The notes under the pieces: model-generated | Database searches by the model: none | Told to the model about the DNA's origin: nothing | What the model saw: the letters and a program-made list of their open reading frames with translations, nothing else | Assembly (NCBI RefSeq): GCF_001418225.1 | Contig: NZ_LIPT01000002.1 | Span: forward strand, 62,001 to 126,000 | Direction of reading: 5' to 3' | DNA: 64,000 nucleotides | DNA from: Pannonibacter indicus | Lineage (GTDB): Bacteria; Pseudomonadota; Alphaproteobacteria; Rhizobiales; Stappiaceae | Shown: positions 1 through 64,000 of the stretch, piece by piece | Numbering within the stretch: position 1 is the stretch's first letter | How the letters are laid out: every line of letters starts with the position of its first letter | Translations under genes and position numbers: made by a program

Positions 1-264
1 GGCATCACCAAGCTTCTGGCCAACGAATGGGCGGCGAAGGGCATCAATGTGAATGCCATCGCCCCCGGTTACATCGAAACGAACAATACCGAAGCACTGC
101 GGGCGGACCCGGTGCGCAACAAGGCCATCCTTGAGCGTATCCCTGCCGGCCGCTGGGGCCAGGCCTCGGACATCGGCGAAGCCGCCGTATTCCTTGCCTC
201 TCCGGCTGCCAATTACATCCATGGTGCAGTGCTGAATGTTGACGGAGGCTGGCTTGCCCGCTGA
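1..264 (+). CDS. kduD: KduD-type 2-dehydro-3-deoxy-D-gluconate 5-dehydrogenase, C-terminal fragment
   Basis: Reading frame 1 is open from base 1 and encodes the last 87 residues of a short-chain dehydrogenase; the 5' part lies outside the window. The stretch [19 protein letters not shown], followed by IPAGRWG and the terminal VDGGWLAR, closely matches the C-terminal half of KduD. In that family the NAD-dependent enzyme interconverts 3-deoxy-D-glycero-2,5-hexodiulosonate and 2-keto-3-deoxygluconate (KDG) in uronate breakdown. The next gene starts inside its last codons (29 bp overlap), so the two are translationally coupled. Assignment to the SDR family is certain; KduD rather than another sugar SDR rests on the long identical-looking motif and the uronate neighbours. 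Confidence 0.85.
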
Positions 265-1675
265 TCTGGAAATCGAACGTGTCGTGAATGCCAAGGTGGG
301 TATCGTCCACCTGGGGCTTGGTGCCTTCTACCGTGCCCATGGTGCCATTTTCATCGAGGAAGCCGTCGCCCGCTCCGGCGGCAACTGGGCCATCACCGGC
401 GTTTCGCTGCAGAGCCCCACGACACGCGACCGCATGGCACCGCGCAATTTCGAATACACCGCCGTGGAGCTGGGCCCCGATGGGGAAACCCGCCGTGACG
501 TGCGCATCATCCGTGATGTGCTGGTGGCCCCGGAAAGCCCGGAAGCCGTGCTTGCCGCCATGGCGAGCCCCGATGTGAAGATCGTCACCCTGACGGTCAC
601 CGAGAAGGGCTATTGCCACGAGCCGAGCACCGGCCGCCTGAACCAGTCCCATCCGGACATCCAGAAGGATCTGGTCAACGCCCTGCCCGTCTCCGCGCCG
701 GGCTATCTGGTGCGTGCCCTGCAGCGCCGCTTTGCCGCTGGCCTTGCCCCCTTCACCGTCATGACCTGCGATAATCTGCCGCACAATGGCAAGGTGGTGC
801 GCGGCGTGGTGCTGGATCTCGCCCGCCTCATCGACCCGGCCCTTGCGGACTGGATCGAGCGCGAAGGCCGCTTCCCCTCCACCATGGTGGACCGCATCGT
901 CCCGGCGACCAAACCGGAAGACATCGAGCGCCTGTCCGCCGCCACCGGCCGCAATGAAGACGGCCTCGTGGTGCATGAGCCGTTCCGTCAGTGGGTGGTC
1001 GAGGATGACTTCGTGGGCGGCGAGCGCCCGGATCTCGGTGCCGCCGGCGTCGAGCTGGTGTCCGATGTTGCCGTCTACGAGCACATGAAGCTGCGCATGC
1101 TCAACGGCGCGCATTCCTCGCTCGCCTATCTGGGTTACCTCTCCGGCCACAAGACGATTGCCGACACCATGGCCGACGAGGCTCTGGCCGGTTTCGTCAC
1201 CCGCCTGTGGAGCGAGGAAATCATCCCTGCGCTCACCCCGCCGCCGGGCGTGGATCTCGCCGGCTATGCGGCTGCCCTCAAGGCACGCTTTGCCAACACC
1301 GGCATCCGCCACCTTACCTGGCAGATCGCCATGGACGGCAGCCAGAAACTGCCGCAGCGCATTCTCGCCACCCTGGGCGAGAACCTGAAGGCCGGCCGCA
1401 GCAGCCCGCGCCTGATGCTCGCCGTCGCCGCATGGATGCGCTATGTGGGCGGTGTGGACGAGACGGGCGCGCCGATCGAGGTGAAGGACCCGCTGGCCGC
1501 ACGCCTGCGTGAGCTCTTCGACAGCGCCGCAACGGCGGAAGGCAAGGCCGCAGCCCTTCTGGGTGTGCGCGAGATCTTTGATCCCGCCCTTGCCAGCCAG
1601 TTGCAGGCCCCGGTGGCAGAGGCCCTAGGCCTGCTGCTCAGCCAGGGCGCCCGCAAGACCTTGCAGTCCCTGTAA
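236..1675 (+). CDS. Mannitol dehydrogenase-family oxidoreductase (probable fructuronate/tagaturonate reductase)
   Basis: A 479-residue protein of the polyol-specific long-chain dehydrogenase family. The N-terminal Rossmann segment is seen as [14 protein letters not shown] (about residues 22-35). The catalytic motif KLRMLNGAH places the family's Lys, Asn and His at about 285, 290 and 293. Family members include mannitol 2-dehydrogenase, UxuB and arabinitol dehydrogenases, all using NAD(H). Lying between kduD and altronate dehydratase, it most likely interconverts a ketouronate (fructuronate or tagaturonate) and the matching aldonate. The ATG at 236 lies inside kduD and gives the normal family length. 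Exact substrate cannot be read from sequence. Confidence 0.85.
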
Positions 1676-1687
1676 CCGAGGCAAGCC

Positions 1688-3211
1688 ATGAGCCAGCTGA
1701 TCGTTCTTCATCCCGACGACAATGTGGGTATCGTGAAGGAGCGCCTTGCCGCAGGCAGCGACCCTCTCGGGCTGGGCGTGGCACTCGCCACCCCCCTCAC
1801 TCCGGGCCACAAGGTGGCCCTGACCGCAATCCCCACAGGAGCGGAAATCCTCAAGTTCGGCCAGATCATCGGCCGGGCCAGCAAGGACATTGCCGCCGGG
1901 GAGCATGTGCATACCCACAACTGCGCCTTCGGGGACCACGATCAGCAGTATCAGACCGGTGCCGATCTGGAGCGGGCGAAGGCCGCCGTGCCCTCGCCCG
2001 CCCCGCGCACCTTCAACGGCTATCTGCGCAAGGATGGCCGGGTTGGCACCCGCAACTTCATCGCCCTCTGCGCTACGGTGAACTGCTCTGCCACCGTGAT
2101 CCGCCGGGCAGCCTTCGAGCTGGAAAACTCCGGCGTGCTCGAAGACTATCCGAATGTGGATGGCATCGTCGCCTTTGCCCATGGCACCGGCTGCGGCATG
2201 GCCTCCGAGGGGCGCGGCTTTGATATCCTTCAGCGCGTGCTGTGGGGCCATGCCACCCATCCCAACGTGGGCGCGGCCGTCTTCGTCGGCCTCGGCTGCG
2301 AGGTGATGCAGATCGCCCGCATGAAGCACACCTTCGGGGCAGAAGGCGCGGACCACTTCCATAGCCTGACCATCCAGGAAACCGGCGGCACCCGTGCCAC
2401 CATCGCGGCCATCAAGGCCAAGGTGCTGGAGATCCTGCCCGAGGTGAACAAGGCACAGCGCCAGCCCTGCCCTGTCTCGGCCCTGCGCATCGGTTTGCAG
2501 TGCGGCGGCTCGGACGGCCTGTCCGGCATCACCGCCAACCCCGCGCTCGGCAAGGCATCGGACATGATCGTCGGCCTTGGCGGCACGGTGATCCTGTCAG
2601 AAACGCCAGAAATCTACGGTGCCGAACAGCTGCTGCTGCGCCGCGCTGCCACGCAGAAGGTGGCGGAAGATCTCATCGGCTGCATCCGCTGGTGGGAGCA
2701 TTACACCGAAATGAACGGCGGCAGCATGGACAACAATCCGAGCCCCGGCAACAAGGCGGGCGGGCTGACGACCATTCTGGAAAAGTCGCTGGGCGCCGTC
2801 GCCAAGGCTGGCTCCACGCCGCTGACCGCCTTCTACGACTATGCCGCACAGGTGACGGAACCCGGCCTCGTCTTCATGGACACCCCCGGCTATGACCCCG
2901 TGTCGGCGACGGGCCAGATTGCGGGCGGCGCACAGCTGGTGGTCTTCACCACGGGCCGCGGCTCTGCCTTCGGCTCCAAGCCTGCGCCCACCATCAAGGT
3001 GGCCACCAATGACTTCCTGTTCAACGCCATGCCGGAAGACATGGACCTGAACACCGGTGACGTGCTGTCGAAAGGCATCAGCCTTGAAGCCAAGGGCGAG
3101 GAAATCCTCGACATGATCCTTGCCGTTGCCTCGGGCCAGAAGTCGAAATCCGAAGCCCTCGGCCTCGGCGACAACGAGTTCGTGCCCTGGCAGGTTGGTG
3201 CCGTGATGTAA
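1688..3211 (+). CDS. uxaA: Altronate dehydratase (UxaA family)
   Basis: A 507-residue protein with the two-part UxaA architecture: an N-terminal SAF domain (about 1-95, with GEHVHTHNC near residue 75) and the large C-terminal altronate/galactarate dehydratase domain, which contains KDGRVGTRNF, FAHGTGCGM and GLQCGGSDGLSGI. The family dehydrates D-altronate to 2-keto-3-deoxygluconate using Fe(II). E. coli UxaA is of similar length (495 residues). It starts 12 bp after the preceding dehydrogenase and ends the operon, with copy 1 of the intergenic repeat right after its stop. A galactarate/mannonate-type substrate is less likely but not excluded. Confidence 0.9.
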   Translation: MSQLIVLHPDDNVGIVKERLAAGSDPLGLGVALATPLTPGHKVALTAIPTGAEILKFGQIIGRASKDIAAGEHVHTHNCAFGDHDQQYQTGADLERAKAAVPSPAPRTFNGYLRKDGRVGTRNFIALCATVNCSATVIRRAAFELENSGVLEDYPNVDGIVAFAHGTGCGMASEGRGFDILQRVLWGHATHPNVGAAVFVGLGCEVMQIARMKHTFGAEGADHFHSLTIQETGGTRATIAAIKAKVLEILPEVNKAQRQPCPVSALRIGLQCGGSDGLSGITANPALGKASDMIVGLGGTVILSETPEIYGAEQLLLRRAATQKVAEDLIGCIRWWEHYTEMNGGSMDNNPSPGNKAGGLTTILEKSLGAVAKAGSTPLTAFYDYAAQVTEPGLVFMDTPGYDPVSATGQIAGGAQLVVFTTGRGSAFGSKPAPTIKVATNDFLFNAMPEDMDLNTGDVLSKGISLEAKGEEILDMILAVASGQKSKSEALGLGDNEFVPWQVGAVM

Positions 3212-3214
3212 AAT

Positions 3215-3302
3215 CAACTCTCGATGAGCTCGACTTATCGAGAGTTGGTCAAGCCCGTGTGGCGCTTGAGTATTTTCGAGGCGTGATGCGTCAGCATCGA
3301 AA
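3215..3302 (+). repeat. Intergenic repeat element, copy 1
   Basis: First of four related elements in the window. It begins with an 11-bp perfect inverted repeat (arms CAACTCTCGAT at 3215-3225 and its complement at 3237-3247, loop 11 nt), continues with GGTCAAGCCCGTG and ends in GGCGTGATGCGTCAGCATCG. Its complement carries a 20-codon ORF (3235-3297, minus strand) whose peptide starts MLTHHA and ends GLTNSR. It lies between convergent uxaA and lepA. Confidence 0.8.
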
Positions 3303-3316
3303 GCCCTGCTACACTG

Positions 3317-3345
3317 AAAAAGGCATGGCGCTGGCGCCATGCCTT
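3317..3345 (-). terminator. Rho-independent terminator of lepA
   Basis: A 12-bp perfect stem (arms AAGGCATGGCGC and its complement, 2-nt spacer) read on the minus strand is followed by a run of five T. It lies about 60 bp past the lepA stop, in the right orientation to end the lepA transcript. Confidence 0.8.
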
Positions 3346-3403
3346 GGCTGATCCTTGCGGACTGAAACAATACCCGGCAGAGCAGGTTCGCCGGTATTTT
3401 GTT

Positions 3404-5209
3404 TCACTCGTCCATCTTGAGGGCCTTGATGAAGGCTTCCTGCGGGATCTCGACCTTGCCGAACTGACGCATCCGCTTCTTACCTTCCTTCTGCTTTTCC
3501 AGAAGCTTGCGCTTGCGGGTGGCGTCACCGCCGTAGCACTTGGCGGTCACGTCCTTGCGAAGGGCAGCAAGGGTTTCGCGGGCGATCACCCTGGCGCCGA
3601 TGGCGGCCTGGATCGGGATCTTGAACATGTGCCGCGGGATCAGATCCTTCAGCTTCTCGCACATGGCACGGCCACGGCGCTCGGCTTGAGAGCGGTGGAT
3701 CAGCATCGACAAGGCGTCGACCGGCTCCTCGTTGACGAGGATCGACATCTTCACAAGATCACCCTCCCGGTAATCCAACAAGGAATAGTCGAAAGAGGCA
3801 TAGCCCTTTGAGATGGACTTGAGGCGGTCGTAGAAGTCGAAGACGACTTCGTTCAGCGGCAGGTCATAGGTGACCATGGCACGCGAGCCGACATAGGCCA
3901 GATCCACCTGCACGCCGCGCCGTTCCTGGCAAAGCTTCAGGATGGCGCCGAGATATTCGTCCGGCGTCATGATGTTGGCGCGGATCCACGGCTCGCGGAT
4001 CTCCTGGATCTTCACCACATCCGGCATGTCCGCCGGGTTGTGCAGTTCCACTTCCGAGCCGTCGGTCAGCGTCATCTGGTAGACCACCGAAGGCGCCGTG
4101 GCGATGAGGTCGAGGTCGAACTCGCGCGACAGGCGCTCCTGAATGATTTCCAGATGCAAGAGGCCGAGGAAGCCGCAGCGGAAGCCGAAGCCCAGCGCCG
4201 CAGAGGTTTCCATCTCGAAGGAGAAGCTGGCATCGTTGAGGCGCAGCTTGCCGACGGCAGCGCGCAGATCCTCAAAGTCTCCGGCATCCACCGGGAAGAG
4301 GCCGCAGAACACCACCGGCTGCGCCGGCTTGAAGCCCGGCAGCGCCTCGGCGCAGGGCTTGCGCTCGTCGGTGATCGTGTCACCCACGCGGGTGTCGGCC
4401 ACTTCCTTGATGGAACCGGTCAGAACGCCGATCTCGCCGGGGCCAAGCTGGTCCACCTGCAGGAACTTCGGCGTCATCACGCCGACGCGGTCCACTTCAT
4501 AGGACGCATTCGTGCCCATCATGCGAATGCGCTGGCCGCGCTTCAACGTGCCGTCGATGATGCGCACCAGCACCATCACGCCCAGATAGGGATCGTACCA
4601 GCTGTCCACCAGCATGGCCTTGAGCGGCCCGTCCCTGTCACCCTTCGGCGCCGGAAGACGGGTGACGATGGCTTCCAGCACATCCTCGATGCCAAGGCCA
4701 GTCTTGGCGGAGATCATCACGGCATCGGTGGCATCGATGCCGATCACTTCCTCGATCTGCTCCTTCACCCGGTCCGGCTCGGCGGCGGGCAGGTCGATCT
4801 TGTTGAGGACGGTGACGATCTCGTGGTTGTTGTCGATGGCCTGGTAGACGTTGGCCAGCGTCTGGGCTTCCACGCCCTGGCTGGCATCGACCACCAGAAG
4901 CGAGCCCTCGCAGGCCGCCAGCGAGCGCGAGACTTCATAGGCGAAGTCGACGTGGCCCGGCGTGTCGATCAGGTTCAGGATATATTGCTGCCCGTCCTTG
5001 GCATTGTAGACGAGGCGCACGGTCTGCGCCTTGATCGTGATGCCGCGTTCCCGCTCGATGTCCATCGAGTCAAGAACCTGATCGGTCATCTCCCGGTCCG
5101 TCAGCGTGCCCGTCATCTGGATGAGACGGTCCGCAAGCGTGGACTTGCCGTGGTCGATATGGGCCACGATGGAGAAGTTGCGAATATTGGAAATGGGCTG
5201 GCTCGTCAT
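3404..5209 (-). CDS. lepA: Translation elongation factor 4 (LepA/EF4)
   Basis: A 601-residue translational GTPase. G motifs are visible in order: AHIDHGKST (G1), DTPGHVDF (G3), NKIDLPAA (G4), then the EF-G-like domains and the LepA-specific C-terminal domain with [21 protein letters not shown]4 binds ribosomes and is linked to back-translocation or initiation/biogenesis under stress. The frame is open 35 codons further upstream, but the ATG at 5209 (MTSQPISN) gives the normal family length and the usual N-terminus, so I chose it. Single gene with its own terminator at 3317-3345. Confidence 0.96.
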
Positions 5210-5310
5210 GGTTGCCCGTTTACCACTCCCTTTGGCTTCCGCAAAGGGGATTGCAGCAGTTGAGGCATGGGTTTCCGGCGTATTTTTTAACCCTGATGCG
5301 AAGACTTGAC

Positions 5311-6237
5311 TCAAATTCCGGGCCGGGGCGGCAAATCGCGGCGCAGGATGGTGCCGAACCGGGCAGCTTCGTCAGCAATTTCGAGGGCAAAATCGAGCAG
5401 CATTTCCTGTTCGAGTGATTTGCGCGACTGCACCACCAGCGCAATGTCACGGGTCAGCGGCTCAAAGTCGGCGGGGCGGATTTCGACGAGACGCCCCGCC
5501 GCCAGCGACGCTTCGACCGCCGAGCGGACAAAGAAGCCGATCCCCTCGCCCGCTTCCACCAGATAGCGCCCCGGCTCGGTTGGAAGCTCCACACAGGACG
5601 GGGCCGCCAGCGTCAGCGACGTCATCCGCGCCGGAGCGATCTGCCACCAGCGCAGATTGAGGAAGCGCGGCGCAAGGCGCAGGGCCTCCTGCATGTCCGG
5701 CGCCTCGCCGATCCGCGCCGCTACGACAGGGGCCGCCACCAGCGGCAGATCCTCGCGCAGAACGAACAGCGGCTCCACATGGGTCAGCAGCGGATCGATG
5801 TTGGGCCAGCACATGACGGCCAGATCCACCTCGCGCTCATGCAGCATGGTGGCCACATGTGTATGGCGGCCATCGCGCACGATCACATCCACCCCGGCAT
5901 GACGGCGCTGAAACCGTAGCAGCGCGCGGCTGACCAGCGGCATGATCATGGTGCTGAGCGTACCGATGGCGACACGTCCACGCTCGGCGCGCTTGAGCGC
6001 CTCGCGCGCCTCCTGCATCACCCCCAGCATGCGCCGGCAATAGGGCAGGAAGCTGATGCCCACATCCGTCAGGCGCACATTGCGCCCGCGCAGGAACAAA
6101 GATCCGCCAACCGCGTCTTCCAGCGCCTTGATGCGCATGGAAACGGTCGCCTGCGTGACATTGAGCCGGGCAGCGGCCCGGGTGAAGCTGCCATCGCGCA
6201 CGACACGGTCGAAGGTGTGGAGCTGATCGAAGTCCAT
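5311..6237 (-). CDS. LysR-family transcriptional regulator
   Basis: A 308-residue LysR regulator. The N-terminal winged helix-turn-helix is seen as [18 protein letters not shown] followed by [14 protein letters not shown] (residues about 8-40). The rest forms the two-lobed effector-binding domain. I chose the ATG at 6237 (MDFDQLHTF), the standard LysR N-terminus, over upstream starts. It is divergent from the acetyltransferase at 6326, and a T-N11-A dyad at 6252-6264 lies between them, so regulation of that neighbour and of itself is likely. The inducer is unknown. Confidence 0.92.
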
Positions 6238-6251
6238 CGATTGAATTTTCT

Positions 6252-6264
6252 TATGGAAGAGATA
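6252..6264. promoter_or_regulatory. Candidate LysR-type T-N11-A operator
   Basis: TAT-N7-ATA dyad (extends to TTAT/ATAA) in the AT-rich divergent region between the LysR gene and the acetyltransferase gene. It fits the general LysR T-N11-A pattern and lies 15-27 bp upstream of the regulator start. Short motif, so tentative. Confidence 0.35.
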
Positions 6265-6325
6265 ATTTCTTTTGCGTTGAGAGGGTATAGAAAGCATAAA
6301 TCTAATGCAATCGGGAACCCGAACC

Positions 6326-6853
6326 ATGCTGCTGCGCCCTGCCACACACGACGACCTGCCCGCCCTTCTCGACATCCACAACACCGCCGTGCGGGAGCTC
6401 CGGGCCATCTGGACCGACCGGCTTGAAACGCTGGAGGACCGGAAAAAATGGCTGGAGGGCCGCCAGGCCGCAGGCCTGCCGGTGATCGTCGCCGCTGATG
6501 AGGACGGCGGGTTTTTGGGCTATGCCAGCTACGGCCCCTTCCGCGCCAAGGAGGGCTATAACCTGACCATGGAGCACTCGATCTATGTCAGCAAGGCGGC
6601 GCAGGGCAAAGGCACTGGCAAGGCGCTTCTGGCAGAGCTGATCGAACGGGCCAAGGCTGCCGGGCTGCATACGCTGGTGGGCGCGGTGGATGCGGACAAT
6701 GCCGCCTCCCTCGCCCTGCACGCCCGGTTCGGCTTCACCGAAACAGGCCGCCTGCCGCAGGTCGGCTTCAAGTTCGGCCAGTGGATGGATCTGATCTTCG
6801 TCGTCAAGGTGCTGTCAGACACTGCCGCCCCGCCGGCCGGCTCTGCGGTCTGA
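6326..6853 (+). CDS. GNAT N-acetyltransferase of the Pat/MddA (phosphinothricin / methionine sulfone) type
   Basis: A 175-residue GNAT. Family signs are EHSIYVSKAAQGKGTGKAL (acetyl-CoA-binding motif A), DADNAASLALHARFGF and the C-terminal PQVGFKFGQWMDL, which together are typical of the YncA/MddA/Pat group. These enzymes N-acetylate phosphinothricin, methionine sulfoximine or methionine sulfone. The ATG at 6326 gives the usual family start (MLLRPATHDD); an in-frame ATG at 6305 would add seven residues. It is divergent from a LysR gene and convergent with the phosphonate transporter. The real substrate is inference from family only. Confidence 0.85.
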   Translation: MLLRPATHDDLPALLDIHNTAVRELRAIWTDRLETLEDRKKWLEGRQAAGLPVIVAADEDGGFLGYASYGPFRAKEGYNLTMEHSIYVSKAAQGKGTGKALLAELIERAKAAGLHTLVGAVDADNAASLALHARFGFTETGRLPQVGFKFGQWMDLIFVVKVLSDTAAPPAGSAV

Positions 6854-6860
6854 TACCCAC

Positions 6861-6885
6861 TCCCGGGGAGGCTGCCTCACCGGGA
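6861..6885. terminator. Hairpin between convergent genes, probable terminator
   Basis: An 11-bp stem with one mismatch (left arm TCCCGGGGAGG, 3-nt loop), followed on the plus strand by TCTTG. It lies 8 bp after the acetyltransferase stop and before the end of the convergent phnE gene. No long T run, so only moderate support. Confidence 0.45.
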
Positions 6886-6934
6886 TCTTGTAGTATTCGC
6901 CCCTGCTCACCCGCCCCAGCTTACTCGCCCCAGC

Positions 6935-8266
6935 TTACTCGCCCTTGATCAGCTTCTTGCGCAGCCAGCCGGACAGGCTGTCCATGGCCATGACCATCAG
7001 CACGATCAGCGTCATGTAATAGGCCACCTCTTCCCAGTCGCGCTGGGTCTGGATGGCCTGCGTCAGCAGCAGGCCGATGCCGCCGCCCACGATGGCGCCG
7101 ATGATCGTGGCACTGCGGGTGTTGGATTCAAGGAAGTAGAGCGCCTGGCTGAGCAGCACCGGCATCACCTGCGGGATGACGCCGAAGCGGGCACGCTGCA
7201 CCGCATTGGCGCCGGTGGAGCGCACGCCCTCCACCTGCTTCTCATCGATGTTTTCCAGCGCTTCGGAGAAGAGTTTGCCGAAGCTGCCCGTGTCTGTGAT
7301 CATGATTGCCAGGGCACCGGTCATCGGGCCGGGGCCGAAGGCGCGTGACAGGATGATGGTCCAGATCAGGCCATCCACACCGCGGATGAAGTCGAACACC
7401 CGGCGGACAGCAAAGCGGAACGGCCCCAGCGGGTTGAAGTTGCGGGCCGCAAGGAAGCTGAGCGGGAAGGCGATCAGCGCAGCGCCAGCCGTGCCGAGGA
7501 AGGCCATCAGCATGGTCTCGAATATGGCCCACATCACATCCCCATGCCGCCACATCCGGTTGGTCCAGAAGTCATGCAGCATGGCCGGCGCATTGGCCAG
7601 CTCCGGATTGAGCCGCTCGCCCCAGAGCGCAAGGTTCATCAGCTCAAGCGGGCTCTTGCCGTAGAAGGGGCTGTCGAGGGTGAAGAAGAACAGCTCCCAG
7701 CCGGGGAAGTAGCGGAAGGTTTCCACCTTGGAGCGGGTGTAGGCAAAGCGGCCCGCCTTTGTCGTCACGGACACGCGGGAGTCCGAGGCATTGATCCAGT
7801 CCGGCAGAGGCTGCGGGGCGGTCAGCTTCAGGCCATTGCCTTCGGGCCGGACGTCGATGACGCCATAGCCCGGCACGTCATAACGCGCACCAGCCGCGTC
7901 ATAGGTGACAAGATGGCCATTGCCCAGATCGACCACGGTTGTGGTGCCGTCGCTGGTGACCCAGTCCGGCAGCATGCCCGCAGGATAGGCGCCTTTGTTC
8001 TCCCCCTCCACGGAGACGGACAGCGCGCCGTTGCGGTTGTCGCGCGTCACATGCACCTTGTAGGACCAGAAGTCCGACAGGAGAATGGCCGCATTATCCA
8101 GCCTTGCCCGCTGCGCAAGGCCCGCCAGATCGAAGGCGAAGGCCGCATAGGCGAGATAGGCCAGGATCAGGCCCGGCACTGCGAAGGCAGCGATGCGGCG
8201 GTTGCGGAAACGGGTGAGGATGGTGCTGTTGAGGTCCGCCGTCGGCGGCATGTCCATGGTGGCCAT
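6935..8266 (-). CDS. phnE2: Phosphonate ABC transporter permease PhnE with large N-terminal insertion
   Basis: A 443-residue inner-membrane permease. The C-terminal ~210 residues are a PhnE-type BPD transmembrane domain with the ATPase-contact loop around ENIDEKQVEGVRSTGANAVQ and the GAIVGGGIGLLL segment. After a first membrane helix (about 28-50) comes a ~180-residue hydrophilic stretch before the permease core; typical PhnE is about 260-290 residues, so this is an inserted, probably periplasmic, domain. It starts 1 bp after phnE1 stops, with AAAGGAC as ribosome site. The last codons include a 15-bp tandem duplication (CAGCTTACTCGCCCC) at about 6917-6945. Confidence 0.9.
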   Translation of the reverse strand: MATMDMPPTADLNSTILTRFRNRRIAAFAVPGLILAYLAYAAFAFDLAGLAQRARLDNAAILLSDFWSYKVHVTRDNRNGALSVSVEGENKGAYPAGMLPDWVTSDGTTTVVDLGNGHLVTYDAAGARYDVPGYGVIDVRPEGNGLKLTAPQPLPDWINASDSRVSVTTKAGRFAYTRSKVETFRYFPGWELFFFTLDSPFYGKSPLELMNLALWGERLNPELANAPAMLHDFWTNRMWRHGDVMWAIFETMLMAFLGTAGAALIAFPLSFLAARNFNPLGPFRFAVRRVFDFIRGVDGLIWTIILSRAFGPGPMTGALAIMITDTGSFGKLFSEALENIDEKQVEGVRSTGANAVQRARFGVIPQVMPVLLSQALYFLESNTRSATIIGAIVGGGIGLLLTQAIQTQRDWEEVAYYMTLIVLMVMAMDSLSGWLRKKLIKGE

Positions 8267-8267
8267 G

Positions 8268-9146
8268 TCAGTGTCCTTTCACCAGCCTGTGACGGGCATG
8301 GTCCGACAGCCGGTCGATCAGCACGATTGTGACGAAGAGCATCAGGAAGATGGCCACCACCTCGCCGTAGCGGCCCTGGCCCCATTGCATGGCGATCTTC
8401 AGGTCATAGCCGATGCCGCCGGAGCCGACGAAGCCCAGAATGGCGGAAGCGCGGACGTTGATCTCAAAACGCATCAGCGCATAGGAGAGCCAGTTCGGTG
8501 ACACCTGCGGAATGATGCCGAGCCACATCTTCTGCATCCAGGAGGCACCCACGGAGGCAAGGCCTTCGACCGGCTTCAGATCGGCGTTTTCCGCCACTTC
8601 CGAGAACAGCTTGCCAAGCGCGCCTGCCGTGTGCAGGGCGATGGCGATGACGGCTGGCACAGGACCGCCGCCGAGAACGAAGACGAGCACCAGCGCCACG
8701 ACGATCTCCGGAATGGCACGCAGGGCGTCCATCATCCGGCGGAACAGCGGCACAAGACGGGGCCAGCGGGCAAGGCTGCGGGTGGCCAGCAGCGCCAGCA
8801 GCATGGCGGCCAGCGCGCCCATGAGTGTTGCCGTGGCGGCGATGTTCACCGTTTCAACCAGCGAGGCAAAATGACCGGCCATCAAGCCGGGCAGGACCGC
8901 CCGCTCGGCCCAGGCTTCAGCCAGCACTTCGGAGGGAAAGTCGAAAATCTGCGACAGGCCGTTCCAGAAGCCGCCGGCATTGCGCCCGTCGGCCATGATC
9001 CAGCCGGAGGAGAACAGCATGATGAAGAACAGCAGCAGCACGCCGCCATAAAGGCGCTTGCGCCGCGTCATCTCCAGATAGGCTTCATGATGCGAGGCAA
9101 CGCCCTTGCGGCTGCCGCCATCAGCTCCGTACGCGAGATTGGTCAT
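8268..9146 (-). CDS. phnE: Phosphonate ABC transporter permease PhnE
   Basis: A 292-residue permease of the PhnE family with a BPD transmembrane domain: one N-terminal helix (about 35-52), then five more helices, and the EAA-like loop near GKLFSEVAENADLKPVEGLASVGAS. With the second PhnE it should form the membrane channel of the PhnCDE importer. The gene follows phnD after a hairpin (9180-9207) and runs directly into phnE2. Confidence 0.93.
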   Translation of the reverse strand: MTNLAYGADGGSRKGVASHHEAYLEMTRRKRLYGGVLLLFFIMLFSSGWIMADGRNAGGFWNGLSQIFDFPSEVLAEAWAERAVLPGLMAGHFASLVETVNIAATATLMGALAAMLLALLATRSLARWPRLVPLFRRMMDALRAIPEIVVALVLVFVLGGGPVPAVIAIALHTAGALGKLFSEVAENADLKPVEGLASVGASWMQKMWLGIIPQVSPNWLSYALMRFEINVRASAILGFVGSGGIGYDLKIAMQWGQGRYGEVVAIFLMLFVTIVLIDRLSDHARHRLVKGH

Positions 9147-9179
9147 GGTGCCCTGATATGGTGCCCTGAAAAATGCGAG

Positions 9180-9207
9180 TGCCGGGCTCCATCACTGGAG
9201 CCCGGCA
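9180..9207 (-). terminator. Intercistronic hairpin between phnD and phnE
   Basis: An 11-bp perfect inverted repeat (arm TGCCGGGCTCC, 6-nt loop) just after the phnD stop and before phnE1. On the transcribed strand the T-run is several bases away, so it looks like an attenuator or an mRNA-stabilising hairpin rather than a full terminator. Confidence 0.6.
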
Positions 9208-9223
9208 TGAATATGCGGAAGGC

Positions 9224-10123
9224 TTACTTGGCTTCCTGCAGCTTGCGGGCTGCGATGATGCCGAGGTAGGCATCATGGGTCACCGGCACCAGATCCTTGG
9301 CTTCGCCATGCGACAGGGCATAGGCGCACTTGGGATCATCCTGCCACATGGTGTCGGCAATGGCGGTGACCTTGGCCTTCACGTCGTCCGGCAGAGCCTT
9401 GCGGATGACGAAGGGGCCTTCCGGGATCAGCTTGGACTTCCAGATCTGGACGAGATCGTTCATGTCCACGATGCCAGCGTCAACTGCCTTGCGGAAGGCG
9501 CCGGAGTTGTAGCCGTCTTCCCACTCGCCAAGGCCGTCGGCCCAGCTCACAGCGGCATCAAAGTCGCCATTGGCGACGCCAACGATGGACTGCTCATGGC
9601 CGCCGGAGAACCGCACTTCACCGAAGTACTGGTCCAGCTTGCCATAGGTGTCCTGCAGCTCTGCGCCCGGGACCAGGTAGCCGGAGGCGGAGTTCGGATC
9701 GGCGAAGGCAAAGCGCTTGCCCTTGGCGTCTTCGATCGAGGTGATGCCGCTGTCCTTGCGGGCAAAACCAATCGAGTAGTAGCCCGTGGAGCCGTCGAGA
9801 TTCTGCTTGATCAGAACCGGCTCAACGGCTTCAGCGTTGGTCAGGTAGATCTTGGCATAGGCCGAAGGGCCGAGGCCGGCAAAGTCGATCGAACCGCCGA
9901 GCATGCCCTGGATGACGCCGTCATAGTCGGCCGGGGTGAAGAGCTTGACCGGAACGCCGAGCGCTTCTTCCACCTTGACGCGGAAGCATTCGTTCGAGGT
10001 CATGCGGTCCTGGGCGTTTTCACCGCCGAGGATGCCGATGTTGAACTGGGTGATCTTTTCCTGCGCACCGGCAACGGTGGTGCAGGCAAGCGAGAGGGCA
10101 GTCGCCAGAAGCAGCTTCTTCAT
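9224..10123 (-). CDS. phnD: Phosphonate ABC transporter substrate-binding protein PhnD
   Basis: A 299-residue periplasmic binding protein. The chosen ATG at 10123 gives an immediate signal peptide (MKKLLLATALSLACTTVAGA, cleavage after about residue 20); upstream in-frame starts lack this. The mature part has NIGILGGENAQDR, LGPSAYAKIY and the ligand-pocket region FADPNSASGYLVPG, all characteristic of PhnD. It captures phosphonates such as 2-aminoethylphosphonate and delivers them to PhnE. The gene is second in the phnCDEE operon, 64 bp after phnC. Confidence 0.95.
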   Translation of the reverse strand: MKKLLLATALSLACTTVAGAQEKITQFNIGILGGENAQDRMTSNECFRVKVEEALGVPVKLFTPADYDGVIQGMLGGSIDFAGLGPSAYAKIYLTNAEAVEPVLIKQNLDGSTGYYSIGFARKDSGITSIEDAKGKRFAFADPNSASGYLVPGAELQDTYGKLDQYFGEVRFSGGHEQSIVGVANGDFDAAVSWADGLGEWEDGYNSGAFRKAVDAGIVDMNDLVQIWKSKLIPEGPFVIRKALPDDVKAKVTAIADTMWQDDPKCAYALSHGEAKDLVPVTHDAYLGIIAARKLQEAK

Positions 10124-10187
10124 GAGAACTCCATTTTCACAGAATAGGGGCCTGCACCGGCTTGGGTCCGGAATCAGGCCGGGACCG

Positions 10188-11024
10188 TCAGGACACCATC
10201 GCGGCGGCGTAGGCGGGCTGGGACCACGCCGGGTCGTCAGCCTTTGCATCCGCCGGAATGCTTGTGGAGGTGGCAGCTTCGTTGAAGCTGTCACCGGCTC
10301 CGTAAATCTCGCGGGCAACGCTGGCCGTCAGTTCGTCCGCCGTGCCGTCAAACACCACTTCGCCGTCGCGCATGCCGATCACCCGGTCGCAGTAGTGCCG
10401 CGCGGTGTCGAGCGTGTGCAGGTTGGCGATCACCATGCGGCCGTCTTCCACATTGATCTTCTTCAGCGTGTCCATGACGATCTGCGCATTCATGGGATCC
10501 AGGCTGGCGATCGGCTCGTCAGCCAGAATGATCTTCGGATCCTGCATCAGGGCGCGGGCAATGGCGACGCGCTGCTGCTGGCCGCCGGAGAGAGCCTCCG
10601 CACGCTTAGGCGCCTGCTCGGCGATGCCAAGCCGGTCCAGAATTTCAAGCGCCTTGAGAATATCGGCGCGGGACCATAGGCTGAACAGCGTCTGCATCGT
10701 GGAGCGGCGGTTCAGGATGCCGTGCAGCACATTGGAGGCCACATCCATGCGCGGCACCAGGTTGAACTGCTGGAAGATCATGGCGCACTGGGACTGCCAG
10801 GCCCGCGAGGCCGCCCCCTTCAGCGCCAGGATGTTGCGGCCCTCAACCAGGATTTCGCCGGCACTGGCATCCGTCAGGCGGTTCATCATGCGCAGGAACG
10901 TCGACTTGCCCGCTCCGGACCGGCCGATGATGCCGACGAAGGCGGGACCGGTGACTTCGAAACTGATCCGGTTCACGGCTGCCTTCTGACCGAACAGACG
11001 CGTAACTTCCCTGACTTCCAGCAT
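10188..11024 (-). CDS. phnC: Phosphonate ABC transporter ATP-binding protein PhnC
   Basis: A 278-residue ABC ATPase: Walker [10 protein letters not shown] (about 35-43), Q-loop at [12 protein letters not shown], signature [15 protein letters not shown] and Walker [15 protein letters not shown]. The IFQQFNL and LHTLDTA features are typical of PhnC. It energises phosphonate import with PhnD/PhnE. First gene of the leftward operon; an AT-rich leader with a Pho-box-like sequence precedes it. Confidence 0.95.
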
Positions 11025-11064
11025 TGGCCACCCCTTTTTGCTCGGCGTAACCTAGTGCTCCTGC

Positions 11065-11083
11065 ATGACATTTTCTTGTAAGA
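11065..11083 (-). promoter_or_regulatory. Possible Pho box upstream of phnC
   Basis: Read on the minus strand, CTTACAAGAAAATGTCAT resembles two 11-bp-spaced PhoB half-sites (consensus CTGTCAT); the second half matches well, the first weakly. It lies about 40 bp before the phnC start in an otherwise gene-free AT-rich stretch (11025-11237). Phosphate control of phn genes is known in many bacteria; here it is only suggested. Confidence 0.35.
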
Positions 11084-11237
11084 AGCATGAAGATCGTGCG
11101 AATGGATTCAGCCAGTTATCTTTTTGATTATTTTATGCAGCAATATACTGAAATAAAAAGGGAAATTCTGAAGGATTTATTCTTCGGCTAAATATCAATC
11201 CTGCATTGCGCTGTTCAGATGACCTGCAGGCGTTCAC

Positions 11238-11268
11238 AAAAATCCCGCCCTTCGGGGGAAGGCCGGGA
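11238..11268 (-). terminator. Terminator of the Rieske oxygenase gene
   Basis: On the minus strand a GC-rich stem (CCCGGCCTTC paired with GAAGGGCGGG, one mismatch) is followed by ATTTTTG, about 30 bp after the stop of the Rieske gene. Confidence 0.75.
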
Positions 11269-11300
11269 GGTTGATGACAAGGCAGGCTGTGGCGGACGTT

Positions 11301-12358
11301 TCAGCTCATCCAGCGCAGCTCACGGCCACGCACCGGATTGACGAATGCGCGCCCCTCGGCCTGTGAGGCGGACCACTCGCGCTTCAGCTGCATCCACCAG
11401 CGCCCTTGCGTATCCGCATCATTGATCAGCATGAGCTTGGGATTGTACTCCAGCCCCTCGCGCTGCAGGATGACGACGCGGCGGTCCTGACCGAGGAAGA
11501 CATTCATCAGATGACGGATCAGCGGCTTGAACGGCCCGGTCCAGCCCATACTGGCCCAGAACATCTGCCGCACTTCCGTCTCGTCCTCGCTCACCGGGGT
11601 GATGCTGGTCAGACCGACGACGGAGTGCTTCGAGCCCTTGATATGCTCGATGCGCAGGCCCGGCAGCATGTAGCGGATTTCCGTGGTCACATCATCGCCC
11701 AGCAGCTTGTAGGCAATGTTCTGCGGCGGCAGCTTGTGGCGCACCATGGCCCAGCCCAGTTCCGACGGCTCGAACAGCTGGCGCTTGGGGCGCAGCTTCG
11801 CAGCGTTCTTCTTGAACCACCAGGAGGTATGCACGAAGGCCGCATGCGTGGGGTCCATCAGGCCAAGGGCCGCATGGTCCACCGAACAGACAAAGTGCTG
11901 CATGATGTGCAGGGCCGGGCCCTGCTCCACAGCAAAGTCCGGCAGCATCGGCGGCTGCGGCTGGCGGCCTTCCGCCGGGCTTTCGCCATTGGCGGCGAAA
12001 TAGACCCAGATTAGCCCCTGCCGCTCCACGACGGGATAGGCGCCGCAGGTGATCTTGGAAAAGTCGATGGTTGGTCTTCATGGGTGGAGGGGATATCGAC
12101 GCAGACGCCATCCGTATCAAAGCGCCAGCCGTGATAGCAGCATTGCGCGGTCTCGCCGTCGAACTTGCCGTGGCGCAGGGGGATGCCCCGGTGCGGGCAG
12201 ATGTCGCGCAGGGCGAACACCTTGCCGGCTTTGTCCCGGCCCAGCAGCACCATGCCGCCCATCAGCTTCTTGCCGGTCATCGCGCCGGGTTTGATCTCCG
12301 CCCCCGGACAGGCCACGTACCACAGACCGCGCAGAAGTTCCGCCTTGAGATTATCCAC
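11301..12358 (-). pseudogene. Rieske-type aromatic ring-hydroxylating oxygenase alpha subunit, frameshifted
   Basis: Two overlapping minus-strand frames together encode one ~350-residue Rieske oxygenase. The upstream part (12011-12358, GTG start) has the [2Fe-2S] ligands CPHRG and CYHGW. The downstream part has the mononuclear iron motif MDPTHAAFVH (D-x2-H-x4-H). They are out of frame by one base: reading DFSKITCGAYPVVERQG in the second frame directly continues EDQP of the first, which places a one-base deletion next to 12068-12069. Family members are VanA-like O-demethylases or ring hydroxylases. Both halves look otherwise intact, so the lesion is recent or a sequencing error. No reductase gene is adjacent. 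Confidence 0.8.
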
Positions 12359-12487
12359 CTGAAGTCACCCAGAAACCGGCCGCCGAACCTCTTTTGTCCG
12401 GGTGTATCCGAGCGGAGCGGCCGGCTCAAGGCTTCGATGCAGCGGCCCGGTCCGCAGCATTACGGATGCTGGCCGGGCAGGAAGGCC

Positions 12488-13084
12488 TCAGGCGGCGCTG
12501 GAGAGAAGCGTGCCGATCTGTTCGCGCGTGCCGGCATAGAGCGAGGAAACCGAAGCGCTCAGGTAGCTGGCGGAGACGCCATTGCCGCTGACATTGATAC
12601 TGCCTGCACTGGCGGAACGGGCCGAGAGGCCGGTCGCGCTGTCATAGGAAATGCGGTCATAGGACACGAAGGAGGCAGAAATCTTCTGGCCGCCGATCTC
12701 GCCTTCGATCAGGGTCTCCGTAATGGTTGCGCTTTCGTAGGCAACAGACGCGGAACCGGAGCTGCCGCTCGCATTTTCACCGATAGCCGAACGGATCTTG
12801 CTGGCGGTATCCGTATAATCTTCAATGCTGGCGAGAGATTTCTTCCCGCTTTCCTTTTCGTCAGTTTTGCCCTTCTGCGCAGCGTCCCGCAGGGCATTGA
12901 TGACGACGGCATCTTCTTCAGCTTTTTTGGCTGCAGCTTCCAGAAGAGAAGTACTTGCGCTATCTTTGGTTGAAGATCCTGAGCCAGCCTTGCCTGCCGC
13001 GGGGTTGCCGGACGCACCAGCGGAGGACTGGGTCATGGCGAACATACTGGCAGAGGTGGTCGTGGTCTGGATCGAAAGCTGCAT
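12488..13084 (-). CDS. Hypothetical Ser/Ala-rich protein, possibly cell-cycle controlled
   Basis: A 198-residue protein I do not recognise. It begins MQLSIQTTTTSASMFAM, has a Gly/Ser/Ala-rich stretch (about 20-45), a charged helical segment with AAAKKAEEDAVVINALRDAAQ, and a C-terminal half rich in Ser, Ala and Tyr. No cysteine, no clear signal peptide or membrane segment. The ATG at 13084 is preceded by GGATGGAG; an upstream start in the same frame is possible. A perfect TTAA-N7-TTAAC sequence lies 60 bp upstream, which points to CtrA control. The composition resembles proteins exported by flagellar or other leaderless routes, but that is speculation. Confidence 0.6.
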   Translation of the reverse strand: MQLSIQTTTTSASMFAMTQSSAGASGNPAAGKAGSGSSTKDSASTSLLEAAAKKAEEDAVVINALRDAAQKGKTDEKESGKKSLASIEDYTDTASKIRSAIGENASGSSGSASVAYESATITETLIEGEIGGQKISASFVSYDRISYDSATGLSARSASAGSINVSGNGVSASYLSASVSSLYAGTREQIGTLLSSAA

Positions 13085-13143
13085 GCCGGGCTCCATCCTG
13101 GGCTGCGGGCGGCGAATCTGAAGCAGAGTGTCGGGGGAAAAGA

Positions 13144-13158
13144 TTAACGCACCATTAA
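13144..13158. promoter_or_regulatory. CtrA-type binding site
   Basis: TTAACGCACCATTAAC matches the full TTAA-N7-TTAAC CtrA consensus exactly. It sits between the orphan gene at 12488-13084 (minus) and the tautomerase gene (plus), about 60 bp from the former. Confidence 0.6.
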
Positions 13159-13242
13159 CCAATCTTTCCGGAAGCTGGATTGCGGACCTAACTGATGGGC
13201 TGGGAGGCCGGGGCGGGGAGGATTGAAACGGAGGAAACGATC

Positions 13243-13620
13243 ATGCCGGTCACACAGATCTTCTCGCTTCCCGGCCGCAGCGCCGAGGAAAAACAGCTCA
13301 TCATGGAATGCATCCATGAGGCGTTGATGACCCGTTTCGACATCCCTCATGACGACCAGTACATGATCTTCAACGAGAAGGCGCGGGAGGACTTCTTCTT
13401 TGGCTCGTTCCCCGAAATGGAGCGCAGCGACGCCTTTCTGCTGATCCAGATCACCGTCAGCAACACCCGCAGCGTCGAGATGAAGAAGAACCTCTACAAG
13501 GCCATCTGCGACAAGCTCGGCCGCAAGGCGGGCGTCCTGCATGACGACGTGATGGTGTCGCTCGTCGAGGTGACGCGCGACTGCTGGTCCTTCGGCCGGG
13601 GCATTGCGCAATACACCTGA
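13243..13620 (+). CDS. Tautomerase-superfamily protein
   Basis: A 125-residue protein starting MPVTQIFSLPGRS. The Pro directly after the initiator Met is the catalytic base (Pro-1) of the 4-oxalocrotonate tautomerase/MIF superfamily, and the two-repeat length fits the longer tautomerase group. GGAGGAAACGATC before the ATG at 13243 supports this start over an upstream in-frame one that would bury Pro-1. Substrate unknown. Confidence 0.8.
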   Translation: MPVTQIFSLPGRSAEEKQLIMECIHEALMTRFDIPHDDQYMIFNEKAREDFFFGSFPEMERSDAFLLIQITVSNTRSVEMKKNLYKAICDKLGRKAGVLHDDVMVSLVEVTRDCWSFGRGIAQYT

Positions 13621-13739
13621 CCGGCGTCGCATGGAACGCGCAGTCCCGTTCAGCCGCCGGGGGCGAAAAATATCGAAATGTTAACGTCTGAGTGGGACGA
13701 TTCCCCAGGATAGGACGGATCCTGACGGAAAATCCGTAT

Positions 13740-13778
13740 CCAATCCCGGAGCACTGTCCTTAATCTTGCCGGGATTGG
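13740..13778. promoter_or_regulatory. Perfect inverted repeat upstream of the amidotransferase gene
   Basis: Arms CCAATCCCGG (13740-13749) and its exact complement (13769-13778) are separated by 19 bp. It lies 66 bp before the amidotransferase start. No T run follows, so an operator or 5'-leader hairpin is more likely than a terminator. Confidence 0.4.
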
Positions 13779-13844
13779 AAGGTTGCTTCGCTGGCTGCCG
13801 CCCATTCCCATCCCGTCGCAACAGTTTGCAGGCCGTCCCCAACC

Positions 13845-14663
13845 ATGTGCCGTCTGGCTGCCTATCTTGGAACCGAGATCCCGCTCGAAAATATCATTGC
13901 CAAGCCCCGGCATTCCCTGCTCGTTCAGAGCCTGGATGCGCAGGAGGCAAAGCTCAGGGTCAATGGCGACGGGTTCGGTATCGCCTGGTATGGCCATGCA
14001 GCAGAGCCGGGCCTGTTCAAGGACGTGCTGCCGGCCTGGGCCGATACCAATCTGCAGAGCATCTGCCGGCTGGTGACCTCGCGGCTGTTTCTGGCGCATG
14101 TGCGCGCAGCGACCACGGGAGCGACGTCACGGGACAACTGCCATCCCTTCGCCCATGGCCGCTGGGCCTTCATGCACAATGGGAACATCGGTGATTTCGC
14201 GCGCATCCGCCGCGAGATGGAAATGCTCATCAATGAGGATTTCTACGCGCTGCGCCGGGGCACGACGGATTCCGAACTCTTCTTCCTGCTGCTCCTGACC
14301 AACGGCCTCGAAGAGAATCCGCGCGCGGCGCTGGATCTGACGCTCTCGCAGGTGCTGGATATAGCCGCCCGGCGGACCACGGGCGAAAAACCCATCCGGC
14401 TCACCTGTGTCTTCACCGAGGGCACGGAGCTTTTCGCCTTCCGCTACGCCGACGATGCGGCTGCCCCCACGCTCTATATCTCCGAATGCCTGGACCACGG
14501 CGGCCGCGCCTTTGCCTCCGAGCCGCTGGAGGGCGCCTGCGCGCGCTGGCGTCCGGTGGAACAGGGCCATCTTTACCGGCTGTCCCCGGCAGGTGTTGAG
14601 CAGACACCGCTGGCCGTGCCGCTGAGCGGCGCGGCACAGCACGTTCTGGAAGCGGCCTGCTGA
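13845..14663 (+). CDS. Class II glutamine amidotransferase (YafJ-like)
   Basis: A 272-residue Ntn-type glutaminase domain protein. After Met removal Cys-2 (MCRLAAYLG) would be the nucleophile. NGDGFGIAWY, the HVRAATTG segment and FMHNGNI are the usual glutamine-binding and oxyanion motifs of this class. There is no second synthase domain, so it belongs to the stand-alone YafJ/EgtC-like group; the ammonia acceptor is unknown. Not near ergothioneine genes. Confidence 0.88.
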   Translation: MCRLAAYLGTEIPLENIIAKPRHSLLVQSLDAQEAKLRVNGDGFGIAWYGHAAEPGLFKDVLPAWADTNLQSICRLVTSRLFLAHVRAATTGATSRDNCHPFAHGRWAFMHNGNIGDFARIRREMEMLINEDFYALRRGTTDSELFFLLLLTNGLEENPRAALDLTLSQVLDIAARRTTGEKPIRLTCVFTEGTELFAFRYADDAAAPTLYISECLDHGGRAFASEPLEGACARWRPVEQGHLYRLSPAGVEQTPLAVPLSGAAQHVLEAAC

Positions 14664-14690
14664 GTTTTTCAAGCCCGCCCTCATCCCCGC

Positions 14691-14731
14691 TTGACGGATT
14701 TCCATATTCGGGATTTAATCCCAAATATGGA
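14691..14731 (+). promoter_or_regulatory. Promoter with overlapping operator; predicted leaderless start of the XRE gene
   Basis: TTGACG (14691-14696), 17 bp, then TTTAAT (14714-14719) make a good sigma-70 promoter. The expected transcription start falls at about 14726, one base before the ATG at 14727. A 14-bp inverted repeat with one mismatch (arms 14701-14714 and 14718-14731, centre TTA) covers the -10 region and the start codon and is a likely autoregulatory operator. Confidence 0.65.
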
Positions 14732-15299
14732 AAGGAAAAGATCAGATCAGGCTGAACTTGATCAGCAGATCGCCCTGCGCCTGCGCCAGTTGCGTCAGGA
14801 GAAGGGGCTTTCGCTTGATCAGCTTGCAGCCCTCAGCGGCGTCAGCCGCGCCACCCTGTCGCGGCTGGAGAATGCCGAAGTCAGTCCGACCACGGCCGTA
14901 CTGGCCAAGCTCTGCACAGCGCATGGGCTGACCCTGTCGCGGCTGATGCAGATGGCGGAGGATGCCTTTCCCGCCGTGGTGCGGCGGGAGGCCCAGCCCG
15001 TCTGGACGGACCCGGAAACCGGCCACCGCCGCCGTGTCATCTCTCCGCCCACCAGCGCATTGTCGGGTGAGGTGCTGGAATCCGTTCTGCCGCCCGGCAC
15101 ATCCATCACCTATGAAGCCCCGCCCCGCCCCGGCCTTGAGCACCATCTGGTGATGCTGGATGGCAAGCTGACAGTCACACTCGACGGCGAAGCGCATGAG
15201 CTTGCGCCCGGTGACTGCCTGCGGTTCCAGCTCTACGGCGGCAACAGCTTCGAAACGCCGGCAGAAACCGGCGCTTGCTACCTGATTTTCATGGTTTGA
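14727..15299 (+). CDS. XRE-family transcriptional regulator with cupin domain
   Basis: A 190-residue regulator: helix-turn-helix (about 10-65, with LSLDQLAALSGVSRATLSRLE) followed by a small C-terminal cupin (about 105-188, GLEHHLVMLDGKLTV and ELAPGDC). No ribosome-binding site precedes the ATG at 14727; promoter geometry predicts a leaderless mRNA. It is followed after 24 bp by a GNAT gene and probably controls both. The cupin presumably senses a small ligand. Confidence 0.88.
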   Translation: MERKRSDQAELDQQIALRLRQLRQEKGLSLDQLAALSGVSRATLSRLENAEVSPTTAVLAKLCTAHGLTLSRLMQMAEDAFPAVVRREAQPVWTDPETGHRRRVISPPTSALSGEVLESVLPPGTSITYEAPPRPGLEHHLVMLDGKLTVTLDGEAHELAPGDCLRFQLYGGNSFETPAETGACYLIFMV

Positions 15300-15323
15300 C
15301 CCCCTTACGTAAGGAGATCTTCC

Positions 15324-15872
15324 TTGTCCGGTATAACCCTTGACCTGCGCCGCAGTCCGGCGCAGCTGGATGACGCATGCCTTGATGGCCTTGCAGACGT
15401 GCTTCTCGGCTGCGTCAGCGGCGGGGCCAGCGTCAGCTTTGTGGAGCCCTTCACGCGGCAGGACGCCCGCCGTTTCTTTGAACAGAAGGTGGCCCCGTCC
15501 GTTGCCAGCGGCGACAGCGATCTGCTGCTGGCCGTTGTGGAGGGCCGCATTGCCGGAACGGTGCAGCTTGCCTGCGGCACGCCGCCCAACCAGCCGCACC
15601 GGGCCGATGTGCGCAAGCTGCTGGTCCACCCGGACTTCCGCCGCCGTGGCATCGCAGAAGCCCTGATGCGTGAGGTGGAGCGGCTGGCGCACGAGCGGGG
15701 CCGCAGCCTCATCACCCTCGACACCCGCGAAGGCGATTCAGCCGAACGGCTCTATCTCAAGCTCGGCTACCAGATCCTCGGCCGCATTCCTGCCTATGCC
15801 AATCACCCGCAGAGCGGTGAGCCGGAGGGCTGCACCTTCTTCTACAAGGTGCTGGCGTCTCCAGGTGCATAA
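15324..15872 (+). CDS. GNAT-family N-acetyltransferase
   Basis: A 182-residue GNAT: core motif A seen as VRKLLVHPDFRRRGIAEAL, followed by TREGDSAERLYLKLGY. It begins with TTG at 15324, supported by AAGGAGA nine bases before. Second gene of the XRE-cupin operon; its 3' end is 13 bp from the convergent pyruvate-kinase-like gene. Substrate unknown. Confidence 0.85.
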   Translation: MSGITLDLRRSPAQLDDACLDGLADVLLGCVSGGASVSFVEPFTRQDARRFFEQKVAPSVASGDSDLLLAVVEGRIAGTVQLACGTPPNQPHRADVRKLLVHPDFRRRGIAEALMREVERLAHERGRSLITLDTREGDSAERLYLKLGYQILGRIPAYANHPQSGEPEGCTFFYKVLASPGA

Positions 15873-15885
15873 CCCAAGGTGAAGC

Positions 15886-17502
15886 CTACCAGCTCTGCAG
15901 GCTGCGCAGCAGGTGGGCCTTCTTGTGCATGTGCCCGCCCATGCGCGTCAGCAGGCCTTCCAGCACGGCAATGCCCCGGAAGAGATGCGGGCCCTTGTTG
16001 AGCATGATGCATTCGGCACGTGCCGCCATGGCGGCGTCGGTCATTTCCCCGCGTGAGGCGATCCCGGTCTTCATCAGGCTCTCCATCACCTGCGTCGCCC
16101 AGATCACCGGCACATGCGCGGCTTCGCAGAGCCAGAGGATTTCCTCCTGCATCTCTGCCAGCCGGGCAAAGCCGATTTCCACCGCAAGGTCGCCGCGGGC
16201 GATCAACACGGCGGTGGGCTGGCGCCCGGCTGCGCGCACCAGCATGTCCGGCAGGTTGCGCACGGCGCGGCGGGTCTTGATCTTCAGGACAAGGCCGATA
16301 CTGCGCCAGTCTTCCAGACGCTCCCGGGCAAGCGCTGCCTGCAGCTCTTCCACGTCTTCCGGGGTTTGTACGAAGGAGAACTCCACCCCGTCCGCATGGC
16401 GCGCCACGAATGGCAGCAAGTCCCGGTCATCGGCGGTCAGGGCCGGCACCAGCACATCGCTGTCGGGGAAGTTGATGCCCTTCCCGGGCTTCAGTTTGTA
16501 ACCTTCGATTTCAGGACCGGTGTCGATGCCCAGCACCAGCCCCCAGTCCTGTGCCGACAGAACGGTTGCGGCCAGCTTGCCGTCATCAATGAAGACGCGG
16601 TGCCCCGGCTCGGCCGCTTCCAGCGCCTGACCCAGCTCGCATTCGGTCGCCGGCAGCTTGCGCGGCGCCGCGTCAAGGTGGCCCGAACGCACCACAGCCA
16701 GTTCACTTTCCGGGAACACCCGGCTGCCGTTCTTGCCTGTCTTCAGGGCCCCGGTGCGGATTTTCGGGCCCGGCAGATCCATCATCACCTTCATCCGGCG
16801 GCCGGAGGCATGGGCGGCGGCCTCCACATGGGCGATCATTGAAGCCCAGGTGCTTTCCGCGTCATGGGCGCAGTTGATGCGCACCGCTTCCACGCCAAGA
16901 TTAGCCAGCTCAGTAAAGAAAGCGGGATCACCTGCAGCTTCACCCGGCACCGTGACGAGCAGACGTGTGGGGCGCGTTTCCTGCAAAGCGCCCAGCAGGG
17001 CATCGGCCCTTTGCCGGATGCGCTCCTCACCGGCGAAGAAATGTTCAACCTGCGCCGCGGAAGAGGCGGATGCCGCCAGCCCCTGTCCCGTGACGGCGCC
17101 CAGCAGGCGCTCCACCGCATGAAGCGTGGGCATAACGCGGCTCTCCGCCCGGCCGAGGGAGGACAGGCCCGCCGCCATCAGCCGTCTTTGCAAGAGCCGC
17201 AGATCCCTGTGCCGCAGGGCAAGATAATGCGAAAGGTTCGCCGCGCTCGGGGCAAAGTCCGGCGTCTCCACCCAGCCGCCCAAGCGCGTGGCCAATGCAG
17301 CGCCATCTGCGGCGACGGAGGCGGCAAGCTGGGCCACATCTGCCTGCAACTCCACCAGTGCAGGATCTGCGGGCGGCACCGTGCCTTCTGGCGCCTTCGG
17401 CTTTGATGCTGCGGGCTTGCGTGTCCGGGCCGGGTTCTTGCGGGCAGTTGCAGGCTTTGCATCAGCGGCGGATTTTACGGCGGTCATATCATGCTCATCC
17501 AT
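15886..17502 (-). CDS. Pyruvate kinase-like protein with altered active site
   Basis: A 538-residue protein. Residues 1-~190 are a non-PK extension (Lys/Pro/Ala-rich start, then helices); residues ~190-530 match the pyruvate kinase barrel: VRINCAHD, MMDLPGPKIRTG, VFIDDGKL, RGDLAVEIGFARLAEMQEEI and VIWATQVMESL. The motif that is normally KIE reads KIK (407-409), so the metal-binding Glu is Lys. The canonical MLSGETA region reads MLNKGPH. The allosteric C-terminal domain is missing. The ATG at 17502 is backed by GGAGG. Annotation as a working pyruvate kinase would be unsafe; it may act on another substrate or be regulatory. Confidence 0.75.
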   Translation of the reverse strand: MDEHDMTAVKSAADAKPATARKNPARTRKPAASKPKAPEGTVPPADPALVELQADVAQLAASVAADGAALATRLGGWVETPDFAPSAANLSHYLALRHRDLRLLQRRLMAAGLSSLGRAESRVMPTLHAVERLLGAVTGQGLAASASSAAQVEHFFAGEERIRQRADALLGALQETRPTRLLVTVPGEAAGDPAFFTELANLGVEAVRINCAHDAESTWASMIAHVEAAAHASGRRMKVMMDLPGPKIRTGALKTGKNGSRVFPESELAVVRSGHLDAAPRKLPATECELGQALEAAEPGHRVFIDDGKLAATVLSAQDWGLVLGIDTGPEIEGYKLKPGKGINFPDSDVLVPALTADDRDLLPFVARHADGVEFSFVQTPEDVEELQAALARERLEDWRSIGLVLKIKTRRAVRNLPDMLVRAAGRQPTAVLIARGDLAVEIGFARLAEMQEEILWLCEAAHVPVIWATQVMESLMKTGIASRGEMTDAAMAARAECIMLNKGPHLFRGIAVLEGLLTRMGGHMHKKAHLLRSLQSW

Positions 17503-17707
17503 GGCGCACCTCCGCCATTTTGGTAGCATCGCCCATGACAGAACCTTGACCCTGCGCAAGCGGCCAGGGAAAACACGCAGTCTTCCGCCTTCCCTTCGTC
17601 GCAATCCTCGTCAACACTCACCTCCGGGTACGGGACAGCGCCCGGCAGTGATCTTCACTCGGGGGAAAGAGACCTGTTGGCCGGGAAGTAGACCAAGGAG
17701 GCCTGCG

Positions 17708-18799
17708 GTGAGCAGAAAGGCGAAGCATTTCATCCTGTCCATGGACGGCAGCGGAATCAGAGGCATCATCCCCTTGCGCGTTCTGGAGGCGCTCGACGGG
17801 CGCCTGCGCCGCGCGGGCGTGACCCGGCCCCTGCACCAGATTTTCAGCCTGATCTGCGGCACCTCTGCCAGCGGCCTGATTGCAGCGGCCCTCGCCGCGC
17901 CGCGCAACGGCGGCGCCGGCGGGGAGGCGGCGGGCACCCTGTCGGACCTGCGCCATTTCTTCGAGGTCGAGGCGCGCGAGCTGTTCACCTACAGCTTCAG
18001 CAAGCGCCTTGGCCGCTTTGTCACCAACCCGCTTGGCCTCTTCGACGAGCGCTATGATGCCCGCCCGCTGGAGCGGATGCTCAAGGACCGGTTCGGCTGG
18101 ACCTCCATGGCAAGCGCCCTCACCCATGTGATGCTGCCGGCCTATGACATCGAACGGCGCAATCTGGTGATGATGTCCAGCGCGCCGGGGACCGATGGGG
18201 CGCGGCCGGATGACTACTATTTCTGGGAAGCAGTGCGCGCCTCGATGGCCGAACCATCGTTCTTTGAGCCTGCCCGCATCGACAATCTGACCCGTGGCTG
18301 CAACGAAGCGATGATCAGCGGCAGCGCAATTCTCGGCAATCCGGCCATGGCCGCCTATGCGCAGGCCCGCCGCATGGGCTGGGCTGCGGAAGATATCGTG
18401 GTGATCTCGCTGGGCACCGGCCATGCCGGCGGACGGGCCTTCGAATTCGGGCCCGCCTGCCGCTGGGGCGCGCTCGGCTGGATGCTGCCGTCGAACGGCG
18501 CACCGCTACTCTCGGTGCTGCAGGACGGGCATGCGGCCGCCACCGCCGGTCTGGCGGAACAGGTTTTCGCCGATCTCGACGGCCCGGCCTATTACCGCTT
18601 TGACGGCGAGCTGCCGCCGGAAGCCGAGGAGATGGACAATGGCCGGCCCGGCAATCTCATCCTGCTCAACGGCGCGGCCGACCGGATCATCCGCGATCAG
18701 ACGCTGATGCTGGATGAACTGGCAGCATTGATAGCGGCCAGCTGCGAAGAGGCTGAGGAGGCCGGCGCGACTGCGGGAAAGGAGCGGGAAGCAGTCTGA
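17708..18799 (+). CDS. Patatin-like phospholipase-fold protein lacking the usual catalytic Asp
   Basis: A 363-residue patatin-domain protein. The oxyanion motif DGSGIRG (13-19) and the nucleophile elbow GTSAS (Ser about 53) are present. The second half of the dyad, usually DGG before ANNP, reads SGS (204-206) before AILGNP, so the catalytic Asp is replaced by Ser. GTG at 17708 follows AGGAGG. Patatins hydrolyse acyl chains from lipids; this one may be inactive or use another base. No cyclase or defence genes are beside it. Confidence 0.82.
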   Translation: MSRKAKHFILSMDGSGIRGIIPLRVLEALDGRLRRAGVTRPLHQIFSLICGTSASGLIAAALAAPRNGGAGGEAAGTLSDLRHFFEVEARELFTYSFSKRLGRFVTNPLGLFDERYDARPLERMLKDRFGWTSMASALTHVMLPAYDIERRNLVMMSSAPGTDGARPDDYYFWEAVRASMAEPSFFEPARIDNLTRGCNEAMISGSAILGNPAMAAYAQARRMGWAAEDIVVISLGTGHAGGRAFEFGPACRWGALGWMLPSNGAPLLSVLQDGHAAATAGLAEQVFADLDGPAYYRFDGELPPEAEEMDNGRPGNLILLNGAADRIIRDQTLMLDELAALIAASCEEAEEAGATAGKEREAV

Positions 18800-18946
18800 A
18801 AGGGGGCTGAAAAGGCGCATGAAGGACAAGCCCGGAAGCGGCGGCTGACATGATCCGTGATCGCGGCAGGCTTGCCCTCAGCGCCCGACTCTGTTGAGAT
18901 TCACCGGCAAGGGCCATCATGGCCCTGGCTGCGGATTTCAGTGCTC

Positions 18947-19960
18947 ATGGCTTATCGTTCCTGTGTTTCCCGGCCAACTGCGGCCCGGCGCCTTGCCTTC
19001 GCCCTCGCCGCTTTGGGGCTTTCCGGCCTGTTTGATGCTGCCCAGGTGGTGGAAGCCTCCGGCACGCCTGTGGCAAAGCCGGCCGCACGCGAGGCGGCGG
19101 CGTCACGGCTGCCGCGCAATCTGGATCCCAATGCTCCGGCCAAGGATTATTTCGGTGCCATGAGAGACCCGGCGCCGCTCGCCTCCCGCGCCATCGGCTC
19201 CTATGCCAAGGGCTGCCTTGCGGGGGCGTCGGCCCTGCCCATCAATGGCCCCTCCTGGCAGGTCATGCGCCTGTCGCGCAACCGCAACTGGGGCCATCCG
19301 GCCTTGATCAGCTTTCTGGAGGATTTCGCGGCGAAGGCTCCGAAGGTGGGCTGGCGCGGGCTGCTGGTGGGCGATCTGTCCCAGCCGCGCGGCGGGCCGA
19401 TGACCTCTGGCCACTCCAGCCACCAGATCGGCCTGGACGCGGATATCTGGCTGACGCCGATGCCGGACCGGGTCTTGAGCCGGGACGAGCGGGAAAACAT
19501 CTCCGCCGTCTCCATGGTCAAGCAGCCGCAGGATGTAGCAGGCGCAGACCGCAGCGTGGACCCGCGGCGCTGGACCGATACTCATGCGGCGCTGATCCGC
19601 CTTGCGGCGAAAGACCAGCGCGTTGCACGCATCTTCGTCAATCCCGCGATCAAGAAGGCGCTGTGCCAGTTCGAAACCGGCGACCGGGCCTGGTTGCGCA
19701 AGGTGCGGCCCTGGTGGGGCCACGACTATCATTTCCACGTGCGCATGTCCTGCCCGGCCGGCAGTGTGGGCTGCGCCGATCAGGACGAGCCGCCGCAGGG
19801 CGACGGCTGCGGCACAGAACTAGCGTCCTGGCTGGCAGATGGCCCGTGGGTGCCGAAGATCGACCCGGAAACCGGCAAACCGCCCCCGGTGCAGAAGAAG
19901 CGCCCCCTGGCCCTTGCCGCCCTGCCGAAGACCTGCGGCGAGGTTCTGACCGCCCGTTGA
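18947..19960 (+). CDS. mepA: Penicillin-insensitive murein endopeptidase
   Basis: A 337-residue secreted LAS-type metallopeptidase. N-terminal signal region (about 14-38, LAFALAALGLSGLFDAAQVVEA). Zinc and catalytic residues are seen in SGHSSHQIGLDADIW and GHDYHFHVRM. MepA cuts D-alanyl-meso-DAP cross-links in the periplasm. I chose the ATG at 18947 because it places the signal peptide at the N-terminus; the frame is open 30 codons more. Convergent with cysA. Confidence 0.92.
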   Translation: MAYRSCVSRPTAARRLAFALAALGLSGLFDAAQVVEASGTPVAKPAAREAAASRLPRNLDPNAPAKDYFGAMRDPAPLASRAIGSYAKGCLAGASALPINGPSWQVMRLSRNRNWGHPALISFLEDFAAKAPKVGWRGLLVGDLSQPRGGPMTSGHSSHQIGLDADIWLTPMPDRVLSRDERENISAVSMVKQPQDVAGADRSVDPRRWTDTHAALIRLAAKDQRVARIFVNPAIKKALCQFETGDRAWLRKVRPWWGHDYHFHVRMSCPAGSVGCADQDEPPQGDGCGTELASWLADGPWVPKIDPETGKPPPVQKKRPLALAALPKTCGEVLTAR

Positions 19961-19997
19961 GGGCTTGGGGTAGCTGAGGCCCGGGCGGGTCTGAAGC

Positions 19998-21041
19998 TCA
20001 GAGCCCGGCAAGCGGGAAGATGTCGGCCTTGCGGATGATGAGGCGTCCGGTTTCACCGGCGCTGACGTCAGCCGTCGACGGCACTTCCAGCTCCAGAGCC
20101 TCTTCCGGTGCACCGTTGCCGGTGGCCCGGACGATCAGGCGGCGGCCGCCCGGATGGTCGATGACGCGCTGCACGGTGGCAGGGATGCCGCCTTCCGCTT
20201 CCCTCTGCCAGCCAAGATCCGCAGGACGGACGTAGATTTCCACCGGCCCGCTCGCCTCTCCGCTGGTGCCCACCGGCTGGCCATCCACCAGAAGCATGCC
20301 GCCGCGTGCCTCGCCGGTGAAGCGGTTGGCATCGCCGAGGAAGCGGGTGACGAAGGGCGAGGCCGGGGTGCGGCAGACATCGCGCGGTGTACCCTGCTGT
20401 TCGATGCGGCCCTCGTTGAGGATGACCACCCGGTCGGCCAGATCCAGCGCCTCTTCCTGATCGTGCGTGACGAACAGCGTGGTGATGCCCAGCTCGTCGT
20501 GGATCTCGCGCAGCCAGCGGCGCAGGTCGCGGCGCACATTGGCGTCGAGCGCGCCGAAAGGCTCGTCCAGCAGCAGCACCTTCGGGTCAACGGCGAGCGC
20601 CCGGGCAAGGGCGACACGCTGGCGCTGGCCGCCGGAAATCTGCGAAGGGAAGCGGCTGCCGAGACCGGCAAGGCGCACCAGCGACAGAAGTTCCGCGACC
20701 CGCTCCGCGATTTCCTGACGGCTGCGGCGGGTTTTGGAGACCTTCATGCCGAAGGCGATGTTTTCGGCGACGGTCATATGCGGGAAGAGGGCGTAGTGCT
20801 GGAACACGAAGCCCACACCCCGGTCGCGCACGGGGATGTTTGTGGCATCTTCCGTGCCGAAGAGGATGCGGCCCTCATCGGCATATTCCAGGCCCGCCAC
20901 CATGCGCAGGATCGTCGTCTTGCCGGAGCCCGAAGGACCGAGCAGCGCGACCAGCTCACCGCTTCCGATTTCCAGCGAGACACCGCGCACCGCGCGGAAG
21001 GTGTTGAAGGTCTTCACCACCGTGTCGAGGACGATTTTCAT
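19998..21041 (-). CDS. cysA: Sulfate/thiosulfate ABC transporter ATP-binding protein CysA
   Basis: A 347-residue ABC ATPase with Walker A GPSGSGKTT (about 34-42), signature ISGGQRQRVALARAL and Walker B VLLLDEPFGALD, then a C-terminal TOBE-like regulatory domain. Its place as last gene of a binding protein-CysT-CysW-CysA operon identifies it as CysA. Its start overlaps the cysW stop by 4 bp (ATGA). Confidence 0.95.
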   Translation of the reverse strand: MKIVLDTVVKTFNTFRAVRGVSLEIGSGELVALLGPSGSGKTTILRMVAGLEYADEGRILFGTEDATNIPVRDRGVGFVFQHYALFPHMTVAENIAFGMKVSKTRRSRQEIAERVAELLSLVRLAGLGSRFPSQISGGQRQRVALARALAVDPKVLLLDEPFGALDANVRRDLRRWLREIHDELGITTLFVTHDQEEALDLADRVVILNEGRIEQQGTPRDVCRTPASPFVTRFLGDANRFTGEARGGMLLVDGQPVGTSGEASGPVEIYVRPADLGWQREAEGGIPATVQRVIDHPGGRRLIVRATGNGAPEEALELEVPSTADVSAGETGRLIIRKADIFPLAGL

Positions 21042-21943
21042 GGCTTTTCACCCTTGGCCTGATCACCGGAAAGCGGAGCACCGGCAAGCGCCGGGCGGGA
21101 GGCACGGCCTGCACCAACGCGTTCCAGAAGCAGCTTGGCGATGATTGTGACCAGCGCCAGCACCGTAAGAATGGCGGCCGCCGCAAAGGCGCCAGCCGTG
21201 TTGTAGTCGTGATAGAGCAGTTCCACATGCAGCGGCAGCGTGTTGGTCTGGCCGCGGATATTGCCCGACACCACGGAAACCGCGCCGAACTCGCCCATGA
21301 CGCGGGCGTTGCACAGCACCACGCCATAGAGCATGGCCCAGCGGATGTTCGGCAGCGTCACCGTCAGGAAGGTGCGCCAGCCCGAAGCGCCCAGCGAGGT
21401 CGCTGCCTCTTCCAGATCACGCCCCTGCGCCTGCATCAGCGGGATCAGCTCGCGCGCGACAAAAGGCGCGGTGACGAACATGGAGGCGAGCACGATGCCC
21501 GGCAGGGCGAAGAGGATCTTGACGTCCGCCGATTGCAGCATCGGCCCGAACAGGCCCTGCAGCCCATAGACGAACATATAGGCGACGCCCGCCACGATCG
21601 GCGAGATGGAGAAGGGGATCTCGATCACGACGATCAGCAGGCGCTTGCCGGGGAAGTCGAATTTGGTGATGGCCCAGGCGGCGGCAATGCCGAAGGCCGT
21701 GTTGATGGGCACGGCGATGAGCGCGGTCAGCACCGTCAGGCCGATGGCATGCAGCGTGTCCGGCTGGGCGATGGTGGCCGCGAAGAAGCCGAAGCCCTTG
21801 CTGAAGGCCTGCGCGAAGATGACGAGCAGCGGCGCCAGCAGCACGATGGCGCCAACGCCCAGCACGATGCCGGTCAGCGTGCGGCGGATCGCCGGACTGT
21901 CGCCGACGCGGGGCGGCTTGCGGGAGGTATGGGCATGCGCCAT
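21038..21943 (-). CDS. cysW: Sulfate ABC transporter permease CysW
   Basis: A 301-residue inner-membrane permease with six predicted helices; NTAFGIAAAWAITKF and the ATPase-contact loop LEEAATSLGASGWRTF are typical of CysW. With CysT it forms the sulfate channel. Three bases separate it from cysT, and it overlaps cysA. Confidence 0.94.
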   Translation of the reverse strand: MAHAHTSRKPPRVGDSPAIRRTLTGIVLGVGAIVLLAPLLVIFAQAFSKGFGFFAATIAQPDTLHAIGLTVLTALIAVPINTAFGIAAAWAITKFDFPGKRLLIVVIEIPFSISPIVAGVAYMFVYGLQGLFGPMLQSADVKILFALPGIVLASMFVTAPFVARELIPLMQAQGRDLEEAATSLGASGWRTFLTVTLPNIRWAMLYGVVLCNARVMGEFGAVSVVSGNIRGQTNTLPLHVELLYHDYNTAGAFAAAAILTVLALVTIIAKLLLERVGAGRASRPALAGAPLSGDQAKGEKP

Positions 21944-21946
21944 GGC

Positions 21947-22771
21947 TCAGCCCCTCGTCATGTAGCGCAGGGCACGGGCCTGCAGCAGGTTGGTGATGGC
22001 CAGCATGACAAAGGCGGTGATCAGCATGACCGAGGCGATGGCGGCGGCAGCCTGATACTCGTATTCCTCCAGCCGGATGAAAGCGAGAAGCGCCGTGATC
22101 TCGGTCTGGAACGGCTGGTTGCCGGCGATGAAGATGATTGCGCCGAACTCGCCAAGGCTGCGGGCAAAGGCGAGCGATGTGCCTGCCAGCAGCGCCGGGG
22201 TCAGCAGCGGCAGGATCACATTGCGGAAAATCCGCGCATCCGAGCCGCCGAGCGACTGGGCCGCCTCCTCCAGCGCCGGATCGAGATCCTCCAGCACCGG
22301 CTGCACCGTGCGCACGATGAAGGGCAGGCTGGTGAAGGCCATCGCCACCATGATGCCGAGCGGCGTGTAGGCGACCTTGATGCCGAGCGGGGCAAGGAAT
22401 TGCCCGATCCAGCCGGTTTCCACGAAAAGCGTGGTCAGCGCGATGCCCGCAACTGCTGTCGGCAGGGCAAAGGGCAGGTCCACCATGGCATCGATCAGCC
22501 GCTTGCCAGGAAACTCGTAGCGCACCAGCACCCAGGCCAGGATGAGGCCGAAGACCAGATTGAACAGCGTTGCCGCCAGCGCGGAACCGGCCGTGACCAT
22601 GTAGCTCGCCACCGCCCGTTCGGAGGAGACGATCTGCCAATAGGCCGTTGGGCCGAGGCTGGCGGCCTTGTAGACCAGTGCGCCCAGCGGCAGCAGCACG
22701 ATCAGGCTGACATAGAACAGCGTGACGCCGAGCGATAACGGCAGTCCCGGCAGGACGCGGCGGTGCCTCAT
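21947..22771 (-). CDS. cysT: Sulfate ABC transporter permease CysT (CysU)
   Basis: A 274-residue permease: LPLSLGVTLFYVSLIVLLPL at the N-terminus, FNLVFGLILAWVLVRYEFPG, and the contact loop LEEAAQSLGGSDARIFR, characteristic of CysT. It starts 110 bp after the binding-protein gene; a hairpin lies in that gap. Confidence 0.94.
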   Translation of the reverse strand: MRHRRVLPGLPLSLGVTLFYVSLIVLLPLGALVYKAASLGPTAYWQIVSSERAVASYMVTAGSALAATLFNLVFGLILAWVLVRYEFPGKRLIDAMVDLPFALPTAVAGIALTTLFVETGWIGQFLAPLGIKVAYTPLGIMVAMAFTSLPFIVRTVQPVLEDLDPALEEAAQSLGGSDARIFRNVILPLLTPALLAGTSLAFARSLGEFGAIIFIAGNQPFQTEITALLAFIRLEEYEYQAAAAIASVMLITAFVMLAITNLLQARALRYMTRG

Positions 22772-22830
22772 CCGGCTTCTCCTGGTGTGGCGGTCTTCAG
22801 GTTGCGGGGTGCGGCCCCTTTCAAGCCGAA

Positions 22831-22854
22831 ACCGGCAGGCACGGGCCCGCCGGT
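22831..22854 (-). terminator. Hairpin between the sulfate-binding protein gene and cysT
   Basis: Arms ACCGGCAGG and CCCGCCGGT (one mismatch) with a 6-nt loop, 28 bp after the binding-protein stop. No T run; probably an mRNA-stability or attenuation hairpin. Confidence 0.4.
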
Positions 22855-22881
22855 CTCAGATGCTGTGATTGCGCAGGGAAA

Positions 22882-23889
22882 TCAGCGGTTTCCGAACAGC
22901 TTGTCAAGCTTGGCGCCGGAGGCAAAGTGCTCTTCCTGTGCCTTGTCCCAGCCGCCGAAGACGTCTTCCACGGTGACGAGGCGCACTTCGGGGAAGCTGT
23001 CCTTGAACTCGGCCTTCACAGCTTCATCATGCACCCGGTTGCCACGGGCCGCCACGATGCGCTGGCCTTCCGGCGCATAGAGGAAGTCGAGGTAAGCCTT
23101 GGCGAGATCGCGGGAGCCCCGGGCATCCACCACACGGTCAACGATGGCTACCGGAAACTCGGCCAGAATGCTGACGGACGGGGTGACGAGATCGAATTTG
23201 TCTTCGCCGAATTCCTTGGCGATGCCCTTGGTCTCGGCCTCGAAGGTGATCAGCACGTCGCCGGTGCCGCGCTCCACGAAGGTGGTGGTGGAGCCGCGCC
23301 CGCCCGTGTCGAACACCGGCACATTGGCGAAGAGTTTTGCGATGAACTCGTCCACCTTGGCCTCGTCACCGTTGAAGGCTTCGCGGGCATAGGCGGTGGC
23401 AGCCAGATAGGTGTAGCGGGCGTTGCCGGAGGTCTTCGGGTTCGGGAAGATCACCTTCACGTCGTCGCGGACGAGATCACTCCAGTCCTTGATGTTCTTC
23501 GGATTGCCCTCGCGCACCAGGAAAGCCGGCAGGGAGTAATAGGGAGACGCGCGGTTCGGGAAGTCTTCCACCCAGTCCGCCGACACGGCACCGCCCTTGA
23601 CCAGGGCGTTGATATCCGTGGTCTGGTTGAAGGTCACCACGTCTGCTTCCATGCCCTCCAGAATGGCGCGGGCCTGCTTGGAGGAGCCGGCGTGCGACTG
23701 GTCGATGGAGACATCCTTGCCCGTCTTTGCCTTGTAGTCCGCAATGAAGGCCGTGTTGACCTCGGCAAACAGTTCGCGGGAAATGTCATAGGAGGCATTG
23801 AGCAGCTTGTCGGCGGCAGAGGCCTGCAGCGGCGCGGTCAGAAGTGCGGCGGCAGCAGCACCGGCTGCCAGAAGAGCCTTGAATGTCAT
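22882..23889 (-). CDS. Sulfate ABC transporter periplasmic binding protein
   Basis: A 335-residue Sbp/CysP-type protein. Signal peptide MTFKALLAAGAAAAALLTAP to about residue 25 (ASA). Mature motifs NASYDISRELF, DQSHAGSSKQARAI, VFPNPKTSGNARYTYL and the GDVLITFEAE region are typical for sulfate binding. First gene of the leftward sulfate operon. Sequence alone does not separate Sbp (sulfate) from CysP (thiosulfate), so no symbol is given. Confidence 0.94.
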   Translation of the reverse strand: MTFKALLAAGAAAAALLTAPLQASAADKLLNASYDISRELFAEVNTAFIADYKAKTGKDVSIDQSHAGSSKQARAILEGMEADVVTFNQTTDINALVKGGAVSADWVEDFPNRASPYYSLPAFLVREGNPKNIKDWSDLVRDDVKVIFPNPKTSGNARYTYLAATAYAREAFNGDEAKVDEFIAKLFANVPVFDTGGRGSTTTFVERGTGDVLITFEAETKGIAKEFGEDKFDLVTPSVSILAEFPVAIVDRVVDARGSRDLAKAYLDFLYAPEGQRIVAARGNRVHDEAVKAEFKDSFPEVRLVTVEDVFGGWDKAQEEHFASGAKLDKLFGNR

Positions 23890-24045
23890 GATGGGAACCC
23901 CGGTTTGATGTTGCCAGAAGCATAATCAAGGCATGGCAGGACACGAGGCATGGCGGTCTTCGGCAGGCGCCAAGAGGAAAAACCTATGCCAAATTGCTGC
24001 CAATCCGGGGTGTGCTGTTCCTGCTGACAGCAAAGGACCGGGGGC

Positions 24046-24069
24046 AGGACGCAGGGTGGCCTGCGTCCT
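24046..24069. terminator. Stem-loop after phnL
   Basis: A perfect 10-bp stem (AGGACGCAGG and complement) with a GTGG loop about 30 bp past the phnL stop, in the 208-bp gap before the sulfate operon. No T run on the minus strand, so termination strength is uncertain. Confidence 0.45.
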
Positions 24070-24097
24070 TAAAGAATACGCGGGAGGTGCACCCGGA

Positions 24098-24781
24098 TCA
24101 CGCCGCCGTTTTTGGCGTAAATCCGGTCACATCCACCAGCCGGGTGCAGATGCGGGCGCGGGCTTCCCCGTCGTGGAAGATGCCGACAATAGCCGCACCG
24201 CGCGCCTTGGCTTCGGTAATGAGCGAGAGCACCACTTCCCGGTTGGCGGCATCAAGGCTTGCGGTGGGCTCGTCCAGCAGCAGGGCCGGATAGGCATGGG
24301 CAAAGCCACGGGCGATGTTGACGCGCTGCTGCTCCCCGCCGGAGAAGGTGGTGGGCGAGAGCTGCCAGAGCCTTTCGGGGACATTGAGCCGCCGCAGCAG
24401 ATCCGCCCCGCGCGCCCGGGCCTCCTCCAGCGGCGTGCCCAGTTGCAGCAGCGGCTCGGCCACCACATCCAGTGCAGGCACACGCGGCACCACGCGCAGA
24501 AACTGGCTGACATAGCCCAGCGTCTCGCGGCGCAGGCGGATGATCTGGCGCGGCCCGGCCTTCGTCACATCGGTGCCGCCCACGAGGATCCGCCCGCCGG
24601 CGGCCAGATAATTGCCGTAGATCATCCGCATCAGCGTGGACTTGCCCGCGCCCGACTGGCCGGTGAGGCCGATACACTCGCCCGGCTCGACGGTGAGGTT
24701 CGCCCCTTCCATCACCGGGATCACGGCGCTGCCCTGATTGTGCAGGGTGAAGGACTTCGACAGGTTTTCAATCCGGATCAT
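24098..24781 (-). CDS. phnL: C-P lyase system protein PhnL (ABC-type ATPase)
   Basis: A 227-residue ABC-type ATPase: Walker A GQSGAGKST, signature FSGGEQQRVNIARGF and Walker B ALLLDEPTASLD. PhnL associates with the C-P lyase complex and is needed for making the ribose-triphosphate phosphonate intermediate with PhnGHI. Last of the operon in this window, 3 bp after phnK; phnM does not follow. Confidence 0.93.
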   Translation of the reverse strand: MIRIENLSKSFTLHNQGSAVIPVMEGANLTVEPGECIGLTGQSGAGKSTLMRMIYGNYLAAGGRILVGGTDVTKAGPRQIIRLRRETLGYVSQFLRVVPRVPALDVVAEPLLQLGTPLEEARARGADLLRRLNVPERLWQLSPTTFSGGEQQRVNIARGFAHAYPALLLDEPTASLDAANREVVLSLITEAKARGAAIVGIFHDGEARARICTRLVDVTGFTPKTAA

Positions 24782-24784
24782 GGC

Positions 24785-25564
24785 CTACACCTGCAGGACG
24801 GAGGAAACGAGGAGCTGGGTATAGGCATGCTGCGGATCGTCCAGCACCTGATCGGTGAGGCCCTGCTCCACGACGCGTCCGGATTTCATCACCATCAGCC
24901 GGTCGGCGAGAAGCCGCACCACCGCAAGGTCATGGGTGACGATGATCACCGACAGGCCGAGGTCGCGCACCAGCCCGCGCAGCAGATCGAGAAGCCGCGC
25001 CTGCACGCTGACGTCCAGCCCGCCGGTCGGCTCGTCCATGAAGACAAGGCGCGGGCCGGTGACCAGATTGCGGGCGATCTGCAGGCGCTGCTGCATGCCG
25101 CCGGAAAAGGCGGAGGGGCGGTCGTCGATGCGGTCGGCGGCGATTTCCACCCGTCCCAGCCAGTCCGTGGCCTTGTCGCGGATCGCGCCGTAATGCCGGG
25201 CGCCGACAGCCATCAGCCGCTCGCCCACATTGCCGCCGGCGGACACCCCCATGCGCAACCCGTCACGCGGGTTCTGGTGCACATAGGCCCATTCGGTGCG
25301 CGACAACCGCCGCCTGGCGGTTTCCGCCATGGCCAGCACATCGTGCCCGTCATAGAGCACGGCGCCTTCATCCGGCTGCTGGTGTCCGGCAAGGCAGGAC
25401 AAAAGGGTGGACTTGCCCGAACCGCTTTCCCCGACGATGCCCAGCACCTCGCCGGGGTAAAGATCGAAGGACACACCGGCGCAGCCGGTGCGGGCGCCAT
25501 AGCGCCGGGTAAGGCCGGACACCTTCAGAAGCGGTGTATCCGTGATGGTCTGATGAAGGCTCAT
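24785..25564 (-). CDS. phnK: C-P lyase system protein PhnK (ABC-type ATPase)
   Basis: A 259-residue ATPase resembling oligopeptide-transporter ATPases: Walker A GESGSGKST, signature FSGGMQQRLQIARNL, Walker B LVFMDEPTGGLD. PhnK docks on the PhnGHIJ core. The ATG at 25564 overlaps the phnJ stop by 4 bp, which fixes the start against a longer upstream frame. Confidence 0.93.
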   Translation of the reverse strand: MSLHQTITDTPLLKVSGLTRRYGARTGCAGVSFDLYPGEVLGIVGESGSGKSTLLSCLAGHQQPDEGAVLYDGHDVLAMAETARRRLSRTEWAYVHQNPRDGLRMGVSAGGNVGERLMAVGARHYGAIRDKATDWLGRVEIAADRIDDRPSAFSGGMQQRLQIARNLVTGPRLVFMDEPTGGLDVSVQARLLDLLRGLVRDLGLSVIIVTHDLAVVRLLADRLMVMKSGRVVEQGLTDQVLDDPQHAYTQLLVSSVLQV

Positions 25565-26451
25565 CGCACCATCTCCCCTGCCCCGGCAACCGGGCTTGCA
25601 CTCAGCCGCCCGGTGTGGCCGCAGGCCTGCCGCTGGCCGCAATAATCGGTGTCGGAACAGACGAACATCCGGCTGCCGGCGTCATCCGTGATCACCTCGT
25701 CCAGATAGCTGTCTTCCGCCCCGCACAGGTCGCAGGTATGCGGCGCCTTGCCGGGAACGAAGGGGTGATCGTCAAAGTCGAGGCTGACCACCTGCGTGTA
25801 GGGCGGCAGGGCATAGATGCGCTGCTCGCGCCCCGCGCCGAAAAGCTGGATCGCCGGATTGCCCGAAAGCTTCGGATTGTCGAATTTCGGGATCGGCGAA
25901 GGGTCCATCACATAGCGCCCTTCCACCTTCACCGGATAATCATAGGCCGTGGCGATCTCGCCATGGCGGGCGATGTCCTCATAGAGCTTCACATGCATGA
26001 GGCCGTATTCCTCCAACTCATGCATCTTGCGTGTTTCCGTCTCACGCGGCTCCAGAAAGCGCAGGGGCTCGGGGATCGGCACCTGATAGACGAGGATCTG
26101 GCCCTCGGTCAGCGGCGTTTCCGGAATGCGGTGGCGCGTCTGGATCAGGGTTGCCTCACCGGTCCGCTCGGTCACGGCAACGCTGGCCGTGCGCTGGAAG
26201 AAGCGGCGGATGCTGACCGCGTTGGTGGTGTCGTCCGCTCCCTGATCGATCACCTTCAGCCGGTCCTCCGGCACAAGGCAGGCCGCCGTCACCTGAACAC
26301 CGCCTGTGCCCCAGCCATAGGGCATCGGCATCTCGCGGCTGGCAAAGGGCACCTGATAACCGGGAACGGCAATGCCCTTGAGGATGGCGCGGCGGATCAT
26401 CCGCTTGGTCTGCTCGTCCAGATAGGCGAAGTTGTAGGCATCGTCGGTCAT
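25561..26451 (-). CDS. phnJ: Alpha-D-ribose 1-methylphosphonate 5-phosphate C-P lyase PhnJ
   Basis: A 296-residue radical-SAM enzyme that breaks the carbon-phosphorus bond. The unusual cluster ligands are seen as C240-x2-C243 and C265, with C271 the thiyl-radical cysteine (E. coli 241, 244, 266, 272). PMPYGWGTGGVQVTAA is a core family motif. Length equals the family norm plus a short tail. Overlaps phnI and phnK by 4 bp each. Confidence 0.97.
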   Translation of the reverse strand: MTDDAYNFAYLDEQTKRMIRRAILKGIAVPGYQVPFASREMPMPYGWGTGGVQVTAACLVPEDRLKVIDQGADDTTNAVSIRRFFQRTASVAVTERTGEATLIQTRHRIPETPLTEGQILVYQVPIPEPLRFLEPRETETRKMHELEEYGLMHVKLYEDIARHGEIATAYDYPVKVEGRYVMDPSPIPKFDNPKLSGNPAIQLFGAGREQRIYALPPYTQVVSLDFDDHPFVPGKAPHTCDLCGAEDSYLDEVITDDAGSRMFVCSDTDYCGQRQACGHTGRLSASPVAGAGEMVR

Positions 26452-27554
26452 TCGGCGGCCTCCCTGCCGGCGGTTGCGTTGCGGGCGGCTTCTGCTTCCG
26501 CCCGCAGGCGGCGCACCAGTTCCAGCTCCGCCTGGAAATCCACGTAATGCGGCAGCTTGATGTGCTCCAGAAAGCCTGTCGCCTGGATGTTGTCGCAGTG
26601 AGACAGCACAAATTCCTCATCCTGCGCGGGGGCGCCGATGTAGTCCTCGCCCAGTTCCTGCCAGCGCAGAGCCCGGTCCACCAGCGACATGGCGATGGAC
26701 TTGCGCTCCGACTGACCGAAGACGAGGCCATAGCCGCGGGTGAACTGCGGCGGCTCGGTGCGCGAGCCGGTGAACTGGTTGACTGTCTCGCATTCCGCCA
26801 GCTCGATTTCGCCGATTTCGATGGCAAAGCCCAGTTCCGGAATATCCATTTCCACCGCCACCGTGCCGATGCGCAATTCGCCGACGAAGGCATGGGTGCG
26901 CCCGTAGCCGCGCTGGGTGGAATAGGCGAGCGACAGGATGAAGCCCTCATCCCCGCGCGTGATCGCCTGCAGCCGCAAGGGGCGGCTGGCGGGTAGCTCC
27001 AGCGGCTCGCGGGTCAGGTCCGGCGGGGTGGCATCGCTCAGCGGCTCCTCCTGAATGAGCCCGTCACGGCCAAGAAAGCCGGTGACATGTGGCACCGGTC
27101 CGCCTTCTGCCGGGGCCTGCGGGGCCGGGTCAACATCCCCTTCGGCGACCAGTTTGAAGTCGATCAGCCGGTGGGTGTAGTCGAATGTCGGCCCGAGGAT
27201 CTGCCCGCCCGGCAGGTCCTTGAACGTGGCCGAAACCCGGCGGTCCACGGCCATGCCGGCCGTTTCCACCGGCAGCGAGGCACCGAAGCGCGGCAAGGTG
27301 GTGCGGTAGGCGCGGATGAGGAAGATGGCCTCGATCAGATCGCCGCGCGCCTGCTTGATGGCGAGGGCGGCAAGATCGGGATCATAAAGACTGCCCTCCG
27401 CCATCACCCGGTTGACGGCGAGCTTCAGCTGTTCTCGGATCTGCGGCACGGTGAGTTCGGCGACGGAGGTGTCCCCGCGCCGCTCCTCCGCCAGCCATTC
27501 ATGGGCATTGCCGATGGCGCGTTCGCCACCCTTGACGGCGACATACATCAGCAA
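26448..27554 (-). CDS. phnI: C-P lyase core protein PhnI
   Basis: A 368-residue PhnI: starts MYVAVKGGERAIGNAHEWLA (after two residues), with DPDLAALAIKQARGDLIEAIF and LDHIKLPHYVDFQAEL-like C-terminal region (seen as LEHIKLPHYVDFQ). PhnI, with PhnG/H/L, transfers the phosphonate to ribose of ATP. It overlaps phnH by 7 bp and phnJ by 4 bp. Confidence 0.96.
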   Translation of the reverse strand: MLMYVAVKGGERAIGNAHEWLAEERRGDTSVAELTVPQIREQLKLAVNRVMAEGSLYDPDLAALAIKQARGDLIEAIFLIRAYRTTLPRFGASLPVETAGMAVDRRVSATFKDLPGGQILGPTFDYTHRLIDFKLVAEGDVDPAPQAPAEGGPVPHVTGFLGRDGLIQEEPLSDATPPDLTREPLELPASRPLRLQAITRGDEGFILSLAYSTQRGYGRTHAFVGELRIGTVAVEMDIPELGFAIEIGEIELAECETVNQFTGSRTEPPQFTRGYGLVFGQSERKSIAMSLVDRALRWQELGEDYIGAPAQDEEFVLSHCDNIQATGFLEHIKLPHYVDFQAELELVRRLRAEAEAARNATAGREAAE

Positions 27555-28162
27555 GCCTCCACGATGGTTGTGCGCGGCAGCCCGGCGATCTGGCGGCCTG
27601 CGGTCAGGAAGAAGTCGAGCCCAAGCGGAAAGAGTGCATGGTTCTGCCGGAACAGCTCCGGATCGGGCAGGTTCAGCAGGGCTTCATCCGCAATGCCCGG
27701 CCCCCTCAGGCGGCAGCCTTCGGCAGCAAGCCGCTCCACTTCCAGCACCAGCGTCGCAGAGCGGTCCGGATAATCCGGGCCGCCGATGGAGAACTGCTCC
27801 ATGAAGGGCTTCAGGTCCTCAAGGCGTCCGAGGGCAAAGCGGATGCTGGCGGCATCTGCCCCTGCCTCAAGGCTGGCCGCCGTCAGCACCGGGGCGCCGG
27901 TGTGGAAGGTGACCCAGCCGCGCATGGCCTCGCAATCCGCGTCACCTGCCAGAAACACCGGCGTCGTGGTATCGGCGAGGGTCAGGAGCACGGTTCCGGC
28001 GGCAGGGGAAACGGGCAGCGGCGGCTGGGCCGCGTCCAGCGTGCGGATGGTGCCGGGGCGGGCGAGCGCTTCCAGCAGGCAGCGGAAGGCGCGCGCTGCT
28101 TCGATGGGCGCGTCGGCGAAGCCGCCGGTCAGGGCGCCGGTCAGGGCGTTGTTGGGCGTCAT
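27548..28162 (-). CDS. phnH: C-P lyase core protein PhnH
   Basis: A 204-residue PhnH; ARAFRCLLEALARPGTIR near residue 23 and GPDYPDRSATLVLEV plus LRGPGI are typical. It is an essential subunit of the PhnGHIJ complex, with a fold related to PLP transferases but no PLP lysine. Overlaps phnG by one base (TGATG). Confidence 0.94.
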   Translation of the reverse strand: MTPNNALTGALTGGFADAPIEAARAFRCLLEALARPGTIRTLDAAQPPLPVSPAAGTVLLTLADTTTPVFLAGDADCEAMRGWVTFHTGAPVLTAASLEAGADAASIRFALGRLEDLKPFMEQFSIGGPDYPDRSATLVLEVERLAAEGCRLRGPGIADEALLNLPDPELFRQNHALFPLGLDFFLTAGRQIAGLPRTTIVEAC

Positions 28163-28623
28163 CAGTCTTCTCCGCGCACGAGGGTGAAGAAATCGACCTT
28201 GGTGGCGGCGGCCTTTTCCGCCCGCAGCTGCCGGGCGCTGGCTGCCTCTGCGGCCAGCACATCCAGCACGCGGGCCTGAAGATCTGCCGCGGCCTCTGTC
28301 TGCATCAGCGCATCAACACAGGCCGCGCGGGTGGCATGGGCCTTGTCGCGCCCCTGCACATAGGCATGCCCCACCTCGCCGCCGGGGAGCTGGACGGAGC
28401 AGCGGGTGATCGTCATCTCACCCAGATTGAAGGGCGCGCCCGTGCCGCCCATCCGCCCCCGCACCATCACCGCCCCGGCTTCGGGACGGCGCAGCAGCGT
28501 GTGGTCCGGCAGTTCCGGAAACAGCACGGCCAGACGCGCCGGACTGGCCTTGGCCAGCAGCGACAGCCAGACCTTGCGCTGGCTGTGCGGCTCGTCCTCC
28601 TTGGGGGAAACGGCGGACTTCAT
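28162..28623 (-). CDS. phnG: C-P lyase core protein PhnG
   Basis: A 153-residue PhnG: RKVWLSLLAKASPARL, TLLRRPEAGAVMVRGRMGG, GEMTITRCSVQL and GHAYVQGRDKAHA are typical motifs. First gene of phnGHIJKL. I chose ATG 28623, preceded by GAGGTG, over an in-frame GTG two codons upstream. Upstream lies the operator cluster shared with phnF. Confidence 0.93.
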   Translation of the reverse strand: MKSAVSPKEDEPHSQRKVWLSLLAKASPARLAVLFPELPDHTLLRRPEAGAVMVRGRMGGTGAPFNLGEMTITRCSVQLPGGEVGHAYVQGRDKAHATRAACVDALMQTEAAADLQARVLDVLAAEAASARQLRAEKAAATKVDFFTLVRGED

Positions 28624-28630
28624 CGGCACC

Positions 28631-28675
28631 TCGACATCTTTGGATCCTGTCTATATAATAATAGACAACTAGACA
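28631..28675. promoter_or_regulatory. phnG/phnF divergent control region with PhnF operator
   Basis: TCGACA (28631-28636), 17 bp, TATAAT (28654-28659) make a near-consensus promoter reading toward phnF. Overlapping it are TGTCTA (28648-28653), TAGACA (28662-28667) and TAGACA (28670-28675): one inverted pair plus one direct copy. GntR/HutC regulators bind such short dyads, so this is the likely PhnF operator. Confidence 0.6.
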
Positions 28676-28777
28676 TATTGATATCGCAAGGGGCCATGCG
28701 GTTCAACCGCCGTCTTGTGAAATTTTTGCGACGGGCGGCATTCAGCATCGGGCATGCAGAGACTTCGGGGCAGGGCA

Positions 28778-29488
28778 ATGGCGCGCAGCGCAATCTGGAA
28801 ATCCATCGTGGACACGCTTTCGGCCGAGATTGCCGAAGGCCACTACAAGCCCGGAGACAAGCTGCCGACAGAGGCGCAGCTTGCTGCCCGCTTTGGCGTG
28901 AACCGGCATACGGTGCGCCATGCCCTGGGCGCGCTGGCAGAGGCGGGCACCGTGCATTCGCGGCGCGGGGCGGGTGTCTTCGTCACCATCCAGCCGACGG
29001 ACTATGCCATCGGCCGGCGGGTGCGGTTTCAGCAGAACCTAGCCGCCAGCGGCCGCCTGGCCTCGCGCCGCATCAGCCTGATGGAAACCCGGGCCTGCGG
29101 CGAAAAGGAAGCCGAAGCGCTGCAACTTGCTCCCGGTGACCCGGTGCATGTGGTGGAGGGCGTATCCCTGGCCGATGGGGTGCCGCTGGCGCTGTTCCGC
29201 TCGGTCTTTCCGGCTGCGCGCGTGCCCGGCTTCCTGCAGGCCATGGCGGGGCGGCAGTCGATTACCGAGGCGCTGGCCGATTGCGGCATCGCCGACTACA
29301 CCCGTGCCCAGACCCGCCTGACAGCCAAGCTGGCCCGCCCCGTGCAGGCCCTGACGCTGCAGATCGCCGAAGCCGCACCGATCCTGCGCTCCGTCTCGGT
29401 CAATGTGACGGAGGATGGCAAGCCGATCGAATATGGCATCACCTGGTTTGCCGGGGACCGGGTGTCCCTCACCATGGCACCGGAATAG
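28778..29488 (+). CDS. phnF: Phosphonate metabolism transcriptional regulator PhnF (GntR/HutC family)
   Basis: A 236-residue repressor: winged helix (about 1-70, DKLPTEAQLAARFGVNRHTVR) and a UTRA ligand domain (about 90-233, containing EGVSLADGVPLALFRSVFPA). It is divergent from phnGHIJKL and separated by the operator cluster at 28648-28675. The ATG at 28778 follows GGGGCAGGG; an ATG at 28754 in frame is an alternative. PhnF-type regulators repress phn genes until a phosphonate or phosphate signal arrives. Confidence 0.92.
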   Translation: MARSAIWKSIVDTLSAEIAEGHYKPGDKLPTEAQLAARFGVNRHTVRHALGALAEAGTVHSRRGAGVFVTIQPTDYAIGRRVRFQQNLAASGRLASRRISLMETRACGEKEAEALQLAPGDPVHVVEGVSLADGVPLALFRSVFPAARVPGFLQAMAGRQSITEALADCGIADYTRAQTRLTAKLARPVQALTLQIAEAAPILRSVSVNVTEDGKPIEYGITWFAGDRVSLTMAPE

Positions 29489-29601
29489 GCCGCCGGAGAA
29501 CAGCCCCCCAGCGGCCGCGGCGTGACGGCGGCGCGGATATGGGGTAAGCAGCACGCCGCAGGCGGGCGCGGTGTCCGGCCTGATGTGCGGAACGTCAAGA
29601 C

Positions 29602-31137
29602 ATGCTGCGTCGCCTTGGCCTTATCGGCGGACTGACCCTTCTGAGCCGGCTGCTCGGCTTCATCCGCGACCTCATCATGGCTGGCGTGCTTGGGGCAGGC
29701 CCCATTGCCGATGCCTTCATGCTGGCCTTCCGCCTGCCGAACCACTTCCGCGCCATCTTTGCCGAAGGCGCCTTCAACGCAGCCTTCCTGCCCACTTATG
29801 CTGCGACGCTGGAAAAGGACGGACCGGACAAGGCACGCCATTTCGGATCGCAGATCCTGTCCTGGCTGATGCTCGCCAATCTGGCGCTGCTCGCCTTTGC
29901 CTGGGTGGCAACGGGCACGCTGATCACCCTGCTGGCGCCGGGGCTGGGCGCAGAAGACCCCGCCCGGCCCATGGCCATCGAGCTGACGCGCATCACCTTC
30001 CCCTATCTCCTGTGCATGTCCATCGTGGTGCTGCTGTCGGCGGTGCTGAATGCGGAGCGGCGCTTTGCTGCGGCCGCGGCTGCGCCCGTGCTTTTGAACA
30101 TCGCCATGATCGGCACTCTGCTGGCCGTCAGCCAGTTCCCCGATGCAGGCAGCGCGGCGGCCTGGGGTGTGCTGGCGGGCGGCATAGCGCAGGTTCTGCT
30201 GCTGACGGCAGCCACCTTCCGCAGTGAGTTCTCCGTCAGCTTCTGCCTGCCGAAGCTTGATCCGGGCGTGCGCCTGTTCTTCCGCCGCCTCGGGCCGGCG
30301 CTGCTTGCTTCCGGTGTCGTTCAGATCGCCATCTTCGCCGACACGATCCTCGCCAGCTTCCTGCCCTCCGGCGCCCTTTCCCACCTCTATTATGCCGACC
30401 GGCTGTATCAGCTGCCGCTGGGTGTCATCGGCATCGCGCTGGGAACGGCACTGCTGCCGGAGGTGAGCCGGGGCGCTGCAGCCGAGACGGACGAAGCCCG
30501 GCAGAAGCTGCGCGCCACCATGGATCAGGCCTTCAACATCTGCCTTGCCGTCGGGCTGCCGGTGGCGGTGCTGATGGCAGGGCTCGGGGAACTGGCGATT
30601 GCCGCCTTCTTCCAGCGCGGGGCCTTTGATGCCGCCGCCACCGCCGGGGCAGGCGCGGTGCTGCTGGCCTATTCGCTCGGCCTGCCTGCGGCGCTGGCTG
30701 TCCGCTCCCTCGTTGCCTCCTTCCACGGGCGCGGCGACATGGTGACGCCGCTGAAGATCCTCGCCGTGGCCACGCTGGTGAATGTTGCGCTGAAGGCGAC
30801 CCTCTCCGGCCCCTGGGAAGCAGCGGGCCTTGCGGCCGGCACTTCCGCAGGCGTGTGGATCTACGCCATGGGGCTTTATCTGACGGCACGCCACCGCGAC
30901 TACATGGGCACCCCGCCCGCCCGGCTGACCGTTCTGCTGTTGACCGGTACCGTGCTGATGGCGGGCCTGATGCTGCTGCAGGACCAGACGCTGGTGCTGT
31001 TCTCGAGCCTGCTGCCGCAAAGCCTCGGCGCGCTCGTGCCCTTTGCCACGCTGACGCTGCTGGCAGGTGCCGCCCTCACCGTCTACGCAGCGATCCTCTA
31101 CCCGGCACGTGGTTTCCTGCGCCGCCGCCGGCACTGA
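29602..31137 (+). CDS. murJ: Lipid II flippase MurJ
   Basis: A 511-residue inner-membrane protein with about 14 helices of the MOP superfamily. LLSRLLGFIRDLIMAGVLGAG and the NHFRAIFAEGAFNAAFLPTY region are MurJ signatures, including the Arg residues lining the cavity. It flips lipid-linked peptidoglycan precursors. Starts with ATG at 29602; ends before a strong bidirectional terminator. Confidence 0.96.
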   Translation: MLRRLGLIGGLTLLSRLLGFIRDLIMAGVLGAGPIADAFMLAFRLPNHFRAIFAEGAFNAAFLPTYAATLEKDGPDKARHFGSQILSWLMLANLALLAFAWVATGTLITLLAPGLGAEDPARPMAIELTRITFPYLLCMSIVVLLSAVLNAERRFAAAAAAPVLLNIAMIGTLLAVSQFPDAGSAAAWGVLAGGIAQVLLLTAATFRSEFSVSFCLPKLDPGVRLFFRRLGPALLASGVVQIAIFADTILASFLPSGALSHLYYADRLYQLPLGVIGIALGTALLPEVSRGAAAETDEARQKLRATMDQAFNICLAVGLPVAVLMAGLGELAIAAFFQRGAFDAAATAGAGAVLLAYSLGLPAALAVRSLVASFHGRGDMVTPLKILAVATLVNVALKATLSGPWEAAGLAAGTSAGVWIYAMGLYLTARHRDYMGTPPARLTVLLLTGTVLMAGLMLLQDQTLVLFSSLLPQSLGALVPFATLTLLAGAALTVYAAILYPARGFLRRRRH

Positions 31138-31161
31138 TTTCCTTCTCCCTTGACATGCAAA

Positions 31162-31200
31162 ACGGGCGGCCAGTCTTCCGGCTGGCCGCCCGTCTTCTTT
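31162..31200. terminator. Bidirectional terminator between murJ and the RND pump gene
   Basis: A perfect 12-bp stem (ACGGGCGGCCAG and complement, 8-nt loop) followed by CTTCTTTC on the plus strand and by TTTTGC on the minus strand, between convergent genes. Confidence 0.85.
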
Positions 31201-31216
31201 CAACTCACCCCTGACC

Positions 31217-34200
31217 TCAGGCGTGTGCGGCTCCACCCTCGTGCGCGTCACCATGCGGCTCTGCCGGGCTGTCATCGCGCGGAATGCGGAACCAGGCCAC
31301 ATAGAGCGCCGGCAGGAACAGGAGCGTCAGAACCGTGCCCACCACGATGCCGCCCATCATGGCATAGGCCATCGGCCCCCAGAACACCTCGCGGGAGATC
31401 GGGATGAGCGCGAGCGTCGCCGCCGCGGCCGTCAGCATGATCGGCCGCATGCGGTGCTCGGTTGCCTCGATCACCGCCTTCCACGCCGGCATGCCCTCCT
31501 GCCGCAGATGCTCGATCTGCACCACAAGGATGACCGAGTTGCGGATGAGGATGCCGATGAGGGCAAGGATACCGAGGATGGCGACGAAGCCCATCGGTGC
31601 ATTGCTGAGCAGCAGCGCCGCCACCACCCCGATGAGGGCAAGCGGTGCCACGGCGAACACCAGAAACAGGCGGCTGAAGCTCTGCAGCTGGATCATCAGG
31701 ATCGTGGCCATGATGAACAGCATCAGCGGAGCCACGGCCGCAATCGGCCCCTGCGCCTCGGCGCTCGATTCCACCGAACCGCCGATCTCGATGTTGTAGC
31801 CGGCCGGAAGCTCCTTCTGGAACTGCTCCACCTGCGGCTTCAACTGATTGACAATCGTCGCCGGCTGGGTCGATCCGATCACCGCAGCCTTCACCGTGAT
31901 GGTGGGGATGCGGTCACGGGTGGCGATCAGCGGCTGTTCCACCTCATTGCGGAACCGGGCGACCGTCGACAGCGGGATGGACTTGCCGCTGGTGCTGGGC
32001 AGCTGCAGGTTCTTCAGCGTCTCGACGGAGCCCCGCTCGGAGGCCTGGGCGCGGCCGATGACATCAATCAGGTAGATATCGTCCCGGACCTGTGTTGCCG
32101 AGGAGCCCTGCACGATGCTGCCCAGTGCCGAGGCAATATCCTGCGAGGAAATGCCGAGCTGGCGGGCCTTGTCCTGCAGCACATCCACCTTCACCACACG
32201 CGTGGGCTCGTTCCAGCTGTAGGCGACGTTTGAAAGCAACGGATGGGCGTTGAAGATGGTGCCGAACTTCTGCGCCAGCTGGCGCACCTGCTGCACGTCC
32301 GGGCCGCTGATGCGGTACTGGACGGGCTTGCCCACCGGCGGCCCGATGTCGAGAAGCTTCACGAAGACATCGCTGCCGGGAAAGGTCTTCGCCGCATAGG
32401 CCTGCAGATCCGCGCGCAACCGGTTGCGGGCCTCCAGATCCTTCGTGACGATGACGATCTGGCCGAACCACGGGGCCGCCGCCTGTACGTCATAGGACAG
32501 GATGAAGCGCGGCGCGCCCTGGCCGACATAGGTTGACCAATGGTCGATATCCGGATTGCCAGCCAGCTTTTCCTGCTCCAGCTGGGCCATCTGACGGTTG
32601 GTTTCGGCAATCGTGCTGTTCTGGGGCGTGTTCCAGTCGATGATCAGTTCGACGCGGTCGGAGGCCGGGAAGAACTGCTGCTGGACGAAGTTCATGCCGC
32701 CAACCGAAAGGCCGAAGGCCGCAACAGTCAACATGATGGTGACCCAGCGCCAGCGCATGGCGAGCTTCAGCATCCAGGCAAAGGCCGCAGCGGTGCGGCC
32801 CTTTTTCTCATGGTGCGCCTTCATCGTTTTCGGCAGGATCGTCACACCAAGGAGGGGCGTGAACAGAACCGCCACGATCCAGGACACGATGAGCGACACG
32901 GCAATGACGACAAAGAGCGTGAAGGTGAACTCGCCCGCCGCACTGCTGTTGAGCCCCACCGGGATGAAGCCCGCAACCGTCACCAGCGTTCCGGTGAGCA
33001 TCGGGAAGGCGGTGGACGTATAGACGTGGGTGGCCGCTTTCCTGAGGGTGTCACCCGCTTCCAGGCGCGACACCATCATCTCCACAGCGATCATGGCATC
33101 ATCCACCAGAAGCCCGAGCGCGATGATCAGTGCGCCCAGCGAAATGCGCTGCAGCGAGATGCCGGTGTATTCCATGAAGACGAATGTAATGGCCAGCACC
33201 AGCGGAATGGAGACCGCCACCACCAGGCCGGCGCGCATGCCAAGGCTGATGAAGCTGATCGCCAGAACGATGGCCACCGCCTCGAACAGGGCCTTGGTGA
33301 AGCCGGAGACAGCCTCCTCCACCACTTTCGGCTGGTTCGACACCAGCTCTACAGTCACCCCGACCGGCAGATCCCGGACGACGCGCTGCAATTCGGCTTC
33401 CAGCTTCTCACCGAAGGTCAGCAGGTTTGCGCCCGCCTTCATGCCGATGGCAAGGCCGATGGCAGGCTGGCCCTTGAAACGGAACAGCGAAGACGGCGGG
33501 TCCACATAGCCGCGGCTGATCGTGGCAATGTCCGTCAGCGGGAAGTAGCGGTCATTCACACGCAGATTGATTGCCTTCAGGCTTTCTTCCGAGGTGAACT
33601 GGCCGTTGACGCGAAGGGCAATCCGCTCGGCTCCGGCCTCGACGAAGCCGGACTGGGTGACAGCATTCTGTGCCTGCAAGGTCTCGATGATCGCCCGCTG
33701 ATCGATGCCGAGCGCGGCAATCTTGCGGGTGGAGAATTCCAGATAGATCACCTCGTCCTGCGCACCCAGAATGTCGATCTTGCCGACATTTTCCACGGTC
33801 AGCAGCTTGGCGCGGGCATCTTCCACCAGATCGCGCAGCTGGCGCTGGGTCAGCCCATCCGACGTGAAGGCAAAGATGTTGCCATACACATCGCCGAAGG
33901 AGTCGTTGAAGAACGGCCCGAGCACACCGCTGGGAAACTCACCCTTGATGTCATTGATCATGTTGCGGACGCGCAGCCAGTTGCCGGTCACGTCCTTCGC
34001 CTTTGTCGTCGGCAGAAGCTCCACGAAGACCGTCGTCTGGCCGGCCCGCGTTTCGCTGCGGGTGTAGTCCAGCGCCTCCAGCTCCTCAAGCTTGCGCTCG
34101 ATCCGGTCCGTCACCTGCAGCCGCATTTCCTCCGCAGAGGCGCCGGGCCACTGGGCGCTGACGATCATGGTCTTGATCGTGAAGGCCGGATCTTCCTCGC

Positions 34201-34309
34201 GGCCAAGGTTCATGTAGGAGAAGACGCCCGCCAGCAGAAAGACGATCATGAAGTACCAGACGAGGGAACGGTGCTCCAGCGCCCAGTCAGAGAGATTGAA
34301 CTTCTTCAC
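31217..34309 (-). CDS. RND efflux pump inner-membrane permease
   Basis: A 1030-residue AcrB-type RND protein with twelve helices and two large periplasmic loops. The proton-relay aspartates are present in GLLVDDAMIAVEM (TM4); the AcrB Lys of TM10 is Arg here (LIGILIRNSVILV). NLGREEDPAFTIKTMIV near residue 34 is typical of a bacterial RND subgroup close to AcrB/HAE-1. It overlaps the adaptor gene by 4 bp. Probably a proton-driven drug or solvent exporter; no TolC-type gene is in the window. Confidence 0.93.
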   Translation of the reverse strand: MKKFNLSDWALEHRSLVWYFMIVFLLAGVFSYMNLGREEDPAFTIKTMIVSAQWPGASAEEMRLQVTDRIERKLEELEALDYTRSETRAGQTTVFVELLPTTKAKDVTGNWLRVRNMINDIKGEFPSGVLGPFFNDSFGDVYGNIFAFTSDGLTQRQLRDLVEDARAKLLTVENVGKIDILGAQDEVIYLEFSTRKIAALGIDQRAIIETLQAQNAVTQSGFVEAGAERIALRVNGQFTSEESLKAINLRVNDRYFPLTDIATISRGYVDPPSSLFRFKGQPAIGLAIGMKAGANLLTFGEKLEAELQRVVRDLPVGVTVELVSNQPKVVEEAVSGFTKALFEAVAIVLAISFISLGMRAGLVVAVSIPLVLAITFVFMEYTGISLQRISLGALIIALGLLVDDAMIAVEMMVSRLEAGDTLRKAATHVYTSTAFPMLTGTLVTVAGFIPVGLNSSAAGEFTFTLFVVIAVSLIVSWIVAVLFTPLLGVTILPKTMKAHHEKKGRTAAAFAWMLKLAMRWRWVTIMLTVAAFGLSVGGMNFVQQQFFPASDRVELIIDWNTPQNSTIAETNRQMAQLEQEKLAGNPDIDHWSTYVGQGAPRFILSYDVQAAAPWFGQIVIVTKDLEARNRLRADLQAYAAKTFPGSDVFVKLLDIGPPVGKPVQYRISGPDVQQVRQLAQKFGTIFNAHPLLSNVAYSWNEPTRVVKVDVLQDKARQLGISSQDIASALGSIVQGSSATQVRDDIYLIDVIGRAQASERGSVETLKNLQLPSTSGKSIPLSTVARFRNEVEQPLIATRDRIPTITVKAAVIGSTQPATIVNQLKPQVEQFQKELPAGYNIEIGGSVESSAEAQGPIAAVAPLMLFIMATILMIQLQSFSRLFLVFAVAPLALIGVVAALLLSNAPMGFVAILGILALIGILIRNSVILVVQIEHLRQEGMPAWKAVIEATEHRMRPIMLTAAAATLALIPISREVFWGPMAYAMMGGIVVGTVLTLLFLPALYVAWFRIPRDDSPAEPHGDAHEGGAAHA

Positions 34310-35391
34310 TTGACCGTCTCCTGATCAACTCGAATGGCCTGGCCTTCCGTGAGCATGTTCACACCTGCCACGACCACGCGGTCGCCCGCCTCAAGCCCCT
34401 GCAAGACCGCAACCCGGCCGCCTTGAGCGGCCGTTTCATCCACTCTCACCTTGCGGGAGACCACCTTGCCGGCAGCCTCGTCCACCACCCACACAGACCG
34501 AGCCTCCCCTTCCGCGCGGATGGCGGATGCCGGAAGCCAGAACCGGGCTTCGGAATGAACATCGGCAAAGGCCATGATGACGGCACCCAGCCGCAACGCC
34601 TCGGGTGGGTCCACCAGTGTCAGCCGCACGCGCCGGGTACGGGTCGCCCCGTCAGCCTCCGGGCCGATTTCACGCACGATGCCTTTTGCCTGCACCCTGG
34701 GGTCGAGCTGCAGGGCTACACCAAAGACGGCACCCGGCTTCAGCTTGCCGCTGGCTTCCTCGGGCACGTCGATCACCGCATCGCGCTCGTCCGGCTTGGC
34801 AACCGTCACCACGGTCTGCCCTTCGGTGACGACCTGCCCCACTTCCGCCGAGGTGCCGGTGACAACTCCGTCGAACTCGGCCAGCAGGCGGGCATAGCCC
34901 AGCTGCTCCTGCGCCTTGTCCAGATTGGCCTTGGCCCTTGCTACCGCCGCCTCGGCAATCTTGCGGTCCTGCTCGGCCGTCTCGAAAGTGGCCAGAGCAC
35001 CGGACTGGCGCTCGAACAGGGTCTTCTGCCGCGCTTCGGTGGTGATGGCATTGCTCAGCTGGGCATTGGCATTGACCAGATCGGACTGGGCGCTTTTCAC
35101 CGCCAGTTCCAGTGACACCGGATCGATGGTGGCGAGCACATCGCCCTTGCGGACGATATCAGCCGTCTGCACATCGCGGGTGACGATGCGGCCAAGCACG
35201 CGGAAGCCGTAGTCCGTCTCGACACGGGCTGCCACGGTGCCGGGCAGGGTCAGGCGGGTGGCAGGCGCTTCCTCCACCCGCACGGACAGCACCGGGCGGA
35301 CCGGCGCAGCCTCTTCGGCCTCATGCGGCTCGCATGCCGCCAGAGAAAAGCCGGCCAGCAACAGGAATGAAAGACTGGCAGCGCGTCTCAT
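34306..35391 (-). CDS. RND efflux periplasmic adaptor lipoprotein (proximal)
   Basis: A 361-residue membrane-fusion protein: lipoprotein signal with lipobox SLAAC (about residue 19), beta-barrel and lipoyl halves around a coiled coil (about 85-165). Its stop overlaps the pump start, and its own start overlaps the preceding adaptor, so three genes are translationally coupled. Confidence 0.92.
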   Translation of the reverse strand: MRRAASLSFLLLAGFSLAACEPHEAEEAAPVRPVLSVRVEEAPATRLTLPGTVAARVETDYGFRVLGRIVTRDVQTADIVRKGDVLATIDPVSLELAVKSAQSDLVNANAQLSNAITTEARQKTLFERQSGALATFETAEQDRKIAEAAVARAKANLDKAQEQLGYARLLAEFDGVVTGTSAEVGQVVTEGQTVVTVAKPDERDAVIDVPEEASGKLKPGAVFGVALQLDPRVQAKGIVREIGPEADGATRTRRVRLTLVDPPEALRLGAVIMAFADVHSEARFWLPASAIRAEGEARSVWVVDEAAGKVVSRKVRVDETAAQGGRVAVLQGLEAGDRVVVAGVNMLTEGQAIRVDQETVK

Positions 35392-36461
35392 TGGGCGGCC
35401 TCCTCAAAACTGACGGTTTCGCCGGGGCTCAGAAATTTGGTGCCGTTGATGACCACCAGTTCCCCCGCCGTGACGCCTGAGGCGACCGTGAAGGCACCGC
35501 TGCTATAGGCCAGCACCTCGACCGGGCGCAGCAAGACCTTGCGCTCAGCCGGGTCCACCACCCAGACAGCCGTGCGCCCGGCATCCGAGGCCATCGCCGG
35601 GGCAGGAAGCTCGATCACAGGCACAGGCTTGTAGCTCAAGGTGGCGGTCACCGGACTGCCAAGGCGCAGGGAGGCGGTGTCCTCAAGCTGCATTTTCACC
35701 CGGATCGTGCCGGTGGACGGGTCAATCGCCGGGGAGATTTCGCGGATCACCGCCTTGGCCGGCGTGCCGCCGCTCAGGGGCGAAACCAGCACCAAAGGTT
35801 CCAGCTTGCGGTCCAGAAAGACCGATTCATCCAGATTGAGCACCACGTCGAGCGGGCCGTCATGAGCAAGGGAGAAGACCTGCTGCGAGGCCTGCGCCAC
35901 CTGCCCCACCTCGGCGCTGCGGGCGGTGATGACCCCATCCGCATCGGCCTTGAGGCTGGTCCGCTCAAGCGCATCGCGCGCCCGGCCGGCCTGCGCCTGC
36001 GCGGCTTCCACATTGGCCTGCGCGCGCGTCAGCTGCTCCTGGGCGCTGTCCAGCGAGGCCCGCGTGGTAACTCCGCTTTCAAACAGCCGCTGCTGCCGGT
36101 CAAAGGCCTGCTGCGCCTGCGTGCGTTCGGCCATGGCGGAATTGAGCGAGGCAACCGCCACGTCCAGATCCGCCTGCTGCTCGCTCGGATCGATCCGCGC
36201 CAGCACCTGACCGGCGGTGACGCGGCCGCCCACATCCACCAGCCGCTCGATGATCCGGCCCGTCACCTGAAAGGAGAGGTTCGACTGCACCCGGGCGCGG
36301 ATTTCCCCCGTCGCCGTCACCGTGTCCGGCACGGAGACCTCGCGCACCTTCGTCACCTGAACCAGCCGCTCAGGCTTCTGCTGCGGCTCATCCTGCGGCC
36401 CGCAGGCCGCCAGAAAGGCGGCAGCGAGCATCCAGGGAATATGTGTGGCTATCCGTCGCAT
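35388..36461 (-). CDS. RND efflux periplasmic adaptor lipoprotein (distal, second copy)
   Basis: A 357-residue adaptor of the same family: lipobox FLAAC (about residue 19), lipoyl motif and coiled coil (about 80-165, rich in Gln/Ala with RTQAQQAFDRQQRLFESGV). I chose ATG 36461, which starts the signal peptide directly. First gene of the operon; TetR is divergent. Two different adaptors for one pump is a known arrangement in some RND systems. Confidence 0.92.
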   Translation of the reverse strand: MRRIATHIPWMLAAAFLAACGPQDEPQQKPERLVQVTKVREVSVPDTVTATGEIRARVQSNLSFQVTGRIIERLVDVGGRVTAGQVLARIDPSEQQADLDVAVASLNSAMAERTQAQQAFDRQQRLFESGVTTRASLDSAQEQLTRAQANVEAAQAQAGRARDALERTSLKADADGVITARSAEVGQVAQASQQVFSLAHDGPLDVVLNLDESVFLDRKLEPLVLVSPLSGGTPAKAVIREISPAIDPSTGTIRVKMQLEDTASLRLGSPVTATLSYKPVPVIELPAPAMASDAGRTAVWVVDPAERKVLLRPVEVLAYSSGAFTVASGVTAGELVVINGTKFLSPGETVSFEEAAQ

Positions 36462-36497
36462 GATTGCCCCTTTCGCAGAAAGATGCGGCAAATTATT

Positions 36498-36519
36498 ATT
36501 GACTGACTCGAAGGTCAAT
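36498..36519. promoter_or_regulatory. Candidate TetR operator
   Basis: ATTGAC-N10-GTCAAT inverted repeat (with partial inner symmetry) in the divergent region, 37 bp upstream of the adaptor gene start. Confidence 0.45.
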
Positions 36520-36545
36520 GGAAAAACAGCAATCAGGTAAATGCC

Positions 36546-36633
36546 ACTTTTCGATGAGCTTGCCTCACCGGGCAGTAGTCAAGCCCGCGCGGCGGTTGAG
36601 CCTCTTCAAGGCGTGATGCGTCAGCATCGAAAG
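36546..36633 (+). repeat. Intergenic repeat element, copy 2
   Basis: Shares TCGATGAGCTTGCCTCA, TCAAGCCCG and AAGGCGTGATGCGTCAGCATCGAAAG with the other copies. The hairpin is partly decayed but keeps U-G wobble pairs on the plus-strand RNA. The antisense 20-codon ORF is intact (36565-36627, minus; starts MLTHHALK, ends GLTTAR). Lies between the efflux operon and its TetR gene. Confidence 0.8.
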
Positions 36634-36678
36634 TCTTGATAGAAATGATGCGCCAGAACAAAAACCGGACCTGGAAGA

Positions 36679-37296
36679 ATGACACCAAAGGCCAAGCTCA
36701 CCCGTGCCGAACGCAAGGCCCTGCGCCCCGCCCAGATTCTGGATGCGGCCTTTGAGGAATTTGTGACACACGGCTTCACCGCCGCACGCGTGGAAGACAT
36801 CGCCGGGCGCATCGGCGTGACCAAAGGCACGGTCTATGTCTATTTTCCCACCAAGGACGAGCTGTTCACCGCCATGCTCAATCACATTGCGGTGCCGCTG
36901 GAAGATCTGGTGGCAGAAACCCGCAGCCTCACCGGCACCTGCACGGAGCGGCTGCAGCGGCTGATCCTGCTCAGCTATGAAAAGGTGGTGGAGGACCGGC
37001 GCATGCGCGAGTTGATGCGCTTCGTCGTTTCGGAGAGCAGCCGTTTTCCGCAGGTCATCGACCTGCACCACACCCAGTTCGTCGAGCCGCTGATGGACCA
37101 GATCCAGAGCCTTCTCGACGAAGGCATCGCCTCAGGCGAATTCCGCAAAAGCCCCGCCGCCACCGCCAGCGTCATCGCAGGTCCCGTGCTGGCCATGATG
37201 ATCGAACACCTCATATTCGCCGGCCGCCAGCCCACCGGCCTCGACACCCACATCGCCGGGCATCTGGATCTGGTGATGGCGGGGTTGAAAGCGTAG
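36679..37296 (+). CDS. TetR-family transcriptional regulator
   Basis: A 205-residue TetR regulator: N-terminal HTH with AARVEDIAGRIGVTKGTVYVYFPTKDELF (about 36-64), then an all-helical ligand domain. Divergent from the RND operon, so it is its likely repressor. ATG at 36679. Confidence 0.92.
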   Translation: MTPKAKLTRAERKALRPAQILDAAFEEFVTHGFTAARVEDIAGRIGVTKGTVYVYFPTKDELFTAMLNHIAVPLEDLVAETRSLTGTCTERLQRLILLSYEKVVEDRRMRELMRFVVSESSRFPQVIDLHHTQFVEPLMDQIQSLLDEGIASGEFRKSPAATASVIAGPVLAMMIEHLIFAGRQPTGLDTHIAGHLDLVMAGLKA

Positions 37297-37365
37297 AGGG
37301 CACGCCGCTGCAAGCGCTGGCCCGTTGCGGAGCTGCGGACGCGTGTCAATTTTCAGGGAAGTGAA

Positions 37366-37455
<90 letters not shown>

Positions 37456-38170
37456 GCGGCACACGTCAAACGTGGTCTCAAGTGGCGCGGAACATAGACA
37501 AGGGTTCCGACCCCCGCAAGAGGCAATTTCGGCTTTTGCCGGTTTTTTTGCCATGCACAGCCGGGACCGGCAGAAAGCCTTGAGCGGCAAGGGATTGAGG
37601 GTGTTTTCAGGAGCAGCAGGCTTCACTTGCGTCTCCTTTTTCCGTTCAGCCACCCGTCCGCCGGTGATGAGCAGGCCGTTCCCCGGTCAATGCCGCCACA
37701 CGCCCGGCCTTCACCGCCATGTCTGCCGGAGTAAACTGCATGATTTCCGGGGATACTGGATCCCCACCTTCGTGGGGATGACAGCCCCACCCTTGGCAAG
37801 CCGTCATGCCCGGCAGCAACGCCGCCTCAATACACACGTGGCGCCACCAGCAGACGCCACTTGCCGGGGCCGCACGCGCCCCGGTGCAGACTGCACGGAA
37901 CCGGCACACGAGGCGCCGTCCCGGACGAAGCGCAGCGGAGATCCGGGAACCACTCGTGCGCAGAGCGGTCGGTGGAGCTTCCGGCGGCAACCCGTTGCCA
38001 AGGCTCAGGACGATGGCGCCCCTCTGCGAGCGAGTGGTCCCGGCTCAAAGGCCGGGGTGACCCAGTGCCTGCGGGCAGCGCTGCGCCTGACTGCCAGAGA
38101 AAAGCTGCCGCGCCATGCCTGCCCGCCTTTGCCGGGGGCGGAAAAATGGCGGTTTGCGGCGGGGTGTGGA
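37456..38170. other. Gene-free intergenic region of about 0.7 kb
   Basis: Between the tRNA-Ser and the rplU promoter I see no supportable gene. The open frames here are low-complexity readings through repeats and the tRNA complement. The second half (37738-38060) is made of repeat sequences. Confidence 0.7.
37738..38060. repeat. Cluster of dispersed intergenic repeats
   Basis: Contains GGATCCCCACCTTCGTGGGGAT, a short palindromic repeat family common in proteobacterial genomes, and CGGACGAAGCGCAGCGGAGA followed by TCCGGGA, common in Rhizobiales and Rhodobacterales intergenic DNA. Arms at 37943-37965 and 38022-38043 form a long imperfect inverted repeat (ACCACTCG against CGAGTGGT at the core) enclosing about 56 bp. 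Confidence 0.6.
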
Positions 38171-38200
38171 TTGACTTTCCTTTGGTCGCGGCGTTATACA
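38171..38200 (+). promoter_or_regulatory. rplU-rpmA promoter
   Basis: TTGACT (38171-38176), 18 bp, TATACA (38195-38200). Leaves a leader of about 205 nt before rplU that includes TGCCGGA/TCCGGCA arms (38277-38332), possibly a structured leader. Confidence 0.65.
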
Positions 38201-38414
38201 GCCTACGCTCAGTGAAATAGGGTCAATAGGCCTTGTGCACTGTGCTGTCTCCAGGCCTCCAACCATCCAGCATTGCTGCCGGATTTTCCGCAGGGCTGGC
38301 TGTTCCCGAAGAGAAGAAACTCCGGCATGGGCCAGACGGCCTGCGGCGTGGTTTCGGCCGGTGGGAGGGGTTCCCGAGATGCGGCAACAGAACGAAAAAA
38401 AGGACGTGCAAGAC

Positions 38415-38789
38415 ATGTTCGCAGTGATCAAGACCGGCGGTAAGCAGTACACCGTCGCACAGGACGACCTCCTGAAGGTCGAAAAGCTCGACGCCGAAGC
38501 CGGCGCCACCGTGACCTTTGAAGAGGTCCTGATGATCGGCAATGGCGAGGAAACGACCGTTGGCGCGCCGCTCGTGGCTGGCGCCACCGTGACTGCGGAA
38601 GTGGTCGATCAGGCCCGCACCCGCAAGATCATCATTTTCAAGAAGCGCCGCCGTCAGAATTCCCGGCGCCGCAACGGTCACCGTCAGTCGTATACGCTGG
38701 TCAAGGTGACGGCCATCTCCACCGGCGACGCAAAGCCGGCGAAGAAGACCACCAAGAAGGCAAAGGCTGAGGAAGCTGCTGGCGAGTAA
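38415..38789 (+). CDS. rplU: 50S ribosomal protein L21
   Basis: A 124-residue L21: [18 protein letters not shown] at the N-terminus, [21 protein letters not shown] in the rRNA-binding part, and a Lys/Ala-rich tail typical of alphaproteobacteria. The longer open frame upstream is not used; ATG 38415 is the family start. Forms an operon with rpmA (50 bp gap). Confidence 0.97.
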
Positions 38790-38839
38790 TCGCCGCCACC
38801 TCAGCGCAACTTGAACAGCGAAAGACGAGGAGTTTCGTC

Positions 38840-39109
38840 ATGGCACACAAAAAAGCAGGCGGTTCATCCCGCAACGGCCGCGACTCCGCCGGCCGCCGCC
38901 TCGGCATCAAGAAGTTCGGCGGCGAAGCCGTGATTCCGGGCAACATCATCGCACGTCAGCGCGGCACCACCTGGCATCCGGGCAACGGCGTCGGCATGGG
39001 CAAGGATCACACCATTTTTGCGACCGTAGAGGGCAAAGTGGAATTCCAGGCCAAATCCAACGGCCGAACCTTCATTAACGTGCTGCCGGCAGCGGTAGCA
39101 GCGGAGTAA
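38840..39109 (+). CDS. rpmA: 50S ribosomal protein L27
   Basis: An 89-residue L27: [20 protein letters not shown] and the core [18 protein letters not shown]. Located near the peptidyl-transferase centre of the ribosome. Followed by a strong terminator at 39178. Confidence 0.98.
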
Positions 39110-39177
39110 AGCCGAGTGAAACCATGTTCGCCGGCGTCCTGATCGACCCGGCGGTTCTGGTGAACCGGTCAAAGTTC

Positions 39178-39214
39178 AAGGGGAGATGGGACGCCATCTC
39201 CCCTTTTCGTTTTT
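39178..39214 (+). terminator. Rho-independent terminator after rpmA
   Basis: A perfect 12-bp stem (AAGGGGAGATGG and complement, GACG loop) followed by TTTTCGTTTTTC. It stands only about 8 bp before the ribosome site of the next gene. Confidence 0.88.
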
Positions 39215-39232
39215 CTTTGACCGGAGGAAGTT

Positions 39233-39838
39233 ATGGTTGTCGAGAGTGAAGGATACTTAGACGAAAGCAGTCTGGTTGCGGCCCGGATGCCGCTGGAAGG
39301 GGTTCGTGTCCGGCTCGATATGCCGCGCAAGGACGATCTGGCAGACATTGTATTTCTCGCCAACAACCGCAAGATTGCCTCGCATCTGGCCACCATGCCC
39401 CATCCCTTCGCTCTGGAGGATGCGCGGGCCATCGTGCGGAAGAGCCAGACGGCAACTCCCCATTACGCAAGTTTTGCCATCCGCCTGAAGGCCACCGGCC
39501 GCTTCATCGGACAGGCCAAGTATGCCGCCGCCGAACCGGGCGGGCCGATCCAGGTCGGCTACTGGCTGGGCGAGCCCTTCTGGGGCTGCGGCTTTGCCAC
39601 CGAAGCGCTGCACCGGCTGGTCGATCACGCCTTCAGCAACGGCGACATGTATGAGCTGCAGGGCAGCTGCCGCGTCACCAATCCGGCCTCGCGCCGGGTG
39701 CTGATCAAGAGCGGCTTCCAGTACCGCGACCAGGGCATGGCCCGGTCGCTGGGGGCCGGCGGCAATGTGCCCATCGAGCGCTTCGTGCTGGAGCGCTCCG
39801 TCTGGCGCTCGCTGAAGCAATGGGGAGGCCAGTCATGA
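39233..39838 (+). CDS. GNAT N-acetyltransferase, RimJ/RimL type (1 of 3)
   Basis: A 201-residue GNAT of the Acetyltransf_3 group: the YWLGEPFWGCGFATEAL motif (about 104-120) and NPASRRVLIKSGF. GGAGGA precedes the ATG; a start at 39287 is possible. It begins just after the rpmA terminator and overlaps the next GNAT by 4 bp. Possibly acts on protein N-termini or an antibiotic; not determinable. Confidence 0.87.
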   Translation: MVVESEGYLDESSLVAARMPLEGVRVRLDMPRKDDLADIVFLANNRKIASHLATMPHPFALEDARAIVRKSQTATPHYASFAIRLKATGRFIGQAKYAAAEPGGPIQVGYWLGEPFWGCGFATEALHRLVDHAFSNGDMYELQGSCRVTNPASRRVLIKSGFQYRDQGMARSLGAGGNVPIERFVLERSVWRSLKQWGGQS

Positions 39839-40404
39839 GCCGCTTGCCGGAACTGCGCACCCGCCGCCTCATCCTGCGCCCCTTGCGCGGGGAGGATTCG
39901 GAGGCCATCGCCCGCCTGTGCGGGCAGGAATTCGAGGTTGTCCGCTGGCTGACAAGCATGGCCTGGCCCTATGAAGAGGGCTCGGCCGAGGCCTTCACGG
40001 CCCGGGCGATGACCTGTGATCCGGTGGAGGAGGCGGCCGTCTTCGCCATCACGCTGGGCGGCGTCTTCATTGGCGTCATGGCGATCGACGCGCCGGGCGA
40101 GCTGGCGGAAGCGGCCGGCTGCCCGACCATCGGCTACTGGCTGGGCCGCCCCTTCCAGGGCTTCGGTTATGCCGGGGAAGCAGCGGAAGCGGCGCTCGAC
40201 TGGGCCTTTGCCGCCCATGGCTGCACGGCCGTTGCCGCGCGGGTGTTCGAGGAAAATGCCGCCTCGCGGGCACTCCTGCGCAAGCTTGGCTTCCAGCCGG
40301 AAGCCATCACCGAGCGCTATGCAAGGGCACTGGACCGCAAGGTGCGCAACATCGTCGTGCGGCTGGATGGCAAGGCCTTCCGCCAGCGCAAGGCGGCAGC
40401 CTGA
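39835..40404 (+). CDS. GNAT N-acetyltransferase, RimJ/RimL type (2 of 3)
   Basis: A 189-residue GNAT: TRRLILRPLRGED at the start, YWLGRPFQGFGYAGEAAEAA core and ASRALLRKLGF. The ATG at 39835 overlaps the previous stop (ATGA) and has GGGGAGG upstream. Paralogue of its two neighbours. Confidence 0.88.
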   Translation: MSRLPELRTRRLILRPLRGEDSEAIARLCGQEFEVVRWLTSMAWPYEEGSAEAFTARAMTCDPVEEAAVFAITLGGVFIGVMAIDAPGELAEAAGCPTIGYWLGRPFQGFGYAGEAAEAALDWAFAAHGCTAVAARVFEENAASRALLRKLGFQPEAITERYARALDRKVRNIVVRLDGKAFRQRKAAA

Positions 40405-40970
40405 TGGGCACGGCGCAGAGCGGCGGCAAATGGCAGGGCCTGCCGCTCGGCACACCCCGGCTGACCTTGCGCCCGGCACGGGCCGCCGATGCCGCTGATA
40501 TTGTCCCGCTGGCCGGGGATATCGAGGTCTCCCGCACGCTGGCGCGGATGCCGCATCCCTATACGGCAGACCATGCGCAAGCCTGGCTGCAGGCGGCGAT
40601 GGACGGGACGGATCTGACCACCATCAATCTGGTCATTGACCGGAATGATGCCTTCATTGGCTCGATCACGTTTCGCGAGTTGCACGCAAGCCCCCTGATC
40701 GGGTATTGGCTTGGCCGCCCCTTCTGGGGTCAGGGCCTGATGAGCGAAGCCCTGAAGGCTGCGCTTGGCTGGTTCTTTGCCGTCACAGATCATGAGGCTC
40801 TGGAGGCAGAGGTCATGACGGGCAATGCCGCGTCGCTGGCTGCGCTGCGCAGGCTGGGGTTCCGCGAGACGGGCACCGGCACCTGCGCCAGCCTTGCCAC
40901 CGGCACGGCGGCGGCTTCAATCCGCACACGCCTTGAGCGCGCGCGTTTTCTGGAATCTAGTGATGCCTGA
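40404..40970 (+). CDS. GNAT N-acetyltransferase, RimJ/RimL type (3 of 3)
   Basis: A 188-residue GNAT: TPRLTLRPARAAD, YWLGRPFWGQGLMSEALKAA and NAASLAALRRLGF. Starts on the last base of the previous stop (TGATG). Ends 27 bp before obgE. Confidence 0.88.
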   Translation: MGTAQSGGKWQGLPLGTPRLTLRPARAADAADIVPLAGDIEVSRTLARMPHPYTADHAQAWLQAAMDGTDLTTINLVIDRNDAFIGSITFRELHASPLIGYWLGRPFWGQGLMSEALKAALGWFFAVTDHEALEAEVMTGNAASLAALRRLGFRETGTGTCASLATGTAAASIRTRLERARFLESSDA

Positions 40971-43183
<2,213 letters not shown>

Positions 43184-43193
43184 GGAAAATCCG

Positions 43194-44474
43194 ATGCAGG
43201 ACAAGGTTGAAGCAAGCAGCATTACGGCACTGATGGCGGATCTGGGCAAGCGTGCCCGCGCCGCAGCCCGCAAGCTCAGCCTTGCCCCAGAGGAGCAGAA
43301 GAACCGCGCCCTGCGCGCCATGGCCTCTGCCGTGCGCGAGGCAACGCCCGCGATCCTTGCCGCCAATGCGCGGGACGTGGAAACGATGACGGCCAACGGC
43401 CAGACGGCTTCGTTCCTCGACCGCGGCACGCTGACGGCGGAGCGGATCGAGGATATCGCCCGGGCGCTTGAGGCTATCGCCGCCCTGCCCGATCCGGTTG
43501 GCAGCGTCATGTCCGAATGGGAGCGCCCCAACGGGCTGAAGATCGAGCGCGTGCGCACGCCGCTCGGCGTCATCGGCGTCATTTACGAAAGCCGCCCCAA
43601 CGTTACGGCAGATGCCGGAGCGCTGTGCCTGAAGGCTGGCAATGCGGTGATCCTGCGCGGCGGGTCCGACACACTGCAATCAAACCTTGCCATACACGCT
43701 GCCCTGCAGAAGGGGCTGGAAGCGGCCAGCCTGCCGGGCGATGCCATCCAGCTGGTGCCGGTGGCAGACCGCGATGCCGTCGGCGAAATGCTGAAGGGCC
43801 TTGGCGGCAATCTGGACGTGATCGTGCCGCGCGGCGGCAAGAGCCTTGTCGCACGGGTGCAGAACGACGCGCGCGTGCCCGTCTTCGCGCATCTGGAAGG
43901 CATCGTGCACATCTTCCTCGACAAGGCGGCCGATCCGGCAAAGGCAACGGATGTGATCGTCAATTCCAAGCTGCGCCGCACCGGCATCTGCGGCGCTTTG
44001 GAAACGCTGCTGGTGGACCGCGCCGTGGCCCGGGACCTGCTGCCCGGCATCATCAAGGCGCTGCAGGACAAGGGCTGCGAGGTGCGCGGCGATGCAGAGG
44101 TGCAGCATCTGTGCCCCGGCACGCTTGCCGCAACGGATGAGGACTGGACGACCGAGTATCTCGACAAGATCCTCTCCGTGCGCATCGTCGGCGGGCTGAA
44201 TGAAGCGATCGAGCATATCGAGACCTTCGGCTCGCATCACACCGACTGCATCCTGACCGAGGACGAAGAGGCGGCGTGCCGTTTCTTTGCCGAGGTGGAT
44301 TCGGCCATCGTGCTGCACAATGCCTCCACCCAGTTTGCCGATGGCGGCGAATTCGGCATGGGCGCGGAAATCGGCATTGCCACGGGCCGCATGCATGCGC
44401 GCGGGCCTGTGGGGGTCGAGCAGCTGACCTCCTTCAAGTACCGCGTACACGGCAACGGCCAGCTTCGCCCGTAA
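43194..44474 (+). CDS. proA: Gamma-glutamyl phosphate reductase
   Basis: A 426-residue aldehyde-dehydrogenase-superfamily enzyme: [31 protein letters not shown], and the catalytic Cys in [15 protein letters not shown]. Second step of proline synthesis. ATG 43194 with TGAGGAAAA; longer frames overlap proB. Confidence 0.97.
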
Positions 44475-44486
44475 CGGACCCATGAC

Positions 44487-45131
44487 GTGACATCATCCGC
44501 CACCGGCCGGTTCGAGGCCGATCCCCGCTGGACCAGACTGCCGCATGCGGAGCCGGGCAACCGGATCGGCCTTTTCGGCGGCTCGTTCAATCCGGCCCAT
44601 TCGGGGCACCGCCTCGTGGCGGAAACGGCGCTGAACCGGCTGAAGCTGGATCAGGTGTGGTGGCTGGTGACGCCCGGAAACCCGCTGAAGGACCATGGCG
44701 ATCTGGCGCCGCTGAGCCAGCGGCTGGAACAGGCCGCCGCCCTTGCGCGCCATCCGCGCATGAAGGTGACGGCCATTGAAGCGCGGCTGGGCACGGCCTA
44801 TACGGCTGAGACGCTGGCACGGCTGAAGGGCCTGCGGCCGGATCTTGCCTTCGCCTGGATCATGGGAGCGGACAATCTCGCCAGCTTCCACCGCTGGCAG
44901 GACTGGCGGGGAATTCTCAATCAGGTCACCGTCGCTGTGGTCAACCGGCCCGGCGCGTCCCTGTCACCTCTCTTTGCTCCCGCAGCAAGAGCCTTTGCCC
45001 GCTACCGGCTGGCTGAAGTGGATGCGCCGCTGGCACTGTCCATGAAGCCGCCGCACTGGGTTTTCCTGCATGCGCCGCTGGACCCGGTCTCCTCGACACT
45101 CCTGCGCGCCAGACAGAAGGAAGGGCTCTGA
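44487..45131 (+). CDS. nadD: Nicotinate-nucleotide adenylyltransferase
   Basis: A 214-residue nucleotidyltransferase: GLFGGSFNPAHSGHR (nucleotide-binding H-x-G-H type), WWLVTPGNPLK, FAWIMGADNLASFHRW and the C-terminal SSTLLRAR. Adenylates NaMN in NAD synthesis. GTG start at 44487, 12 bp after proA. Confidence 0.94.
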   Translation: MTSSATGRFEADPRWTRLPHAEPGNRIGLFGGSFNPAHSGHRLVAETALNRLKLDQVWWLVTPGNPLKDHGDLAPLSQRLEQAAALARHPRMKVTAIEARLGTAYTAETLARLKGLRPDLAFAWIMGADNLASFHRWQDWRGILNQVTVAVVNRPGASLSPLFAPAARAFARYRLAEVDAPLALSMKPPHWVFLHAPLDPVSSTLLRARQKEGL

Positions 45132-45374
45132 ATACAGGCACTTGCGGCAACCGGACACGGGCGGGGCCTGATGCCTCTGCGTCCGGCAGCCCAAACCTGA
45201 GGCGTCAAAGAATTAACACTGACACGGCTTGTGTCTTGAAAATGACAGATATGAAGCACTATTCTCGGGGCAGATGGCAGATCCAGGGTCTGAAACTCTG
45301 CCGTCCTTGTGGTGCGAAACGGGGATGCCCGGGCATCCCTATCCAACCTGTGGCGAAAGGCGAAACACCTGAGC

Positions 45375-45773
45375 ATGACCTTGCACTCCGGAGAGGCACA
45401 CGTGTCCTCTCCCACTCAGCCGTCTTTGGACGTAGCTCCCAAAGGCACTCTGATCGACGCGATCCTCTCCAGTCTCGACGCTTCGAAAGCGGAAGAGATC
45501 GTCTCCCTCGACATCGCGGGCAAAAGCTCGCTGGCCGATTTCATGGTGATCGCCTCCGGGCGTTCGCACCGGCATGTGGGCGCCATCGCCGACCACCTGC
45601 TGCGCGACATCAAGGAATTGGGCTTCGGCAATGCCCGTATCGAAGGCCAGACCCATTGTGACTGGGTGCTGATCGACGCCGGTGACGTGATTGTCCACGT
45701 CTTCCGTCCGGAAGTCCGCGGCTTCTACAATCTTGAGAAGATGTGGTCTGCCGACGCGAACGACGTGCAGTAA
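45375..45773 (+). CDS. rsfS: Ribosomal silencing factor RsfS
   Basis: A 132-residue RsfS/Iojap protein: DLSLDIAGKSSLADFMV-like segment (EEIVSLDIAGKSSLADFMV), ASGRSHRHVGAIADHL, GQTHCDWVLIDAGDVIVHVF and FYNLEKMW. Binds L14 and blocks subunit joining. ATG 45375 is chosen; a GTG at 45402 would also fit. Confidence 0.93.
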   Translation: MTLHSGEAHVSSPTQPSLDVAPKGTLIDAILSSLDASKAEEIVSLDIAGKSSLADFMVIASGRSHRHVGAIADHLLRDIKELGFGNARIEGQTHCDWVLIDAGDVIVHVFRPEVRGFYNLEKMWSADANDVQ

Positions 45774-45863
45774 GGCCAAAGCTGGCCCGGCCAGATGCGC
45801 AAAAGGTATCTGGCCTGACGGCCCTTGGAGCTCCCGGCAGCAAACGCCGGGGGAACGTAATTC

Positions 45864-46346
45864 ATGCGCTATGTCATAGCGGCTGTCGGCCGCATGAAAT
45901 CCGGTCCGGAGCGCGAGCTGCTGGACCGTTATCTCGACCGTGCCCGCAAGACCGGCCGGGCTCTTGGCGTGACTGCGGTCGATGTCACCGAGACGGTGGA
46001 AAGCCGTGCCCAGCGCGCAGAGGACCGCAAGGCGGAAGAAGCACAGATTCTGCTCTCGGGCCTGCATCCGCGCGCAAGGCTGATTGCCCTCGATGAAACC
46101 GGCAAGACCATGGCGAGCCCCGCCTTTGCAGAGGTTCTGCGCGGCTGGATGGACGAAGGCTGTCCGGAAATCGTGCTGGCCATCGGCGGCGCGGACGGCC
46201 ACGGCTCCGATCTTCTGGCCCGTGCCGACCTGAAGCTTGCCTTTGGCGCCATGACCTGGCCGCATCAGATCGTGCGCATTCTGGTGGCAGAACAGGTCTA
46301 CCGGGCGCTGACGATCCAGTCCGGCCACCCCTATCACAGGGTTTGA
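45864..46346 (+). CDS. rlmH: 23S rRNA (pseudouridine1915-N3)-methyltransferase RlmH
   Basis: A 160-residue SPOUT methyltransferase: LIALDETGKTMASPAFAEVL, IGGADGHGSDLL, MTWPHQIVRILVAEQVYRA and C-terminal GHPYHRV. Follows rsfS as in many alphaproteobacteria. Its 3' end abuts the decayed repeat copy 4. Confidence 0.95.
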   Translation: MRYVIAAVGRMKSGPERELLDRYLDRARKTGRALGVTAVDVTETVESRAQRAEDRKAEEAQILLSGLHPRARLIALDETGKTMASPAFAEVLRGWMDEGCPEIVLAIGGADGHGSDLLARADLKLAFGAMTWPHQIVRILVAEQVYRALTIQSGHPYHRV

Positions 46347-46352
46347 TGGCAG

Positions 46353-46400
46353 GCCCGTGCGGTGTCTGAGCGAGGCCAAGGCGTGATGCGCCGGCATCCC
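46353..46400 (+). repeat. Intergenic repeat element, decayed copy 4
   Basis: Keeps AGGCCCGTGCGG, TGAG, CCAAGGCGTGATGCG and GGCATC in the same order and spacing as copies 1-3, but the left hairpin is missing and the antisense frame runs on without the conserved stop. Lies directly after rlmH. Confidence 0.55.
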
Positions 46401-46655
46401 TGTCCCTGGCATGGGCAAGATCTGCGGTCAGCTTCACGCAAGATGACAAAATGATCATCTGCACCGGCTTTTCCGGCCCGGATCCCGCCGCATTTGCGCT
46501 CTAGTTTCTCTGCTGTGGAGCGAACGGGACGGTAAACGCTTCGTTAATGACAAGGCCGCATCCTCGCCTCACATATCTGGCTGTCCCGGTGGAATCACTC
46601 TCCGGGCGGAGGGTATGCCGAGACAGGTGCCTCCGGCACATCTGACAGGACGATC
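46401..46655. other. Intergenic region before the EnvC-like gene
   Basis: About 255 bp without a gene. It contains TAAA-N7-TTAA (46533-46547), a degenerate CtrA-like sequence about 110 bp before the EnvC-like start. Nothing else is clear. Confidence 0.35.
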
Positions 46656-48032
46656 GTGGTGCAGCCCTTGCGAATGGCGGGAAGCAGCAGAGCTTTGCAG
46701 TCGCGGCGCCCTCTGGCGCTGGCGGGCCTGCTTGCGCTCATTTCGGCACTTCCGCAACCCGCCGCGGCTCAGGCAGTTCCGGCCGTGGAGGCCGGCGTGT
46801 CCGGCCATGCGGCAGAGGTGCTGAAGCGCAAGCTGGAGCGCGAAGCGGAACTGGCGGCCCTGTCGCGGGACATCGAGCTGTCCTCCGGGCGCCAGCAGGA
46901 AATCGAGCAGGAAATTGCCTCGCTCGACCGGGATAGCGAAGCCCTGACCAATTCGATCCTGAGCACAGCCGGACGGATCAAGGGGCTGGAAGGCAATATT
47001 GCCGATACCGAACGCCGGCTGGAGCGGCTGACGGCAAATGAAGATACTGTGCGCGCCTCCCTGTGGCAGCGCCGGGACACGCTGGCCGAAATCCTCGCTT
47101 CGCTGCAGCGGATCGGGCGGCGTCCGCCGCCTGCGCTGGTAGTGCAGCCGAGCGACGCCCTGTCAGCGGTGCGCAGCGCCATCCTGCTGAACGCGGTGAT
47201 GCCGGGCCTGCGCATCGAGGCAGAAGCACTGGCCTCCGACCTTGAGGAACTGAACCGCCTCAAGTCCGGTATTGTGGCCGAGAAGGACAAGCTGCGGGCC
47301 GATGCCACACGGCTTGCAGAGGAAAAATCACGTCTGGAACTGCTGATGGCCGCCAAGCGGCAGAAGCGGGAAAGGTCGGCCGGGGAGCTGGCCGCAGAGC
47401 GGCAAAAGGCAGAGGATCTTGCAGCGCAGGCTGGATCTCTCAAGGAATTGATCGCCTCGCTGGAGACGGAAATCGAGAGCGCCCGCAAGGCTGCGGAGGC
47501 GGCAGCGGCTGCCACGGCCCTGCGCCAGAGCGGCCGCGCCCCCTCCCGCACGGCGCCGCCTGATCCGGGCCGGCTCAGACCGGCGGTCGCCTTTGCAGAG
47601 ACAAAAGGCCTGCTGGCACGGCCAGTTGCAGGCGGCATGCTGAAGGACTACGGCCAGAGCGACGACTATGGCGGGCAGACGGAAGGCCAGACCTTCTCCA
47701 CCCGTCCGGGCGCGCAGGTGACCGCCCCTGGCGACGGCTGGGTGGTCTATTCCGGCCCCTTCCGGTCCTTCGGCCAACTCTTGATCCTGAACGCCGGCGA
47801 CGGTTATCATGTGCTGCTTGCCGGAATGGACAGGATTGATGTCGAACTGGGGCAGTTTGTTCTTGCCGGAGAGCCCGTCGGTGTGATGGGCTCCACCCAA
47901 TGGGCGAGTGCTTCGACCTATGGCTTGGGATCGACCAGCCCGGTCTTATATGTTGAATTCAGAAAAGATGGCAGTGCGATTGACCCCACCCCCTGGTGGG
48001 CCAGCACAGAGGAAGAAAAGGCTCGCGGATGA
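46656..48032 (+). CDS. EnvC-like murein hydrolase activator (degenerate M23/LytM domain)
   Basis: A 458-residue secreted protein: signal peptide (LALAGLLALISALPQPAAAQA, about 20-40), long coiled coil (about 60-285, Glu/Lys/Arg/Leu-rich), and a C-terminal LytM domain (about 320-455). The LytM zinc ligands (H-x3-D and H-x-H) are not visible: the regions read GGQTEGQTFSTRPG and YHVLLAGMDR. This matches EnvC, which activates amidases in daughter-cell separation rather than cutting peptidoglycan. GTG at 46656, with alternatives at 46659 and ATG 46674. Overlaps ctpA by 4 bp. Confidence 0.88.
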   Translation: MVQPLRMAGSSRALQSRRPLALAGLLALISALPQPAAAQAVPAVEAGVSGHAAEVLKRKLEREAELAALSRDIELSSGRQQEIEQEIASLDRDSEALTNSILSTAGRIKGLEGNIADTERRLERLTANEDTVRASLWQRRDTLAEILASLQRIGRRPPPALVVQPSDALSAVRSAILLNAVMPGLRIEAEALASDLEELNRLKSGIVAEKDKLRADATRLAEEKSRLELLMAAKRQKRERSAGELAAERQKAEDLAAQAGSLKELIASLETEIESARKAAEAAAAATALRQSGRAPSRTAPPDPGRLRPAVAFAETKGLLARPVAGGMLKDYGQSDDYGGQTEGQTFSTRPGAQVTAPGDGWVVYSGPFRSFGQLLILNAGDGYHVLLAGMDRIDVELGQFVLAGEPVGVMGSTQWASASTYGLGSTSPVLYVEFRKDGSAIDPTPWWASTEEEKARG

Positions 48033-49381
48033 TACGGAAAGCTTCTCTGCTGTTCACCGGCGCACTGATCGGCGCCGTGGCGGTCACAACCTTTTCAAAC
48101 CTGCCCATTCGTCTGAGCGGCGCAGCCAACGCAGCAGCTTCGGATACCTACCGCCAGCTGAACCTGTTTGGTGACGTGTTCGAGCGTGTCCGCTCGGACT
48201 ATGTCGAGGTGCCGGATGACGCTGAGCTGATCGAATCCGCCATCAACGGCATGCTGACCTCGCTGGATCCGCATTCCAGCTACATGCCGCCGAAGGCTTT
48301 CCGCGACATGCAGGTGCAGACCCGCGGCGAGTTCGGCGGCCTGGGCATCGAGGTGACGATGGAAGACGGCCTCGTCAAGGTCGTCTCGCCGATCGATGAC
48401 ACCCCGGCCGCCAAGGCGGGCCTCATGGCCGGCGATTTCATCGTGCAGATCGATGGCGAGCAGGTGCAGGGCCTGACCCTGAACCAGGCGGTCGAGAAGA
48501 TGCGCGGTCCGGTCAAGACCCAGATCAAGGTCACCATCCGCCGGGACGGCCGTGCCGAGCCCTTCGACGTGACCCTGACCCGCGACACCATCCGCATCCG
48601 CTCCGTCCGCTGGCGCGAGGAAGGCGACGTCGGCTATATCCGCATCACCCAGTTCAACGAGCAGACCTATGACGGGCTGCAGAAGGCCATCGACGAAATC
48701 TCCACCAAGATCGGCGGCGACAAGCTGAAGGGCTATGTGCTCGACCTGCGCAACAACCCGGGCGGTCTGCTGGATCAGGCGATTGCCGTGTCCGACGCCT
48801 TTCTTGACCGGGGCGAGATCGTCTCGACGCGCGGCCGCAACGCTGAAGAGACCCAGCGCTACAACGCCCGCGCCGGTGATCTGACCCGCGGCAAGCCGGT
48901 CATCGTGCTGGTGAACGGCGGTTCGGCCTCGGCTTCAGAAATCGTGGCTGGCGCCCTGCAGGACCACCGCCGCGCAACCATTCTGGGCAGCCGGTCCTTC
49001 GGCAAGGGCTCCGTGCAGACCATCATTCCTCTGGGCGCCAATGGGGCAATCCGGCTGACGACGGCACGCTACTACACCCCGTCGGGCACCTCGATCCAGG
49101 CCAAGGGTATCCAGCCGGATATCGTTGCCCTGCAGGATCTGCCGGAAGACATGCAGGGCCGCGCTGAAACCACCGGCGAGGCAGGCCTGCGCGGGCATCT
49201 CTCGGCCGGCAATCAGGAAGACGCCGGGCAGAAGGAAGAGTCCGGCAGCCAGGCTTATGTGCCGGCCGACCCGAAGGACGACAAGCAGCTGAACCTTGCG
49301 CTGGATCTCCTGCGCGGCGTGCAGGCCAACAGCGCCTTCCCGCCGTCGGCTGACCAGCAGAAGGCAGCCGTTCCGAACTGA
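48029..49381 (+). CDS. ctpA: Carboxyl-terminal processing protease (S41)
   Basis: A 450-residue periplasmic protease: N-terminal membrane/signal segment (about 8-33), PDZ domain (about 95-165, GLGIEVTMEDGLVKVVSPID), and S41 domain with nucleophile motif GGSASASEIVAGAL and Lys motif SRSFGKGSVQT. ATGA overlap with the EnvC-like gene; both act on the cell wall, and CtpA often trims wall-hydrolase regulators. Confidence 0.95.
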   Translation: MIRKASLLFTGALIGAVAVTTFSNLPIRLSGAANAAASDTYRQLNLFGDVFERVRSDYVEVPDDAELIESAINGMLTSLDPHSSYMPPKAFRDMQVQTRGEFGGLGIEVTMEDGLVKVVSPIDDTPAAKAGLMAGDFIVQIDGEQVQGLTLNQAVEKMRGPVKTQIKVTIRRDGRAEPFDVTLTRDTIRIRSVRWREEGDVGYIRITQFNEQTYDGLQKAIDEISTKIGGDKLKGYVLDLRNNPGGLLDQAIAVSDAFLDRGEIVSTRGRNAEETQRYNARAGDLTRGKPVIVLVNGGSASASEIVAGALQDHRRATILGSRSFGKGSVQTIIPLGANGAIRLTTARYYTPSGTSIQAKGIQPDIVALQDLPEDMQGRAETTGEAGLRGHLSAGNQEDAGQKEESGSQAYVPADPKDDKQLNLALDLLRGVQANSAFPPSADQQKAAVPN

Positions 49382-49518
49382 CCGGAGACGCCGGCCAATT
49401 CACTCTCCGGCAGGCCCTTCGTCGCTTGCAGGCCTGCCGGAGTTGAGCAGCATCTGAACCAGCAAGCAGGCGCCGCGTTCCATCATCCGGAAGGCGGCGC
49501 AAGGATATTTGGAGTGTC

Positions 49519-50658
49519 ATGGCGGCGAAGGACCTCACAGCGCCTTTGGGTATGGGCAAGCGGAAACTGATCCGTTTGCCGTTCGGCCTGATCGGCATGG
49601 GACTGATGACGGTGGTCATCACCACCGGCCTGCTGTGGATGGGCGTCGTCGATGACCCGCTGGGCGGTGAGCCCACCGCCGTGGTGCCGCTGGAACGCAC
49701 GGTCGAGGACCTCGCCGCCCGTGACATCGCGGCCTTGAGCGTGCAGCAGGATCTCAGTTCCGGCGAAGATGGCCGGACTGGCAAGCAGCACGCCACCCTG
49801 GGGCCGCGCTTTGACGATGAGGCCAACCAGCCGAGCCGCATCGGAGAAGGCCTGTCGGTGACGCCCGATCAGCGGGTCACAGAGCGTATCGAATATGGCT
49901 ATTTGCCCAAGGTTGGCGGTGATGGCATCCGGCCGCTGGATCTTTATGCAAGACCGCTGCCGGGTGATCTTCTGTCCGCACCGCGCATTGCCGTTGTCAT
50001 CGGCGGGATCGGCCTGTCGGAAGCGGGCAGCCAGAATGCGCTGAAGAGCCTGCCGCCGGAAGTCACGCTGGCCATCGCGCCTTATGCCGCCACACCCGAC
50101 CGCTGGATGAAACAGGCGCGGGCGGCAGGCCATGAGCTTTTGATGCAGCTGCCGCTGGAGCCGTTCGATTATCCGGACAATGATCCCGGCCCGCACACGC
50201 TGCTGGTGAGCCTGCGCAGCCCCGAGTTTCTTGACCGGTTGAGCTGGCTTTTGTCGCGGACCACCAACTATGCCGGTGTAATCAACACGCAAGGCGGCCG
50301 TTTCACCGCAGCCGAGCCATCCATGCAGCTGCTGCTGGAACAGATCACCCAGCGGGGCCTGATGTATGTGGATGACGGAACGTCCTCCCGCACGGTTGCA
50401 CCGGCGGCCGCCTCTGCGGCCCGCACCCCCTTCACCCGGGTCGATGTGGTGCTGGATGCCGTCCCGCGGGCCGAAGATATCAAAGGTCAGCTTCTGCAGC
50501 TGGAGGCTCTGGCGCGGGCCCGCGGAGTTGCCGTTGCATCGGGCACGGCGCTGCCCGTTACCATCAAGACGCTGCAGGAATGGGCTGCGGATCTGGAACG
50601 GCGCGGCCTGCAGCTGGTTCCCGTCAGCGCCACCATCGACAGAGCACCGCAAGGCTGA
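49519..50658 (+). CDS. Divergent polysaccharide deacetylase family protein
   Basis: A 379-residue protein: one N-terminal membrane helix (about 22-44), a ~80-residue linker, then the divergent polysaccharide deacetylase domain (about 150-375): IAVVIGGIGLSEAGSQNAL, LPPEVTLAIAPYA, GHELLMQLPLEPFDYP, GRFTA and MYVDDGTSS. Almost always beside the EnvC-like and ctpA genes; enzyme activity has not been clearly shown for the family. Confidence 0.88.
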   Translation: MAAKDLTAPLGMGKRKLIRLPFGLIGMGLMTVVITTGLLWMGVVDDPLGGEPTAVVPLERTVEDLAARDIAALSVQQDLSSGEDGRTGKQHATLGPRFDDEANQPSRIGEGLSVTPDQRVTERIEYGYLPKVGGDGIRPLDLYARPLPGDLLSAPRIAVVIGGIGLSEAGSQNALKSLPPEVTLAIAPYAATPDRWMKQARAAGHELLMQLPLEPFDYPDNDPGPHTLLVSLRSPEFLDRLSWLLSRTTNYAGVINTQGGRFTAAEPSMQLLLEQITQRGLMYVDDGTSSRTVAPAAASAARTPFTRVDVVLDAVPRAEDIKGQLLQLEALARARGVAVASGTALPVTIKTLQEWAADLERRGLQLVPVSATIDRAPQG

Positions 50659-50744
50659 TACCGGAGAGTACGCCCGTGTTTCAGCAGATGGCAGCCTGCG
50701 GTTTTGTGATAGTCTGACCTGGCTGACGGTATGTGGAGTAAGAC

Positions 50745-51296
50745 GTGAGCAAGGCCTTGCATGATGTTCCGGGTACGGGTGCACCCGGCCAGCTGCCCTA
50801 CCGCCCCTGTGTGGGCATCATGCTTGTCAACCGGGAAGGCCGTGTCTGGGCCGGTCACCGGTTCGATCCCAAGGCCGCACACACGGGGCGCAGGATCGAG
50901 GAGGAATACGCCTGGCAGATGCCGCAGGGCGGCATCGATGCCGGTGAAGATCCGCTGACCGCAGCCTTCCGCGAACTCTATGAGGAAACTTCCGTCCGCT
51001 CCGCATCGCTGATTGCCGAAGCCCCCGGCTGGTTCACCTACGACTATCCGCCCGAAGTGCTCGCCAGCACCCGGCATGGCAAATACCGGGGACAGGCGCA
51101 GAAATGGTATGCCCTGCGCTTTGAAGGCGAGGACAGCGAGATCAACATCCTCACCCCGCCCAAAGGCCATTCCCAGGAGTTCGACGGCTGGCGCTGGGAG
51201 GAGGCTGCGAGGCTTCCGGAGTTGATCGTCCCCTTCAAGCGGCATGTCTATCAGCAGGTGGTCGAAGCCTTCGCAAGGCTAGTGCCGGGGCTTTGA
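50745..51296 (+). CDS. rppH: RNA pyrophosphohydrolase
   Basis: A 183-residue Nudix hydrolase: the box GGIDAGEDPLTAAFRELYEE (about 65-84) followed by T, and WQMPQGG and FDGWRWEEAARLPELIVPFK typical of RppH. Removes pyrophosphate from mRNA 5' ends. GTG start at 50745. Confidence 0.93.
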   Translation: MSKALHDVPGTGAPGQLPYRPCVGIMLVNREGRVWAGHRFDPKAAHTGRRIEEEYAWQMPQGGIDAGEDPLTAAFRELYEETSVRSASLIAEAPGWFTYDYPPEVLASTRHGKYRGQAQKWYALRFEGEDSEINILTPPKGHSQEFDGWRWEEAARLPELIVPFKRHVYQQVVEAFARLVPGL

Positions 51297-51347
51297 TCCT
51301 GCTCCAGAGCGCATTCATGACGTCCGGGCCTGCGGCAGGTACCGGCG

Positions 51348-52523
51348 TTACCCTGTCTCTGATGCCGCCCTGGCTTTTGCGGCCTGCCATTCGCGGCGCA
51401 CATCTGCGTCTGTTTCCTGGATGAGCCGGTCCTTTGCCAATGCCGCAAAGGCTTCCGGCGCAAGCAGGCGGGACAGGGCCCAGACGGCGGCACCGCGCAC
51501 AACAGCCGCATCATCATTCAGCAGCACCACGGCCTGTGGCACATGACCGGCATCGGCGCTGTTTCCTGCCGCGATCAGGCAGTTGCGGATGAAGCGGTCC
51601 CGGCCGATGCGCTTCACCGGCGAGCCGGAAAAAAGCTGGCGGAAGGCCGGGTCATCCAGCCTCAAGAGTGTGGCCAGTGACGGCGCCTCCAGATCCTCCC
51701 GCGCCTGCAGCTTGGCTTCGCGGGCCTCCACGGCAAACTTGTTCCAGGGGCAGGCGGCAAGGCAATCATCGCAGCCATAGATGCGGTTGCCGAAGGCCAC
51801 GCGGAACTCGTCCGGAATCGGTCCGGCGTGCTCGATGGTCAGATAGGAAATGCAACGGCGGGCATCGAGCCGGTAGGGCTGCGGGAAGGCGTCTGTCGGA
51901 CAGGCGGACAGGCAGGCCCGGCAGGAGCCGCAATGGTCGCGCTCCGGCTCTCCGGCAGCAAGATCCAGCGTGGTGAAGATACTGGCGAGAAAGAACCAGG
52001 AGCCGAGCCGCCGCGACACCAGATTGGTGTGCTTGCCCTGCCAGCCAAGGCCTGCAGCCTGTGCCAGCGGCTTTTCCATCACTGGTGCCGTATCGACAAA
52101 CACCTTCACATCGCCGCCGCCAGCGCGGGAAACGAGGAAGCTCGCCAGCTCTTTCAGCTTGCCCTTGATGACATCGTGATAGTCCCGGTGCCGGGCATAA
52201 ACGGAAATGTTGCCCCTGTCCGGATGAGCCAGATTCTCCAGAGCATCACCGGCGGGGCCATAGTTCATCGCCAGCATGATGACGGAGCGCACGTCCGGCC
52301 ACAGAACGCTGGGGCTGGCGCGCCGGTCCGCCGTCTCCGCCATCCAGCCCATGGAGCCATGATGCCCGTCGGCCAGAAACTGCGCCAGCCGCTGAGGTGC
52401 TAGCGGAATGGCATCGGGCCGGGTGATGGCGAGATCATCGAAGCCCAGCTGGGCGGCCTTATCCTTGAGCTGGCGGCAAAGGCGGTCCAGAGCCTTTGCC
52501 GGAAACACCGGGTTTGAAGGCAC
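51348..52523 (-). CDS. queG: Epoxyqueuosine reductase
   Basis: An approximately 391-residue protein: N-terminal cobalamin-binding region, two [4Fe-4S] motifs (CGSCRACLSACPTDAF; CDDCLAACPWNKFA, with a further Cys at ARRCISY), and a C-terminal HEAT repeat (about 330-385). It performs the last step of queuosine synthesis. The start is uncertain; I chose the GTG at 52523, which gives a normal length and lies 23 bp after fzlA. Confidence 0.92.
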   Translation of the reverse strand: MPSNPVFPAKALDRLCRQLKDKAAQLGFDDLAITRPDAIPLAPQRLAQFLADGHHGSMGWMAETADRRASPSVLWPDVRSVIMLAMNYGPAGDALENLAHPDRGNISVYARHRDYHDVIKGKLKELASFLVSRAGGGDVKVFVDTAPVMEKPLAQAAGLGWQGKHTNLVSRRLGSWFFLASIFTTLDLAAGEPERDHCGSCRACLSACPTDAFPQPYRLDARRCISYLTIEHAGPIPDEFRVAFGNRIYGCDDCLAACPWNKFAVEAREAKLQAREDLEAPSLATLLRLDDPAFRQLFSGSPVKRIGRDRFIRNCLIAAGNSADAGHVPQAVVLLNDDAAVVRGAAVWALSRLLAPEAFAALAKDRLIQETDADVRREWQAAKARAASETG

Positions 52524-52546
52524 AGCCGGGCTGTTGCGGCTCTGTG

Positions 52547-53239
52547 TCAGAAGTCCAGATCCGCATAGGTCATCGACGGCGGCATGCCGAGCATCTTTTC
52601 GCTCAGGAGCGGACGGAAGCTCGGGCGCGATTTCACCCGTGCATACCAGGCCTTGACGTTCTCCTCGGTTTCCCATGGCACTTCGCCCAGATAATCGGCG
52701 CAGGACAGTTCGGCGGCGAGCGCGAAATCCGCGAAGCTCAGCCGGTCGCCGCCCAGCCATTTGCGCGAGGCCGCAAGATAGCCGAAATAGCGCATGTGAT
52801 GGTGAATATTGGCGCGCGCCACGCGCAGAATGGCCGAATCAGGCTCGCCGCCGCCGACAGAGCGGGGCATGTCCTGCTTGTAGATGCGCTCGCGCACGAA
52901 ATGGCCGGCCACCTCGTCATCGAACTTGCGCAGGCCCCATTCCACCAGACGGCGGGTCTCTGCCCGCAGCTCCGGATGGTCCGGCATCAGCCGCCGGTCG
53001 CCCATCGCATAGCCGCGCGTTTCATCGAGATATTCCATGATGGCATAGGGACCGCAGACCGGCGTGCCGCCGTTCTCGATCAGAACCGGCACGGTTCCGG
53101 CCGGATTGAGCATCAGGAATTCCCGGCGCCGTTCCCAGGGGTTGATGGTGTGCATCTCGTAATTTGCGCCGTACTCCCCGAGGATGAGACGCACAAAACG
53201 GGAAGACGGCGAGAACGGATGATGATAAAGCGTGAGCAT
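52547..53239 (-). CDS. fzlA: FzlA-type FtsZ-binding GST-fold protein
   Basis: A 230-residue GST-like protein: thioredoxin-like N-terminal domain (YHHPFSPSSRFVRLILGE; AGTVPVLIE) and helical C-terminal domain. The C-terminal tail ending MTYADLDF and the alphaproteobacterial uppP-fzlA-queG context fit FzlA, which curves FtsZ filaments and controls constriction rather than using glutathione. An ordinary GST remains possible. Divergent from uppP. Confidence 0.78.
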   Translation of the reverse strand: MLTLYHHPFSPSSRFVRLILGEYGANYEMHTINPWERRREFLMLNPAGTVPVLIENGGTPVCGPYAIMEYLDETRGYAMGDRRLMPDHPELRAETRRLVEWGLRKFDDEVAGHFVRERIYKQDMPRSVGGGEPDSAILRVARANIHHHMRYFGYLAASRKWLGGDRLSFADFALAAELSCADYLGEVPWETEENVKAWYARVKSRPSFRPLLSEKMLGMPPSMTYADLDF

Positions 53240-53420
53240 TCAGTGATTTGGACCTTCAGCGCCGGGTGCCCCCCAAGCGCCCGCCACAACTCTAGTAGGA
53301 TATGGTTAGCATCCTGTTGCTGCCGCCCTCTTTTCCCGCGAGCCAGCGCGCCCGCATAGATCATGTCCCGCAGCGGGATTCAATAGCCTCTCAACAGGTC
53401 TTTTCAGGAGTTCATTTCCG

Positions 53421-54227
53421 ATGACAAGCGATACGATCATCAGCGCCTTCATTCTAGGCATTGTCGAGGGTCTGACCGAGTTCATTCCGGTCTCTTCCAC
53501 CGGCCACATCCTGCTGCTCGGCCACTTCCTCGGCTTTGAGAGCACGGGCAAGACCTTCGAGGTGCTGATCCAGCTCGGCGCGATCCTCGCCATCCTCAGC
53601 GTCTATTTCGGCCGCCTGTGGTCCATCGCCACCGCCCTGCCGAACGACCGGCGCGCCCAGCGCTTTGTCGCGGGCATCCTGCTTGCCTTCCTGCCGGCGG
53701 CCGTCATCGGCGTGCTGGCGCATGGCTTCATCAAGTCGGTGCTGTTTGAATCACCGGCCCTGATCTGCACCACCCTGCTGCTGGGCGGTGTTGCACTGCT
53801 GGTGATCGACCGGCTGCCGCTGAAGCCGCGCTATCACAACGCCATGGATTTCCCCCTGCACCTGTGCCTTGCCATCGGTTTCGTCCAGTGCCTTGCCATG
53901 ATTCCGGGCGTGTCGCGCTCCGGCTCGACCATCGCCGGCTCCCTGCTGATGGGCACAGACAAGCGCTCTGCGGCGGAATTTTCGTTCTTCCTGGCCATGC
54001 CGACCATGGCAGGCGCGTTTGCCTATGACCTCTACAAGAACCGCGATGTTCTTTCGATGGACGACGCCACGATCATCGCCATCGGCTTTGTCATGTCATT
54101 CGTGGCAGCTGTCTTTGTGGTGCGCAAGCTGCTGGACTTCGTCTCGCGCCACGGCTTTGCGCCTTTCGCCTGGTGGCGCATTGCCGTGGGCCTTGCGGGC
54201 TTTGCCGGTCTCTATTTCTTCGGATAA
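53421..54227 (+). CDS. uppP: Undecaprenyl-diphosphatase
   Basis: A 268-residue membrane protein with [14 protein letters not shown] (about 15-28) and [17 protein letters not shown] (about 165-181), the two UppP catalytic motifs. Recycles the undecaprenyl carrier for peptidoglycan; also confers bacitracin tolerance. Confidence 0.96.
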
Positions 54228-54237
54228 GGGGCTCATA

Positions 54238-54326
54238 CCAAAACTCGATGAGCTTGCCTCATCGAGTTTTGGTCAAGTCCGTGCGGCGCATGAGCAATTT
54301 CAAGGCGTGATGCATTAGCATTGATG
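54238..54326 (+). repeat. Intergenic repeat element, copy 3
   Basis: Best hairpin: a perfect 15-bp stem (CCAAAACTCGATGAG at 54238-54252 and complement 54258-54272) with a CTTGC loop. Then GGTCAAGTCCGTGCGGCG and AAGGCGTGATGC. The antisense 20-codon ORF is intact (54259-54321, minus; starts MLMHHALK, ends DLTKTR). Lies between convergent uppP and azlD. Confidence 0.8.
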
Positions 54327-54340
54327 CCTTTGATCAAACC

Positions 54341-54664
54341 TCAGGCGATGCCATAGGCCCTGAGTGCCGCCGTTACGGCCGCTGCGCCAATGACGATGAC
54401 GGGGAACGGCGCCCGTAGCAGATAGAGGCCGAGACCAGCGGTTACGCCCGCAGGTCTCGCCCAGCCCGCGAAGGCGGTCCCGTCCAGCAAGGCGGAACTG
54501 GCCATCAGCGACACCAGCATCACGACAGCTGCAGCCTGAGACAGCTGCTGCATGCGCCCCGACAGGACCAGCCGCCCATGCAGCAGGGGGCCGGTGGCGC
54601 GGAAGGCGAAGGTGCCGGCCGCCAGCGCCAGAATGGCGGCCAGCGGCATCAGGTTCTCAGTCAT
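54341..54664 (-). CDS. azlD: Branched-chain amino acid exporter small subunit AzlD
   Basis: A 107-residue four-helix membrane protein: AAGTFAFRATGPLLHGR (family ARxG-type region) and APFPVIVIGAAAVTAALR. Overlaps azlC by 8 bp. With AzlC exports branched-chain amino acids or analogues. Confidence 0.88.
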   Translation of the reverse strand: MTENLMPLAAILALAAGTFAFRATGPLLHGRLVLSGRMQQLSQAAAVVMLVSLMASSALLDGTAFAGWARPAGVTAGLGLYLLRAPFPVIVIGAAAVTAALRAYGIA

Positions 54665-55388
54665 TTGCGCAATCCCCTGCCAGTTCACGGGCTGCCAGTT
54701 CACGGGCAGGTGCGGGCGTAGGCGGCCAGACGATGAACACCACCAGCCCGCAGAGCGCCGCCAGCACGGGCACACCTGCGGGCAGCACCGGTGTCAGCAC
54801 GAAGGCGATGGCCGCCCCGAGAGCCGCGGCAAGCCGCAGCCGCGCATCCTTCAGCGCTGGCAGCACCAGTGCCAGCAGCACCGCCGGGAAGGCCGCATCA
54901 AGGCCCAGCGCCGAGGCATCGCCCACCGCCTGACCGAGCAATGCCCCGGCGAATGTCCCCACGTTCCACAGGATGTAGAGGCCAATGGCGCAGGCCCAGT
55001 AGAGCGCGCGGGCACGCTCCGGATTGCTGTCCTTCAGCGAAAAGGCCAGCGCCTCGTCGGTGAGCAGGTGCGATCCAAGCAGTTTCTGCAAGAGCCCGCC
55101 GCGCAGAAGGCCAGCCACCGAGAAGCCAAAGGGCAGATGCCGGGCATTGAGCACCAGCCCGGCCAGAACCGCAGCCACCGGCCCGCCGCCCGCCAGCACA
55201 ACGCCAACGGCCGCAAATTGCGAGGCGCCTGCAAAGACGATGGTGGACATGGCCAGCGGCACCCAGAACGGCAATCCGCCGCCCGTGGCTATGGCCCCAA
55301 AAGAGACACCGGCAATGGTGGTGGCGCCGCAGATCAGCAGCACGTCCATCCAGTCCCGGCGCGTGAGTGTTTGAAATATCGTCCGCAT
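54657..55388 (-). CDS. azlC: Branched-chain amino acid exporter large subunit AzlC
   Basis: A 243-residue membrane protein of the AzlC family: FVPFA-like start region, STIVFAGASQFAAVGVVLAGG, NARHLPFGFSV and LTDEALAF are typical. I chose ATG 55388; an in-frame start upstream at 55412 would enter the operator. Divergent from an XRE-cupin regulator. Confidence 0.92.
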   Translation of the reverse strand: MRTIFQTLTRRDWMDVLLICGATTIAGVSFGAIATGGGLPFWVPLAMSTIVFAGASQFAAVGVVLAGGGPVAAVLAGLVLNARHLPFGFSVAGLLRGGLLQKLLGSHLLTDEALAFSLKDSNPERARALYWACAIGLYILWNVGTFAGALLGQAVGDASALGLDAAFPAVLLALVLPALKDARLRLAAALGAAIAFVLTPVLPAGVPVLAALCGLVVFIVWPPTPAPARELAARELAGDCAND

Positions 55389-55415
55389 GTGCGATAAAAT
55401 GAACAAAGCCATATC

Positions 55416-55455
55416 GTTCGTCAAGCCGAACAGACGTTCGTCATCAAGAACGAAC
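55416..55455. promoter_or_regulatory. Operator array between azlC and the XRE-cupin gene
   Basis: GTTCGTC at 55416-55422 and 55436-55442 (20 bp apart, two helical turns) plus the inverse ACGAAC at 55450-55455. Likely binding sites of the divergent XRE-cupin regulator. Confidence 0.55.
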
Positions 55456-55476
55456 CGCAAGACGCAAAGGCCCCGC

Positions 55477-56037
55477 ATGTCAGACACCGCCGAAGCCCTC
55501 CGGCAATGGATTTCCATCGCACTCAAGACCGAGCGGGAGAAGGCGGGTCTGAGCCTCAGCGAACTGGCACGCCGGGCGGGTCTTTCCAAGTCCACCCTGT
55601 CCCAGCTGGAAGCGGGCAACGGCAATCCGGGCATCGAAACGCTGTGGATGCTGGCGGTCGCGCTCAACATCCCCTTCAGCCGCCTTGTCGACCGGCCGGA
55701 GCGCAGCACCCGTCTGGTGCGGGCGGGCGAAGGCCCTTACACCTTGTCCGAGGAGGCGGCCGTCCGCGCAACACTTCTGTCCACCGGCAGCACCGGCACA
55801 CGGCGGGACATCTACCGCATGGATCTTGAGCCCGGACGCGCGCGGCGCTCTCCGGCCCATATTGCAGGCACGACGGAACATGTGCTGGTCGCATCCGGTC
55901 GCGCCCGCGTCGGCCCGGAGACGGAAACCGAAGACCTCTCACCCGGCGATTACTACACCTATCCCGGCGATACGGCCCATCTCTACGAAGCCCTTGAGCC
56001 CGGAACGGTGCTGCTGCTGGTGATGGAGCACGCCTGA
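55477..56037 (+). CDS. XRE-family regulator with cupin domain (azlCD control)
   Basis: A 186-residue regulator: HTH (about 10-65; GLSLSELARRAGLSKSTLSQLE) and a cupin (about 105-183; GTTEHVLVASGRARV, LSPGDYYTYPGD). ATG 55477. This divergent XRE-cupin and azlCD arrangement is common and implies local control of export. Confidence 0.9.
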   Translation: MSDTAEALRQWISIALKTEREKAGLSLSELARRAGLSKSTLSQLEAGNGNPGIETLWMLAVALNIPFSRLVDRPERSTRLVRAGEGPYTLSEEAAVRATLLSTGSTGTRRDIYRMDLEPGRARRSPAHIAGTTEHVLVASGRARVGPETETEDLSPGDYYTYPGDTAHLYEALEPGTVLLLVMEHA

Positions 56038-56135
56038 CATCAGGAGTTTTCCGGTCCTAACGCTTTTTTCGCTTCCCTTGCGGTAGAACACGGCATCCGG
56101 CGCGGGGTGCGCCGCAGCCATGAAGGGGACCTACC

Positions 56136-57365
56136 ATGCAAGGGCAGCTTTCGGTTTTCCGTTATCTGCTGACCGCCGCCAGCTTCTGCGCCGCCGTTCT
56201 CGCCGTGGCGCCCGCAGCTCACGCCGCAGATAACGGCCCTGTCTCCGTCGAACAGGGCGTGACCTACGAATATCTCGACCGTTGGGACGTGGACAAGCTG
56301 AACGAAATCCTGACCAAGGATACGCCTGCCTTTGCCGGGATCACCGAGACCTACACCCCGGCCCGCAATGCAGTGAAGCTCTACCGCGTCACCTATCCGT
56401 CCGTGATCCCGGAGCGCGGCAACAAGCCGACCGTTGCCACTGGCCTGCTCGCCGTTCCGGACATCGAAGGCAGCAGCTTCCCCCTCGTGTCCTATCAGCA
56501 CGGCACGGTCTACCTGAAGCAGCAGGTGCCGTCCTATCCGGATCAGTCGCCGGAAACCCAGCTGATGATCGCCCAGTTCGCCGGTCAGGGCTATCTGCTC
56601 ATCGGTGCGGACTATTTCGGCCTTGGCGATTCGCCTGAGACGGAAGGCTACATGGTCAAGGCCAGCCACCAGCAGGCCACCTATGACATGCTCACCGCCA
56701 GCCGGTCCGTGCTCACTGCCATGAAGCTGGAGGACAGCAAGCTGTTCCTCGCCGGCTGGTCGCAGGGCGGCTATGTCACCATGGCCATGGTGCAGAAACT
56801 CGAACAGGCCGGTGTGCCCGTCACGGCCGCGGCCACCGCCAGCGCGCCCATCGACATTTTCGCAGCGCTCAACGGCTTCCTGAATTTCCCGCGCAAATTC
56901 GATGCGGATTGGGTCAACAGCCTGTTCATCCTGTCGTCCTTCTCCTACGAGCACTATTACGGCCTGCCCGGCCTTGCCCGCTCGATGATCGCGGAGGAAT
57001 ACTATGACGTGGCGCAGAAGGCCTATCTGCGCGAGCCCATTGATCCGTCCACGATCCCGGGCGACCTGCACAAGCTGCTGAAGCCGGAATATTTCGACAC
57101 CCAGTTCTTCGCCGCCTCCGCCTTTGGCCGCCTTGCGGCACAGAACGAGGTCTTCCGCTGGATCTACAAGACCCCGGTGCGCAACTATTACGGCGAATCG
57201 GACGAAGCCATCTCCGTGGGTATCGGCCGCATGGCCATGACCTATCAGCAGGCCATCGGCGCCGGAAACCCGGCCGTGGAAGCTGTGTCTACCGGCGGCA
57301 CCACCCACCGCGGCACCTTCGCCCGCGCCACCCCGCAGTGGAAGGCCTGGTTCGACGGGCTGTGA
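56136..57365 (+). CDS. Secreted alpha/beta hydrolase (secretory lipase-like)
   Basis: A 409-residue protein with signal peptide (about 1-31, cleavage AHA/AD). The nucleophile elbow is GWSQGG (Ser about 210); LSYQHGTVY-like VSYQHGTVYLK is the oxyanion region; YYGESDE and THRGTF supply probable Asp and His. Resembles fungal-type secretory lipases and bacterial prolyl oligopeptidase-like esterases. Substrate unknown. Confidence 0.85.
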   Translation: MQGQLSVFRYLLTAASFCAAVLAVAPAAHAADNGPVSVEQGVTYEYLDRWDVDKLNEILTKDTPAFAGITETYTPARNAVKLYRVTYPSVIPERGNKPTVATGLLAVPDIEGSSFPLVSYQHGTVYLKQQVPSYPDQSPETQLMIAQFAGQGYLLIGADYFGLGDSPETEGYMVKASHQQATYDMLTASRSVLTAMKLEDSKLFLAGWSQGGYVTMAMVQKLEQAGVPVTAAATASAPIDIFAALNGFLNFPRKFDADWVNSLFILSSFSYEHYYGLPGLARSMIAEEYYDVAQKAYLREPIDPSTIPGDLHKLLKPEYFDTQFFAASAFGRLAAQNEVFRWIYKTPVRNYYGESDEAISVGIGRMAMTYQQAIGAGNPAVEAVSTGGTTHRGTFARATPQWKAWFDGL

Positions 57366-57734
57366 GGGGCCGAAAGACCCCCTCCTTTTGCCGATCTCTC
57401 CTTCCTTGAGCTACGGCATGCACACATCCGTTGCAGACATCGGCCGCAGTGATGCATCTGATCTGTGGCAGGACCTCGCCGCCCCCCTCCCCCTGGTGGG
57501 GAGGGGGGCTGAAACGCCGTGCCGGAATGACCGGACTGCGGGCTTTCCCCAAGCCGTCTCCGGCTTCAAGCACGATGTGTGAATCCGGTAGCCCTCGTGG
57601 GGAGGGGGGTGGTGCACGTCTGAGGGAAGCGCGCGGCTGGCCGTTCGTGTCCCCCTTGAATTCCCCTTCCCGCTTGACGGCATATAGTTGCATTTGCAAT
57701 CAATTGTGCTTCCAGTCCGCCTTGGGAGGGGCTT
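57366..57734. other. Gene-free region before the MaiA-type gene
   Basis: About 370 bp. It holds a palindrome CCCCCCTCCCC / GGGGAGGGGGG (57485-57511), a second GTGGGGAGGGGGG at about 57599, and near the next gene TTGCATTTGCAA (57688-57699). No gene is supported. Confidence 0.6.
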
Positions 57735-58385
57735 ATGGGCCGCGTTGTCCTTCACACCTATTTCCGCAGTTCCACGTCCTTCCGGGTGCGCATTGCGCTG
57801 GCCATGAAGGGCATTGCCTATGAGCCGGTGTTCCACCACCTGCGCCTCGGCAAGCACCGGGAGCCCGGATACCTCGCCGTCAACCCGCAAGGCCTGGTGC
57901 CCACGCTGGAGTGGAGCGACGGCACGGTGCTGAGCCAGTCGCTGGCCATCATCGAGTTTCTGGACGAGATGGTGCCTGAGCCCCGGCTGCTGCCGGAGGA
58001 TGCCAGAGGCCGGGCACGGGTGCGGATGCTGTCGCAGATGATTGCCTGCGACATCCACCCGGTGAACAACCTGCGCATCCTCAACGCCCTGCGCAGCCGC
58101 TTCGGCGCTGATGATGCGGCAGTTGCGGACTGGTTCCGCACATGGGTGGCCGAGACCTTCGGCCCGCTTGAGATGCTGCTGGCGCAGAGCCCGGAAACCG
58201 GCCGCTTCTGCCACGGCGATGCGGTGACCATGGCCGATCTCTGCCTTGTGGCGCAGGTGGCCAACAATGGCCGCTTCGGCGTGGACATGAACCCCTATCC
58301 GGTGATCTCCCGCATCCACGCCGCCGCCATGGACCTCCCCGCCTTCACCGCCGCCGCCCCGCAGAATCAGCCTGATGCGGAATAG
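57735..58385 (+). CDS. maiA: Glutathione S-transferase, maleylacetoacetate isomerase (zeta) type
   Basis: A 216-residue GST: SSTSFRVRIALAMKGI corresponds to the zeta-class SSCxxRVRI motif with Cys changed to Thr. VNPQGLVPTLE and SLAIIEFLDE bind glutathione; C-terminal MADLCLVAQVANNGRFGVD fits MaiA. In tyrosine breakdown it isomerises maleylacetoacetate, but no partner genes (hmgA, fahA) are here. The missing Cys makes the assignment less certain. Confidence 0.75.
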   Translation: MGRVVLHTYFRSSTSFRVRIALAMKGIAYEPVFHHLRLGKHREPGYLAVNPQGLVPTLEWSDGTVLSQSLAIIEFLDEMVPEPRLLPEDARGRARVRMLSQMIACDIHPVNNLRILNALRSRFGADDAAVADWFRTWVAETFGPLEMLLAQSPETGRFCHGDAVTMADLCLVAQVANNGRFGVDMNPYPVISRIHAAAMDLPAFTAAAPQNQPDAE

Positions 58386-58399
58386 CCTGCCAAACGCAA

Positions 58400-58422
58400 A
58401 CGGCGCCCGCTGAGGGCGCCGT
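58400..58422. terminator. Bidirectional hairpin between maiA-type gene and transaldolase
   Basis: Perfect 9-bp stem ACGGCGCCC with loop GCTGA; the minus-strand side is followed by TTTGCGTTT. Sits between convergent genes. Confidence 0.7.
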
Positions 58423-58451
58423 GCATCTTCAGAAGCCGGAAAATCCGACAA

Positions 58452-59105
58452 TCAGGCGATCGACTGGCCGGTCTTGGCCCAGTCGGCCAGGAAGGTTTCG
58501 AGGCCCTTGTCGGTCAGCGGATGCTTGACCAGTGCCTTGAGCGTTGCCGGGGGAATGGTGGCAACGTCGGCACCGGCGATGGCGCAATCCTTGACGTGGT
58601 TGATGGTGCGGATCGACGCGGCCAGGATTTCGGTCTGGAAGCCATAGTTGTCGTAGATCACCCGGATCTCGCGGATCAGTTCCATGCCGTCGATGTTGAT
58701 GTCATCGAGACGGCCAATGAAGGGCGAGACATAGGTGGCACCGGCCTTGGCAGCCAGCAGCGCCTGCGTGGCCGAGAAGCACAGGGTGACGTTGGTCTTG
58801 TGACCGGCAGAGGTCAGCGCCTTGCAGGCCTTAAGGCCGTCCATGGTCAGCGGCAGCTTGATGACGACATTGTCAGCAATGGCGGCCAGCACCTTGGCTT
58901 CGCGCATCATGCCTTCATAGTCGGTCGCCGCCACTTCGGCGGACACGGGGCCCTTGGTGATCTTGCAGATCTCGGCAATGACCTCCTTCATCGGGCGGCC
59001 GGCCTTCATCACGAGCGACGGATTGGTGGTGACGCCATCGAGCAGGCCGGTGGATTCCAGCCCGGCAATCTCGGCGGTGTCTGCGGTATCGACAAAGAAT
59101 TTCAT
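58452..59105 (-). CDS. tal: Transaldolase (TalC/FSA type)
   Basis: A 217-residue class I aldolase: [29 protein letters not shown], the Schiff-base Lys in [15 protein letters not shown] (about 86), and [17 protein letters not shown]. Interconverts sugar phosphates in the pentose phosphate pathway; fructose-6-phosphate aldolases share the fold. ATG 59105. Confidence 0.93.
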
Positions 59106-59335
59106 GCGAGTATCCACTCCCCTTGCGCCCGGCTTGCCCTCTGGGGCAATCAGGCATGAGTTGAGACGCGTGCGATGGAGGTGCCGCGCGTCTGTCCCGT
59201 CCCTGCCTCTTTAGCGTAGGATTGCGCCGAGCAACACCCCCGATTCGGAATGTGACAAGCGATTGCGGAACGCACCTCAGCATTTGACCCGGTTTTCTGG
59301 CGCAGGACGCATGAGCGTCCGCGAAGCGAGGGCCG

Positions 59336-61531
59336 ATGCTGTTTGACGATCTGCCCCGCAACCATGAAACCATCGTCAGCGTGCTGGTGCCGGTCGCCGT
59401 GCCTGCGCCCTATACCTACAAGGTGCCGGCGGAGATGAGCGTGCGGCCGGGCGCCATCGTGCGTGTGCCGCTGGGCCCGCGTGAGGTGGTGGGTGTTGTC
59501 TGGGATGTGGAGCCGGAGGCCGGCATCGATCCGCGCAAGCTGAAATCCATCACCCATGTCTATGACGCCCCGCCGCTGGGTGATGAACTGCGCCGCTTCA
59601 TCGACTGGGTCGCCAACTGGACGCTGGCCGCGCCGGGCATGGTGGTGCGCATGGTGCTGCGCTCGGAAGATGCGCTGGAGCCGGAGGCGCCCGTTTCCGG
59701 CGTGATCCGCGTCGAGGGCGCAACACCCGACCGGACAACCCCGGCCCGCGCCAAGGTGCTGGCGCTGATGGAAGACGGCATGGCCTGGACGAAGCCGGGG
59801 CTTGCCGCCACGGCGGGAGTCAGCGCCTCGGTCATCGACGGGCTTTTGCAGCAGGGCGTTTTGGAAACCGTGGCCATGACTGCCAGCCCCCTGCCTCTGC
59901 CGCCGGATCCTGCCTTTGCCCCGCCGCAGCTGACGCCGGCCCAGAGTGCCGTGTCAACTGCACTGGTGGAGAGTTTCGACAAGGGCAGCGTGGTGTCGCT
60001 CATCGATGGCGTAACCGGCTCGGGCAAGACGGAGGTCTATTTCGAGGCCGTGGCGGAGGCCATAAGGCGCGGACGGCAGGCGGTGATTCTGGTGCCGGAA
60101 ATCGGCCTGACGGAACAGTTCCTGCGCCGCTTCGAGCAGCGCTTCGGCGTGCCGCCTGCCGAGTGGCACTCGGAAATCACGCCGAAGAAGCGCGCCCGCG
60201 TCTGGCGCGGGGTGGCGAAGGGGGAGATCCCCGTGGTGGTTGGCGCGCGCTCGGCGCTGTTCCTGCCCTTTGCCAATCTGGGGCTGATTGTCGTGGATGA
60301 AGAGCACGACACCGCCTTCAAGCAGGATGACCGGGTGTCCTACAACGCCCGCGACATGGCCGTGGTGCGCGGGCACCTGGCGCGCTTTCCCGTGGTGCTG
60401 GCCTCCGCCACGCCATCGGTCGAGAGCCGGGTGAATGCGGATACGGGCCGCTATGTGCGCCATGTGCTGCCGGAGCGCGCCACGGGCGCCGCCCTGCCGG
60501 AGCTGGGGCTCATCGACATGCGCACCGAAGGACCGGAGCGCGGCCGCTGGCTGGCACCTGCCATGATCGAGGCCATCCGCCAGACCTTTGCCGAAAAGCA
60601 TCAGTCGCTGCTGTTCCTCAACCGGCGCGGCTATGCCCCCCTCACCCTCTGCCGCTCCTGCGGCCACCGGTTCCAGTGCAGCCATTGCAGCGCCTGGCTG
60701 GTGGAGCACCGGATGAAGGGCAAGCTGGTATGCCACCACTGTGGCCATCAGGAGCCCGTGCCCCGCGCCTGCCCCGCCTGCGGCACCCAGGATGCACTTG
60801 TCGCCTGCGGTCCCGGCGTGGAGAGAATTGCCGAAGAAGTGGAAGGGCTGTTTCCTCAGGCCCGCACTCTCATCCTGTCGTCGGATATCAGCGGCGGCCC
60901 GGAGCGCTTACGGCGGGAGATGAAGATCGTCGAGGAGGGCGGCGCCGACATCATCATCGGCACGCAGCTCGTCGCCAAGGGCCACAACTTTCCGCTGATG
61001 CGGCTTGTCGGCGTGGTCGATGCTGACCTCGGCCTTGCCCATGGTGACCCGCGTGCGGCCGAGCGCACCTTCCAGCTGCTGGCGCAGGTGACGGGCCGCG
61101 CCGGACGCATGACCGGCGGCGGGCGCGGGTTGCTGCAAAGCTACTCGCCCGAGCACCCCGTGCTCAAAGCGCTGGTTTCCGCCGACCGCGAGGCCTTTTA
61201 CCAGGCCGAGATCGAGGCCCGCCGCGTCACCGGCCTGCCGCCGTTCGGGCGGCTGGCGGCGCTGATCATCTCAGGCCCCGAAAAGGCGCAGACGGAGGGC
61301 TTTGCCCGCGCCGTGCTGCGCGCTGCCCCGCCTCATCAGGGCATCACCGTGCTGGGCCCGGCCGAGGCGGCGATGGCGCTGGTGCGCGGCCGGCACCGCT
61401 TCCGCCTGCTCGCCATGGCACCCCGGCAGGTGGACCTTCAGGGCTATCTGCGGCACTGGATGAGCCTCGTCCCACCCGCCCGCGGCGGGTTGCGGCTGCA
61501 GATCGATATCGACCCGCAGCAGTTTTTGTGA
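59336..61531 (+). CDS. priA: Primosomal protein N' (replication restart helicase PriA)
   Basis: A 731-residue superfamily-2 helicase: N-terminal DNA-binding domain (about 10-105), Walker A GVTGSGKTE (about 226-234), DEEHD, zinc-binding Cys clusters CRSCGHRFQCSHCS and CHHCGH/CPACG, and the GTQLVAKGHNFP motif. Reloads the replisome at stalled forks. ATG 59336. Confidence 0.96.
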   Translation: MLFDDLPRNHETIVSVLVPVAVPAPYTYKVPAEMSVRPGAIVRVPLGPREVVGVVWDVEPEAGIDPRKLKSITHVYDAPPLGDELRRFIDWVANWTLAAPGMVVRMVLRSEDALEPEAPVSGVIRVEGATPDRTTPARAKVLALMEDGMAWTKPGLAATAGVSASVIDGLLQQGVLETVAMTASPLPLPPDPAFAPPQLTPAQSAVSTALVESFDKGSVVSLIDGVTGSGKTEVYFEAVAEAIRRGRQAVILVPEIGLTEQFLRRFEQRFGVPPAEWHSEITPKKRARVWRGVAKGEIPVVVGARSALFLPFANLGLIVVDEEHDTAFKQDDRVSYNARDMAVVRGHLARFPVVLASATPSVESRVNADTGRYVRHVLPERATGAALPELGLIDMRTEGPERGRWLAPAMIEAIRQTFAEKHQSLLFLNRRGYAPLTLCRSCGHRFQCSHCSAWLVEHRMKGKLVCHHCGHQEPVPRACPACGTQDALVACGPGVERIAEEVEGLFPQARTLILSSDISGGPERLRREMKIVEEGGADIIIGTQLVAKGHNFPLMRLVGVVDADLGLAHGDPRAAERTFQLLAQVTGRAGRMTGGGRGLLQSYSPEHPVLKALVSADREAFYQAEIEARRVTGLPPFGRLAALIISGPEKAQTEGFARAVLRAAPPHQGITVLGPAEAAMALVRGRHRFRLLAMAPRQVDLQGYLRHWMSLVPPARGGLRLQIDIDPQQFL

Positions 61532-61752
61532 CCGCTGTTGCGCGCTGCGGCAAGATTCCGCCAAAATGCAGCATTTCTGCCCACTGGCAAAGTTGCACAC
61601 CTCGGTGGGCTGTGTTATTCGAGGCGCGGCTTCTGGGGGGTGCGGTTCTGCCGTCAAACCTTATGACCCTGAAAAACCAATAATTTTCAAGGCATTGACT
61701 CGGGGTCACCCCCTTGCCGGTGCCAAGAAATGTGTCAGAGAGCTCGGACCTG

Positions 61753-62313
61753 GTGACTGACAACGTATCTCTCGTATCCGGCGTCGCGAAGCGCTATGCT
61801 TCTGCCCTGCTGGACCTTGCCGGGGACGGCGGCGTGACCGCAGACGTCGAGCGTGATCTCAATGCGTTTGAAGGCATGCTTGCCGAAAGCGCAGATCTCG
61901 TCCGTCTGGTGCGCAGCCCCGTATTCAGCGCCGATGAGCAGCTTGCGGCTCTGGACGCGCTGCTTGCCAAGGCCGGTATCACCGGTCTTGCCGCGAATTT
62001 CGTGAAGCTGGCTGCAAAGAACCGCCGCCTCTTCGTTCTTCCCGACATGATCAAGGCCTTCCGGGCGCTTCTCGCCGAGAAGCGTGGCGAGACGACTGCT
62101 GAAGTCGTTTCCGCTGCTCCCCTGTCGGATGCGCATGTCGCTGCCCTGAAGGAAGCGCTCGCTGCTTCCACGGGCAAGTCCGTCAAGATCGCCGCGAGCG
62201 TTGATCCTGCCCTCATTGGCGGCCTTGTCGTCAAGGTCGGCAGCCGCATGATCGACACGTCGCTGCGCACCAAGCTCAATACTCTCAAGTTCGCAATGAA
62301 AGAGGTCGGCTGA
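61753..62313 (+). CDS. atpH: ATP synthase F1 delta subunit
   Basis: A 186-residue delta/OSCP subunit: [16 protein letters not shown] at the N-terminus and [25 protein letters not shown] at the end. I chose GTG 61753, giving the usual length; GTG 61732 is an alternative. It links F1 to the peripheral stalk. The 221 bp before it (61532-61752) hold no gene; TTGACT at 61695 could be a -35. Stop overlaps atpA (TGATG). Confidence 0.93.
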
Positions 62314-63842
62314 TGGATATTCGGGCCGCGGAGATTTCCGCTATCCTCAAGGACCAGATCAAGGGTTTCGGCCAAGAAGCCGAAGTGTCCGAAGTCGGTC
62401 AAGTGCTTTCCGTCGGTGACGGTATTGCGCGCGTTTACGGTCTGGACAATGTCCAGGCCGGTGAAATGGTCGAGTTCCCGGGCGGTATCCGGGGCATGGC
62501 GCTCAACCTTGAAACCGACAACGTCGGTGTCGTGATTTTTGGTTCCGACCGCGACATCAAGGAAGGCGACATTGTCAAGCGTACCGGCGCCATCGTGGAA
62601 GTCCCGGTCGGCAAGGGTCTGCTCGGCCGCGTTGTCGATCCGCTGGGCAACCCGCTGGACGGCAAGGGCCCGATCGAAGCGGCCGAAATGCGCCGCGTCG
62701 ACGTCAAGGCTCCCGGCATTCTGCCGCGCAAGTCCGTGCACGAGCCCATGTCCACCGGTCTCAAGGCGATTGACGCCCTGATCCCGATCGGCCGCGGCCA
62801 GCGCGAGCTCGTCATCGGTGACCGCCAGACCGGCAAGACCGCGATCATTCTCGACACCTTCCTCAACCAGAAGCCGCTTCATGAAGGCTCGGACGAGAGC
62901 AACAAGCTGTACTGCATCTACGTCGCAGTCGGCCAGAAGCGCTCCACCGTTGCCCAGTTCGTGAAGACCCTGGAAGACAGCGGTGCTCTCGCCTACTCCA
63001 TCGTCGTCGCCGCGACCGCTTCGGATGCAGCCCCGCTGCAGTTCCTGGCTCCGTTCGCCGGCTGCGCCATGGGCGAGTACTTCCGTGACAACGGCATGCA
63101 TGCCGTGATCGGTTATGACGACCTGTCCAAGCAGGCCGTGGCTTACCGTCAGATGTCCCTGCTGCTCCGCCGCCCGCCCGGGCGCGAAGCTTTCCCGGGC
63201 GACGTGTTCTACCTGCACTCCCGTCTGCTGGAGCGTGCGGCCAAGCTGAACGAGGACAATGGCCTCGGTTCGCTCACCGCGCTGCCGGTCATCGAGACCC
63301 AGGCAAACGACGTGTCGGCCTACATTCCGACCAACGTGATCTCGATCACCGACGGTCAGATCTTCCTTGAAACCGACCTGTTCTACCAGGGCGTCCGCCC
63401 GGCCGTGAATGTGGGCCTGTCGGTGTCGCGCGTCGGCTCCTCGGCCCAGATCAAGGCGATGAAGCAGGTGGCAGGTCCGATCAAGGGCGAGCTGGCTCAG
63501 TACCGCGAAATGGCGGCCTTTGCCCAGTTCGGCTCTGACCTCGACGCCACCACCCAGCGCCTGCTGAACCGTGGTGCCCGTCTGGTTGAACTGCTGAAGC
63601 AGCCGCAGTTCTCGCCGCTGAAGACGCAGGAGCAGGTTGCGGTTATCTACGCCGGCGTGAACGGCTACCTGGACAAGATCCCGGTGGAGCGCGTTCGCGA
63701 GTTCGAGGCGGGCCTGCTGCTCTCCCTGCGTGGTGAGCATGCGGACCTCCTCGACGCCATCTGGCAGAAGAAGGCCCTCGACGATGAGCTGACCGCGCGC
63801 CTTCGTGCCGCGATCGAAGCCTTCGCCAAGAGCTTCTCGTAA
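62313..63842 (+). CDS. atpA: ATP synthase F1 alpha subunit
   Basis: A 509-residue subunit: Walker A-type GDRQTGKT (about 169-176), [16 protein letters not shown] and the arginine-finger region [14 protein letters not shown]. Non-catalytic nucleotide-binding subunit of F1. Starts on the last base of the atpH stop. Confidence 0.98.
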
Positions 63843-63880
63843 ACCAGAAACGCTGTCGGGATAAGGAGCAGGGGCGGCCA

Positions 63881-64000
63881 TGCCGAGCCTGAAGGACCTA
63901 AGAAACCGTATCGCCTCGGTCAAGGCGACGCAGAAGATCACCAAGGCCATGAAAATGGTGGCCGCGGCGAAGCTGCGTCGCGCCCAGGACGCGGCGGAGG
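63881..64000 (+). CDS. atpG: ATP synthase F1 gamma subunit, N-terminal fragment
   Basis: Forty codons from ATG 63881: [20 protein letters not shown] and then [16 protein letters not shown], the conserved N-terminal helix of the gamma rotor shaft. AAGGAGCAGGGG lies upstream. Cut by the window end. Confidence 0.97.

Follow-up and report, generated by a model that had tools for sequence, protein, structure and literature searches.

A TNA-targeting hairpin MITE in Pannonibacter, very probably moved in trans, whose antisense 20-codon frame is most likely a non-coding by-product

The repeat that recurs in a 64,000-nucleotide stretch of the Pannonibacter indicus genome (hereafter the window; it lies on contig C2, and the genome measures 4.17 Mb) is very probably a mobile, TNA-targeting hairpin MITE that is moved in trans, and its antisense ORF a non-coding by-product. 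Consistent ends, TNA duplications and an exact empty site together argue for a small transposon served by a TNA-targeting transposase. The repeat would be a non-autonomous transposon (MITE) of Pannonibacter, about 100 bp long and moved in trans, now or recently, by a transposase that duplicates a 3-bp TNA target, most commonly in the context CTNAG; this target rule points to the IS1031 group of the IS5 family as a candidate source of the enzyme. About half of the copies appear to have landed on the stop codon of a gene, where the duplication restores the stop and the gene stays intact. The hairpins, which decay with divergence, would be important for the lineage that moves and not for the individual copy after insertion. 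The antisense ORF, whose ATG falls within the GATGC/GCATC hairpin and whose stop falls within an arm of the first hairpin (H1), would be a mere reading of two conserved hairpins plus linker. The preliminary description of this DNA had seen the repeat and missed its nature as a mobile element. Our results remove a tempting micropeptide and show that structured mobile repeats create conserved-looking small ORFs; they also describe a three-hairpin MITE, clean and high in copy number, that has a defined target rule and an empty site and favours the ends of genes.

Three good copies and one weak copy lie in the window, and the anatomy of the element is given here on copy 1.

3209–3314, plus strand: copy 1, from target duplication to target duplication (113.9 bits; left TAA, right decayed to CAC)
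3209–3211, plus strand: left target copy TAA, the stop codon of a galactarate/altronate dehydratase-like gene (1688–3211)
3212–3217, plus strand: left terminal inverted repeat (consensus TACCAA; here AATCAA)
3213–3249, plus strand: hairpin H1 (arms 3213–3228 and 3234–3249)
3224–3286, plus strand: sense 20-codon ORF, of the same length and in the same element; judged non-coding
3235–3297, minus strand: antisense 20-codon ORF (start codon within H3, stop within H1); judged non-coding
3250–3268, plus strand: linker with short hairpin H2 (3250–3254 pairs with 3264–3268), part of AAGCCCGTGCGGCGCTTGAGC
3277–3308, plus strand: hairpin H3 (outer arms 3277–3282 and 3303–3308; inner part of GATGC-GTCA-GCATC type, 3285–3298)
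3306–3311, plus strand: right terminal inverted repeat (consensus TTGGTA; decayed here)
36539–36644, plus strand: copy 2, flanked by a minus-strand RND adaptor gene and a plus-strand TetR-type regulator gene; carries antisense ORF 36565–36627
46325–46414, plus strand: weak fourth copy, probably decayed (30.2 bits)
54233–54338, plus strand: copy 3; antisense ORF 54259–54321

The linker sequence of the element is AAGCCCGTGCGGCG, and the stretch AAGCCCGTGCGGCGCTTGAGC is common to its distant relatives. The dehydratase-like gene ahead of copy 1 scores below the curated cut-off of TIGR03248. Copy 3 lies 5 bp past the stop of an undecaprenyl-diphosphatase gene (53421–54227), ahead of a minus-strand AzlD gene. 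The stretches of the window that were compared are 94–95% identical to the sister genome (G002, Pannonibacter phragmitetus DSM 14782); in P. phragmitetus, copy 1 has an orthologue at the same place (L150), copy 2 has an orthologue in L172, and L163 occupies the place of copy 3 with different H1 arms. Copy 2, which occupies the divergent control region between the TetR-type regulator and the RND efflux adaptor, is the only good window copy found upstream of genes. At their gathering scores, Rfam covariance models detected only a tRNA within the window. A known Rfam RNA was rejected as the identity of the repeat, positions 3150–3400 giving only five matches, all far below gathering scores.

The repeat is present in high copy number. 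A DNA search with copy 1 found at least 48 matches in the window's genome (40 of 162 candidates scored), and a search with a covariance model of 37 full-length copies gave at least 141 matches at E ≤ 0.001, some of them antiparallel self-matches, with 84 at 60 bits or more (150 of 2214 candidates scored). All five Pannonibacter genomes examined carry it. The element has the size of a MITE (~100 bp) and no transposase gene, and its copies share a consistent boundary, [TNA]TACCAA...TTGGTA[TNA], in which short, imperfect terminal inverted repeats TACCAA/TTGGTA form the ends (pairing in 80.1% of cells, without covariation). Target trinucleotides were identical at both ends in 57/104 full-length copies, whereas shuffling gave a mean of 16.7 and a maximum of 30 in 10,000 trials; TNA stood at both ends of 67 copies, 56 of which agreed. 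Of the 57 copies with identical duplications, 30 carry C at −1 and 38 carry G at +3, CTNAG being the commonest context, and the element follows a TNA rule with YTNAR/CTNAG context. These duplication and context counts cover the copies other than three left-truncated ones (L037, L038 and L043). Finally, an exact empty site was found at the one locus examined for this purpose: relative to P. phragmitetus (L171, 14926–15031), contig C14 of the window's genome is missing exactly the element plus a single TGA. Both the empty site (L191, 547–1503) and the filled one (L137, 464–1528) have this target TGA as the stop of the same ORF.

A set of right-end-only copies (L037, L038, L043, L065, L067, L069, L071, L073 and L074) was considered as a second element class and rejected; these look like truncations beside terminator-like hairpins or another IS. 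Near-perfect right ends are fused to unrelated left sequence at L065, L067/L043, L069, L071, L073 and L074, and this left sequence is several times an intrinsic-terminator-like hairpin and once an apparent end of another IS. The 100-source model search covered loci other than L065–L074, L171 and L188–L190.

We next consider what might move the element. Transposase-domain matches comprised 6 to PF01609 in the window's own genome and, across the five genomes, 18 to NF033580 and 10 to PF13340. TACCAA ends were not found around the IS5-type hits, whose ends were scanned at six loci and at twelve loci, and none of the loci analysed had the end pair TNATACCA..TGGTATNA 0.5–3 kb apart with equal TNA. 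The resident IS5-type elements examined were rejected as the autonomous partner: their ends differ. Members of the IS1031 group of the IS5 family duplicate a 3-bp TNA target in YTNAR/CTNAG context. One IS5-family element (NF033580) in genome G003 behaves in this way, as five copies with an identical 934-bp core (L081, L085, L088, L091 and L094) are flanked by equal TNA in CTNAG-like sites. In this respect IS5-family elements resemble the repeat; they differ from it in encoding a transposase and in ending in GAG... (GAGGCTGCC.. in the G003 element) where the repeat has TACCAA, so that the ends of this IS1031-type candidate do not match. Because the G003 element makes TNA duplications but ends in GAG, the mover of the repeat is something we can only infer. 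The autonomous partner may be extinct, may reside elsewhere or may be of another type, and the absence of a TACCAA-ended transposase among the IS5-type hits examined counts against our preferred explanation.

The target rule has a consequence for genes, since TNA is a stop codon on one or the other strand for every N (TAA, TGA, TTA, TCA) and a copy at a gene's end would thus duplicate the stop harmlessly; where the target is the stop codon, the duplication restores it and the gene product is unchanged. By the calls of our own simple codon-usage gene finder, which was used everywhere outside the plasmid, 103/104 full-length copies are intergenic, and the target copy is exactly a gene's stop codon in 52/104 (left end, 36; right end, 16). 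When only one member was kept from each of 15 orthologous pairs, the count became 44/89 (32 left, 12 right); a further orthologous pair from two other genomes (L181/L185) stayed in the 89, with neither member on a stop codon. TNA sites are scarce in the spacers of this GC-rich genome, and many are stop codons, which makes a copy's own spacer the fair control. With this control, 42/77 copies lay on stops against 26.5 expected when all TNA sites were considered (reached by 0/20,000 simulations), 38/69 against 21.5 for YTNAR sites, and 22/46 against 18.2 for CTNAG sites (p = 0.008), the observed YTNAR and CTNAG counts including copies that have since lost the motif at their own site. The remaining 12/89 copies, which had no neighbour on one side, overlapped a called gene or had a boundary conflict, were left out of this test. 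Strong stop-codon targeting was rejected, as a raw control, in which terminal stops made up 9.9% of the TNA sites in spacers (7.3% in a first version), had overstated the effect. Sequence composition accounts in part for the preference for gene stop codons. The shrinkage of the excess to 22 versus 18.2 with CTNAG sites is a point against our preferred explanation, as is the reliance on our own simple gene finder outside the plasmid.

Annotated genes gave a similar picture of stop codons and a different one of gene orientation. On plasmid p.p-1 of P. phragmitetus (NCBI-derived CDS table; 300 of 351 kb examined, the last 51 kb and the second Pannonibacter plasmid being left out), 13 matches were found. 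An annotated stop codon was the target copy in 6/13, 2/13 lay wholly inside annotated genes, 1/13 overlapped a gene end and 4/13 did none of these. Among the copies placed with our own gene finder, 53/85 lie between convergent genes, compared with 11/64 other spaces in the same loci (p = 2e-8); on p.p-1 this is true of only 1/13 matches. The stop-codon habit is thus confirmed on the plasmid, and the convergent bias is not, which also counts against the preferred explanation.

Covariation and folding revealed that the element is strongly structured. In 37 copies, H1 had two-sided compensatory changes in 10/16 pairs, and the whole structure had 50 two-sided cells versus 16.4 by shuffle. H3 is mostly invariant and is thus supported by complementarity, not covariation; an alternative to the H2 pairing of 3250–3254 with 3264–3268, namely 3262–3270 with 3275–3284, scores as well and has similar support. 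The plus strand of the whole of copy 1 folds with a z of −4.6, and z ranged from −4.5 to −7.3 over both strands of the two copies folded. Watson-Crick pairing in H1 falls from 95% in the least diverged quartile of copies to 78% in the most diverged. Moreover, H1 differences between site-matched copies of two species are mostly one-sided (46, versus 7 two-sided), whereas two-sided changes are commoner among 34 little-diverged paralogous copies (664 to 1021). The drop in pairing, together with one-sided change at matched sites and two-sided change between paralogues, suggests that the mobile lineage preserves the structure, which then decays in inserted copies. All two-sided site-matched changes are confined to two loci, L023/L149 and window copy 3/L163. 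In each of these comparisons (L023 versus L149; window 54233–54338 versus L163) the H1 arms differ yet are self-complementary, with 4 and 3 two-sided changes, respectively, which suggests that copies underwent gene conversion or that the element re-inserted at the same site; an exchange of the whole element may have taken place there.

These data bear on an alternative in which the repeat is a regulatory RNA or DNA structure that the host maintains by selection at each place, such as an mRNA 3'-end stabiliser, an RNase III site or a bidirectional terminator. We consider this quite improbable. The hairpins are strong on both strands, in copies with the left end on a stop codon H1 starts about one base past it, copies are concentrated between convergent genes, and either end can sit on stops (32 left and 12 right, n = 89), all of which such a structure would accommodate. 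However, site-matched copies diverge by 11.8%, compared with 6.8% in their 300-bp, partly coding flanks, and do so mostly by the one-sided H1 changes described above. The precise empty site shows that the one copy concerned is dispensable, a terminator-like site was not found on copy 1 (the sole copy scanned), and the convergent placement is seen in a single plasmid match out of 13.

The antisense frame presents a second alternative. The preliminary description had reported an ATG followed by 20 codons and a stop on the minus strand of each good window copy, and translation bears this out in 3/3, with the stops TAA, TGA and TGA. The peptides are MLTHHASKILKRHTGLTNSR (3235–3297), MLTHHALKRLNRRAGLTTAR (36565–36627) and MLMHHALKLLMRRTDLTKTR (54259–54321), each followed by its stop, and the shared residues that had been named are present in all three. 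A stem arm does overlap the stop codon as was claimed; it is, however, not the left arm of H1 but the right (3') arm on the plus strand (3234–3249), i.e., the first arm encountered when the minus strand is read. The conservation described for the three window copies holds for them and weakens beyond, as the frame is intact in only 19/37 copies of a first alignment and in 66/107 copies of a larger one from five genomes. An equally long frame on the sense strand is likewise found in each of the three window copies (e.g., 3224–3286) and is intact in 61/107.

Two readings of the antisense frame had been proposed, a translated micropeptide or a by-product of a conserved nucleic-acid structure, and only the latter withstood analysis: ATG and stop lie in two conserved hairpins, while no synonymous bias was detected in the 37-copy, 107-copy or site-matched sets. 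A preference of substitutions for third codon positions, the check that had been suggested, was not seen in 107 copies in the antisense frame (183/170/200; third-position excess p = 0.35 by column permutation) or the sense frame (239/212/223; p = 0.52). In 15 site-matched pairs between two sister species, antisense differences fell 17/36/25 by codon position, with synonymous, nonsynonymous and stop changes at 15:60:3, so that synonymous differences were fewer than chance (15/78 versus 23.3 expected); the same pairs read in the sense frame gave 44/23/28, 19:75:1 and 19/95 versus 27.9 expected. The sense frame was also rejected as coding, since a synonymous excess of up to 1.5 in 37 copies, traced to a few hot columns, was gone in 107. 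Of the two observations said in advance to speak against translation, the lack of synonymous bias was thus made, while breaks of the frame in most copies were not: an intact ATG, 20 codons and stop are missing in 41/107.

Retention of the frame was then compared with what nucleotide conservation predicts, in copies free of gaps in the ORF (10/107 antisense and 11/107 sense copies had gaps and were left out). The antisense ORF is retained in 69/97 copies versus 50 (sd 5) under uniform placement of substitutions, and the sense ORF shows the same excess (66/96 versus 41). Independent sampling of the observed columns predicts 66.7 and 60.8, respectively, and so the 69/97 antisense copies do not exceed what column frequencies give. 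Because the sense excess is equal and independent columns suffice, the excess in ORF retention reflects where the element is conserved and not the reading frame. Of 5000 dinucleotide shuffles of the consensus, 9.4% contain an ATG ORF of 20 codons or more on the minus strand and 19.6% contain one on either strand, which makes a single such frame in one ancestral sequence unremarkable; related copies inherit the frame from that ancestral sequence. Antisense intactness drops with divergence, from 19/23 in the first quartile to 8/25 in the last (94 copies, two genomes), and the ORF is intact in 22/30 shared (older) copies versus 37/64 others.

A translated 20-residue micropeptide that spread with the repeat is therefore hard to sustain, and we regard it as extremely improbable. 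It would fit the intact frame in 66/107 copies, the well-conserved residues MLTHHALK, an SD-like AAGG that precedes the antisense ATG of the consensus by 6 bases, the retention above uniform placement and the absence of decay of the frame in shared copies. The last three observations also count against the non-coding frame of our preferred explanation; shared copies keep the ORF at least as often as others. Yet codon-position bias is absent in 107 copies, synonymous differences lie below chance in the site-matched pairs, and the sense strand performs equally well, with the independent-column model accounting for retention. In addition, the stop after codon 20 is absent in both of two distant relatives on viral contigs, where the antisense frame has 25 codons in one and is open across the stretch read in the other. 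Neither strand of the element shows a sign of coding selection.

Relatives of the mobile element occur outside Pannonibacter. A family-wide scan gave matches at E ≤ 0.001 in 10/87 genomes, namely five Pannonibacter, one genome of another genus (G084; 4 matches, best 7e-27) and four with single weak matches. In an order-wide search of 297 genomes, with 13 candidates scored in each, at least five genomes had matches at E ≤ 1e-6. One of the genomes, G171, has H1 and the linker in common with the element. A Methylobacterium-like genome (G200) contains eleven 122-bp relatives (L199, L202 and L205–L213), which are 91.5% identical to an element on a Methylobacterium bullatum record. Seven of the 11 are readable, with TACCAAG...CTGGTA-type ends and identical TNA in 6/7 (three of four by pattern and three more by eye; L206, L209, L212 and L213 were not read for duplications), and in 2/7 the right target copy falls on the stop of a called gene. 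Their left hairpin differs from that of the Pannonibacter element, and a GACTC-centred (GANTC) right hairpin was found by pattern in at least 7/11. The two relatives on different viral contigs (L224, 8547–8654, minus strand; L225, 4070–4177, plus strand) have replaced H1 arms and a changed outer H3 stem, keep the same linker and most of the inner H3, and lie directly behind a gene whose C-terminus, in our judgement, resembles that of a phage capsid protein. A search of an annotated phage collection with copy 1 gave no match at E ≤ 1e-5.

Passages of the literature on known repeats were compared with the element (including parts of PMC5896051 and PMC5727363). In the passages compared, CIR of Caulobacter and Bru-RS of Brucella are intergenic alphaproteobacterial repeats of ~103–118 bp (PMC2229807, PMC2266754, PMC2267715), and CIR is described as two inverted-repeat arms and a linker, with GANTC at a loop (PMC2229807). 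Membership of the element in this group, all of whose members would then be TNA-targeting MITEs, is possible but somewhat doubtful. The size, the two long arms with linker (~110 bp in all) and the GANTC that the consensus has in one arm, at the loop, agree with it, as do the 7/11 G200 copies with a GACTC-centred hairpin. In Pannonibacter, however, GANTC is not conserved, being present anywhere in 50/107 copies and at the H1 loop in 43/107. Moreover, all six CIR frames contain multiple stops according to the part of the review compared (PMC2229807), unlike the element, and the likeness is one of descriptions, not of sequences. The element differs from CIR further in its demonstrated TNA duplications and empty site, as CIR's target duplication carries a question mark in that review's table and more information on mobility is called for there (PMC2229807). 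The element makes it testable how repeats of the CIR/Bru-RS kind move, a matter left open in this 2007 review. A broader proposal, that a superfamily of hairpin MITEs from Stappiaceae to Methylobacteriaceae, including CIR-type repeats, lives by a stop-codon strategy with the antisense ORF as its accident, is tentative and rather unlikely. If the strategy were true, a strong hairpin directly behind the stop codon would be a ready-made 3' end; it can now be tested whether transposons survive in compact, GC-rich genomes by targeting stop codons.

Other small mobile repeats resemble the element in part. RUP of pneumococcus, thought to be moved in trans, and Correia/NEMIS of Neisseria have a length of ~107 bp, short inverted ends, high copy number and hairpins in the passages compared (PMC2229807, PMC10969869); they have TA-type termini or targets where the element has TNA, and for the element the partner IS was not found and about half of the copies sit on stop codons. 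A description of this element was not found in the literature searched, nor in the repeat and transposon passages of the P. phragmitetus 31801 genome paper, and as far as that literature goes a MITE family with a TNA target and a stop-codon preference is new. ORFs in such repeats are not new, as Delihas reported them in 2007 in enterobacterial MITEs, namely ERIC/RU-1, RU-2 and RU-3, in the part of that work compared (PMC2759123). Like ERIC/RU repeats and Rickettsia palindromic elements, which are small mobile repeats with open frames that are sometimes fused to genes (passages of PMC2759123 and PMC2229807), the element is fused to genes in two instances, where a plasmid copy supplies the end of an annotated gene. 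Unlike in those other repeats, the 20-codon frames here stand alone and are without a coding signature, and the fused tails use another antisense frame.

Two placements on NZ_CP013069.1 are of separate interest. In a haemagglutinin/contact-inhibition region (L219), two annotated genes (108104–108382 and 121381–121977) have similar tails (KAFDADASRL..AQAPHGL), which are the element read in an antisense frame other than that of the 20-codon ORF, as in reported MITE-gene fusions. At 279920–280025 (L215, 1501–1606), an element directly follows the stop codon of a hypothetical gene, and a RES-family NAD+ phosphorylase gene begins 4 bp past the element; this copy looks to be inside a toxin-antitoxin operon.
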